DNA from: Candidatus Omnitrophota bacterium
Lineage (GTDB): Bacteria; Omnitrophota; Gorgyraeia; Gygaellales; Profunditerraquicolaceae
Direction of reading: 5' to 3'
DNA length: 46,396 nt
Assembly (NCBI GenBank): GCA_016782485.1
Contig: JADHYK010000003.1
Coordinates: forward strand, 1-46,396
Positions 1-46,396 of this stretch are shown here, piece after piece. The position numbers and the translations under genes are program-made. Every line of letters starts with the position of its first letter. The first letter of the stretch is position 1. The notes under the pieces are model-generated. The model was given only the letters and a program-made list of their open reading frames with translations. It did no database searches and was not told the origin of the DNA.

Positions 1-2
1 CC

Positions 3-56
3 GACGGTGTTATCGGCCCCAGGACTCAAAACGCCTTAAGCGAATACCTGAACTAG
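3..56 (+). CDS. C-terminal fragment of a peptidoglycan-binding (PG_binding_1-like) protein, truncated by window start
   Basis: Frame 3 reads DGVIGPRTQNALSEYLN*; 'DGxIGPxTxxAL' is the typical PG_binding_1 C-terminal motif. Confidence 0.7.
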   Translation, partial: DGVIGPRTQNALSEYLN

Positions 57-58
57 TT

Positions 59-964
59 ATGTCCGGCAGAAAGTTATTTTTTATTCTGTGTTGTTTGGTT
101 TTTTTTCTGGCCCTTTCTCTGAATTTTCTTTTCGTATATCCCCGGCTAAAGCAGCAAAGGGTCCTGCTTGAGGAAAAAAAGGCCCGCTGGGTGCTTTTAA
201 GGCAGGATTTATTAAGCCAGGCCCGTGATTATAAAGGTAAAAGCGCTATTTTGGTTAAGGATCTGAAGATGAACTGGGAGATATCTTTGAATAAAGACAG
301 GCTTTTCCCTTCGGCCAGCCTGGTGAAAATTCCGATTATGGCGGCGGTTTTTAAAGCGGGACAAAGCGGCAAGATAAATCTGGAGAGCAAGCTAAAGCTA
401 AAGGCCTCTGACAAAGTCCCCGGCTCCGGTGAGTTAAAAAACATGGCGCCGGGCAGCGAATTCACAATAGAAGAGCTGGTAGAGCGCATGATTATCTCCA
501 GCGACAATACAGCTACCAATATGCTTATTGAATTGCTGGGTTTTGGTTTCCTGAACAACTCTTTCAGGGAATTCGGCCTCAAAAAGACCGACCTTGTGCG
601 CAAAATGATGGAGTTCGGCGGCAGGAAAAACGGGGTGGAAAATTATACTACTGCCGAGGACTTAAGCTATATACTGGAAAAGATTTACCGCAATCAGCTT
701 TGTAATACCTTTATTTCCCGGAAGTGCCAGGAGCTTCTGAAGCGGCAAAAGACCAGGGACCGTATCCCTGCCCTGCTGCCCGGCCATATAGTTGTCGCCC
801 ATAAAACGGGGCTGGAGATGAAGGTCTGCCATGATGTCGGGATAGTATATGCCCCGCAGGGCGACTTTTTAATCTGCGCATTGACCAGGGGCGTGGCAAA
901 TAGCCGGATATCCAAAAGATTCATTTCTAATACCGCATTGAAGGTCTATAATTATTACCGTTAG
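59..964 (+). CDS. Membrane-anchored class A beta-lactamase-like serine hydrolase
   Basis: N-terminal TM, then S-x-x-K (SASLVK), SDN (SSDN) and KTG (HKTG) motifs. Confidence 0.85.
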   Translation: MSGRKLFFILCCLVFFLALSLNFLFVYPRLKQQRVLLEEKKARWVLLRQDLLSQARDYKGKSAILVKDLKMNWEISLNKDRLFPSASLVKIPIMAAVFKAGQSGKINLESKLKLKASDKVPGSGELKNMAPGSEFTIEELVERMIISSDNTATNMLIELLGFGFLNNSFREFGLKKTDLVRKMMEFGGRKNGVENYTTAEDLSYILEKIYRNQLCNTFISRKCQELLKRQKTRDRIPALLPGHIVVAHKTGLEMKVCHDVGIVYAPQGDFLICALTRGVANSRISKRFISNTALKVYNYYR

Positions 965-984
965 CAAGGAACAGGAGGAGGCCT

Positions 985-1293
985 ATGTTTATCTTCGCCA
1001 ATCTCATAAACACCGCAGCGTATATTCTGGATATTGCACTGATGATTTTATGGTGGCTGATATTAGTCCGCGCTATAATAAGCTGGGTTAACCCCGATCC
1101 CCGCAATCCCCTGGTGCAGTTTCTATACAAGACTACCGAACCCATACTTTATCCGATCAGGAAGATGCTGCCGGGGAGCTTAAAGTTTGGCATCGATATC
1201 TCGCCGATAATTGCCTTCCTGATAATCATGTTCCTGAAATCGTTTTTAATCAGGACCCTGGTTGATATAAGTTTGAAGTTAAGGGGCCTTTAG
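985..1293 (+). CDS. YggT family membrane protein
   Basis: ~100 aa, 'RAIISWVNPDPRNPLVQFLYKTTEPILYPIRKMLP' matches the YggT signature; RBS aggaggaggcc upstream. Confidence 0.9.
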   Translation: MFIFANLINTAAYILDIALMILWWLILVRAIISWVNPDPRNPLVQFLYKTTEPILYPIRKMLPGSLKFGIDISPIIAFLIIMFLKSFLIRTLVDISLKLRGL

Positions 1294-1333
1294 CCGAAAA
1301 AGGGAATCTGGATATTTAGTGACAAAAATAGGC

Positions 1334-1361
1334 TTGACACGGGTATAAAAGCGTGTATTAT
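1334..1361 (+). promoter_or_regulatory. sigma70-type promoter for the coiled-coil gene
   Basis: TTGACA (1334-1339), 16-nt spacer, TATTAT (1356-1361). Confidence 0.6.
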
Positions 1362-1443
1362 ATGCTTATATATTAATTTCTCTTCCGCAACTCCTTTATT
1401 TAACCAAGACAATTAAAAAAATCAGGAAAACAGGCCAAACGAT

Positions 1444-2694
1444 ATGAAAAAAATTCCACTCTTAATAAAAACTTTTTTAATCTTTTTCATTTTTAACGTA
1501 ATTCCTCTGCCTATAAATGCCCAGAATAGCCACCAGAATGCCTGGCCTATGGCAACCTTTCTTTACGATTATGCAAAAGTGCTTTACGAACGGGGCGATT
1601 TCCTAAACGCCAGGCATGAGTTCAACACGCTATTGATTATCGACCCCAATAATGCCCTGGCAAAGCATTACCTGAAGAAAATGAGCCCGGTTAAAGAATT
1701 GCCACAGGTCAGCGAAAGAAGAAGGCCTGAGGCAGAACCAGGAATCAGGCCTGAGGCAGGACTCAGGGAAGAAAACAGATGGTTGCGGGCTGCCGTAAGC
1801 CAATTCAGGGAGGAGATTGTAGATAAGAGTATGAGGATTGCCAGCCTTAAGAAAGAGAGAGAGGAGGGCGCAGAAGGCGATGCAGCGTCGAGAGAAAAAC
1901 AGATTGACCAGGCATTGTCGGATGCAGAACGCTATGTTTGCCGGATTAATGAATATGCGCAGGAGATTCGCGGCAGGCAGCAGGCGTTCAGGGCTGCTCT
2001 CCAGGAGAAAGAGATCGAGGCCGCCGAGAAGGACCGGCAGCTCGATTCACTCAGAGAGCACCTAAGGCGCCTTGAGGATGAAAACCTGGATAAAAACAGG
2101 CAGATCGCACAGCTGCAGGCATTCAAGGACCTGGAAATAGCAGATTTTAAAGCAAGGGCGGCTGAGGTGAGGGATCTTTTACAGGCGCAGGAGATGGAGA
2201 TTGCCGCATTAAACAGGGAATTAGAACTGCAGCAGCAGGGCATGGATAAGCGGCTGTTGGAGAGGGAGCTGGAACTGGCCGCAAAATATACAGAAATAGA
2301 GAAGCTGAATATCCGCCTGGACGAAACTAATTTGCAGTTAGCTCAGGCAGAAAAGGACAAGCTCGATAACCAACTCTGGATTGAGCAATTACACAATACA
2401 GTTAAACAGCTAGAGGGGGCATCCAGCGATCAATTAGCTAAATACCTGAAAAAATTAAATTCGCTCGAAGATTCCCTGAAGGCAAAGGAAACTGAATTAG
2501 CCCGGTCAAGCAGGGATTTTGATTCGCGCAGCCAGGAATTACAGGGGCAGCTGTCTGCCAAATCTTCCGAGGCAGAAAAACTCAACAGTAAAATTAACGG
2601 CTGCCAGAAGAAGCTGGTCATCCTGGAAAATTCCCTTAAGGTCAAAGCCCGCGAATTAGCCGAATTAAAAAAGAAATTTGATTTGCGCAGATAA
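1444..2694 (+). CDS. Secreted coiled-coil protein with short N-terminal TPR-like segment
   Basis: Signal peptide, 'YDYAKVLYERGDFLNARHEFNTLLIIDPNNALAKHYL' TPR-like, then ~300 aa of heptad-rich E/K/L/Q sequence. Confidence 0.7.
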   Translation: MKKIPLLIKTFLIFFIFNVIPLPINAQNSHQNAWPMATFLYDYAKVLYERGDFLNARHEFNTLLIIDPNNALAKHYLKKMSPVKELPQVSERRRPEAEPGIRPEAGLREENRWLRAAVSQFREEIVDKSMRIASLKKEREEGAEGDAASREKQIDQALSDAERYVCRINEYAQEIRGRQQAFRAALQEKEIEAAEKDRQLDSLREHLRRLEDENLDKNRQIAQLQAFKDLEIADFKARAAEVRDLLQAQEMEIAALNRELELQQQGMDKRLLERELELAAKYTEIEKLNIRLDETNLQLAQAEKDKLDNQLWIEQLHNTVKQLEGASSDQLAKYLKKLNSLEDSLKAKETELARSSRDFDSRSQELQGQLSAKSSEAEKLNSKINGCQKKLVILENSLKVKARELAELKKKFDLRR

Positions 2695-2723
2695 GAGTTA
2701 ACCTAACTCCCCCCGGCGCAATC

Positions 2724-2763
2724 AATAGGCCTCAAGAATATTTCTTGAGGCCTATTTGTTTTT
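2724..2763 (+). terminator. Rho-independent terminator
   Basis: Perfect hairpin AATAGGCCTCAAGAA-tat-TTCTTGAGGCCTATT followed by TGTTTTT. Confidence 0.85.
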
Positions 2764-2773
2764 AAGGTATAAT
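2745..2773 (+). promoter_or_regulatory. sigma70-type promoter for the repeat lipoprotein, overlapping the terminator
   Basis: TTGAGG (2745-2750), 17-nt spacer, TATAAT (2768-2773). Confidence 0.6.
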
Positions 2774-2800
2774 CTTGCTTGAGTTAAAAAGGGGGTAAAA

Positions 2801-3274
2801 ATGTTAAAAAAGAATGTTTTTTTATTATTTATTTTTTTATCCGTTCTTATCGCCTGCAGGCCCGCCGGTGCAGAGTTGCTTGAGAAAGGACAGAGTTCAG
2901 AGCAGGTGCTTACCTATGACCGGGATGCAGAAGGGGGCAATGTTGCTCAAGAGACCCCTCAGCCATATATGGGCGGCATAGAAGAGTACCCCTATACTAC
3001 CATGCCGGATACCACTCTCAGGGAAGACGCAACCGACGACACCGGGATTCAGGAATACCCTGCGCCTGATGTTACCCTCAGGGAGGACGTATTCGATGAC
3101 AGCGATGTTCAGGAGTCAGCCGGACCTGACACTACCCTCAGAGAGGTTCCGATGACAGAATCAGCCGGCCCGGATACGACCCTCAGGGAAAAGGCGACCG
3201 ACGACAGCGGGGTTCAGGAATCGGCAGAGCCTCCGACCCCGGACATCTTTGCCCCTAAAAAAAAGAGCTATTGA
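2801..3274 (+). CDS. Small acidic repeat-containing lipoprotein-like protein
   Basis: Signal sequence with lipobox-like LIAC; four PD(T/V)TLRE repeats; SD aaaaggggg. Confidence 0.7.
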   Translation: MLKKNVFLLFIFLSVLIACRPAGAELLEKGQSSEQVLTYDRDAEGGNVAQETPQPYMGGIEEYPYTTMPDTTLREDATDDTGIQEYPAPDVTLREDVFDDSDVQESAGPDTTLREVPMTESAGPDTTLREKATDDSGVQESAEPPTPDIFAPKKKSY

Positions 3275-3289
3275 CGGCAAAAGCAATAA

Positions 3290-4030
3290 ATGCTGAATAA
3301 GAAAAGATTTATCGTCCTGCTGGCTGTTCTGATCATCATCTATGCCGCGGGATATTTATTTTTAACTATCGCGCCGCTTCCTGCCTGGCTGGCGGCGATC
3401 TGGCAGAGACCGCTGCCCGATAAGGTTTTTAAAGGGGCGGCCTGGTTCAGGTTTGCAAAGGATGAAGAGCTGCGGGGATGGGAAGAAAAGATTTTTAAAG
3501 GCAGGGTTTTATATACTGTCGTTGGGGATCAAGAAGACGGCTATCTAAGTGCTTACAGCAATAATTCTGCTTCGGGACTCCTCTATTGGTTGAGTTTTGA
3601 CCCCAAGACACATCCAATGGTCAACTGGAGATGGAAGGTGATCAAATTCCCCGATAAGAAAGGGGGTGTAAACCAAGAGGGGGAGTGGGTAGAGAAAGAT
3701 GATTATGCGGCCAGGTTTTACGTTATTTTTCCCAGGTTTCCTTTTACCAGGGTCCAGTGCCTGGAGTACGTCTGGGATAAAGAAATCCCTGAGGGGACGG
3801 TTATCGAAAATGCGCTTTTTTCAAACTTAAAAATAATTGTCGCCGAATCGGGAGAGAAGAACCTGGGGAGATGGGTTCAGGAAGAAAGGAATGTCTACGA
3901 TGATTTCAGGAGAACCTTTGGAAGCAGGCCCGGCAAGGCCGGGGCAATTGCGATTATGACCGATTCGGATAACACGACAAGTACTGCCGAGGCGCAGTAC
4001 GACGACATAAAGGTGGGCTATGAAAAATAA
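3290..4030 (+). CDS. DUF3047 family protein
   Basis: N-terminal TM; 'WRWKV...DDYAARFYVIFPRFPF...LEYVWD...YDDFRRTFG...AIAIMTDSDNTTSTAEAQYDDI' is the DUF3047 pattern. Confidence 0.8.
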   Translation: MLNKKRFIVLLAVLIIIYAAGYLFLTIAPLPAWLAAIWQRPLPDKVFKGAAWFRFAKDEELRGWEEKIFKGRVLYTVVGDQEDGYLSAYSNNSASGLLYWLSFDPKTHPMVNWRWKVIKFPDKKGGVNQEGEWVEKDDYAARFYVIFPRFPFTRVQCLEYVWDKEIPEGTVIENALFSNLKIIVAESGEKNLGRWVQEERNVYDDFRRTFGSRPGKAGAIAIMTDSDNTTSTAEAQYDDIKVGYEK

Positions 4031-4433
4031 TAAAAGAAAAAAGAAATACCTGGGGACTACTCTGCAGAACAAGTTGCTGATTTTAATCTTTGGCTCGGCG
4101 GTTATACCGGCGGCAATTATAGGCATCTGCATGTATTATCTGATTTTTACCCTGATGGCCTTGCAGATGGTAATTCCGGAGTTGATCGTCTATAATTTAG
4201 TGCCGGTATTGCATAAGATCAACGTGATTATCGCCATCGCGGTGCCGGTCATCCTGTTATTGGTATGGTTTATTGCGCTGGAGTTATCGCACCGTATCGT
4301 CGGTCCGGTTTACCGGATGGAGAGGGAGCTCGATGAGAGGATCAGCGGCGCAAAAAGCGGGCCGATTAACCTGCGTAAAAACGACGAATTTAAGGCTTTT
4401 GCGGAGAAGTTAAACCAACTGATTTGCAAGTAA
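4020..4433 (+). CDS. Stand-alone HAMP-domain membrane protein (two TM helices plus HAMP, no output domain)
   Basis: Two hydrophobic segments; 'LSHRIVGPVYRMERELDERISGAKSGPINLRKNDEFKAFAEKLNQL' HAMP-like. Confidence 0.7.
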   Translation: MKNNKRKKKYLGTTLQNKLLILIFGSAVIPAAIIGICMYYLIFTLMALQMVIPELIVYNLVPVLHKINVIIAIAVPVILLLVWFIALELSHRIVGPVYRMERELDERISGAKSGPINLRKNDEFKAFAEKLNQLICK

Positions 4434-4801
4434 AAATTTATTACCACCATACAGACGCCGGTGGCGTAGTCTATTACGCCAGATACCTGGAGTTTCTGGA
4501 AGAGGCGCGCACGCTCTTGCTGGCAGAGCGGGGGGTTTCGGTCCGGGAGCTTGCTGAAGGCGGCACTCTTTTTGTGGTTGCCCGCCAGGAGATAGATTAT
4601 AAGTCTCCGGCTTTTTACGCCGATACCCTGCGGATATTAACGCGGCTAAGCAAGTTAGGCACGGCAAGCATGGAGTTTGAATGCGAGATAATAAACCAGC
4701 ATGAGCGGCTTATATCTTTAGCAAAGACAACCCTGGTTTGTGTCGGAAAAGACCTCAAGCCAAGGGCAATCCCCGCCGAGGTGCATAAAAAATTATCGTG
4801 A
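4424..4801 (+). CDS. YbgC-like acyl-CoA thioesterase (4HBT family), TTG start
   Basis: 'YYHHTDAGGVVYYARYLEFLEEAR' hot-dog thioesterase motif; overlaps previous gene by 10 nt. Confidence 0.88.
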   Translation: MQVKIYYHHTDAGGVVYYARYLEFLEEARTLLLAERGVSVRELAEGGTLFVVARQEIDYKSPAFYADTLRILTRLSKLGTASMEFECEIINQHERLISLAKTTLVCVGKDLKPRAIPAEVHKKLS

Positions 4802-5301
4802 TGGATTTAATCAAGGTTATTAAAGCCAGAAGAAGCATACGCGAATATAAAGACCGTCCTATCCCGAAAGAAATCCTCGCCGATTTAATAGATGCGGCCA
4901 GGTTTGCGCCCACTGCCAGAGGGGTCCAGCCGTGGGAGTTTATCGTCATTACCGAAGAGGCTACCCTGAAAAAAATCGCGGGATTGGCCGAAAACGGCCG
5001 CTTTATCGCTTCTGCCAGGGCCTGTATTGCGGTATTTTGCCGCGATACTAAATACTATCTGGAAGACGGCTGTGCCGCTACCCAGAATTTATTGCTTGCG
5101 GCAACCGGATACGGAATAGGCTCCTGTTGGGTGGCCGGGGATAAGAAACCCTATTGCGCCGAGGTCGCCGGGTTATTAAACGTTGCGGATTCATTAAAAC
5201 TGGTCAGCCTGGTTGCCCTGGGTTATCCTGCCGCAGAGGGCAGCTTTAAAGAGGCAGCTAAGAAAGGCCTCGATAAAATAATGCATTGGGAGAAATTCTA
5301 A
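4798..5301 (+). CDS. Nitroreductase family protein
   Basis: 'IKARRSIREYKDRPIPKEILADLIDAARFAPTARGVQPWEFIVI' and 'LGYPA' motifs. Confidence 0.88.
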   Translation: MMDLIKVIKARRSIREYKDRPIPKEILADLIDAARFAPTARGVQPWEFIVITEEATLKKIAGLAENGRFIASARACIAVFCRDTKYYLEDGCAATQNLLLAATGYGIGSCWVAGDKKPYCAEVAGLLNVADSLKLVSLVALGYPAAEGSFKEAAKKGLDKIMHWEKF

Positions 5302-5304
5302 GAG

Positions 5305-5556
5305 ATGCCCGGGCCTGTCTATAAGAAGAGCTCATTTGTTTTTTTCGGCCAATCCGGATGCCTGCTGGCGCTGGCAATAGCGTTCAATTTAATCTTTGGC
5401 TGGCTGCTCTTGCCGCCGCTTGCCTGGTTATCGCTGGAGGGAATTTTAATCCTCCTCTTCGTTATAAATGCTAAGATATTGATGAGAAAGATCTCCTCTT
5501 TATCTTGCCCGCCCGGGCGGCGTGATGAGGTCATAGACGTAGAGTCAGAGCCCTGA
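5305..5556 (+). CDS. Small hydrophobic membrane protein, unknown function
   Basis: Two predicted TM segments; tightly packed between nitroreductase and hppA. Confidence 0.5.
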   Translation: MPGPVYKKSSFVFFGQSGCLLALAIAFNLIFGWLLLPPLAWLSLEGILILLFVINAKILMRKISSLSCPPGRRDEVIDVESEP

Positions 5557-5616
5557 AAATACGTTTATGGAAAAGGAAAACCGTGTATTTAAAATTTTTA
5601 AGAAAGGATAGCTAAG

Positions 5617-7716
5617 ATGGGTTTTGATTTATTGATACTGGCTCCGGTGGGTTCAATAACCGCGCTTTTATTTGCTGCTTACCTTGCGTTTTTTATTCTT
5701 AGAAAGGATGAGGGCAACGATACGATGAAAGAGATTGCCCGGGCGGTAAGGATAGGGTCAAGGGCGTACCTTAAAAGGCAGTATTTAGGCGTATCTTTAT
5801 TCTTTTTAGTGGTATTTTTTATCCTTCTGGGCCTGGCATTCAGGAATTACCTGGTTATCTTCGTACCCTTTGCCTTCCTTACCGGAGGGTTCTTTTCCGG
5901 CTTATCCGGGTTTATCGGGATGAGTATCGCCACCCAATCCTCCAACCGCACGGCTGCCGCAGCGATAAAAAGCCTGAACTCCGGCCTGCGCGTTGCTTTT
6001 TCAAGCGGAGCGGTGATGGGGATGGTGGTGGTGGGACTGGGGCTGTTGGATTTAAGTATCTGGTATTATTTCCTCGACTGGTATTATTCTTCACACCCTA
6101 TCCCCATAGGGACGGATAAAATTACCGCGATCACCTCTACCATGCTTTGTTTCGGGATGGGCGCCAGTTCGCAGGCCTTATTTGCCAGGGTAGGCGGCGG
6201 TATCTTTACCAAGGCCGCTGATGTGGGCGCGGACCTGGTCGGTAAAATAGAGGCGGGTATCCCGGAGGATGACCCGCGTAACCCCGCGGTAATCGCCGAT
6301 AACGTAGGCGATAACGTGGGAGATGTCGCGGGCATGGGGGCTGACCTTTACGAATCTTATGTAGGTTCTATCGTTGCTACTTCGGCTTTGGGTGTCGCTG
6401 CTGGCTTAGGCGTGTTGGGTGTAACCGTGCCTATGGTTATGGCAGCGGTAGGGGTGGTAGCGTCGATATTGGGGACATTTTTCGTCAGGAGCAGCGAAGA
6501 GGCAAAACAGAATGTTCTCTTAGCCGCTTTAAGAAAGGGTATTTTTATCAGCGCAATGTTAATAGCGGTGGGTGCTTATTTTCTGATTAAATTTACGCTG
6601 GGCCAGCAGCATATCGGGATTTACTGGTCGGTGGTTACCGGATTAATTGCCGGGGTTTTAATCGGGCTGTCTACGGAATATTATACATCAAGCAATTTTA
6701 AGCCTACGCGTTCTATCGCCGATGCCACCCTCACCGGGCCGGCAACCGTAATTATCAGCGGGATGGCAGTAGGGATGATGTCAACGGCCGTGCCGGTGCT
6801 GGTCGTAGGCAGTGCGATATTGTTGAGTTTCTTTTTTGCCGGGGGGACTGCGAATTTTGCGGCCGGCCTTTACGGTATAGGCATCTCTGCGGTAGGCATG
6901 CTTTCTACCTTAGGGATTACCCTGGCAACCGATGCTTATGGCCCGGTTGCCGATAACGCAGGCGGCAATGCCCAGATGGCGCATTTAGCTCCCGAGGTGA
7001 GAAGAAGGACCGATGCCCTGGACTCTTTAGGCAATACTACGGCGGCAACCGGTAAAGGTTTTGCCATCGGTTCGGCGGCGTTAACTGCCCTGGCATTGAT
7101 TGCCGCATACCGTGACCAGGTAGGGCTGCACGGAGGCAATTTAACCTGCAGCTTTATGAATCCGGCGGCCCTGGTAGGTTTATTTATCGGCGGGATGCTG
7201 CCTTTTCTCTTCTGCTCTCTGACCATGCGCGCGGTAGGCAGGGCAGCGGGTAAGATTGTAGTTGAGGTACGCAGGCAGTTTAAGGAGATCAGCGGCTTGA
7301 TGGAAGGAAAGGCAAAGCCGGATTATGCGGCCTGTGTTACTATTGCTACGGTCGCAGCGCAAAAAGAGATGGTTTTGCCTTCACTCCTGGCAATTATATC
7401 GCCTATCGCCATTGGTTTACTTATCGGGGTAGAGGCGGTTGTAGGCCTGTTAATCGGCGCGACAGTCTGCGGTTTTGTCCTGGCGGTGATGATGGCGAAC
7501 TCCGGCGGCGCCTGGGATAATGCCAAGAAATATATAGAAGAAGGCCATTACGGAGGCAAGGGGTCCCTGTCGCACAAGGCAGGTGTGGTGGGTGATACGG
7601 TAGGAGACCCGTTTAAAGACACCTCCGGCCCCAGCCTGAATATCCTGATTAAGCTGATGTCGATGGTCTCTATCGTTTTTGCCGCCTTCATCGTCTCCAA
7701 CTCCCTGCTCAAATAA
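5617..7716 (+). CDS. hppA: Membrane-bound ion-translocating pyrophosphatase
   Basis: '[56 protein letters not shown]' and '[15 protein letters not shown]' signatures; 699 aa. Confidence 0.97.
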
Positions 7717-7844
7717 AGGTTAGGTAGTTAGGTTAAGGTTAGGAAGCCGGTATGGTAGTTTGGTTAGGGTTAGGGTTTTTACATAACCTTAACCCAATTT
7801 TCAATACCGGCGTCTTAACCCTAACCCAATGACCTAACCCTTTA
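7714..7844. repeat. Imperfect long inverted repeat of TTAGG/TTAGGG-like units (telomere-like, roughly 7-nt periodic)
   Basis: Left arm taaaggttaggtagttaggttaaggttaggaagccggtat...ggttagggttagggtt; right arm is an approximate reverse complement (aaccttaaccc...ataccggcgtcttaaccctaaccc...cctaaccctttag). Confidence 0.85.
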
Positions 7845-7903
7845 GTTATAAAGGCATCTTTTTTAAATATAGATTTTTGCTCTTTTGATGTTATAATAAG
7901 ACT

Positions 7904-8509
7904 ATGGACGATTTAGCATTTGTCCAGAGCTGTATCAGGCAGGATCCATTTGCCTGGGATGAATTCGTTGAGAAATATTCACGCCTTATCTACAGTTACA
8001 TCCACAGAGTCTTACATAGCAAGGGTATTGCCGCCTCAGAAAGTTACGCCGGCGATATCTGCCAGGAACTCTTTCATTCCTTAATCAAGGACAATTTTAA
8101 AAAGCTAAAGACCTACCGCGCTAAAAACGGCTGCTCTCTGGCCAGCTGGCTGAGGCAGGTTAGCGTTAATTTTACCATAGATTATACCCGCAGGATAAAG
8201 CCGGCGGTTTCTATGGACCAGGACGAAGAGGGCAGGGGCCCCTTAAAAAATATTCTTGCCGGCGGCGCAGTTTCGGCGCTGGATGCGCTTATCGGCAAAG
8301 AAAAAATTAGCGGCCTGCACGAATGTATCGACAGGCTGGATAACGAAGATAAATATTTTCTGGAATTATACCTGAACCGCGGGATCAAGCCGGAAAAGTT
8401 AAAGAAACATTTTAAAGTCTCGCGCAGCGCCATAGACATGCGCAAGCTCCGGCTGATAGCGCGCCTGCGGGAGTGTTTCAAGAGCAAAGGTTTTGTGTTA
8501 GATTCTTAA
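7904..8509 (+). CDS. ECF-like RNA polymerase sigma factor
   Basis: sigma2-like 'WDEFVEKYSRLIYSYIHRVL...ICQELFHSLI...TYRAKNGCSLASWLRQVSVNFTIDYTRR' and sigma4-like C-terminal HTH. Confidence 0.85.
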   Translation: MDDLAFVQSCIRQDPFAWDEFVEKYSRLIYSYIHRVLHSKGIAASESYAGDICQELFHSLIKDNFKKLKTYRAKNGCSLASWLRQVSVNFTIDYTRRIKPAVSMDQDEEGRGPLKNILAGGAVSALDALIGKEKISGLHECIDRLDNEDKYFLELYLNRGIKPEKLKKHFKVSRSAIDMRKLRLIARLRECFKSKGFVLDS

Positions 8510-8547
8510 TTTTCTTGCGTCTATTATAGTAGGAGAGGAATACGGCG

Positions 8548-9261
8548 ATGACCAATAAATTAGAGGCTTTGATCAAGTCGGTTTATAACAGCTGGCAGGC
8601 CGCTCAAAAACAACAACAGCAGCAGCAGGGCGCGCACCCCGATGAAGAGGCCTTGGCCTGTTTTCTTGAAGGCCGCCTGAGCGAGCAGGAGGGCGAGGCG
8701 ATAAAGGCGCATTTAGTAAGTTGCCGGGATTGCTCTGAGGCCTTCAGCCTGAGCCTGGAGATGGAGAATCTTGAGGAAAGCCAGCTGCCGCAAGGTGCGC
8801 TTACCTATATAAAGGAGCTGCTGGCAGGCGCAGATACGGGTTCTCTATTGGAGATAGTCCTGCAATTTAAAGAGAGGGCGATAGAGATTTTAAGGACCAG
8901 CGGCGATGTGCTTTTCGGCCAGGAGGTGCTGGCGGCTTCGCTTTTACGTGCGCGCAAGATAAAGGATTTCCGGGACGAGGTTATCATCCTGAAAGATTTC
9001 AAAGAGTTAAGGGTCCAGATCAGGGTGGAGAATAAGTCAGGCAGGAGCTTTGACCTGAATATCTCGGTAAAAGATAAAGAAACGCAGAAGGTGATTAAGG
9101 ATTTAAGGGTTACGCTTATCAGGGAGGACCTGGAGCTGGAGTCTTACCTTACCGGCTCAGGAGCGGTAACTTTTGAGCATGTATTATTAGGCAAGTATAA
9201 ACTGGAGATCTCCGGTATCGACGATAAGCTTGCTACGGTATTATTGGATATAAAGAGCTGA
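8548..9261 (+). CDS. Zinc-finger (zf-HC2/ZAS) putative anti-sigma factor with C-terminal beta-sandwich (carboxypeptidase-regulatory/CnaB-like); no TM helix
   Basis: 'HPDEEALACFLEGRLSEQEGEAIKAHLVSCRDC' with H-x3-C-x2-C; C-terminal 'GSGAVTFEHVLLGKYKLEISG'; directly downstream of the sigma gene. Confidence 0.78.
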   Translation: MTNKLEALIKSVYNSWQAAQKQQQQQQGAHPDEEALACFLEGRLSEQEGEAIKAHLVSCRDCSEAFSLSLEMENLEESQLPQGALTYIKELLAGADTGSLLEIVLQFKERAIEILRTSGDVLFGQEVLAASLLRARKIKDFRDEVIILKDFKELRVQIRVENKSGRSFDLNISVKDKETQKVIKDLRVTLIREDLELESYLTGSGAVTFEHVLLGKYKLEISGIDDKLATVLLDIKS

Positions 9262-9263
9262 CC

Positions 9264-11471
9264 ATGCAGGAAGAGAGCCCTCTGGTTTTGGATATATTAA
9301 AGCAGGACAGTAACCTGAAGATGAGCCTCTTCGAGCAAAAAGAGGTTGCCTCGACGTTAAGGCATTACAACCTCTGCCGGGTCTCGTTTACGGAAATCGA
9401 CAGCTTATGCCAGGAGGCAGTATCTCTTCTGAATAAGGCTAATCAGCGGGGGGCCCTGGAGCTTGAGCTGATTAAGGGCCTGACTAAGACCGGACAGCTA
9501 CTCTGGGACCATTTACTTAGTGCCCCGGTAAAAAACAGGCTCAAAAACACCCGTATCCCGGATTTAATCCTCTCCATAGACGAAGAATTAATCAATATTC
9601 CCTGGGAGCTGCTTTATGACGGAAGTAATTTCCTCTGCCTGAACTTTAATCTGGGCCGGGTGGTTAGGACTAAAGAGGAGCCGGCCGCAGTGCATTACCG
9701 CAGTCAGGCCGCAGTCCCGAATATGCTGATTATGGCTAATCCCACCGACGATTTGCATTCCGCATACCTGGAAGGGCTGAACATAAAAAACCAATTCGAC
9801 CGCAGGAGAAATAAAATCTACATTGATTTTAAGTCTACCCGGATCGATAAGCTGTACGTCAAGAAAAACCTTTGCGATTACGATATCGTGCATTTTGCCG
9901 GCCACTGTGAATACCAGCCCGATAATCCTTCTGAGAGCGGCTGGGTGTTAAGCGACGGCAGGTTCACCGCCGAAGATATAATGGCGATGGGTTCGACATT
10001 CTCTCTGCCGACGCTTATTTTTTCCAATGCCTGCCATTCCGCAGAATCCGCTGCGGGCCTCTTAAGCCAGGATTACCAGAAAGAGAATTACGGCCTTTCC
10101 TCGGCATTTTTATTTTCCGGGGTGCGCCATTATATCGGCTCGGTGCGCAGGATAGAAGATGACTTGAGCCTTTTATTTGCAAAGGAGTTCTATGCCCAGT
10201 TAATCTCCGGCAGGCCCGTAGGGGGCTGTATGCGCATGGCCCGGCTTGCCCTGATCAGGCAATGCGGGATCAACAATATCGCCTGGGCAAGCTACCTTCT
10301 TTACGGAGACCCTAATTTCGCCATTTTTAGAGAAAAGATAAAAGAGGCAAAACCGAAAAAAAGAAAAGGGCTTTTATATTATAAAAAACAGTTAGCCCTG
10401 GTTTCTCTGGCAGCAGCCGCTGTCTCTCTGGGGATATTGCTCTATGCCTGGCTGCCTTCTTTGAATCCCAGTGTTTATTTTCTTTTGTCAAAGTCGCGTA
10501 AATTATATCTTAACGGGAAAAACCAGGAGGTTATTTCCTTATGCGGGCGCATTATCGAAAAGGAACCGGAGTTTCTGGCAGCATACCCTTTGCTTGCCGA
10601 TGCCTACAAAAGGACAGGGGATGAAGAAAACGCCTTAAAACATTATTTTGAATACGCGCGATTCAGCGAACGCCGGGCCGATAAAAAAAACTTAGCCTCG
10701 GCATACCTCTCGATAGGCTGGTTTTATCATCTTGAGGGCGAGCATACCAAGGCCATTGATTTCTATAACAAGGCACTGGCGGTGAGTACGGATAATAAAG
10801 ACAAGTTAAACCAAGCCGATGCCTTAGGAAAAATGGCGGTCTGGTATATGGATAAGGAAGATAACGATAAGGCGCTGGAGCTGTTAACCAGGAGCGCTGA
10901 GATTAACCGCCAGAGAATAAATCATTATAAACACAGGTATAACCTGGCCTGCGATTATTTTAACCTCGGCCTGTTATTCACCAATAAAGATGACCTGGCG
11001 ACGGCAAAGGAGTTTTACCAGAAAAGCTACTTGCTCTTTGAAAAACTGAAACTCAAACACGAGCTGAGCGATTATTATTTCAATATCGGCGAAATCCACC
11101 TTTTTGAAAAGGAGTACCAGAAGGCGCTGGATTCTTATATGAAGGGCCTGGAGATTGACCTGGCACAGGGGAACAGGCAAAGCATCGCCAGCGATTACAG
11201 TATGATCGCAGAGCTGTATATGGCAATGGATGATTTAGGGGAGGCAGAGGAGTATTTTCGCAGTTCCATCGCCCTGGCCAAAGAGATAAATGCCCGCCCG
11301 GAGCTGGCAGAGGCTTATTACCGGCTGGGGGTGCTTTATAAGAAGAAGCCGGGTAAAAGACACCGGGCCAGGGAGTGCCTGCGCCAGGCGCAGGAGATTT
11401 ACCGTTCAATCAACGCAGAAGCGGGGTTCCAGGAGGCTAGAAATGAACTTTTGACCCTGACCAGCAGGTAA
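9264..11471 (+). CDS. CHAT-domain (caspase-like) protease with one TM helix and C-terminal TPR repeats
   Basis: 'YDIVHFAGHCEY' (His214 codon 9903-9905) and 'LIFSNACHSA' (Cys257 codon 10032-10034) fit the CHAT His/Cys dyad; TM 'LALVSLAAAAVSLGILLYAW'; multiple TPRs after it. Confidence 0.88.
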   Translation: MQEESPLVLDILKQDSNLKMSLFEQKEVASTLRHYNLCRVSFTEIDSLCQEAVSLLNKANQRGALELELIKGLTKTGQLLWDHLLSAPVKNRLKNTRIPDLILSIDEELINIPWELLYDGSNFLCLNFNLGRVVRTKEEPAAVHYRSQAAVPNMLIMANPTDDLHSAYLEGLNIKNQFDRRRNKIYIDFKSTRIDKLYVKKNLCDYDIVHFAGHCEYQPDNPSESGWVLSDGRFTAEDIMAMGSTFSLPTLIFSNACHSAESAAGLLSQDYQKENYGLSSAFLFSGVRHYIGSVRRIEDDLSLLFAKEFYAQLISGRPVGGCMRMARLALIRQCGINNIAWASYLLYGDPNFAIFREKIKEAKPKKRKGLLYYKKQLALVSLAAAAVSLGILLYAWLPSLNPSVYFLLSKSRKLYLNGKNQEVISLCGRIIEKEPEFLAAYPLLADAYKRTGDEENALKHYFEYARFSERRADKKNLASAYLSIGWFYHLEGEHTKAIDFYNKALAVSTDNKDKLNQADALGKMAVWYMDKEDNDKALELLTRSAEINRQRINHYKHRYNLACDYFNLGLLFTNKDDLATAKEFYQKSYLLFEKLKLKHELSDYYFNIGEIHLFEKEYQKALDSYMKGLEIDLAQGNRQSIASDYSMIAELYMAMDDLGEAEEYFRSSIALAKEINARPELAEAYYRLGVLYKKKPGKRHRARECLRQAQEIYRSINAEAGFQEARNELLTLTSR

Positions 11472-11605
11472 TATGGAGATCCTTCGCCCTTCACTTCGTC
11501 CTTCGCCATGCTCAGGACTCGATGGACGATTCTGAACAAAGTGAAGAATCTCGCACATTGACTTACGCTCCTTTGTAGTCGCATAAGTCAACCGCTCATA
11601 AAATT
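11472..11605. repeat. Dispersed modular hairpin repeat, CHAT gene-rplM gap
   Basis: gatccttcgccc...ctcaggactc module plus 'tcgCACATTGActtacg...gcataagtCAACCGCTCAT' hairpin, shared with other intergenic regions here. Confidence 0.75.
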
Positions 11606-11608
11606 TAT

Positions 11609-11636
11609 TTGACTTAATAAAAAAATATGGTATACT
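11609..11636 (+). promoter_or_regulatory. sigma70-type promoter for rplM
   Basis: TTGACT (11609-11614), 16-nt spacer, TATACT (11631-11636). Confidence 0.65.
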
Positions 11637-11645
11637 TTTAACTCT

Positions 11646-12077
11646 ATGAATAAGACCTTCGAACCTAAAAAAACAGACGTAAAGCTGCAGTGGTATCTGG
11701 TAGATGCCAGGGATAAGATATTGGGCAGGCTTGCTGCCCGGGTGGCTACGATATTAAGGGGCAAACACAAGGCTATTTTTAGCCCGCACCTGGATACCGG
11801 TGATGGCGTGATTGTGATAAACGCATCAAGAATTAAGGTTACCGGAAGAAAACTTAAAAATAAGGTATACCGGCGTTATTCCGGTTACCCCGGAGGCCTG
11901 CGAGAAGTAACCCTGGAAAACATGCTTAAAAATAAACCCGCTACGGTTATCCAGTTAGCTGTGGAGCGCATGTTGCCCAAAGGGCATTTAAGCAGAAAGA
12001 TGCTTAAGAAATTAAAGGTTTACGTTGACGAAAAGCATCCCCATCAAGATCAAAAACCGGTTATTCTGGAGGTATAG
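11646..12077 (+). CDS. rplM: 50S ribosomal protein L13
   Basis: 'WYLVDARDKILGRLAARVATILRGKHKAIFSPHLDTGD...YRRYSGYPGGL' L13 signature. Confidence 0.97.
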   Translation: MNKTFEPKKTDVKLQWYLVDARDKILGRLAARVATILRGKHKAIFSPHLDTGDGVIVINASRIKVTGRKLKNKVYRRYSGYPGGLREVTLENMLKNKPATVIQLAVERMLPKGHLSRKMLKKLKVYVDEKHPHQDQKPVILEV

Positions 12078-12187
12078 TGAATTTAAGCTAGATCCTTCGT
12101 CCGCCATAAATCTTGGCGGACTCAGGATTAATTCGCGCATTAACTTACTCGCACTATCGTGTTCGTAAGTTAAGCGCTCATTAAGTT
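12078..12187. repeat. Dispersed modular hairpin repeat, rplM-rpsI gap
   Basis: gatccttcgTCCGCCataaatcttGGCGGActcaggatt plus 'ttcgcgcattaACTTACtcgcactatcgtgttcGTAAGTtaagcgctcattaa'. Confidence 0.8.
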
Positions 12188-12583
12188 ATGGACGAAACGA
12201 AAAAATATACGGCAGTGGGAAGGCGTAAGGAATCGGTGGCCAGTGTGCGGCTTTTCCCCGGTAAAGGCGATATTACGGTAAACCGGAGGCCTTATGAAAA
12301 GTATTTTCTGCGCGAGACCGACAGGATTATCATCAAGCAGCCTTTGGTTATAACCAATAATACGGATAAATTCGATATTATTGCCAATATTAAAGGCGGG
12401 GGGCTTACCGGACAGGCGGGCGCTTTGAGGCTGGGTATTGCCCGTATCCTGATGTCAATAGAGCCGCAGCTGAAGGATGTTTTGCGTAAACAGGGGTTCT
12501 TAACGCGCGACCCGCGCATGAAGGAGCGCAAGAAATACGGCTTAAAGGGCGCGCGCAGGCGCTTCCAGTGGACTAAGAGATAG
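12188..12583 (+). CDS. rpsI: 30S ribosomal protein S9
   Basis: 'YTAVGRRKESVASVRLFPGKGDITVN' and C-terminal 'DPRMKERKKYGLKGARRRFQWTKR'. Confidence 0.97.
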   Translation: MDETKKYTAVGRRKESVASVRLFPGKGDITVNRRPYEKYFLRETDRIIIKQPLVITNNTDKFDIIANIKGGGLTGQAGALRLGIARILMSIEPQLKDVLRKQGFLTRDPRMKERKKYGLKGARRRFQWTKR

Positions 12584-12622
12584 GAGGACGTTGAGAGGAA
12601 ATTAAAAATCCGATTTTTCTTT

Positions 12623-12652
12623 AAATCCCGCTGGAAGAGCGGGATTTTTTAT
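12623..12652 (+). terminator. Rho-independent terminator after rpsI
   Basis: AAATCCCGCT-ggaag-AGCGGGATTT followed by a T run. Confidence 0.85.
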
Positions 12653-12659
12653 TTGCCCT

Positions 12660-12880
12660 GTTCCGGGGTATTACTCGCGGAATGGGAACTACCCCTGTCA
12701 CTCTTCTCGTCCTGATATCTCCTGCTGCGGCTTTGTTCACGCGCTAAAATTTTCGCAAAGGGAACTGCCCCCTGTTACTCTTCTCGCTCAAGTCGCTTTT
12801 GCCTTTCGTTTTGCTCAAGGCCGGCAAAGGTCTCTCGTCCGCCACAGTACTTTGGCGGACTCAAGCATGCTTTGCCTAAA
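12660..12880. repeat. Degenerate intergenic repeat region
   Basis: Near-duplicate 'gggaactacccctgtcactcttctcg' (12684-12709) and 'gggaactgccccctgttactcttctcg' (12760-12786); hairpin GTCCGCC(12837-12843)/GGCGGAC(12854-12860). Confidence 0.6.
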
Positions 12881-12931
12881 AGCTCCATTCGCTGCGAAGA
12901 GTGCCAGGTGCATTTCCCTTTGTTGACGAAA

Positions 12932-13102
12932 CCTCAAGCCCCGGCTCTGAACGAACATAAGGCGCGCAGGAGCATGTATATGAGGCGAGACTTTTTAGGG
13001 CTTCTCTTCTATGAAACCCCCTGTGGGGGATGGGGGGACCCACCCAAAAAGTCGAGACGAATGCGACGAGCACCGCAGTGAGAGAAGAGCCGGGGGTTGA
13101 GG
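12932..13102. repeat. ~171-bp element with terminal inverted repeats and a nested hairpin
   Basis: cctcaagccccggctct (12932-12948) against agagccgggggttgagg (13086-13102), 16 of 17 complementary; internal gactttttaggg / cccaaaaagtc. Confidence 0.65.
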
Positions 13103-13179
13103 TTGAGATAGTGGAAGAGTAATTATTGTTTAACCTTAACGAGATGTTGCAATTATCAATGTATCGACGAGAAAAATAC

Positions 13180-13208
13180 TTGACGTCGACGGTTTTTTGG
13201 CTTAATAT
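13180..13208 (+). promoter_or_regulatory. sigma70-type promoter for the arg operon
   Basis: TTGACG (13180-13185), 17-nt spacer, TAATAT (13203-13208); SD aaaggag before ATG 13234. Confidence 0.75.
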
Positions 13209-13233
13209 GAACCTGATATCTAAAGGAGTGGAA

Positions 13234-14256
13234 ATGATTAACGTAGCTATAATGGGCGCAACCGGTTACGCAGGAGAGGAATTAATCGGCATTCTTCTTA
13301 GGCATCCCGGGGTGCGCATTAAAAATATTTCGGCAAAAATTGAGGCACCCGCCAGAATATCCCGGATTTACCCGAAGTTTCAAAATAGAATAGACCTGGT
13401 CTGTGCCGAACCGGACCTCAAAGAAATTATTGCCTCTTGCGACTTAGTCTTTCTGGCTCTGCCGCATACGGTCTCAATGGAGTTCGTCCCCAAATTAATC
13501 AAAGCGGGTAAAAGGGTTATTGACCTGAGCGCCGACTACAGGTTTAAAGATGCGGCAGTTTACGAAAAACACTATAACCACAGGCATAAAGATAAAACAC
13601 TATTGCCGGCTGCCGTTTTTGGCCTGCCGGAAATTTACCGGGCCAGGATTAAAACAGCTAGACTTATCGCTAACCCCGGCTGTTACCCGACGGCAAGCAT
13701 ATTGGGGCTGGGGCCGCTGGCGGCTTTTGGTTTAGTTGAGCCGGGCTCCATAATCATTGACGCAAAATCAGGGGTAACCGGCGCAGGAAGAAAAATGAGC
13801 GAGAGTTTTCTTTTCCCGCAGATTAATGAGGATTTTAAGGCCTACAAAGTGGATGTTCATCAGCATGCCCCGGAGATTGACCAGGAGTTGTCGAAATTAG
13901 CCGGTAAAAAATTGAAAGTGACCTTTGTGCCGCATTTATTGCCGTTAAACAGAGGAATTTTAGCAACCATCTATGCCAGGAAAACGCCGGCTAAACAGCG
14001 GGCGAAAGAGAAATTGGCCAGCCTGTACAGGAAATTTTATAAAAAAGAACCCTTTGTAAGAATAAGAGATGAAGGGGAATTCCCCGCGTTAAAGGATGTT
14101 GCCGGGACCAATTTCTGCGATATCGGGATTAAGGAAAGCGCTGAATGCATAATCGTCATCGCTGCCATCGATAATTTATTGAAAGGCGCATCCGGCCAGG
14201 CAGTGCAGAACATGAATATCATGTATGGCTTTGCGGAGGATACGGCCCTGTTATGA
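13234..14256 (+). CDS. argC: N-acetyl-gamma-glutamyl-phosphate reductase
   Basis: 'MINVAIMGATGYAGEELIGILLRHP...ANPGCYPT...KSGVTGAGRK'; start moved from ORF-track 13126 to 13234 on promoter/SD position. Confidence 0.95.
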   Translation: MINVAIMGATGYAGEELIGILLRHPGVRIKNISAKIEAPARISRIYPKFQNRIDLVCAEPDLKEIIASCDLVFLALPHTVSMEFVPKLIKAGKRVIDLSADYRFKDAAVYEKHYNHRHKDKTLLPAAVFGLPEIYRARIKTARLIANPGCYPTASILGLGPLAAFGLVEPGSIIIDAKSGVTGAGRKMSESFLFPQINEDFKAYKVDVHQHAPEIDQELSKLAGKKLKVTFVPHLLPLNRGILATIYARKTPAKQRAKEKLASLYRKFYKKEPFVRIRDEGEFPALKDVAGTNFCDIGIKESAECIIVIAAIDNLLKGASGQAVQNMNIMYGFAEDTALL

Positions 14257-15389
14257 TCATCTCTAAAAAGGCGATTCTGCCTTTAGGTTTTAAGGCCGGT
14301 GCTGTCTCCTGCGGTTTAAAGAAGTCGGGTAAACCGGATTTAGCGCTTTTTTATTCGCAAGTCCCCGCAAAGGCCGCCTGTTTATTTACCGCCAATAAAA
14401 TTCAGGCTGCTCCTATTAAGGTAAGCAAGAGGCACCTTGCGGCCCATAAGGAATTCCGGGCGATTATAGTCAATAGCGGCAATGCCAATGCCTTCACGGG
14501 AAACAAAGGGATTATTGACGCTAATACCACAGCCGAAAGTTTAGCCGCAGTCCTGGGAATAGAGAAGAAAAGTATCCTTGTAGGCTCGACGGGCATTATC
14601 GGCAGGAGGCTGGAGGTTTCCAAGATAAAAAGCCGCCTGCCGGAGCTGGTCAGCGGCTTGTCAGAACAGGGCATAAATAATGCCAAAAGGGCGATAATGA
14701 CAACCGATACTTTTACGAAAGAGATTACCGTCCGCTTCGCTATCGGAAAGCAGAAAGTTACCCTCTGCGGTATTGCCAAGGGTGCAGGTATGATCGCTCC
14801 TGAGCTGGCGACGATGCTGGTATTTATTTTTAGTGACGCCAATATCAGCGCCGGGGCGTTAGAGAGGGCATTGCAGGAAGCGGCAGAGAGTTCTTTCAAC
14901 TGTATCAGCGTAGACGGATGCATGAGCACCAACGACAGCGTGTTCTTGCTGGCAAACGGCGCTTCAGGGTGCGCCTTAATAGATAATCAGAAGAATTTTA
15001 ATCTTTTTTCCAATGCCCTGAATAAGGTTTGCCTGGAGCTGGCAAAATTGATTATCCGGGATGCCGAGGGGGCAACTAAATTTATTAAGATCCAAGTCGG
15101 CAGGGCAAAGAATTATGCCCAGGCAAAAAAAGCGGCGTTAGCCATCGCCAACTCCGTGCTATTTAAGACCGCTATCTACGGGGAAAATCCCAATTTCGGC
15201 AGGATTGTCGCCGCAATCGGCTCAAGCGGGATAGAGGTAAGAGAAAAAGACTTAAATATTAGATTAAGCTCTTTAAATAAAAGAGAAATAAATGTATATG
15301 TGTCTCTTCAGAGAGGAAAAGCAAGCGCGACGGTTTATACATCGGATTTGACACCGGAGTATGTGAAGATAAACGCGGAATATAACTAA
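14253..15389 (+). CDS. argJ: Glutamate N-acetyltransferase / amino-acid N-acetyltransferase
   Basis: 'NSGNANAFTG', 'AMMTTDT'-type 'RAIMTTDTFTKE', 'CGIAKGAGMIAPELATML' motifs; downstream of argC. Confidence 0.95.
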   Translation: MIISKKAILPLGFKAGAVSCGLKKSGKPDLALFYSQVPAKAACLFTANKIQAAPIKVSKRHLAAHKEFRAIIVNSGNANAFTGNKGIIDANTTAESLAAVLGIEKKSILVGSTGIIGRRLEVSKIKSRLPELVSGLSEQGINNAKRAIMTTDTFTKEITVRFAIGKQKVTLCGIAKGAGMIAPELATMLVFIFSDANISAGALERALQEAAESSFNCISVDGCMSTNDSVFLLANGASGCALIDNQKNFNLFSNALNKVCLELAKLIIRDAEGATKFIKIQVGRAKNYAQAKKAALAIANSVLFKTAIYGENPNFGRIVAAIGSSGIEVREKDLNIRLSSLNKREINVYVSLQRGKASATVYTSDLTPEYVKINAEYN

Positions 15390-15493
15390 GTGAGGGCACA
15401 ACTTATGGAACGACAGTGAACATAAGTTGTCTAGCCGAACTTATCCTGAGTCCTTAAGCGAAGCCAAGGACGAAGGATCTTAAGTGAGGACTG
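15390..15493. repeat. Dispersed modular hairpin repeat, argJ-argB gap
   Basis: AACTTATGgaacgacagtgaaCATAAGTT hairpin, then ccgaacttatcctgagTCCTTaagcgaagccAAGGAcgaaggatc. Confidence 0.8.
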
Positions 15494-16348
15494 ATGGAAG
15501 AGGCGATTAAAAAGGCGGAGGTCCTGATCGAGGCGCTGCCTTATATCAAGAAGTTCCATAAGAAGGTAATCGTAGTCAAATACGGCGGCAGCATCCTGGG
15601 CGATACAAAAATCCGCAAAGGCGTATTAGAGGATATAGTTTTTTTGAGTTTCGTCGGATTAAGGGTGGTCCTGGTGCACGGCGGGGGCCCGAATATCAGC
15701 GACCGCATGCGCGCAACCAAGAAAAAGACGGATTTTGTGGACGGGATGCGGGTTACCGACGAGGAGACCCTGAAAGTCGTAGAGGAGGAACTGGAGCATT
15801 TAAACAGCACCATCGTTAAGGAGATATCAAAGCTGGGCGCAAAGGCCCGCGGCCTAAACGGCAAAGACAACAATATAATTCAGGTGGAGAAGAAAAAGGC
15901 AAATATAGATCTGGGGCTGGTAGGGCACATTGTCTCGGTAGATAAAGGGCCGATATTGGAAGAGTTGTACCAGCACGGAATAGTAGTTATTCTCCCCATG
16001 GGGATCGGTAAGGACAAGAGGGTTTATAACGTCAATGCCGATGAGGCGGCAGCGGCTGTCGCAGCTTTTTGCGAGGCGGAGAAATTAGTCCTGCTGACCA
16101 ATGTCAAGGGGATTATGCGTAACCCCGATGATGCGCATTCTTTTATGTCTACCCTTACCGCCAAAGAGGCAAAAGAGCTGGTTAAAAACAAGATCATCCA
16201 GCAGGGGATGATCCCCAAGGTCGATGCCTGTATCGAGGCTCTGGCTAAAGGGGTGAGCAAGACCCATATCATTGATGCGCGTATTCCTCACGGACTGCTT
16301 TTGGAGATATTTACCGACCAGGGCATAGGGACGGAGATCGTAAAATAA
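15494..16348 (+). CDS. argB: Acetylglutamate kinase
   Basis: 'VVKYGGSILGD...VLVHGGGPNIS...NVNADEAAAAVA' signature. Confidence 0.96.
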   Translation: MEEAIKKAEVLIEALPYIKKFHKKVIVVKYGGSILGDTKIRKGVLEDIVFLSFVGLRVVLVHGGGPNISDRMRATKKKTDFVDGMRVTDEETLKVVEEELEHLNSTIVKEISKLGAKARGLNGKDNNIIQVEKKKANIDLGLVGHIVSVDKGPILEELYQHGIVVILPMGIGKDKRVYNVNADEAAAAVAAFCEAEKLVLLTNVKGIMRNPDDAHSFMSTLTAKEAKELVKNKIIQQGMIPKVDACIEALAKGVSKTHIIDARIPHGLLLEIFTDQGIGTEIVK

Positions 16349-17526
16349 TGAAACTTGAAGAAGTATTTTCCAGTTATAAAGATTACATCATGCCTACTTA
16401 CACAAAGACGCCGGTTGTCTTTGTGAAGGGCAAGGGGAGCAGGCTCTGGGATATCCATAACAGGGCATATCTGGATTTCTTCCCGGGTTGGGGCGTAGGC
16501 AACCTCGGGCATTGCCATCCTAAAGTCATGCAGGCGGTGCGGGACCAGGTTTCAAAGTTAATATTTATCCCGAATAATTATTACCACCTGCCACAGGCCA
16601 AGCTTGCCAGGGAGATAGTGTACAGGGCGTTCCCTGCGAAAGTCTTCTTTTGCAATTCCGGGGCCGAGGCAAACGAGGCGGCGATAAAATTCAGCCGCAA
16701 GTTCGGAAAAGGGGCAAGGCATGAAATAATCAGCTTTGAAAATTCTTTTCACGGCAGGACCCTGGCGGCACTGGCGGCAACCGGCCAGAAGAAATACCAG
16801 GAGGGATTCCAGCCTTTGCCCGAGGGGTTCAAGACGGTTAAATTTAACGATATCGAGGCGGTAAAGAAGGCATTAACCGATAAAAGCATAGCTATTATGC
16901 TGGAATTAATTCAGGGCGAAGGCGGGATTAACGTAGCGGACAAAGAGTTCGTTACTGCTTTAAGAAGGCTTTGCGATGAAAAAGGGTTGCTTCTTATCGT
17001 CGATGAAGTGCAGACCGGAGTAGCCAGGACCGGAAAATATTTCGCTTACCAGCACTACGGGATAACCCCGGATATAATCACTCTGGCTAAGGCAATAGGA
17101 GGGGGACTGCCTATCGGCGTAATGGTGGCGAGAAAGGAGATCGCCGATACTTTAGGGCCGGGGATGCATGCCTCTACCTTTGGCGGCGGACCGGTTATCT
17201 GCAGGGCAGCGCTGGCAGTGCTCAAAGCGATACAGAAGGAGAAAATTCCTGCCAACGTCGAAAAGATGAGCGGTTATATTTTCTTAAAATTGAATGCACT
17301 GAAAAATAAATTACCGGTTATAAAAGAGGTAAGGGGCTTAGGCCTGATGATCGGCGTGGAATTAAGCATTGCCGGCAGCCCGATTGTAGAGAAATGCCTC
17401 CAGAGGGGCCTCTTGATTAATTGTACCCATGATAATGTCCTGCGGCTTATGCCGGCATTGAATATAACCAAGAAAGAAATAGATAAGGCAGTAGATATAC
17501 TAGCAGATGTATTAGAGAGTAGTTAG
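16348..17526 (+). CDS. argD: Acetylornithine aminotransferase
   Basis: Class III aminotransferase, 'FCNSGAEANEAAIKFSRKF', 'LLIVDEVQTGVARTGKYFAYQHYGITPDIITLAKAIGGGLPIG'. Confidence 0.95.
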   Translation: MKLEEVFSSYKDYIMPTYTKTPVVFVKGKGSRLWDIHNRAYLDFFPGWGVGNLGHCHPKVMQAVRDQVSKLIFIPNNYYHLPQAKLAREIVYRAFPAKVFFCNSGAEANEAAIKFSRKFGKGARHEIISFENSFHGRTLAALAATGQKKYQEGFQPLPEGFKTVKFNDIEAVKKALTDKSIAIMLELIQGEGGINVADKEFVTALRRLCDEKGLLLIVDEVQTGVARTGKYFAYQHYGITPDIITLAKAIGGGLPIGVMVARKEIADTLGPGMHASTFGGGPVICRAALAVLKAIQKEKIPANVEKMSGYIFLKLNALKNKLPVIKEVRGLGLMIGVELSIAGSPIVEKCLQRGLLINCTHDNVLRLMPALNITKKEIDKAVDILADVLESS

Positions 17527-17549
17527 TAGATAGTAGTTAGTAGTTAGGG
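17518..17549. repeat. Heptamer-period repeat (agttagt type), argD-argF junction, includes argD stop
   Basis: agtagttagtagatagtagttagtagttaggg. Confidence 0.8.
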
Positions 17550-17555
17550 AGAGAG

Positions 17556-18479
17556 ATGAAAAAAGATTTAATTTCAATAAAGGACTTAACTCCGAAAGAA
17601 ATAGAGGAGTTATTTAACCTGACCGACAGGCTAAAAGAAGATAAAAATAAATTCAGCAGGGTTCTGGCCGGCAAAACCCTGGCGCTTATTTTTCAGAAGC
17701 CCTCTAACAGGACCAGGGTTTCCTTTGAGGTGGGGATGTATCAGCTGGGGGGCAATTCGATATACTTAAGTCCGGCGGAGATAAATTTAGGGGTGAGAGA
17801 GTCTGTCCGGGATGTGGCCAAGACTCTTTCCAGGTACGTCGATGCGATAGTGATCAGGACTTTCGAGCATAAAAATGTCCTGCAGCTGGCCGAACATTCC
17901 GATAAACCGGTGATTAACGGCCTGTCGGATTTTTCGCATCCCTGCCAGGGGCTGGCCGATGTTTATACCGTCAGGGGAAAGTTAAGGAATATCAAGAGCA
18001 AGACACTGGCCTTTATCGGAGACGGAAATAACGTCTGCAATTCCCTGATTTTTGCCTGCGCCAAGACCGGCCTGAATATGAATATTGCAGCGCCCACAGG
18101 ATACGAGCCGGATAAGGCGGTCCTGGAAGAGGCCAGGGTAATTGCCCAAGAGCAAAACAGCTCTATCAAATTTTTCCATAATCCTGCCGAGGCGGTTAAG
18201 GGCGTTGACGTAGTTTATACCGATGTCTGGGCCAGTATGGGGCAGGAGGAAGAGGCGCAGCAGAGAAAGAAGATATTCAGGGAGTTCCAGGTGAACAGTG
18301 CTCTGATGAGCGGGGCAAAGAGGGGCGCACTTATTATGCATTGTCTGCCTGCACACAGAGGGGATGAAATAACCGACGAGGTCATCGATAGCCCGCATTC
18401 GGTTGTTTTTGACCAGGCGGAGAACAGGATGCACGTGCAGAAGGCAATTTTGATAACGTTACTCGGGAGACACAAATGA
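17556..18479 (+). CDS. argF: Ornithine carbamoyltransferase
   Basis: 'FQKPSNRTRVSFEVGMYQLGG' and 'MHCLPAHRGDEITDEV' motifs. Confidence 0.95.
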   Translation: MKKDLISIKDLTPKEIEELFNLTDRLKEDKNKFSRVLAGKTLALIFQKPSNRTRVSFEVGMYQLGGNSIYLSPAEINLGVRESVRDVAKTLSRYVDAIVIRTFEHKNVLQLAEHSDKPVINGLSDFSHPCQGLADVYTVRGKLRNIKSKTLAFIGDGNNVCNSLIFACAKTGLNMNIAAPTGYEPDKAVLEEARVIAQEQNSSIKFFHNPAEAVKGVDVVYTDVWASMGQEEEAQQRKKIFREFQVNSALMSGAKRGALIMHCLPAHRGDEITDEVIDSPHSVVFDQAENRMHVQKAILITLLGRHK

Positions 18480-19657
18480 AGAAGGTTGTGCTTGCTTATT
18501 CCGGCGGCCTGGATACGTCCTGCATCGTAAGATGGTTAAAGGAGCAGGGGTATCAGGTAATCTGTTTTGTTGCCGACCTGGGACAGGGCCTGGGAAGAGG
18601 CGAGGATCTCGCTGCCATAGAAGAAAGGGCGCTTGCTGCCGGGGCGGCAAAGGTCTATATAAAAGACCTGCAGGAGGAATTTATAAAGGACTTTATCCTT
18701 CCGGCCTTAAAGGCAAATGCTATTTACGAAGGCAAATACTTATTAGCCACTGCCTTAGGCAGGCCTTTAATAGCCAAGCACCTTGTTCAGATTGCCCATA
18801 AAGAAAAAGCCGATTTAATCGCCCACGGCTGCACCGGAAAGGGCAACGACCAGGTGAGGTTTGAAGTAACCGCTGCTATACTGGATCCGAAATTAGAGGT
18901 TTTAGCCCCGGTAAGGGAATGGGAGTTTAAATCCAGGGAAGAGGAGATCGAATACGCCAGGATGTTCAATATCCCGGTTGATGTAACGAAGAAAAAACCC
19001 TACAGCATCGACAGGAACATCTGGGGGGTCAGTATAGAGGCGGGCATCCTGGAAGACCTGGAGCAGGAGCCTCCGGAGGACGCATACTTAATCACTAAAA
19101 GCCCGACTTATTTATCCGGCTATCCGAAATACATAGAGGTTTATTTTGAAAAAGGAGTGCCCAGGAGATTAGACGGTAAGGCCCATAAGTTGAAAAACTT
19201 AATCAGCGAACTCAATGAAATCGGCGGCCTGCACGGAGTAGGAAGGAGCGACCTGGTTGAAAACAGGCTGGTAGGCATAAAGTCCAGGGAGATTTACGAG
19301 GCCCCGGGGGCAACCATACTTTATACGGCGCATAAAGAGCTGGAGAGCCTGGTCCTGGACAGGGAGTGTGCGCATTTCAAGGAGCTGGTAGCGCTTAAAT
19401 ATTCGGAGCTCGTATATAACGGACTCTGGTATTCTCCGCTTAAAAAAGCGCTGGATGCATTCGTAAATTCAACGCAGGGCCATGTCAGCGGTTCTGTCCG
19501 GATGAAGTTATTCAAAGGCAATTGTATCGCCGTAGGCAGAAAGTCAAAGCATTCGCTGTATAAAAAGGAATTGAGCACTTACGGTAAAGAAGACAAGTTT
19601 GACCAGAAGCTGGCCGAGGGTTTTATCAAAATCTGGGCCATGCCGTATAAAAAATAG
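18476..19657 (+). CDS. argG: Argininosuccinate synthase
   Basis: 'VVLAYSGGLDTSCIVRWLKEQGY', 'GCTGKGNDQVRFE'; overlaps argF stop. Confidence 0.97.
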   Translation: MKKVVLAYSGGLDTSCIVRWLKEQGYQVICFVADLGQGLGRGEDLAAIEERALAAGAAKVYIKDLQEEFIKDFILPALKANAIYEGKYLLATALGRPLIAKHLVQIAHKEKADLIAHGCTGKGNDQVRFEVTAAILDPKLEVLAPVREWEFKSREEEIEYARMFNIPVDVTKKKPYSIDRNIWGVSIEAGILEDLEQEPPEDAYLITKSPTYLSGYPKYIEVYFEKGVPRRLDGKAHKLKNLISELNEIGGLHGVGRSDLVENRLVGIKSREIYEAPGATILYTAHKELESLVLDRECAHFKELVALKYSELVYNGLWYSPLKKALDAFVNSTQGHVSGSVRMKLFKGNCIAVGRKSKHSLYKKELSTYGKEDKFDQKLAEGFIKIWAMPYKK

Positions 19658-19686
19658 TCAATAGTCGATGGTCTATAGTCGATGGT
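19655..19686. repeat. Heptamer-period repeat (agtcgat type), argG-argH junction, includes argG stop
   Basis: tagtcaatagtcgatggtctatagtcgatggt, 7-nt period. Confidence 0.75.
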
Positions 19687-19699
19687 AAAGAGGGGAAAA

Positions 19700-21085
19700 A
19701 TGAGTAAAAAACTTTGGGGTGGGAGGTTTAGTAAAAAGACAAACCCGTTGGTGGAAGATTTTACTAAGTCGATAGATGTAGATTATCTATTAGCAAGACA
19801 CGATATTATGGCTTCGCTAATACATACAAAAATATTGGCTAAGGCTAAGCTTATTTCTGAGCCGGAGTTTAAAATTCTGTATAAAGGCCTATCGGATATT
19901 CAGAATGAACTGGGCAAAGGCAAATTTAAATTTGATAAGAATTCAGAAGATATACATACAGATATACAGAATAAATTAGAAAGGAAAGTGGGTCCCGTGG
20001 CACTCAAATTGCATACTGCTAGATCAAGAAATGAGCAGGTAGTTTTTGATACCAAGAGATACTGTGTTTTTGAAGTATGTAATATTATAAATAAATCAAT
20101 CGGTGATTTTATAAAACAGATTGAAAAATTCGCTAATACTCATAAAAATATTATAATGCCTGGTTATACGCATATGCAGCATGCGCAACCTGTCAAATTC
20201 AAAGATTATATTCTTGCTTATGCATATATGTTAAAGCGGGATTCAAAGAGATTAGAGGACTCTTTGCATAGATTGACATACCCCTTGGGTTCGGGAGCGT
20301 TAGCAGGAACATCTATGGAAGCGAAATTATATAATGAGGCTGCGAAGGAAATTGCTGAAAAAATGGACCATCCGTTTTTTAAAGTAGTGGAAAACACTAT
20401 AGATAATATTAGCGATAGAGATTTTATTATAGAAATTTTGAGTGCTCTGGCAATCCTTGGTATGCACCTTTCGAGGATGGCAGAAGATTTTATTATTTGG
20501 TCAACGCAGGAATTCGGATTTATCGAAATAGACGATGCCTTTTGTACCGGTAGTTCTTTAATGCCACAGAAAAAGAATCCCGATACTTTAGAATTAATTA
20601 GGGGCCATACCGGAGAATTATACGGCAATTTAGTTTCGGTCCTTGTAATGATGAAGGGCTTGCCTTTAACTTATAACAGGGATATGCAATTAGATAAAAA
20701 ACCATTATTCAGCTCAATAAAGATTATCAAAGATGAACTGGAAATCTTAACCAGATTGATAGCCGGCATAAAGATCAATAAAGTAAATATTAAGAGACAG
20801 CTGGAAGAAGAATCTTTATATGCTACAGATTTAGCCTTTTATTTAGCCAAAAATAAAGTTCCCTTCAGGAAGGCGCATGAGATTATAGGTAAATTGATAA
20901 AGGATTCGCTAGATTTAAATAGAAGAATAAAAGACATGAAAGATGAAGAGCTGAAGAAATACTCTCCGTTTATTAACGGGAAAGTCATAAAAAATATATT
21001 TAATCCGATAACATCGGTTAATTCAAAAAAATCCTTTTCAAAAAAAAATCTATCCTGTAGAGTAACGGTTGTTGAGCCCCGATAA
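19700..21085 (+). CDS. argH: Argininosuccinate lyase
   Basis: 'MSKKLWGGRFSKKTNPLVEDFTKSIDVD', 'GSSLMPQKKNPDTLELIRG' fumarase/lyase signature. Confidence 0.95.
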   Translation: MSKKLWGGRFSKKTNPLVEDFTKSIDVDYLLARHDIMASLIHTKILAKAKLISEPEFKILYKGLSDIQNELGKGKFKFDKNSEDIHTDIQNKLERKVGPVALKLHTARSRNEQVVFDTKRYCVFEVCNIINKSIGDFIKQIEKFANTHKNIIMPGYTHMQHAQPVKFKDYILAYAYMLKRDSKRLEDSLHRLTYPLGSGALAGTSMEAKLYNEAAKEIAEKMDHPFFKVVENTIDNISDRDFIIEILSALAILGMHLSRMAEDFIIWSTQEFGFIEIDDAFCTGSSLMPQKKNPDTLELIRGHTGELYGNLVSVLVMMKGLPLTYNRDMQLDKKPLFSSIKIIKDELEILTRLIAGIKINKVNIKRQLEEESLYATDLAFYLAKNKVPFRKAHEIIGKLIKDSLDLNRRIKDMKDEELKKYSPFINGKVIKNIFNPITSVNSKKSFSKKNLSCRVTVVEPR

Positions 21086-21089
21086 TTAA

Positions 21090-21626
21090 ATGAGATACCG
21101 TAGTATTTTTCATCTCGCCTGCGAGGTATTTAAGAGGGAAGGTATTCGCGCTGTTTTGATTGGCGGCTTTGCGGTGAATTACTATAAGGTAACGCGCCAG
21201 AGCGCGGATGTTGATTTTTTAATTACCGAAGAGGATTTTAAGAAGATACTGCCTTTGTTTGAAGAGCAAGGATATAAGATAGATTATGCGCAGGAGGTAT
21301 TCGCCAGGCTCAAGAGCGACAATTTTTACCTGATGGATCTTGATTTCATGTTTGTGGATAGAGACACTCTGGATAAAATTGTTAAGGCAGCTAAAGTAGT
21401 CGCAATAGCCGAGCAGAAATTTATCGTTCCTTCTTTAGAGCATTTAATCGCGCTTAAGTTACATTCGTTGAAATATAATCCGGCATTGCGCGAGAATAAA
21501 GACCTCTCTGACATCGTTGAGTTGATTAGAATAAATAAAATGCAGGTAAAAACCAAGGAATTCAAGGAATTATGTCTTAAATTTGGCACAAAAGAACTCT
21601 ACGATAAAATTTTGCAAAAGATATAA
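21090..21626 (+). CDS. Pol-beta superfamily nucleotidyltransferase-like protein
   Basis: 'AVLIGGFAVNYYKVTRQSADVDFLI' (GG...DxD) and C-terminal 'LIALKLHSLKYNPALRENKDLSDIVEL'. Confidence 0.75.
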   Translation: MRYRSIFHLACEVFKREGIRAVLIGGFAVNYYKVTRQSADVDFLITEEDFKKILPLFEEQGYKIDYAQEVFARLKSDNFYLMDLDFMFVDRDTLDKIVKAAKVVAIAEQKFIVPSLEHLIALKLHSLKYNPALRENKDLSDIVELIRINKMQVKTKEFKELCLKFGTKELYDKILQKI

Positions 21627-21800
21627 ATGGAAGATTTAAAATTACCCATTATTAAAAAACCTTTACCTGCCGCCAAATGGCTGTCTATGGATGATTACGT
21701 AAGGTTCGTGACAATGAATATAAGATATACTTTGGATAAAAGAAATTACCGTAAATGGAAAAAATTAGCGGCTGTTAAAGAGAAATTCTCATTAGAATAA
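21627..21800 (+). CDS. 57-aa hypothetical protein, probable partner of the nucleotidyltransferase (not in ORF track)
   Basis: MEDLKLPIIKKPLPAAKWLSMDDYVRFVTMNIRYTLDKRNYRKWKKLAAVKEKFSLE*, start abuts upstream stop, end 1 nt before lysA. Confidence 0.7.
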   Translation: MEDLKLPIIKKPLPAAKWLSMDDYVRFVTMNIRYTLDKRNYRKWKKLAAVKEKFSLE

Positions 21801-21801
21801 T

Positions 21802-23073
21802 ATGCACGAATTTAGATACATAAATAACCGGTTATATTGTGAGAAGGTCAAAGTTGAGGAGCTGGCGAGAAAGTTCGGTACCCCGCTTTATGTTTACAGC
21901 TACCACACCATGCTGGACCATTTTCATAAATTGCAGGCCGCCTTCAGGAGCGTGAAACCGCTCGTCTGTTATTCGGTCAAGGCAAACTCAAATTTAGCAA
22001 TCCTGAAGGCATTGGTGGATAAGGGTGCCGGCCTGGATATTGTTTCAGGCGGAGAGTTATACCGGGCGCTTAAAGCCGGGTGTCCTGCGCAAAAAATCGT
22101 CTATGCCTCGGTAGGCAAGACCGATAAAGAGATAGAAGAGGCGGTAAAGAAAGGGATACTTTTTTTTAACGTTGAATCCCTCCCGGAGCTGGAGAATATC
22201 AACCGTATCGCCGGGCGTTTTAAAAGACCCGTCAATGTGGCATTGCGCATAAACCCGGATGTGGAACCTAAAACGCATAAATTCATCACTACCGGAAAGA
22301 TTACTAATAAATTCGGCATTGATTTTGCAGTGGCTCGCAGGATTCTTTTATTGCGCCGGAGTTTGTGCAATATAAAAATCTGCGGCCTGCATATCCATAT
22401 CGGTTCCCAGATTACCGAGAGCGCGCCTTTTGTCGCCGCGATAAAAAAAGTCATCGCTTTCCTGGCAAGAATGAAGAATGAAGGCGTGACCCTGGAATAT
22501 TTAAACCTCGGCGGCGGCCTGGGGATAGTCTATGATAACGAGAAGCCGCAGACGGCAGTTAAATTTGCCGCTCAAGTTTTGCCGCTGTTGAAGAGAACCG
22601 GCCTCAAAGTTATTATGGAGCCGGGAAGGTTTATTATCGGTAACGCCGGAATTCTGGTGGCCAGGGTGTTGTATTGTAAATCTACGCCCAGAAAGAGATT
22701 CGTCATCGTTGATGCCGGAATGAATGATTTAATCCGGCCCTCTTTTTACAATGCCTACCACCAGATCCTGCCTATCCGCTATCCGCTATCCGCTATCCGC
22801 TATACGGAAAAAGTGGATATCGTCGGGCCGATCTGCGAAAGCGGGGATTTTTTTGCCAAAGACAGGCGCCTCCCCCGATTAAAAGAGGGGGATTTTATCG
22901 CGGTGATGAGCGCAGGGGCCTATGGTTTCAGTATGTCCTCCAACTATAATTCCCGGCGCAGGGCTAAAGAGGTTATGGTGGTCAAAGATAAGGCCTTCGT
23001 GATCAGAAAAAGGGAGAGTTTCCAGGATTTATTGCGTAACGAAATAATCCCCGCGTTTTTAATGGGGTTATAA
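21802..23073 (+). CDS. lysA: Diaminopimelate decarboxylase
   Basis: 'YSVKANSNLAILKALVDKGAGLDIVSGGEL', 'GGGLGI', 'VGPICESGD'. Confidence 0.96.
   Translation: MHEFRYINNRLYCEKVKVEELARKFGTPLYVYSYHTMLDHFHKLQAAFRSVKPLVCYSVKANSNLAILKALVDKGAGLDIVSGGELYRALKAGCPAQKIVYASVGKTDKEIEEAVKKGILFFNVESLPELENINRIAGRFKRPVNVALRINPDVEPKTHKFITTGKITNKFGIDFAVARRILLLRRSLCNIKICGLHIHIGSQITESAPFVAAIKKVIAFLARMKNEGVTLEYLNLGGGLGIVYDNEKPQTAVKFAAQVLPLLKRTGLKVIMEPGRFIIGNAGILVARVLYCKSTPRKRFVIVDAGMNDLIRPSFYNAYHQILPIRYPLSAIRYTEKVDIVGPICESGDFFAKDRRLPRLKEGDFIAVMSAGAYGFSMSSNYNSRRRAKEVMVVKDKAFVIRKRESFQDLLRNEIIPAFLMGL
22772..22805. repeat. Heptamer repeat (tatccgc)n inside lysA
   Basis: ctatccgctatccgctatccgctatccgctatac, encodes PIRYPLSAIRYT. 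Confidence 0.9.
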
Positions 23074-23074
23074 G

Positions 23075-24106
23075 ATGGGAAAAATCAATCCTTCGAAAGC
23101 CCGGGCTAAAGCCCACGATTTACTCAGGATTGATACTGAGAGCGGCGTATTCTTTCCACGTCCTAAAGGGCGGGGTTCCAACGCCGCCGAATGTATCAAT
23201 CCTTCGAAAGCCCGGGCTAAAGCCCACGATTTACTCAGGATTGATACTGAGAGCGGCGTATTCTTTCCACGTCCTAAAGGGCGGGGTTCCAACGCCGCCG
23301 AATGTATCAATTTTACCAAAATGGTTGCCTCAGGTAATGACTTTATTGTGGTTGAGCGCCTGGCCAATCTGCCGGCCTCCCGGTTTAAAAAGACAGTGAG
23401 AGAGATTTGTGATAGAAAATACGCCGTAGGGGCAGACGGGGTGCTTTTGCTGGAGAAGTCTAAAAATGCGGATATCAGAATGCGCATCTTTAATGCCGAC
23501 GGCTCCGAGGCAGAAATGTGCGGCAACGGGGCGCGCTGTATTGCGTTATACATAAGCCGCAGGGGGAGTGCGCAGAAAAAAATAGAGACGATGGCCGGGA
23601 TAATCCAAGCGCAGGTAAACGGCGATAACGTAAAGATAAAGCTCACCGACCCCAAAGATATAAAACTGGATATTTCCCTTAAAGTCAACAACCGCGAGCT
23701 GGCAGTCAATTTTATCAATACCGGTGTCCCGCATACGGTGATCTTCGTAGAGGGCCTGCAGAATATAGACGTATTTGATTTAGGCAGGCAGATCCGTTAT
23801 CATAAAAAGTTTGCCCCGGCAGGGACGAACGTAGATTTTGTAGAAGTCTTCAATAATGATTCTATAGGGGTGAGGACCTACGAGAGGGGCGTCGAGGGGG
23901 AGACCCTTGCCTGCGGCACGGGAGTAGTTGCTGCGGCGTTAATTGCCGATTATAAGTTAAGAGCCGCAGATTTTAGAAAGATAAACGTGAAGACAAGAAG
24001 CGGGGAGGTATTGAGGGTATATTTTGAGAGGGTAGGCAGCGGTTTTGAAAATGTCTGGCTTGAGGGCAGGGTAAAAATAGCCTATACGGGGGCAATAAAG
24101 ATTTAG
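23075..24106 (+). CDS. dapF: Diaminopimelate epimerase with N-terminal duplicated insertion
   Basis: 'INFTKMVASGNDFIVVE', 'EMCGNGARCIALY', 'ERGVEGETLACGTGVVA'; preceded by two identical 37-aa repeats. Confidence 0.95.
   Translation: MGKINPSKARAKAHDLLRIDTESGVFFPRPKGRGSNAAECINPSKARAKAHDLLRIDTESGVFFPRPKGRGSNAAECINFTKMVASGNDFIVVERLANLPASRFKKTVREICDRKYAVGADGVLLLEKSKNADIRMRIFNADGSEAEMCGNGARCIALYISRRGSAQKKIETMAGIIQAQVNGDNVKIKLTDPKDIKLDISLKVNNRELAVNFINTGVPHTVIFVEGLQNIDVFDLGRQIRYHKKFAPAGTNVDFVEVFNNDSIGVRTYERGVEGETLACGTGVVAAALIADYKLRAADFRKINVKTRSGEVLRVYFERVGSGFENVWLEGRVKIAYTGAIKI
23084..23305. repeat. 2 x 111-bp perfect tandem repeat inserted in frame in the dapF 5' end
   Basis: Units begin at 23084 and 23195; flanking ATCAAT at 23306; each unit has ATCAATCCT/AGGATTGAT and GCGGCGT/ACGCCGC inverted repeats. 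Confidence 0.95.
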
Positions 24107-24116
24107 GAGGCAAATT

Positions 24117-24992
24117 ATGTTTAGCGGCTCAATTGTTGCCATAGTAACACCGTTTAAAAACGGGAAACTTGATGAGAATAAATTAAAGGAATTGGTTGAA
24201 TTTCAGCTAAAGAATGGCAGCAGCGGCATTGTGCCTTGCGGGACCACGGGGGAATCGGCGACCTTAAACTTCCAGGAGCACGAACGGGTTATCGAAGTTA
24301 CGATAAAGCAGGTCAACAAGAGAGTTCCGGTTATCGCAGGGACGGGCTCCAATTCCACGGAGGAGGCGATAATGTTGACCAGGGCTGCGGCCGTTGCAGG
24401 GGCAGACGCTTCGCTGCAGGTCTCGCCGTATTATAACCGTCCGACGCAAGCCGGACTTTATGAACACTTTAAAAAGATAGCCGATAGCGTGGGCATACCG
24501 ATTGTTCTTTATAATATAGCTTCGCGCACCGGCGTCAATATCGAGCCGGAGACGATCGCAAGATTGGCTGCGGATTGTAAAAATATTGTAGGCGTAAAAG
24601 AGGCTTCAGGGAGCCTGGACCAGATGTCGCGCATAAGATTATTGTGCGGGGAAAAATTCGATCTGATTTCCGGGGATGACAGCCTGACCCTGCCGATATT
24701 AAGCATAGGCGGCCGGGGTGTTATTTCGGTTATAGCCAACATTGTGCCTGAGGATGTGGCAGGTCTGGTCAGATCTTACCAGAAAGGCGACTTTACCAAA
24801 GCAGTACAGTTGCATTATAAGTTGCTGCCTTTGACTAAAGCCTTGTTTATAGAGACAAACCCCATACCGGTAAAGACGGCGATGGGGCTATTGCGGTTGT
24901 GCGAACCGGATTTAAGGCTTCCTATGTGCACGATGTTGCCGGAGAATCTGGAAAAACTTAAGAAAGCGTTAAAAGACTATGGATTGTTGTAA
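24117..24992 (+). CDS. dapA: 4-hydroxy-tetrahydrodipicolinate synthase
   Basis: 'GSIVAIVTPFKNGKLDE', 'GTTGESATL', 'YNIASRTGVNI'. Confidence 0.97.
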   Translation: MFSGSIVAIVTPFKNGKLDENKLKELVEFQLKNGSSGIVPCGTTGESATLNFQEHERVIEVTIKQVNKRVPVIAGTGSNSTEEAIMLTRAAAVAGADASLQVSPYYNRPTQAGLYEHFKKIADSVGIPIVLYNIASRTGVNIEPETIARLAADCKNIVGVKEASGSLDQMSRIRLLCGEKFDLISGDDSLTLPILSIGGRGVISVIANIVPEDVAGLVRSYQKGDFTKAVQLHYKLLPLTKALFIETNPIPVKTAMGLLRLCEPDLRLPMCTMLPENLEKLKKALKDYGLL

Positions 24993-24997
24993 TTTTT

Positions 24998-25062
24998 TAG
25001 CGTTTAGCGGATAGCGTTTAGCGTATAGAAAAACTATCCGCTATACGCTCTACGCTATACGC
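24998..25062. repeat. Inverted repeat built from heptamers, dapA-dapB gap
   Basis: tagcgtt-tagcgga-tagcgtt-tagcgta-tag ... ctatccg-ctatacg-ctctacg-ctatac. Confidence 0.9.
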
Positions 25063-25077
25063 CAACAGGAGAACAGC

Positions 25078-25791
25078 ATGATTAAGCTCGGAATCGCGGG
25101 TGTTTGCGGTAAAATGGGCAGGCGGATCTTGGAATTAGCGCAGAAAGATAGGGATTTTGAAGTTACCCTGGCCCTGGAAAGAAAAGGTACGCCGATGATC
25201 GGCAGGGAGATAGGTAAGCTCAAAATTTCATCCAGTCTCGATGGTTTGTTCCTGGCGGATGTATTCGTGGATTTTACTGCGCCCGAGGCGGCCGACGTCC
25301 ATCTGGATTATGTGGCAAAATACAAAAAAGCGCTTGTTTTAGGCACTACGGCCTTAAGCCAGGCACAATTAAAGAAGGTGGAGGAGGTTTCTAAAACAGT
25401 GCCGGTGGTATATTCCGTGAATATGTCCGTGGGGGTGAATGTTTTATTTTCCCTCTTGCCGCAGATAGCCCAGAGGTTAGGGCCCGATTACCGGATAGAA
25501 ATAGTAGAGGCGCACCACAAGGACAAAAAGGATGCGCCTTCAGGCACGGCAAAAAAAATGGCTCAGCTTTTAAGCGACGCCACAAAAAGAGAAGTCGCGG
25601 TCCACGCCGTAAGGCTGGGCGATATCGTGGGCGACCATACGGTTATTTTTTGCGGGAACTCCGAACGCATTGAAATAAAGCATCAGGCGCATTCGCGTGA
25701 TTTATTTGCACTGGGCGCGCTTAAGGCCGCCAAATGGATTAAAGGCAGGCCCGCAGGCCTTTATTCCATGCAGGACGTGTTGAAGCAGTAG
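25078..25791 (+). CDS. dapB: 4-hydroxy-tetrahydrodipicolinate reductase
   Basis: 'IGIAGVCGKMGRRI'-type N-terminus and 'EIVEAHHKDKKDAPSGTA' signature. Confidence 0.96.
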   Translation: MIKLGIAGVCGKMGRRILELAQKDRDFEVTLALERKGTPMIGREIGKLKISSSLDGLFLADVFVDFTAPEAADVHLDYVAKYKKALVLGTTALSQAQLKKVEEVSKTVPVVYSVNMSVGVNVLFSLLPQIAQRLGPDYRIEIVEAHHKDKKDAPSGTAKKMAQLLSDATKREVAVHAVRLGDIVGDHTVIFCGNSERIEIKHQAHSRDLFALGALKAAKWIKGRPAGLYSMQDVLKQ

Positions 25792-25817
25792 TTAGTAGTT
25801 AGTAGTTAGTAGTTAGG
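25788..25817. repeat. Heptamer repeat (gttagta)n, dapB-dapL gap, includes dapB stop
   Basis: agtagttagtagttagtagttagtagttag. Confidence 0.85.
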
Positions 25818-25824
25818 GGGAGGG

Positions 25825-27009
25825 ATGTTTAAGGTTTCTAAAAGATTGAATTCACTTCCGCCGTATCTCTTTTTAGAGATTGATAAGGCAAAGAGAATTG
25901 CCCGGGCAGCAGGCAGGGATATTATCGATTTAGGTATAGGCGACCCTGACTGGCCCACGCCGAAATATATTATCGAAGCGCTGTATCAAGCGGCACATGA
26001 TCCGGCAACTCACCGTTATGCCCTTGACCAGGGGATGCCGGCGCTGCGGCGCTCTATTCAAGGCTGGTATCAGCGCAGATTTGCCGTTGAACTTAATCCC
26101 GACAGCGAAATCCTTCCTTTAATCGGTTCAAAAGAAGGCATCGCACATTTCCCCCTGGCCTTTATAAATGAAGGTGATTATTCGTTAGTGCCCGATCCCT
26201 GCTATCCTCCTTATAAAGGGGGAACAATTTTTGCCGGCGGCAGGCCGTATCTATTGCCGCTACTAGAGTCAAACGGCTTTTTACCGGATTTAGCAAAAAT
26301 CCCGCTTCATATCCGTAAGAAAGCCAGGTTAATCTACCTTAATTATCCCAATAACCCTACCGGTGCTACGGCAGAAAAAGACTTTTACCGGGAGGTTATC
26401 GCTTTTGCAAAAAAGAACAAAATTATTGTTATCTCAGACCTTGCCTATTCAGAGTTGAGCTACGAAGGCTATCAGCCCGCAAGCCTCCTGGAGGTCGAGG
26501 GCGCAAAGGATGTGGCAATAGAATTTCATTCGCTTTCTAAAACCTATAATATGACCGGCTGGCGCATCGGCTGGGCCTGCGGCAACCATAATCTGGTATC
26601 CGCGTTAGGTAAAGTCAAGTCCAACATTGATTCCGGTATATTCTCGGCGATTCAATTAGCAGGCATTGCTGCCCTGGAGGGGCCGGATGAGGATATCAGC
26701 AAAATGCGCAGCCTTTATCAACAGAGGCGCGATACCCTGATTGCAGGCTTAAGGTCTCTGGGCTGGCAGGTAACACCGCCCAGGGCGACCTTTTACGTGT
26801 GGATAAAAATTCCTAAAAAAACAGATTCCGTCAGATTCAGCTCCTTATTATTGGAAAAGGCGGATATCATTGTTACGCCCGGAGTGGGGTTCGGTAAATA
26901 CGGCGAGGGCTACATCAGGATAGCGCTTACCGTTGGGGAAGAGAGGATTAAAGAAGCGGTAAGGCGGTTAGAAAAAGTAATTGAGGCCAAAACTTATGGA
27001 ACAAAGTGA
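25825..27009 (+). CDS. dapL: LL-diaminopimelate aminotransferase
   Basis: Class I aminotransferase; 'LNYPNNPTGA', 'EFHSLSKTYNMTGWRIG' (typical DapL), in a dap cluster. Confidence 0.9.
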   Translation: MFKVSKRLNSLPPYLFLEIDKAKRIARAAGRDIIDLGIGDPDWPTPKYIIEALYQAAHDPATHRYALDQGMPALRRSIQGWYQRRFAVELNPDSEILPLIGSKEGIAHFPLAFINEGDYSLVPDPCYPPYKGGTIFAGGRPYLLPLLESNGFLPDLAKIPLHIRKKARLIYLNYPNNPTGATAEKDFYREVIAFAKKNKIIVISDLAYSELSYEGYQPASLLEVEGAKDVAIEFHSLSKTYNMTGWRIGWACGNHNLVSALGKVKSNIDSGIFSAIQLAGIAALEGPDEDISKMRSLYQQRRDTLIAGLRSLGWQVTPPRATFYVWIKIPKKTDSVRFSSLLLEKADIIVTPGVGFGKYGEGYIRIALTVGEERIKEAVRRLEKVIEAKTYGTK

Positions 27010-27076
27010 ACATAAGTTTTATGGCCGAACTTATCCTGAGGCCGCCAGGGTTTATGGCGGACGAAGGATCTCAACA
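26995..27076. repeat. Dispersed modular hairpin repeat overlapping the dapL stop codon
   Basis: AACTTATGgaacaaagtgaaCATAAGTT then ccgaacttatcctgaggCCGCCagggtttatGGCGGacgaaggatc. Confidence 0.8.
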
Positions 27077-27081
27077 TTGAA

Positions 27082-27483
27082 ATGATTGTCTGTTATATAG
27101 GCACCGGTTCCAACCTTGGCAACAGGCTTGAAAACTTAAGGGTTGCAGTTAAAAAAGTCAATTCCTTAAAAAATACAAAAGTGCTTAAGAGTTCCAGAAT
27201 AATCCAGACCAAGCCGCTGGGCGGCCCGCGCAGGCAGCCGGAATTTTTGAATGCTGTTTTAAAAATCCGCACAAAACTTTCTGCTCTGCTGCTTCTGAAA
27301 AGCCTTAAAGCAATAGAAAAAGAGTTGGGCAGAAAAAAGAGCGTGCGTTTCGGCCCCCGGGTAATAGACCTGGATATATTATTATACGGGGATAAGATTA
27401 TAGAAACAAAAGACCTCGTTGTCCCGCACCCGAGAATCTTTGAGAGGGATTTTGTGCTGAGGCCTTTACTGGAGATAATATGA
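27082..27483 (+). CDS. folK: 2-amino-4-hydroxy-6-hydroxymethyldihydropteridine pyrophosphokinase
   Basis: 'YIGTGSNLGNR', 'RFGPRVIDLDILLYGD', 'VPHPRIFERDFVLRPL'. Confidence 0.95.
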   Translation: MIVCYIGTGSNLGNRLENLRVAVKKVNSLKNTKVLKSSRIIQTKPLGGPRRQPEFLNAVLKIRTKLSALLLLKSLKAIEKELGRKKSVRFGPRVIDLDILLYGDKIIETKDLVVPHPRIFERDFVLRPLLEII

Positions 27484-28334
27484 AGGCAGTCCGCGGCATA
27501 AAACAGATGGTGGCAGCGGCCAAAATAATCAAAGCCAAAGGCAAAACAGTCGGCTTTGTGCCGACGATGGGCGCGTTGCATGAGGCCCATCTTGGTTTAA
27601 TCCGCCGGGCGCAGAGAGATAATGATTTTACGGTAGTAAGCATATTTGTAAATCCGGCGCAATTCGCCCCCGCCGAAGATTTTAAGAAATACCCCAGAGA
27701 CATAAAAGGCGATGCCCGGCTTTGTAAAAAAGAGGGGGTGGATATCCTGTTTTGCCCCACGGTAAAAGAGATGTATCCGGAAGATTTCAGCAGTTTTGTT
27801 GAGGTAAAGGGTTTAAGCGGCGTTCTTTGCGGGAAATCGCGCCCAGGGCATTTCAGGGGAGTTGCCACCATCGTCACCAAGCTTTTTAATATCGTCAGCC
27901 CTGACGTCGCTTATTTCGGGCAGAAGGATGCCCAGCAGGCGCTAATCATAAAAAGATTAGTCCGGGATTTAAATCTACCGGTTAAAATAAAGGTTCTGCC
28001 GATTATCCGCGACAAGGACGGGTTGGCCCTGAGTTCGAGGAATAGGTATCTAAGCGGTGCAGAGAGAAAGGACGCATCAGTTCTCTTTTCGGCGCTAAAG
28101 CTGGCCAGAGGTTTAGTTAATAAAGGGATCAGGGATCCGCGCGAAATAGTCAGGAGAGTTTCCGGGCTGATTAAGACAAAAAAGAAAGCCAGGATTGATT
28201 ACGTATCCGTTGTGGACTTAGGGAATTTTGGGCCGGTTAAAAAGATAAAGGATAATTGCCTGATTGCTTTGGCGGTCTGGCTGGGGGAGACAAGGTTGAT
28301 TGATAATATAATAATATCGGGTAAGAGAAATTAA
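27480..28334 (+). CDS. panC: Pantothenate synthetase
   Basis: 'VGFVPTMGALHEAHLGLIRRAQ', 'VFVNPAQFAP'-type motif, 'YFGQKDAQQ'. Confidence 0.97.
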   Translation: MKAVRGIKQMVAAAKIIKAKGKTVGFVPTMGALHEAHLGLIRRAQRDNDFTVVSIFVNPAQFAPAEDFKKYPRDIKGDARLCKKEGVDILFCPTVKEMYPEDFSSFVEVKGLSGVLCGKSRPGHFRGVATIVTKLFNIVSPDVAYFGQKDAQQALIIKRLVRDLNLPVKIKVLPIIRDKDGLALSSRNRYLSGAERKDASVLFSALKLARGLVNKGIRDPREIVRRVSGLIKTKKKARIDYVSVVDLGNFGPVKKIKDNCLIALAVWLGETRLIDNIIISGKRN

Positions 28335-28338
28335 GGGT

Positions 28339-29169
28339 ATGGGTAAGAGCAAGAGGTTAAAAATAGGCATTGTCGGTTGCGGCGCTATCGGCAGTTCCAT
28401 GGCAAAGTTCATCGTCAAGAAGCTTTTCTCCCAGGCGCAGCTATCCGCACTTTATGACCTGGATGCCTCAAAGATTAAGAAGCTTGCAAAGTCAGTTTCT
28501 AAAAAAAGGGATTTAGCGGCGGGGAGCCTCGGGGATTTGATTGCCGAATCTCAATTGGTAGTCGAGGCGGCTTCTGCACTAAGCTCGCGGGAGATTGCCC
28601 GGCGCGCCTTGTCTATGGGCCGCGATGTTATGATTATGAGCACAGGGGGCGTTGCCGGCAGCCTTAAGGAATTAAGCCTGCTGGCAAAGAAGAATAACGC
28701 CAGGGTTTACATCCCAAGCGGGGCTATCTGTGGGGTGGATGCCCTGAAGGCCGCCAAGTTAGGCAGGATTAAAAGCGTTACTTTGACCACGCGCAAAAAC
28801 CCGCGCTCTTTTAAAGGGGTCAAATATGTAGAGGAGCGCAGGATAAAACTTGCCGGGATAAAGAAAGAGACGGTATTATTTTCCGGTTCGGCCAGAGAGG
28901 CGGTAAGGCATTTTCCTCAGAACATCAACGTTGCCGCCGTATTAAGCCTTGCAGGTATCGGCCAGGACAGGACGCTGGTTAGATTGATTGCTTCACCCGG
29001 GACAAAAAGAAACATTCACGAAATTAAAATAGAGTCCGCCTCCGGAGATATCAGCACGCGCACGCAAAACCTATTGCATCCGGACAACCCCAAGACTAGC
29101 TTTTTAGCGGTATTGTCGGCGATGGCTGCCCTGAGGCAGATTCTGGAGCCGGTGAGGATAGGGACTTAA
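28339..29169 (+). CDS. nadX: Aspartate dehydrogenase-like protein
   Basis: 'IGIVGCGAIGSSMAKFI', 'MIMSTGGVA', 'IPSGAICGVDALKAA', 'FPQNINVAAVLSLAG'. Confidence 0.88.
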   Translation: MGKSKRLKIGIVGCGAIGSSMAKFIVKKLFSQAQLSALYDLDASKIKKLAKSVSKKRDLAAGSLGDLIAESQLVVEAASALSSREIARRALSMGRDVMIMSTGGVAGSLKELSLLAKKNNARVYIPSGAICGVDALKAAKLGRIKSVTLTTRKNPRSFKGVKYVEERRIKLAGIKKETVLFSGSAREAVRHFPQNINVAAVLSLAGIGQDRTLVRLIASPGTKRNIHEIKIESASGDISTRTQNLLHPDNPKTSFLAVLSAMAALRQILEPVRIGT

Positions 29170-29297
29170 GTGAGGCCATAAGTTATGGAGCGTAAGCGAA
29201 CATAACTTATCTGGCCGAACTTATCCGCCGTAGGCGGATTTAATTCACACAATAACTTACTCACACTGACGTGTTCGTAAGTTATGTGTTCATTAAA
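29170..29297. repeat. Dispersed modular hairpin repeat, nadX-small basic protein gap
   Basis: ATAAGTTATGgagcgtaagcgaaCATAACTTAT; ccgaacttATCCGCCgtaGGCGGATt; ttcacacaatAACTTACtcacactgacgtgttcGTAAGTTatgtgttcatt. Confidence 0.85.
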
Positions 29298-29305
29298 GAG
29301 AGGGG

Positions 29306-29560
29306 GTGAATCAGAATATGGCAGAGAAATTAGTAAAGCTGGGAATCAAAAGGCAGAAAGGTTACCTTTACTTCATCGATAAGCAGGGTGATGTCTCTTG
29401 CGCCAAGATGGCCAGAGGCAAACGTAAAGGCGGCGGCCGCAAAAAGGTAGCAAAGTGCGGCATCAAGAGAAAAGAGGGATACCTTTATTTTCTTGATAAG
29501 AAAGGCGATGTCTCCTGCGCCAAGATGAAAAGAGGCGGAAAGAAGAGAAAGAAAAGATAA
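29306..29560 (+). CDS. Small, highly basic, internally duplicated protein
   Basis: Two copies of 'GIKR(Q/K)(K/E)GYLYF(I/L)DK(Q/K)GDVSCAKM' with K/R-rich linkers; SD gaggggg. Confidence 0.8.
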   Translation: MNQNMAEKLVKLGIKRQKGYLYFIDKQGDVSCAKMARGKRKGGGRKKVAKCGIKRKEGYLYFLDKKGDVSCAKMKRGGKKRKKR

Positions 29561-29576
29561 GCGCAGTGTCAAAAGA

Positions 29577-29625
29577 GTAGCCCCTGTAATAGTTTTTTGA
29601 TCCGTGGTTTACAGGGGCTTACTTT
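29577..29625 (+). terminator. Stem-loop, possible terminator/attenuator upstream of uvrA
   Basis: gtAGCCCCTGTAA ... TTTACAGGGGCTtac followed by ttttc. Confidence 0.5.
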
Positions 29626-29632
29626 TCATAAA

Positions 29633-32503
29633 ATGCAGAACGAGTCCATCATTATTCATGGTGCAAAAGAGCACAACCTAAAAGATATAAACCTTAGGCT
29701 TCCCCGCAATAAACTTATTGTGGTGACCGGCCTCTCGGGTTCGGGAAAGTCCTCTCTGGCATTTGATACGATATATGCCGAAGGCCAGCGCCGTTTTATC
29801 GAGAGCCTTTCCAGTTATGCCCGGCAGTTCCTGGAGCAGTTACAGAAGCCGGATGTGGAATATATCGAGGGGCTCTCGCCTGCTATCGCTATCGAGCAGA
29901 GAAAGGCAGGGGGGAGCCCGCGCTCTACGGTTGCCACCCAGACCGAAATATACGATTACCTGAGGTTGCTCTTTGCCCGTATCGGGAGGGTGCATTGTTA
30001 TCAATGCAACCAGCCTATAGAGCGGCAGAGCTCCCAGGAGATAATAGAGAGGGTAATGCAGCTGCCCGTCGGGTCCGAAATTCAGGTTTTGGCTCCGCTG
30101 GTGCGCGGCAGAAAGGGCGAATACAGGGATATTTTTACCCAGGTCCAGAAATCGGGTTTTGTGCGGGTGCGGGTTGACGCCAGGATTTATGAATTGTCCT
30201 CCTTCGCCAAGGCTTCGGAGGACTATCCGTCGAAGCTGAGCGCAAAAGCAGCTCAGCGAAGGCGGATGCCGCAGAAACTTAAGCTCGCCAAATATAAGAC
30301 TCACAATATTGAAATAGTAGTTGATAGGTTGACGGTGAAGCCCGAAATAAGAAAGCGGCTGACTGATTCCATAGAGACCGCCCTTAAAGTCGGCAAGGGT
30401 ATTGTTATAATTTCCGACCAGAAAAAAGCCATCGACCAAGTTTATAGCGAACAATACGCCTGCACAAAATGCGGCATAAGTTATACGGAGGTGGAGCCGC
30501 GCAATTTCTCCTTTAATTCTCCTTATGGTGCCTGCCCGGAATGCAACGGCCTGGGGACAAAATTGGAATTTGACCCTGATTTAGTTATCCCGGACAGGAA
30601 TAAATCCATAAATGCAGGGGCGATTGCCCCCTGGAAAAGAGGGGGCAGGGGTTATATCCTCTATTACCGTTGGCTGATCAGGGAGCTATCGCGCCGGATA
30701 AGGTTTGACCTGGACCTGCCGTTTAAGAAATTGAGCAGGGAGATTCAGAGGGCGATTATTTACGGCAGTACTGAATTCGTAGGCAGCAAGCCTTTTGAGG
30801 GCGTTATCCCGCATCTTGAGAGGCTCTTTCGTCAGACAGAGAGCGATTACCGCAAGGAAGAGATCTCCCGGTTTATGTCGAGCCTCCCCTGTCCCTTATG
30901 TAACGGTGCCAGACTAAAAAAAGAGAGCCTGGCGGTCAGAATCAATGGCAAGAATATCCGGGAGGTCACAGGTTTTTCTGTAAAAGAAGCCCACCGTTTT
31001 TTTAGCGAATTAAAGTTAGGGCAGAGACAAAAAACTATTGCCCAGCAGGCGCTCAAAGAGATAGCCTCAAGGTTGAAATTCTGTATCAATGTTGGCCTGG
31101 ATTACCTGACTTTAGACAGGAAGAGTTCGACCCTTTCGGGAGGCGAGGCACAGAGGATACGTTTGGCAACGCAGGTAGGTTCGGGCTTAGTAGGAGTCCT
31201 CTATATCCTTGATGAACCCAGTATCGGTTTGCATCAGCGGGATAACGATAAATTACTGGCTACCCTGAAGGCATTGAGGGATTTAGGCAACACCCTGATC
31301 GTCGTAGAGCACGACGAGTCCACCATCTGTGCCTCCGATTACATAGTAGACTTAGGCCCGGGAGCAGGCAGGCATGGCGGAGAGGTGATTTTCTGCGGGA
31401 CAAAACAGGAGTTATTAAAAGACCGGCATTCGCTCACCGCAAAATACCTAAGGAGAGAGCTCAAGATTGAGCCGCCTCTTAAAACCAGGCCCTGGCGCAA
31501 CAGGAAATTTCTGGAGATAAAAGGGGCAAGGGAGCACAATCTTAAAAATATAGATTTAAAATTCCCTCTGGGTACTTTTATTTGCGTTACCGGCGTATCA
31601 GGTTCAGGCAAATCTACCCTTATCGACGAGATATTATACCGCGGCCTGGCGCAGAAACTATATAACTCCAAAGAAAAACCCGGACTGTGCGCAAAAATTA
31701 CGGGCATAGAACATATCGATAAGGTCATCGAGGTTGACCAGTCGCCGATAGGCCGGACCCCGCGCTCAAATCCCTCAACGTATACCGGGGTATTTGCTCA
31801 CATCAGGGAGATATTCAGCAGGCTCCCCGAGGCGCGGGCAAGAGGTTACCGGCCGGGCAGGTTTTCCTTCAACGTCAGGGGCGGCCGTTGCGAGGCATGT
31901 ACAGGCGACGGGATAAAAAAGATTGAAATGCATTTTCTGTCCGATGTCTACGTAAAATGTGATGTCTGTAAAGGCTTAAGGTTTAACCAGGCAACGCTGG
32001 AGGTTAAATATAAAGGCAGGTCCATTGCTGATGTCCTGGAGATGACCGTAGAGGAGGCGCTGGAGGCATTTACGAATATCCCCAGGATAAAGAATACCCT
32101 CGGTTATTTATATGATGTAGGTTTAGGTTATATTCAACTCGGGCAATCCGCCACTACCCTCTCCGGAGGAGAAGCCCAAAGGGTTAAACTCTCTTCGGAA
32201 CTGAGCAGGCGCGCAACGGGCAGGACCCTTTATATTTTAGACGAACCTACGACAGGACTACATTTTGCCGATGTCGCAAAGTTGATCGGCGTGCTTCAGA
32301 GGCTGGTGACCAGTGGCAATACCGTTTTAGTCATAGAGCATAATCTAGAGGTAATAAAATGCGCCGATTATGTCATTGACTTGGGGCCGGAAGGAGGAGA
32401 TAGAGGAGGGGAGGTCGTGATTGCCGGCAGCCCCCAGGAGATAGCTAAATGTGCCAACTCCTATACGGCACAGTTTTTGAGAAAGATATTGAAGGGCGTA
32501 TAA
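29633..32503 (+). CDS. uvrA: Excinuclease ABC subunit A, with an in-frame repeat insertion
   Basis: '[60 protein letters not shown]'; two ABC ATPase halves; start moved to [10 protein letters not shown]. Confidence 0.96.
30197..30266. repeat. Palindromic repeat inserted in frame in uvrA
   Basis: TCCTCCttcgccaaggcttcGGAGGA and GCTGAGCgcaaaagcaGCTCAGC; encodes [23 protein letters not shown]. Confidence 0.8.
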
Positions 32504-32530
32504 AGAGGTGATATAGTTATTATAAGAGTT

Positions 32531-32662
32531 AATGACAAATGACAAAGTCCAAAATTCAAAATAAATCCCAAATCCCAAATTCAAAACAGATTTTTTTAAT
32601 TTTATGCCCGGTTTTTATTTTGGCGTTTATGTTTTGTCATTTGAATTTTGGCATTTGGAATT
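32531..32662. repeat. Inverted repeat element spanning the start of the TPR gene
   Basis: Left aatgacaaatgacaaagtccaaaattcaaa...cccaaattcaaaac; right gttttgtcatttgaattttggcatttggaatt (rc aattccaaatgccaaaattcaaatgacaaaac). Confidence 0.75.
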
Positions 32663-35097
32663 CTTCCTTGCTGGCGCAAGACAGCAAGGAAGAGGAGGCC
32701 CTTTTTGTCGCTGAGAAGGCTTTCGGGGACGGCTTTTACGAAGTGAGCCTGGAGTTGCTGGAACGTTTTTCAAAAAATTATCCTAATTCCTCCCATCAGC
32801 CGCAGGTGGAGTTACTAATCGGACAGTGTTATTTCTATCAGAACCGCTTTCTTGACGCCCTCAATAAATTTGAAGAGTTGAAAAACAAGCCTGCCGCTAA
32901 AAAAATCAAAGACGCCTCTATCTACTGGATTGCCGAGGTGCATTTTAAAGGGAACAGTTTCAGCAGGGCGGCAAGCTATTATAAAGAGATTATTGATAAT
33001 TTTACGGATTCACCGTATCTGCCTGCCGCCTACTATTCTTTAGGCTGGTGTATGTTTGAGGAAGGAGATTTCCGGGAGGCCCTGGAGTATTTCAGGGCGG
33101 TAGAGAGTAAATTCCCGAAGGAGGCGCGTAAGACCGATGCCGCCTTCAAGGCAATCGAATGCCTTTACAATTTAAAAGATTATACCGGTTTAAAAAAAGA
33201 GATCGGCCCCTATCTTAAACTATATTCCAAGGACCCGAACCGCCTGAGCTATCTTTATTTTTATCTGGCGGAGGCGGATTATTACCTAAAAGATTTCCAT
33301 AAGGCAATCCAGGAGTATTCCCGCGCCCTGGCAGACAGGCCCGGCCGTCCGCAAGGCCAGGAGGATGATAATTTAGAGGCATTAGTCGGTTTGGGCATAG
33401 GCTGGTCATATCTGAAATTAAAGCAATACGTTAAAGCGGAAGAAAGTTTCGCAGGAATCAACCCGGAAAAATTAGAAAAGAGCAGCCGCGATGTTTTATT
33501 ATTGGGCAGGGCGGTATTAATGATAGAGACCGGCAGGGCTAATCAGGCAGAGAAGATTTATTCAGAGTTGATACTTGGCGCTTCAGCGCCTCTGGTTTTA
33601 GTCCAGGGGTATCTGGGTAAGGCCGAGCTTTTATACAGCCAAGGCCTTTACAAAGAGGCGATAAGCCTGTATAGGGAGGCGTTAAGTGAATTTGAGTCCG
33701 CGGATATTCCGGCGGAATTGCTGGATAAGCTGCATTATAACCTGGCCTGGGCTTACCTGAAGGACGGAGAATTCAAGGAAGCCATAAAAACATTTCAGAG
33801 CGTAGCCAAGGAAAGTAATGACAAGATTATCAAGGTAAGCGCCCTCTGTCAGGTAGGGGATGCCTACCAGGATTCGGGCGATTATAGAAGGGCGCAGGCG
33901 ACTTATGATTCCCTGCTCAAGGATTATCCCGACAGTTTTTATAGCGACTACGTCCAGTATCAACTCGGCATTACGATGCTTAAAAGTTCCAATTACGACG
34001 GGGCGGCGATGAGCTTCCTGGCGCTTAAGCGAAACTACCCCCAGTCAAAAATCATGGACGACGCCGCTTATGCCCTGGGCCTGGCTTATTTCCAGAAGCA
34101 GGACTATAACTCAAGCAGGGAGGTCTTTGAAAAATTCGAAGATGAATTTAAAGACAGCAATCTAAAGCCCCAGGCGCTATATTTGCTGGGGACCAGTTTA
34201 TATAATCTGGCTGAATTTGAGGGCTCAATAGAGGCCTTTAAGAAAATAGTCAAGCTTTACACCCGGGACAGAGAGTTGGTCCAGAAGGCAGAATATGAAA
34301 TTGCCGATTGTTTCTACCGGATGGGCGATGAAAAAGAGGCGATGAAAAGATTCAAAGCCTTAGGCGCAAGATATCCCGATTCCAGCCTGGGCCAGGAAAC
34401 GATGTGGTGGCTGGGAGACTATTATTACCGGCATAATGATTTGCCGCAGGCGCGCCGCTATTTTTCGAACCTGATACAGGATTTCCCGCAAAGCAATTTA
34501 CGCATGGATGCCTATTATGCTTTAGGTTCCATTTATGCGCAGGAGTCCCGCAATGATAAGGCGATAGAAAGTTTTAAGCAGGCCATAGAATTGGGTAAGT
34601 CAGACCTTGCTGCCCAGGCGGGCATTGCTATGGCGGATATATACTTAAAAGAGGATAAGGCCGATTTAGCCCTCGATATTTATCAGGGAATCATTACGGA
34701 ATATCCGAACCTTTGCGGTTTAATTTATCCCAAGATGGCGGATTTCTTTGCTAAAGAGACGGATTTTGACCAGGCCTTGGAGTATTACCGCCGCAGCCTG
34801 GATGTGGTGCCGGTAAGGAGTATGCCGGCTATCCAGCTTAAAATTGCCGAAACCATGCAGGCTCAAGGAAAAACCGAAGAGGCGATAGAGGCGTATTTGA
34901 AGACCGCTTACTTATATTCTTCTTCAGAGGACCAGGCCTTTGCGGTAAGGTCGCTTTTACGCGTAGCTGAAATTTACGAAGGCAAAGAAAACTTTCAAGA
35001 GGCGCTTAATGTCTACGCAAAGGTTATTTCTATGAATACGGACGAGGCAAAATACGCCCAGGAGAGGATGGAGTGGATAAAGAAGCATGTTAAATAA
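32539..35097 (+). CDS. Large secreted TPR-repeat protein (BamD/YbgF/PEP-CTERM TPR-like)
   Basis: N-terminal hydrophobic segment and many TPR units; upstream of exbB/exbD. Confidence 0.85.
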   Translation: MTKSKIQNKSQIPNSKQIFLILCPVFILAFMFCHLNFGIWNSSLLAQDSKEEEALFVAEKAFGDGFYEVSLELLERFSKNYPNSSHQPQVELLIGQCYFYQNRFLDALNKFEELKNKPAAKKIKDASIYWIAEVHFKGNSFSRAASYYKEIIDNFTDSPYLPAAYYSLGWCMFEEGDFREALEYFRAVESKFPKEARKTDAAFKAIECLYNLKDYTGLKKEIGPYLKLYSKDPNRLSYLYFYLAEADYYLKDFHKAIQEYSRALADRPGRPQGQEDDNLEALVGLGIGWSYLKLKQYVKAEESFAGINPEKLEKSSRDVLLLGRAVLMIETGRANQAEKIYSELILGASAPLVLVQGYLGKAELLYSQGLYKEAISLYREALSEFESADIPAELLDKLHYNLAWAYLKDGEFKEAIKTFQSVAKESNDKIIKVSALCQVGDAYQDSGDYRRAQATYDSLLKDYPDSFYSDYVQYQLGITMLKSSNYDGAAMSFLALKRNYPQSKIMDDAAYALGLAYFQKQDYNSSREVFEKFEDEFKDSNLKPQALYLLGTSLYNLAEFEGSIEAFKKIVKLYTRDRELVQKAEYEIADCFYRMGDEKEAMKRFKALGARYPDSSLGQETMWWLGDYYYRHNDLPQARRYFSNLIQDFPQSNLRMDAYYALGSIYAQESRNDKAIESFKQAIELGKSDLAAQAGIAMADIYLKEDKADLALDIYQGIITEYPNLCGLIYPKMADFFAKETDFDQALEYYRRSLDVVPVRSMPAIQLKIAETMQAQGKTEEAIEAYLKTAYLYSSSEDQAFAVRSLLRVAEIYEGKENFQEALNVYAKVISMNTDEAKYAQERMEWIKKHVK

Positions 35098-35141
35098 CAG
35101 TTGCTAATATAACCTATATGAACAACGAGGAGGGATAAGCG

Positions 35142-35774
35142 ATGGATCTATACAAGATGAACCTCTGGCAGGTATTTTTATCCGGCGGACCGGTAATGTG
35201 GCCGATTCTACTGTGTTCCATATTTGCTTTGGCTATAGCGCTGGAGAAATTCTGGCATTTGCACAGGATAGGCATAGATACCCAGGAATTTTTGAAGAAT
35301 ATTCTCGATAAAATGAAACGCCATGATACCAAAGAGGCGCTTCAGGTTTGCGATACCACTAAAAGCCCCATTGCCAATATTTTAAAATCCGGCATTTTAA
35401 AGTATGACCGGCCCCGCCCCCAGATAATAGAAGCAATAGAAGACAGCTCACTTTATGAGATACCGCGGATAGAAAAAAACCTTTCCGTGCTTGCGACCAT
35501 AGCTCACGTGGCGCCGCTTTTGGGACTCCTGGGGACGGTTACGGGCATGGTCAGGTGCTTCCAGACTATACAGGCAAAGGCGACCAGCCTGCATCCGGTT
35601 TCACCCGGGGATTTAGCCGGAGGCATCTGGGAGGCGTTATTGACTACGGTTGCCGGATTAATCGTAGCCATACCCACTTTCGTAGCCTACAACTACCTGG
35701 TAAACCGCATAAATAATTTTATCCTGGAGATGGAGAAGGCTTCTACGGAACTGGTTAATTTTTTGACGGAATAA
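35142..35774 (+). CDS. MotA/TolQ/ExbB proton channel family protein
   Basis: 'APLLGLLGTVTGMVRCFQTIQ...LAGGIWEALLTTVAGLIVAIPTFVAYNYL'. Confidence 0.93.
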   Translation: MDLYKMNLWQVFLSGGPVMWPILLCSIFALAIALEKFWHLHRIGIDTQEFLKNILDKMKRHDTKEALQVCDTTKSPIANILKSGILKYDRPRPQIIEAIEDSSLYEIPRIEKNLSVLATIAHVAPLLGLLGTVTGMVRCFQTIQAKATSLHPVSPGDLAGGIWEALLTTVAGLIVAIPTFVAYNYLVNRINNFILEMEKASTELVNFLTE

Positions 35775-35797
35775 TCTACGGCTGCAGGAGGTGATAG

Positions 35798-36199
35798 ATG
35801 AGGTTTAAAGGCAGGATGGAGTTAGAGCACGGGTTAAAACAGATAGATATTGCTCCGCTTATAGATATTGTTTTTCAATTGCTCATATTTTTTATGCTTA
35901 CTTCCAGTTTTGTGATGCAGCCCGGGATAAAGGTAAAATTACCCAAGGCGGTTACCAGCGAGGTTATAAAAACGGAGAATATTGAAATACTGGTTACCGG
36001 GGAGAATGTAACTTATCTGAACGGCCAGGTAGTTAATGCGCGGGAATTAAAAAATTTTCTTAAAGCCGCGGCCGCAAGGCAACAGACAATTTTAATCAAG
36101 GCGGACAAGCGCGCCTCTTTAGGCCGGGTGGTTGAAATCTGGGATACTGCCCGGGAGTTAGGCATAACCCAGATAAATATCGCCACCAACCAGGAATGA
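35798..36199 (+). CDS. ExbD/TolR family biopolymer transport protein
   Basis: 'QIDIAPLIDIVFQLLIFFMLTSSFV' and 'IKADKRASLGRVVEIWDTARELGI'. Confidence 0.93.
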   Translation: MRFKGRMELEHGLKQIDIAPLIDIVFQLLIFFMLTSSFVMQPGIKVKLPKAVTSEVIKTENIEILVTGENVTYLNGQVVNARELKNFLKAAAARQQTILIKADKRASLGRVVEIWDTARELGITQINIATNQE

Positions 36200-36822
36200 G
36201 GAATAAGTCCTTAAGAAAAAGCCTATACTTATCTTTATTGGGCCACCTGACTATTTTTAGTATTGTCAGTTTGTCATTTGGCAGCAGAATCCCAAAAGCG
36301 GATTTTACCAGCATATCTTTCTGGGGGACGGTTTTAAGCGGGGCGCAGGTTTGCGCGCCTATTCAGCCAGGGCACAAAGTAGCTTTCAGGCACCAGCCGC
36401 TGGGAACAAAGGCTTCGTATAAATCCAGCTTAAACAAAGTCCCCTTATCGGGATATTACTTGAAACCCCATTCCCGCCCCCTATTAAAGACAGAGAAAAA
36501 AGCTCTGCACAGGATTCTGTTTTCCCTGTCGGCGCCCGCCGGAAGGAAAGAACCGATGATTTTATTCCACCCTTTGCTTCCTTACGGTTTCAGCCTTTAT
36601 TTTAAAGACAGGCAGGTAGCTCATGTTGAACTTATGTTTAATATAGGATCCAGGGCTCTGCGCAATTCTATAGCCGTTAAGAGAAAGATCTCATCCGGCA
36701 ATCTGGAAGTTGATCTTTTATGTATGCGTTATATCGGGCGCTACCTTTTTATAGAACAGGCAAGGTTTGCCCCGGATAAATGGCAGACGGTCAAGATTGA
36801 CCTTTCAAGAAAAGATGATTAG
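36196..36822 (+). CDS. Probable TonB/TolA-like energy-transducing protein (divergent)
   Basis: N-terminal anchor 'SLLGHLTIFSIVSLSF', directly after exbD, C-terminal 'VKRKISSGNLEVDLLCMRYIGRYLF'. Confidence 0.5.
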   Translation: MRNKSLRKSLYLSLLGHLTIFSIVSLSFGSRIPKADFTSISFWGTVLSGAQVCAPIQPGHKVAFRHQPLGTKASYKSSLNKVPLSGYYLKPHSRPLLKTEKKALHRILFSLSAPAGRKEPMILFHPLLPYGFSLYFKDRQVAHVELMFNIGSRALRNSIAVKRKISSGNLEVDLLCMRYIGRYLFIEQARFAPDKWQTVKIDLSRKDD

Positions 36823-37039
36823 CATCGATTTTTCTCAGGCAATAGCGCTCTATATATTTATCTTTATAGATGCGATTTTAATATTCTGGATATTCAGCAG
36901 GAAACAGAAAGACAAGGATTTGACCCTGGATGCAAAATTTATCTGGTTTTGTTCGGTTTGTACTTATACCTATATTAATACCAGGGAAGAGGCCATATCG
37001 ACCTGCCCGCGGTGCGGCAACTATAATAAAAAGAATTGA
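36815..37039 (+). CDS. Small membrane protein with C-terminal zinc ribbon
   Basis: TM 'IALYIFIFIDAILIFWIF' and CxxC...CxxC (CSVCTYTYINTREEAISTCPRCG). Confidence 0.65.
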   Translation: MISIDFSQAIALYIFIFIDAILIFWIFSRKQKDKDLTLDAKFIWFCSVCTYTYINTREEAISTCPRCGNYNKKN

Positions 37040-37103
37040 CATAACTTTTTTTGAGAATAAAATGATAAAGGAGCGAGCATGAGCGAGCGACGCGGAGGTA
37101 AAA

Positions 37104-37310
37104 ATGATTACAGAGATAGGGATAGCTGCCGGTGAAATCTGGCATTTCCTTGATCAGCATGGCGAAACAAGCCTTTCAGTACTTGTAAAAAGTATTGATA
37201 AACATGAGGATATCGTATTAATGAGCCTGGGTTGGCTTGCCCGCGAAGGCCACGTTATCTTACGCCAGACAGATAGCGATTATAAAATAAGCTTGAGAAA
37301 AAATACCTAA
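37104..37310 (+). CDS. DUF2582-type winged helix-turn-helix protein
   Basis: 'IGIAAGEIWHFLDQHGETSLSVLVKSIDKHEDIVLMSLGWLAREGHVIL'. Confidence 0.8.
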   Translation: MITEIGIAAGEIWHFLDQHGETSLSVLVKSIDKHEDIVLMSLGWLAREGHVILRQTDSDYKISLRKNT

Positions 37311-37311
37311 C

Positions 37312-37716
37312 TTGAAGGCCGGGTTTCCTAAAAACAAGAAAGCAGTGGCGTTATTGTTGGTTTTGGTTACCATCGTAGTTGTGGTGATATTGGCAAGCGT
37401 CGCTTTACGGCTGATCTTAAACCAATTCAGGCTTACCCATCATCAGGTAAGCCGCATACGCGCTTATTATGCCAGCTTTGCGGGGATGAATTTAGCGTTG
37501 GAAAAAATACGCCTTGGTGACTGGAGCCCTGCGTCTACGGGAGGGGCAATCAGGTACGGCTGCATAAACAGTTGTATAGACGCCAGCGCAACCTATCCCT
37601 TAATAAGAGACAGTGATATCCCATATAATGTTCAGATTGCAATTTATCCAGCAGGAAGCGGAATCAGCGGCACTAGCAAGTTAGAAATTAAATCGGATTA
37701 TACTTACCATAGATAA
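37312..37716 (+). CDS. PilX/GspK-like type IV pilus-associated minor pilin (TTG start)
   Basis: 'KAVALLLVLVTIVVVVILASVALRLILNQFRLTHHQVSRIRAYYASFAGMNLALEKI'. Confidence 0.65.
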   Translation: MKAGFPKNKKAVALLLVLVTIVVVVILASVALRLILNQFRLTHHQVSRIRAYYASFAGMNLALEKIRLGDWSPASTGGAIRYGCINSCIDASATYPLIRDSDIPYNVQIAIYPAGSGISGTSKLEIKSDYTYHR

Positions 37717-37782
37717 GCCCGCCCCTCATTCACAACGCAATTACCTTTTTCAAGATTACCCAATTTTCTAAATTCGCATACC

Positions 37783-37876
37783 GTCATTGCGAGGAGCCCG
37801 AGCATAGCGAGGGCGACGAAGCAATCCAACTAATGGGATTGCTTCGCCCCTCACTTTGTTCGGGGCTCGCAATGAC
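37783..37876. repeat. REP-like palindromic element (GTCATTGCGAGGAGCC...GGCTCGCAATGAC)
   Basis: gtcattgcgaggagcccgagcatagcgagggcgacgaagcaatcc ... ggattgcttcg-like right arm ... ggggctcgcaatgac. Confidence 0.9.
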
Positions 37877-38064
37877 AGCAGAATTATACGCCCATCAGCT
37901 ACTCGTATCTCATTATTTAGCAATAGGTAATATATCGTAAGAGTAAATCTAAGTAAGAATATTATAAAATATACTTGACAAAGATGATCTATTATGTTTT
38001 AATTGACTTTAAGTGCATTTAAGGATATTTATTATAATGAACGAGAAAAGATAGTGAAGGTTAT

Positions 38065-38244
38065 ATGACACAACTAATCGATATTGATGAATTAGCCGGG
38101 TATCTGAAACTAAAGCGCCAGACTATTTATAACTGGCTGCACGAAGGCAAGATTTCCGGTATGAAAGTAGGCGGGGTGTGGCGTTTTGACCGTAAGGAAA
38201 TAGATAACTGGCTTAAAAGCAGAAGGCGCCTGTCTAAAAGCTAA
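38065..38244 (+). CDS. 59-aa MerR/excisionase-family HTH DNA-binding protein (not in ORF track)
   Basis: MTQLIDIDELAGYLKLKRQTIYNWLHEGKISGMKVGGVWRFDRKEIDNWLKSRRRLSKS*. Confidence 0.85.
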   Translation: MTQLIDIDELAGYLKLKRQTIYNWLHEGKISGMKVGGVWRFDRKEIDNWLKSRRRLSKS

Positions 38245-38268
38245 TAATGCGCGAAAGAGGCTGGTAAA

Positions 38269-39828
38269 ATGAATTCATTGGGAATATATTTTGGGCCAAA
38301 ACTGATAATCCTTGCTGAAATTAAGGGCCGGAAATTAATAAAGAGCATTCAGATACCTCAGCCAGTAATAGCCAATGATCTGGAGGCAGGGGCCCCTCCT
38401 GAAGTAACGTTAATACAGTTAGTTGCCCTGATTAAGGATGAATTAAGAAAGAAAGAGATTGAGGCCAAAAGAATAAGCCTTTGCCTTTCGGGAAAAGACT
38501 TAATCATCAGGACCTTTGAAATCCCCTTATTACCGCGCAGCGAATTGAAAAGCGCGGTCAACTTTGAAGCCAGAAAATATATCCCCTTCAAGGGCGAAGA
38601 TATAATCTCTGATTTTCAGATAGAATTTGATAGCGTTAATAAGATTAATCGGGTTCTTTTTATAGCCATAAAGAAAGAGTCTCTGGAAAGGTATATTTCT
38701 CTTTTAGAACAGCTGGGCATTGAAATCAGCGGAATTGAATATTCGGCCTTCAGCCTGCTGAAATTATTAAAACTGGCGGGCCCCAGAGACAGTAACGTTA
38801 CCGCAGTAATCAGCGCGGATCTGCAGGGAGAAGACGAAGCCAATTTCTTAGTCCTTAAAAAAGGCTTCCCATTGTTCAGCCGTGATTTTACCATGTTCAG
38901 CGAGGCAGATTCTGTTACTAAAATTGAGGGGGCGCCGGATTCGGGTATGGCCCTGGAAAAATTCAAGACTGAAATTCGCGTTTCCCTGGATTATTTCCAT
39001 CGTAAATTCTCCGATAAAAACATCCAGAAGGTTATCCTTATTGCCAACCCCGATTATCATAACGAATTGGAAGCATTTATGAAGGAACTCAATTTGCCTG
39101 CCCAATTCCTTGATTCCAACAGGCTTAATAAAATATTAGGGGAAGTTTTTTCTTTCAAGCTGGATTTACTTAAAAGTTATTCCTCGGCATTACTGAACAT
39201 AAAGACTAAATTAAAACTGCACCTTCTGAGCGTAAGGGCAAAGACAGAAGGCGTGGAAAAGGCGCTCACTATTGATGAGCGCCTTAGAGAACTGCTTACG
39301 AACTTAAAAGTTGACCTGAGGGTAGTTTTAGCGGCAATATTAGTTTGCCTGATGACTTTCGGGGTTGGTATTTTACGCATCCTTCCTTTTAAAAAAGAAG
39401 CCAAGGATATAAAAACCATGCGCCTGAAGGCAGGCCCGATAGATTCCGCTTCCAGTTATGAAGAATTAGTTAACGTTCAGAAACAGTACCAGGATAAATT
39501 AGACGACCTGGATAAAGTTATAAAAGAACGGCTGTATCTGACAGAGGCTTTGGACACTATACCGCGCGTTACGCCTGAAGGGCTTTGGCTGGCAGAATTG
39601 CAGTATAAATGCGAGGACAACAACCAGAGAGAACTCCTGTTACAGGGTAGCTGTTATTTAGGCGAGCGCGGTAAAGAATTGGAAGTAATTGATAAATTCC
39701 TGTCCGAGCTCAGGAATAGCCCTAATTTTAAAAAGTTATTTCAGGAGGTAAAAATTATTTCTGTTGAGCGCAAGGAAACCGAGGGCAGGCAGGCATCCGA
39801 TTTTATCATTTCTGCTAAAGGTGCTTAA
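38269..39828 (+). CDS. pilM: PilM-PilN fusion, type IV pilus inner-membrane assembly protein
   Basis: N-terminal PilM/actin-like ('KSAVNFEARKYIPF', 'GIEISGIEYSAFSLLKLL'), then TM and PilN-like 'EALDTIPRVTPEGLWLAELQY'. Confidence 0.82.
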   Translation: MNSLGIYFGPKLIILAEIKGRKLIKSIQIPQPVIANDLEAGAPPEVTLIQLVALIKDELRKKEIEAKRISLCLSGKDLIIRTFEIPLLPRSELKSAVNFEARKYIPFKGEDIISDFQIEFDSVNKINRVLFIAIKKESLERYISLLEQLGIEISGIEYSAFSLLKLLKLAGPRDSNVTAVISADLQGEDEANFLVLKKGFPLFSRDFTMFSEADSVTKIEGAPDSGMALEKFKTEIRVSLDYFHRKFSDKNIQKVILIANPDYHNELEAFMKELNLPAQFLDSNRLNKILGEVFSFKLDLLKSYSSALLNIKTKLKLHLLSVRAKTEGVEKALTIDERLRELLTNLKVDLRVVLAAILVCLMTFGVGILRILPFKKEAKDIKTMRLKAGPIDSASSYEELVNVQKQYQDKLDDLDKVIKERLYLTEALDTIPRVTPEGLWLAELQYKCEDNNQRELLLQGSCYLGERGKELEVIDKFLSELRNSPNFKKLFQEVKIISVERKETEGRQASDFIISAKGA

Positions 39829-40368
39829 ATGAACGAAAAAATAGAGATTTCAGAATTAATCCATAAATATAAAAAGCCGATTCTAAACATATCTGTGATT
39901 TTAGCCGCGTTATTGATTGCCTTCAGGATCTATAGCGGCCAGGAAAAAGATATAGCCGCCTTAAAAAAACAACAAGAAGGCGAAACGGAAAAGAACCTGA
40001 TAGCGGGCAATATTGTAGGGCTGAGGGAAAAGCTAAATTCTTATAAGCAGTTTCTCAATAAAAAAGACGTATTAGAGTGTGTAAGAAAGTTAAACAATAT
40101 CGCAGCAAGATCATCGGCTAATATTATTTCTATCGTACCGCAAGGCGCAAAAGAGAATTCTTATTATACCTCCTATCCCTTTAATTTAACCATCTTGGCG
40201 AAAAATTACCATATTCTTGCTAAATTTATAAATGAATTGGAAAAAGATAGCGATATATACCTGATAAACCTGCTTACGATTATAGCGCGGGATTCCGGCG
40301 ATTTAAGCGGAGGCTACTCGGAATTAGAAGCGGAAATACAAATATCGACTATTTTATATAAAGACTGA
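39829..40368 (+). CDS. PilO-like type IV pilus assembly protein
   Basis: One TM, coiled coil, 'PFNLTILAKNYHILAKFINELEK' PilO-like; position after PilM/N. Confidence 0.75.
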   Translation: MNEKIEISELIHKYKKPILNISVILAALLIAFRIYSGQEKDIAALKKQQEGETEKNLIAGNIVGLREKLNSYKQFLNKKDVLECVRKLNNIAARSSANIISIVPQGAKENSYYTSYPFNLTILAKNYHILAKFINELEKDSDIYLINLLTIIARDSGDLSGGYSELEAEIQISTILYKD

Positions 40369-40370
40369 TT

Positions 40371-40868
40371 ATGAATAATAAATTCCGGCGCACAATATTT
40401 ATATCTCTTATAGTTTTGGCCTGTTTTTTAAATGTCGAATCGGCGTTTGCAGCTCGGCGGGCCGAAAGCTACGAGGAGTTGGTGAACATGGGGGAAGCCG
40501 GCGGTGCCAGTGTTGCGCAGGCCCCGGATTCGGCTCAAGCCTCGGATATCATAAAGCCGGCGATTGAGTATCAGGCGGATAATTTTCGCGATCCCTTTCA
40601 AAAATACGCCATAGAACCAAAAGTAAAAGTTAACCAAGGCCAGGCGGATAAAGATTTAGATAAAACTGATTCGGAATTTATAAATAGTTTAAATGTCCAG
40701 GGGATAATTTTAGGAGGCAGGTTTCCCCAGGCAATTGTTAACGATACTGTCGTAAAGGTTGGCGATACGGTCGGGGGAGCCCGCATTATCGGCATAACTA
40801 AAAAAGGAATTTCATTATTAATGCATAACCGTGTCTATACTGCAAATACACAAGGAGGCGAGAGATGA
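40371..40868 (+). CDS. PilP-like pilus assembly protein
   Basis: Signal peptide, 'RDPFQKYA...VQGIILGGRFPQAIVNDTVVKVGDTVGGARIIGITKKGI'. Confidence 0.7.
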   Translation: MNNKFRRTIFISLIVLACFLNVESAFAARRAESYEELVNMGEAGGASVAQAPDSAQASDIIKPAIEYQADNFRDPFQKYAIEPKVKVNQGQADKDLDKTDSEFINSLNVQGIILGGRFPQAIVNDTVVKVGDTVGGARIIGITKKGISLLMHNRVYTANTQGGER

Positions 40869-42493
40869 ACAATATGGCAAAGTTTTTCGTAACTATCTCT
40901 GTTTTTATAATTTTGTTTTCCCTCTTCTTGCCGCGGCTGAATGCTTATACGCAGGATATAGAAACAATCCTCTATGACCCCCAAGTAACCATCTCTATGG
41001 ACCTTAAAGACGCCAGCTTAAAGGATATATTGAAGATATTTTCAATACAGTCCGGATTGAATTTTATCGCTTCCGAAGCGGTCCAGGATAGGAGCATAAC
41101 TTTATACCTGGACAGAGTCCCGCTTGAAGAGGCGATGAGCAAGATATTCAAGGCAAACAACCTCTCCTATGAACTGGGCGGGGATTCCAATATCCTTATC
41201 GTAAAGGACTGGGGCAAGGTGGCGATAGAAACTGTAACCCAGGTTTTTTATCTTAAATATGCCACGGTCTCAACATCGCCGTTAGAGGGCGACATAAATA
41301 ATTATATGGCCCCCTCCACGGACGAGACCGGGGCCTTTGGTCCGTTATCTTCATCTTCCACCGGCTCTTCGGCCACTACTGAGGGAGACAGCGAAGATAA
41401 GGAAAAGGACAAGGGCATCACCAAGGCGATAAGGACGCTTCTTTCCAAGGCCGGTAATATAATTGAAGACCCGCGCACAAACAGCCTGATTATTACAGAT
41501 ACCCCTAACCGTATGGAAGTTATTGCCAAGGTCATTGCTTCGCTGGATATCCCCCAACCACAGGTAATGCTTGAGGTCGAAATGCTGGATGTAAATAAAA
41601 ACGCGGTTGATAAGTTAGGGTTAAATTGGGCAGCTGCAGGTTCTTTTGCGATGACGGTTATCAGCGCAGCGAGAATGACCGGGTTTCCTCTGGGCCCGGC
41701 AGGCCATATGGGGGCCGGCCTTGCTAAAGTCACTAATGATTCCATAGTCGGTGATAGTGCCGCAAAATATAATGCCGGTGAAATAAATTTTCCCACCAAT
41801 TTTAAATGGGTCTTTGATTTCTTAAGGACACAGACCGATACCAAGATATTAGCCAGGCCCCGCCTGATGACTTTATCTAACAGAACTGCGGAAATCCAGA
41901 TTGTTACTAATGAATCTATCGGAACGGTACAGGCAGTATCCGGCGGGGGAACAGCTGCCGTTACGACTTCTACAACAGAGGCAGAAAGGTCACTAACCGG
42001 TGTTTCATTAAGGGTAACTCCACAGGTTAATGCAGAATCGGGCGAGATCACGATGTTTATTTATCCCAGCGTAAGAAATGCCACTACCAGTGTCACCTTT
42101 GCCGGCGGCACCTCTTCCGGCGGGACAGCGCTGCCGACATATAAAGACCCCGCGGAACGCACCACTAAACAGGTTGTACGTATCAAGGACGGAGAGACGG
42201 TTATTTTGGGCGGTTTGATCCGCAGGGAGATATCCGAAACCATAACAAAACTCCCCTTTCTGGGGGATATTCCTTTACTGGGCAACTTCTTCAGGCACAA
42301 ATATAAAGACAAAGACGAGGAACGGGAATTATTGGTTTTTATTACCCCCCATATTGTCAAGGATACGGACCTGAAACTTGCACAGGCACGAAACGCTACT
42401 GCGCTACCGGAAAGAGAGCAGGCTGTGGCCTTAGGCACCAATCGCGAATCCTTGATAAATTCTAATCTGAAGCGTTTTGAAAAGAAAAGATAA
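40865..42493 (+). CDS. pilQ: Type IV pilus/T2SS secretin
   Basis: STN-like 'MDLKDASLKDILKIFSIQSGLNFI', secretin 'PLLGNFFRHKYKDKDERELLVFITPHIV'-type C-terminus. Confidence 0.92.
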   Translation: MNNMAKFFVTISVFIILFSLFLPRLNAYTQDIETILYDPQVTISMDLKDASLKDILKIFSIQSGLNFIASEAVQDRSITLYLDRVPLEEAMSKIFKANNLSYELGGDSNILIVKDWGKVAIETVTQVFYLKYATVSTSPLEGDINNYMAPSTDETGAFGPLSSSSTGSSATTEGDSEDKEKDKGITKAIRTLLSKAGNIIEDPRTNSLIITDTPNRMEVIAKVIASLDIPQPQVMLEVEMLDVNKNAVDKLGLNWAAAGSFAMTVISAARMTGFPLGPAGHMGAGLAKVTNDSIVGDSAAKYNAGEINFPTNFKWVFDFLRTQTDTKILARPRLMTLSNRTAEIQIVTNESIGTVQAVSGGGTAAVTTSTTEAERSLTGVSLRVTPQVNAESGEITMFIYPSVRNATTSVTFAGGTSSGGTALPTYKDPAERTTKQVVRIKDGETVILGGLIRREISETITKLPFLGDIPLLGNFFRHKYKDKDEERELLVFITPHIVKDTDLKLAQARNATALPEREQAVALGTNRESLINSNLKRFEKKR

Positions 42494-44220
42494 TGCCCGA
42501 TAACAGAGAGGGATATTTAAAATTAGGTGAAATCCTGCTTAAGGAAGGCCTGATTACTGCCAGGCAACTGGAAGAGGCGATCAGCGTTCAAAGGCAGAAA
42601 GGGGGCCGTTTAGGCGAGATCATGGTAAAATTGGGGATGATTAAGGAGGAGCAGATAGTAGGCGCTCTTGATAAGCAATTAAGCATCCCTTATTTTTCTT
42701 CAGGGACGGCAAGTTTAAAACCCGCTCCTGATCAGGGGCTGGAGCGCCTTGTCCCTCAGGAATTCGCATTCAAGAATGCAGTTATCCCCCTTTCGCGCAC
42801 TTTAAGGTCGCTGACGGTAGCCATGGCTGATCCTCTGGACCTTATCCTCATCGATAATTTAAGAAAAATAACCGGCTGCGAGATTAATCCTGTTATTGCC
42901 ACCAAATCCGATATCACCAAGGCCATCGTAGAGTTTTACGGAAAGTCGGCGATGTTTAATGAAGCGGTAGAAGCCAGTTATGCCCTTAAGCCCGTTGATA
43001 CTGCCGTCGAAGGGGAGGTATCAGTCGACCAGGAATTAAGTTTAGATAAGTTAATCGCCCGCGCCGAAGAGGCGCCGGTAGTAAAATTAGTTGACCTGAT
43101 AATACGCCAGGCAATCGATGAGCACGCCTCCGATATCCATATCGAACCTTTCAAGGATAAGATTTCTCTGCGCTACCGTATTGACGGCAAGCTTTACGAA
43201 ATCCCCCCTCCTGCAAGGCATTTGCATGTTTCGATAATCTCGCGTATAAAAATATTATCGCGTATGGATATTGCCGAGAAGCGCCTGCCTCAGGACGGTG
43301 CGTTTCTGGTAAAGATAGACGAGCGGCCCATAGACATTAGAGTTTCCACCATACCCACTATCTACGGCGAAAAGATAGTGATGAGGCTGCTGGACAGAAG
43401 CCAGGTGGTCTTAGACCTTAATTTGCTGGGTTTTGATCCCAGTCAGCTTGAATATATACGCAAAGGCATAAGCGCTCCCTATGGCCTGGTATTTTTAACC
43501 GGCCCCACCGGCAGCGGAAAAACTACAACTTTATATGCGATATTAAACGAGATAAAAGGGGCCGCCAAGAACATCATAACTATTGAGGATCCGGTGGAAT
43601 ATAAATTAGAGGGGATTAATCAGGTTCAGGTTAAGCCGGAGATCGGGCTTACCTTTGCGACGGCATTACGCAGTTTTTTAAGGCAGGACCCCGATATAAT
43701 GCTGGTAGGCGAAGTACGAGACCTTGAGACCGCACAAATCTGTATCCGCTCCGCTTTAACCGGGCACTTGGTTTTAAGCACCCTGCATACCAATGACGCC
43801 CCTTCGGCAGTAACCCGGCTTATGGATATCGGTATTGAGTCTTATATGCTTGGGCCTTCATTATTGGCCATCGTGGCACAACGCCTGGTAAGGAAGCTTT
43901 GTCCGGATTGTAAAGAAGCATATGAACCGAACCAGGAGCAGATAAAAAGCGTAAATCTTAAGGCAGAGCTGATATACCGGGCCAGGGGCTGCAGTAAGTG
44001 CAACAAGGTAGGCTATAGGGGCAGGATTTGCGTTGCCGAGGTCATGGTTATTAACGAAGAGATCCGTGATTTGATTAATCAGAAGGCTTCCTTCCAGAGA
44101 ATAAGGGAAGTAGCCAAGGCTAACGGCATGAGTACACTCTATGACTCAGCGATCAAAAAAGTAGAAAAGGGAATAACCTCGCTGGAAGAGGCTTTATCCG
44201 TCACGCTGGGAGAGGAATAA
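42493..44220 (+). CDS. pilB: Type IV pilus/T2SS assembly ATPase
   Basis: GspE N-terminal domain, Walker A 'GPTGSGKTTTLYAIL', 'LRQDPDIMLVGEVRDLETA', CxxC-x(n)-CxxC 'CPDC...CSKC'. Confidence 0.96.
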   Translation: MPDNREGYLKLGEILLKEGLITARQLEEAISVQRQKGGRLGEIMVKLGMIKEEQIVGALDKQLSIPYFSSGTASLKPAPDQGLERLVPQEFAFKNAVIPLSRTLRSLTVAMADPLDLILIDNLRKITGCEINPVIATKSDITKAIVEFYGKSAMFNEAVEASYALKPVDTAVEGEVSVDQELSLDKLIARAEEAPVVKLVDLIIRQAIDEHASDIHIEPFKDKISLRYRIDGKLYEIPPPARHLHVSIISRIKILSRMDIAEKRLPQDGAFLVKIDERPIDIRVSTIPTIYGEKIVMRLLDRSQVVLDLNLLGFDPSQLEYIRKGISAPYGLVFLTGPTGSGKTTTLYAILNEIKGAAKNIITIEDPVEYKLEGINQVQVKPEIGLTFATALRSFLRQDPDIMLVGEVRDLETAQICIRSALTGHLVLSTLHTNDAPSAVTRLMDIGIESYMLGPSLLAIVAQRLVRKLCPDCKEAYEPNQEQIKSVNLKAELIYRARGCSKCNKVGYRGRICVAEVMVINEEIRDLINQKASFQRIREVAKANGMSTLYDSAIKKVEKGITSLEEALSVTLGEE

Positions 44221-44222
44221 AA

Positions 44223-45461
44223 ATGGCGAAGTTCTTTTATATAGCAAGGGATAAAGCGGGCAGGAAGGAAACCGGCGTTATAGAGGCCCCGAACCAGGAC
44301 GATGTGATCAGCCGGTTGCATGCGAAAGCATTGATTGTGATCAGCATCTTTGCTGAACACGAGCAGGCCATAACCGCCGTAGCTGCCGATGCCATAGGTA
44401 AAAAAAAACACAGGTGGAAACGTTACCGCATTACCAATGATGACCTGGTTATTTTATGCCGGCAGTTAGCCACGCTTTTGGGCGCCGGAGTCACCATACT
44501 GAAAAGCCTGGATATTATCGCACAGCAGGTAACCAGCCGCAGGCTTTATAATATAATAAAGGACCTTGAAAAAAACATGGAGGCCGGCCTTAGTTTCCAT
44601 GCTGCAGTTACAAGGCATCCGGATATATTTTCCGAGCTATGGACTAACCTTATAGAGAGCGGGGAGGCTTCAGGAAGTCTGGCGATGGTATTGAGCCGCC
44701 TGGCCGCTTATCTTGAGCGCAATGCGGCTTTTAAAAGAAAGGTTGTCTCCGCGCTCATCTATCCTGTAATACTTCTATTGGCCGGTACAGGGGCATTATT
44801 TTTTCTCACCTTTAAAATAATTCCTACCTTTGCGGAGTTATTCAAGGGGTTTGGCATTACCCTGCCGTTTTTGACGCGCCTGTTGATTGCAGGCAGCAAC
44901 TTCCTTAAAAGCAACGTACTCATAATCATCGGCCTGGTTATTTCTATTTTCTGGATTATACGTAAATACCTGAAGACAAAAATAGGACGGAGAAAGTTTG
45001 AGGAATTTGCCTTTACCTTACCGGTATTTGGGGATTTTTTCAGGGCTTTGGTTGTGGAAAGATTTTCTTCAGGAATGTCCACGCTGATTGAAAGCGGCGT
45101 ACCCATAATCTATTCTTTGCAGATAACCGAACACACCGTAGCCAATCTGGTGTTATCCGATATTGTCCGGGGGATCAAAGAGGCGGTGCGTGACGGAAAG
45201 TCGTTGAGCCAACAGCTGGAAAAAAGCGACTTCTTTGAACCGATGGTGGTGCAGATGGTAAGGATCGGCGAGGAAATCGGAGAACTGCCGGATATGTTTA
45301 AGAGAATCAATGCCTTTTATCAGGAGTACGTGGAGACCTTCCTGACCAGGGTTACCTCTATGTTTGAACCCCTGATGCTTTTATTTATGGGGGTAGTGAT
45401 CGGCATAATGATTATCGGGATGTTCTTGCCGATATTCCAGATTGCGCAGATCGGGGGATAA
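44223..45461 (+). CDS. pilC: Type IV pilus/T2SS inner-membrane platform protein
   Basis: GspF/PilC architecture, 'LCRQLATLLGAGVTILKSLDII', C-terminal 'MFEPLMLLFMGVVIGIMIIGMFLPIFQIAQ'. Confidence 0.95.
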   Translation: MAKFFYIARDKAGRKETGVIEAPNQDDVISRLHAKALIVISIFAEHEQAITAVAADAIGKKKHRWKRYRITNDDLVILCRQLATLLGAGVTILKSLDIIAQQVTSRRLYNIIKDLEKNMEAGLSFHAAVTRHPDIFSELWTNLIESGEASGSLAMVLSRLAAYLERNAAFKRKVVSALIYPVILLLAGTGALFFLTFKIIPTFAELFKGFGITLPFLTRLLIAGSNFLKSNVLIIIGLVISIFWIIRKYLKTKIGRRKFEEFAFTLPVFGDFFRALVVERFSSGMSTLIESGVPIIYSLQITEHTVANLVLSDIVRGIKEAVRDGKSLSQQLEKSDFFEPMVVQMVRIGEEIGELPDMFKRINAFYQEYVETFLTRVTSMFEPLMLLFMGVVIGIMIIGMFLPIFQIAQIGG

Positions 45462-45471
45462 TTTTATTTTA

Positions 45472-45500
45472 TTGACAAATGAGTGTGCGTATGTTATTTA
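45472..45500 (+). promoter_or_regulatory. sigma70-type promoter for the pilin gene
   Basis: TTGACA (45472-45477), 17-nt spacer, TATTTA (45495-45500). Confidence 0.6.
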
Positions 45501-45537
45501 TAAAAGTAGTTTCATTCCGATAGATAAGAGGCGACCT

Positions 45538-45645
45538 ATATCCCTCGCATAAGCGCTTGTAGATTTCTGGCGAAATCTACTGCGCACGCTTCGGGATAAA
45601 TTCGCACATTGATCCGCCGTAGGCGGATTAAGCGCTCATTTAAAG
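45538..45645. repeat. Two-hairpin leader/repeat upstream of the pilin gene
   Basis: TATCCC...GCGCttGTAGATTTCtggcGAAATCTACtGCGC...GGGATA, then ttcgcacattgaTCCGCCgtaGGCGGAttaagcgctcatt. Confidence 0.8.
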
Positions 45646-45654
45646 GAGGAGAAA

Positions 45655-46029
45655 ATGAGAAAGGGTTTCACGTTGTTGGAGTTGTTAATTGTAATAATCA
45701 TCATAGGCTTGCTGGCATCAATAGGTATAGTGCAGTATGGAAGGGCTGTGGCAAATGCCAAGAATGCAGAGGCAAAAATGACTTTGGGGGAGATGAGGAA
45801 GGCAGCCATGGGGTATTATAGTCTAAATGCAAGTTATCCTACAGTCCTTCCCATCAGCGTTGATTTAGACAACGATGGCACTGCTGATATAGTCTTTACC
45901 GCGCCCACCGGAGGGAGCTTCACTTATAGCACTACAGCCACCTATGGACAAGCTGCAAAGGTAGGTACTCCTGCTGGTGTAAGCAACTGGAGGATAACTT
46001 ATTCTTCCGGAGCGGTCTACTCTTATTAA
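45655..46029 (+). CDS. Type IV pilin / pseudopilin
   Basis: 'MRKGFTLLELLIVIIIIGLLASIGIVQYG' prepilin signal; SD aaggagg. Confidence 0.93.
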   Translation: MRKGFTLLELLIVIIIIGLLASIGIVQYGRAVANAKNAEAKMTLGEMRKAAMGYYSLNASYPTVLPISVDLDNDGTADIVFTAPTGGSFTYSTTATYGQAAKVGTPAGVSNWRITYSSGAVYSY

Positions 46030-46040
46030 CTGATTAAGTA

Positions 46041-46396
46041 GTGATAAATAACGGAATGCAGAGAGCTTTTACGCTTGTAGAATTATTGATAGTAGTGATT
46101 ATAATCGGTATCCTTGCTTCTATAGGCATTGTGCAGTACGGGACTGTTATAGAAAAATCCCGTAGTGCCGAAGCCTATTCGGTATTGGCTAATATTGTGG
46201 CTGCTGAGAAGGCGTATTTTGTGGAGAACGATGTTTATACCGCTACTTTTAGTAACTTGCATAGTTTTACCGCCGCGCCCCAGAGCGACAACTTCACTTA
46301 TAGTATTCCTTCGACTGACAGTAGCGCAGGATATGCCCAGGCAGCTAAGAAGGCAGGGACAGCCAGCTATGGAATGTGTTTAGCCAGCGGTAAAAG
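46041..46396 (+). CDS. Second type IV pilin, truncated by window end
   Basis: (V)INNGMQRAFTLVELLIVVIIIGILASIGIVQYGTVIEKSRSAEAYSVLANI; ATG alternative at 46056. Confidence 0.88.
   Translation, partial: MINNGMQRAFTLVELLIVVIIIGILASIGIVQYGTVIEKSRSAEAYSVLANIVAAEKAYFVENDVYTATFSNLHSFTAAPQSDNFTYSIPSTDSSAGYAQAAKKAGTASYGMCLASGK

Follow-up and report, generated by a model that had tools for sequence, protein, structure and literature searches.

The window analyzed here, i.e., the whole stretch of 46,396 nucleotides, harbors an operon encoding an ECF-type sigma factor, a zf-HC2 protein (ZAS) and a membrane-anchored CHAT protein with TPRs (CHAT-TM-TPR), and our results favor, with somewhat better than even confidence, a role of these three genes as the regulatory core of a CHAT-gated natural-competence switch. 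Considering the conserved linkage of the triad, the catalytic dyad of CHAT and the presence of a promoter motif before com and recombination genes, the most likely identity of the operon sigma is that of the Omnitrophota competence sigma factor, under a CRISPR-independent CHAT gate.

Our computations show the gene linkage, the conserved dyad, the bias in topology, and the promoters with their target genes; around these, we infer ZAS-sigma binding, ZAS cleavage, a signal and its timing as follows. A housekeeping promoter, probably giving a leaderless mRNA, would supply the sigma factor constitutively, and the soluble ZAS protein would keep it inactive, with the N-terminal zinc domain of ZAS lying on sigma and its C-terminal beta-sandwich facing CHAT. 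CHAT would be a cytoplasmic caspase-like protease that a single TM helix tethers to TPRs in the periplasm; a signal perceived there by the TPRs would activate CHAT, which would then cut ZAS and free the sigma factor. Free sigma would transcribe from GTTAGATT-N13-CGTCTATT promoters the genes comEA-comEC, comM, spoVG-aroK-dprA, recA, radC, a propeller gene and ZAS-CHAT itself, and this last transcription would re-supply the inhibitor, ending the pulse. We give an even chance to the fuller claim that natural competence across Omnitrophota is triggered when a CRISPR-independent, membrane-anchored caspase-like protease, sensing through periplasmic TPRs, cleaves a soluble anti-sigma factor, the triad being an ancient signaling module of the kind found in type III-E CRISPR systems, with a reduced version in Leptospira.

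Conserved linkage of the three genes

The sigma, ZAS and CHAT-TM-TPR genes (201, 237 and 735 aa, respectively) are adjacent and on the same strand, separated by only 38 bp (sigma-ZAS) and 2 bp (ZAS-CHAT); open reading frames and family matches agree with the three co-directional genes that a preliminary description had placed here (Table 1). Conserved synteny, which that description had put forward as a check, was found in all of the 68 named Omnitrophota loci sampled, each with at least 1400 bp of upstream sequence: the three genes occur together in 67 of them, and in the remaining locus the sigma gene is N-masked, with its 3' end encoding ...CFRSKGFKLDF still visible. This linkage is far above chance. 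ZAS always sits between sigma and CHAT in the loci examined, and in the triads inspected, ZAS and CHAT are encoded by distinct genes.

Table 1. Features of the operon, with positions in the window.
Feature	Position	Strand	Basis
Extended -10 element TGTTATAAT, housekeeping-type, 6 nt from sigma ATG	7889..7897	+	conserved in orthologous loci
ECF-type sigma factor, 201 aa, regions 2 and 4	7904..8509	+	TIGR02937 9.8e-16
Predicted promoter of operon sigma, GTTAGATT-N13-CGTCTATT	8497..8525	+	exact match in window
Soluble ZAS-type protein, likely anti-sigma factor	8548..9261	+	zf-HC2 8.6e-05
Predicted zinc site H30, H55, C59, C62	8635..8733	+	conserved in orthologues
ZAS C-terminal beta-sandwich domain	8869..9255	+	conserved as far as Leptospira
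LRAR motif, residues 133-136, speculative cleavage site	8944..8955	+	low-confidence loop
CHAT-TM-TPR membrane protein	9264..11471	+	CHAT 5.3e-36 + TPRs
CHAT domain (caspase-like, clan CD)	9486..10310	+	PF12770; dyad His214, Cys257
Single TM helix after K/R-rich segment	10392..10463	+	hydropathy, charge bias
TPR array, predicted periplasmic	10503..11411	+	Pfam TPR matches; side from charge bias

CHAT orthologues come mostly from metagenome-assembled genomes named Candidatus Omnitrophota and are present in almost every genome of the family; a single CHAT gene was found in the host genome (1.04 Mb, 62 contigs, ~90% complete). Among 98 relatives, 78 gave CHAT matches at E<=0.001, the weak ones being TPR matches only; strong matches, with adjoining ZAS matches, fill the family and include some other members of the order. 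Further out, the strong CHAT matches (G097, G140, G207, G209 twice, G220 and G272) all lie in triads, the G140 protein comprising CHAT plus TM only, and the weak ones (G116 and G224) lie outside triads. A Leptospira interrogans record (L161, 2972-6083) carries a sigma factor, a ZAS-like protein that shares the C-terminal domain and has no zinc motif, and a CHAT protein of 403 aa devoid of TM and TPRs, with its dyad kept as YSGH/NSC; this record is named plasmid, yet it carries dnaE and thiD. The linkage of the triad is ancient, spanning the named loci, the distant Omnitrophota and this reduced Leptospira version.

Regarding the surroundings of the operon, hppA (proton-pumping pyrophosphatase; window 5617-7716) is found upstream of the sigma gene at 32 of 56 loci, and imperfect TTAGGG/CCCTAA-like repeats with inverted arms are located between both genes (window 7717-7850). 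The gene rplM was discarded as a conserved downstream neighbor (0/64 loci). A mobile or phage origin of the triad was also rejected, as viral contigs gave no confirmed relative; plasmid-borne CHAT proteins of Rhizobium, Agrobacterium, Hymenobacter and Paracoccus are found without an adjacent sigma gene.

The CHAT-TM-TPR and ZAS proteins

The CHAT-TM-TPR protein is sequentially organized in a CHAT domain (residues 75-349), a TM helix (~377) and TPRs (414-716), with one hydrophobic segment (residues ~377-395), and no such segment was found in sigma or ZAS. By charge comparison, the residues N-terminal of the TM helix are the more positive side in 66 of 68 orthologues, and because of this bias the CHAT domain is probably cytoplasmic, on the same side as ZAS and sigma, which agrees with the topology originally proposed (CHAT inside, TPRs outside). 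The catalytic His and Cys of CHAT peptidases are present in the sequence, and the His214/Cys257 dyad (codons 9903-9905 and 10032-10034), also recognized in the preliminary description, is invariant in 41/41 and 81/81 alignment rows, never being lost in homologues; D299 is likewise invariant in the 81 rows. AlphaFold models of read-through fusions of one orthologous locus (L144; sigma-ZAS and ZAS-CHAT, stop read as Ser) displayed folded domains, with pTM values of 0.60 and 0.62, respectively. The closest solved fold to the ZAS-CHAT model is Csx29 (8eex, Foldseek 3.9e-11); Csx29 and separase were its best structural matches, with DdvA, a transmembrane anti-sigma, ranking lower.

With the same sigma factor and competence regulon, CHAT may instead be a ZAS-binding scaffold with conformational release, or may cut another protein, which we consider unlikely: the co-conservation of the ZAS C-terminal domain with CHAT as far as Leptospira would suit a substrate and a binding partner equally; however, the invariance of the dyad, retained even in the reduced Leptospira protein, argues against a pure scaffold, which would be expected to tolerate dyad loss.

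ZAS is likely an anti-sigma factor, as judged from its zf-HC2 domain (detected in 18 of 24 members) and its Hx3Cx2C motif, characteristic of anti-sigma domains. H55, C59 and C62 are present in 71-72 of 74 alignment rows, and position 30 is H in 68 rows and C in 3. A convincing TM helix is absent from the orthologues, with borderline hydropathy peaks in 3/69, so the soluble nature first attributed to this protein holds. Weak matches to RsrA and ChrR models and the complete H/C-H-C-C site would suit a redox- or metal-responsive zinc anti-sigma of the RsrA/ChrR type, acting as the direct sensor with CHAT as a merely co-transcribed target; nevertheless, this is very unlikely, since the zinc ligands appear dispensable, having been lost in G207, G097 and Leptospira, where the C-terminal domain, CHAT and the linkage persist. 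Strands of this C-terminal domain appear in both structure models, and R134, R187, S199, F209 and Y217 are invariant in ZAS. A site near R134 for the proposed cleavage by CHAT is speculative: the LRAR of the window is LRSR in most orthologues, with R134 in 74/74, and the stretch falls in a block of pLDDT ~46 in the ZAS-CHAT model.

Promoters and predicted regulon

The sigma factor matches Sigma70_r2 and the sigma70-ECF model over nearly its full length, with SigW (5wuq, 1.8e-15) as the top PDB profile match, and it combines sigma2 and sigma4 without sigma3 in about 200 aa, as ECF factors do; of the 22 members of its orthologue set, all contain Sigma70_r2 and 15 contain Sigma70_r4. Only three Sigma70_r2 proteins were found in the host genome, the operon sigma among them and being the sole one of ECF size. 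Near the sigma start, TGnTATAAT with at least 7/8 matches occurs in 57 of 67 orthologous loci, mostly 6-9 nt from the ATG, and in 0/65 of control stretches further upstream. From this spacing, the sigma mRNA is predicted to be probably leaderless, starting at the ATG. Autoregulation of sigma was rejected, as the region upstream of its gene contains no ECF motif and has this sigma70 extended -10 instead. In the window, rplM displays a TATAAT-like element, TGGTATACT (11620-11645), ~9 nt before its ATG, thus leaderless promoters may be common in the lineage.

A predicted promoter for ZAS-CHAT overlaps the last sigma codons. Its motif, GTTAGATT-N13-CGTCTATT, precedes ZAS with an unvarying spacing of 13 at 63 of the 69 loci (counted at >=14/16 matches at that spacing), and was found in none of the control regions upstream of sigma or CHAT; one relative (G046) has it at spacing 14. 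From its position in the sigma factor's own operon, its ECF-like -10 (CGTC) and the presence of only three Sigma70_r2 proteins, we infer that the operon sigma reads this motif. Such a sigma-dependent promoter before ZAS-CHAT would result in negative feedback, and therefore in a pulse. The motif is also carried by a secreted beta-propeller gene located downstream of CHAT on the same strand in 35 of the 64 loci whose downstream sequence spans 1 kb or more (37 including two on the opposite strand). Its product (L169 1471-3030, host C11; L072-L151 downstream of CHAT) is Sortilin/YCF48-like and secreted, with a helical C-terminal part; it is among the commonest predicted targets and may partner the TPR domain in the periplasm.

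The motif, derived only from the ZAS-CHAT and propeller promoters, was searched genome-wide. The host genome contains 8 sites at <=2 mismatches, which precede ZAS-CHAT, comEA-comEC, comM/yifB, the propeller gene, two ORF6N genes and two others; a site with 3 mismatches precedes spoVG-aroK-dprA, where relatives keep the GTTAGAAA variant. In 14 triad relatives, 147 sites were found at <=2 mismatches, 75 of them exact, whereas the reversed pattern gave 25 near matches in the same genomes. Over 16 genomes, host included, with downstream genes identified from NCBIfam and Pfam, the motif precedes comEA in at least 13, the propeller gene in at least 12, comM in at least 11, recA in at least 9, the dprA operon in at least 8 and radC in at least 4, all of these being lower bounds from a subset of sites examined. 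A sigma-type promoter is found before com genes, as in a competence sigma regulon, also in genomes that had no part in deriving the motif; in the 8 genomes examined after this pattern had emerged (G154, G024, G043, G068, G067, G061, G065 and G066), comEA lies behind the motif in 5. Further motif-preceded genes encode REP-associated transposases, ORF6N proteins and toxin-antitoxin pairs.

REP-associated tyrosine transposases repeatedly lie behind the motif (L201, L202, L213, L227, L228, L237, L246, L260, L264 and L265), and a Cas3 gene (L216) lies behind an exact motif in G006, a possible coupling of competence and CRISPR defence. The window also contains a type IV pilus cluster (38269-45461; PilM/N, PilO, secretin, PilB-type ATPase and PilC-type protein), a plausible DNA-uptake partner with no sigma motif in front.

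Of the 17 genomes examined beyond the family in which the triad is missing, only G061 (6) and G069 (1) contain exact sites, and the other 15 contain none; five family genomes without a CHAT match still have exact motifs, and few sites were found in G057, G043 and G042. The motif without detected CHAT, in G061 and some family members, perhaps reflects assembly gaps. Since G061 carries the motif and the competence targets, with no triad detected, another sigma factor might read the motif, the triad being one member of a regulon controlled elsewhere, but this is highly improbable considering the ECF-like -10, the lack of a second ECF-sized sigma among those found in the host and the scarcity of exact motifs in triad-less genomes from outside the family.

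Relation to known systems and implications

The triad would act like the Csx29/Csx30 and CalpL/CalpT cascades and belongs to neither; the lack of a RAMP gene, the reversed domain order, the membrane anchor and the different regulon place it outside these groups. In type III-E systems, Csx29 cleavage of a sigma inhibitor has been demonstrated (PMC10028731), and a CHAT protease, a sigma inhibitor and an ECF sigma are found side by side both in Csx29/Csx30/CASP-sigma and here, with Csx29 as the nearest solved fold to our CHAT domain. Unlike the soluble TPR-CHAT of type III-E, however, the order here is CHAT-TM-TPR with a membrane anchor, the predicted regulon is competence, and the sigma factor scored 21.1 bits against the III-E sigma model, whose cut-off is 100. 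Furthermore, no match to the RAMP family (PF03787) was obtained in the ~90% complete host genome; a CRISPR type III link was thus rejected, consistent with the CRISPR independence put forward earlier. The triad also resembles CalpL/CalpT/CalpS (PMC11417357) as a cascade of protease, anti-sigma and ECF sigma, although CalpL belongs to the SAVED-Lon proteases and is switched on by cyclic oligoadenylate, and the protease here is CHAT-TM-TPR.

The nearest non-CRISPR precedent is DdvA of Myxococcus, a single polypeptide containing both zf-HC2 and CHAT. DdvA/DdvS (PDB 8rot, 8rw5) shares with the triad the zf-HC2 anti-sigma domain, a TM segment, CHAT and an ECF sigma; yet DdvA is one transmembrane chain with a C-terminal CHAT, whereas ZAS is soluble here and the N-terminal cytoplasmic CHAT belongs to a separate protein. 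The path proposed here from an envelope signal through anti-sigma proteolysis to a freed ECF sigma is like that of RIP (RseA/DegS/RseP), except that RseA places the anti-sigma in the membrane, and here the protease is in the membrane and the anti-sigma is soluble. ComX/SigX of streptococci and SigH of staphylococci are alternative sigma factors driving com, dprA, recA and radC, the same targets predicted for the operon sigma; to our knowledge, they are not under a neighboring CHAT protease. Our literature search found no CHAT-ECF operon besides CRISPR and no report of a CHAT-linked competence sigma.

The preliminary description is partly supported. Two of its four refuting conditions, no conserved linkage and loss of the dyad, are contradicted by our data, and its topology, soluble ZAS and CRISPR independence hold up; it missed the sigma-dependent ZAS promoter, the competence regulon and the DdvA precedent; the ZAS promoter and the regulon are new in this work, the regulon being the larger finding.

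Omnitrophota occur widely, and the genomes analyzed here were assembled from metagenomes. With this operon, DNA uptake in these bacteria gains a candidate master regulator, for which both a promoter and a list of targets are defined. If true, CHAT control of sigma factors would constitute a core chromosomal pathway outside CRISPR, with the classical membrane layout inverted; it would offer a testable origin for the Csx29-Csx30-sigma module, as well as a novel path from an envelope signal to the onset of horizontal gene transfer.
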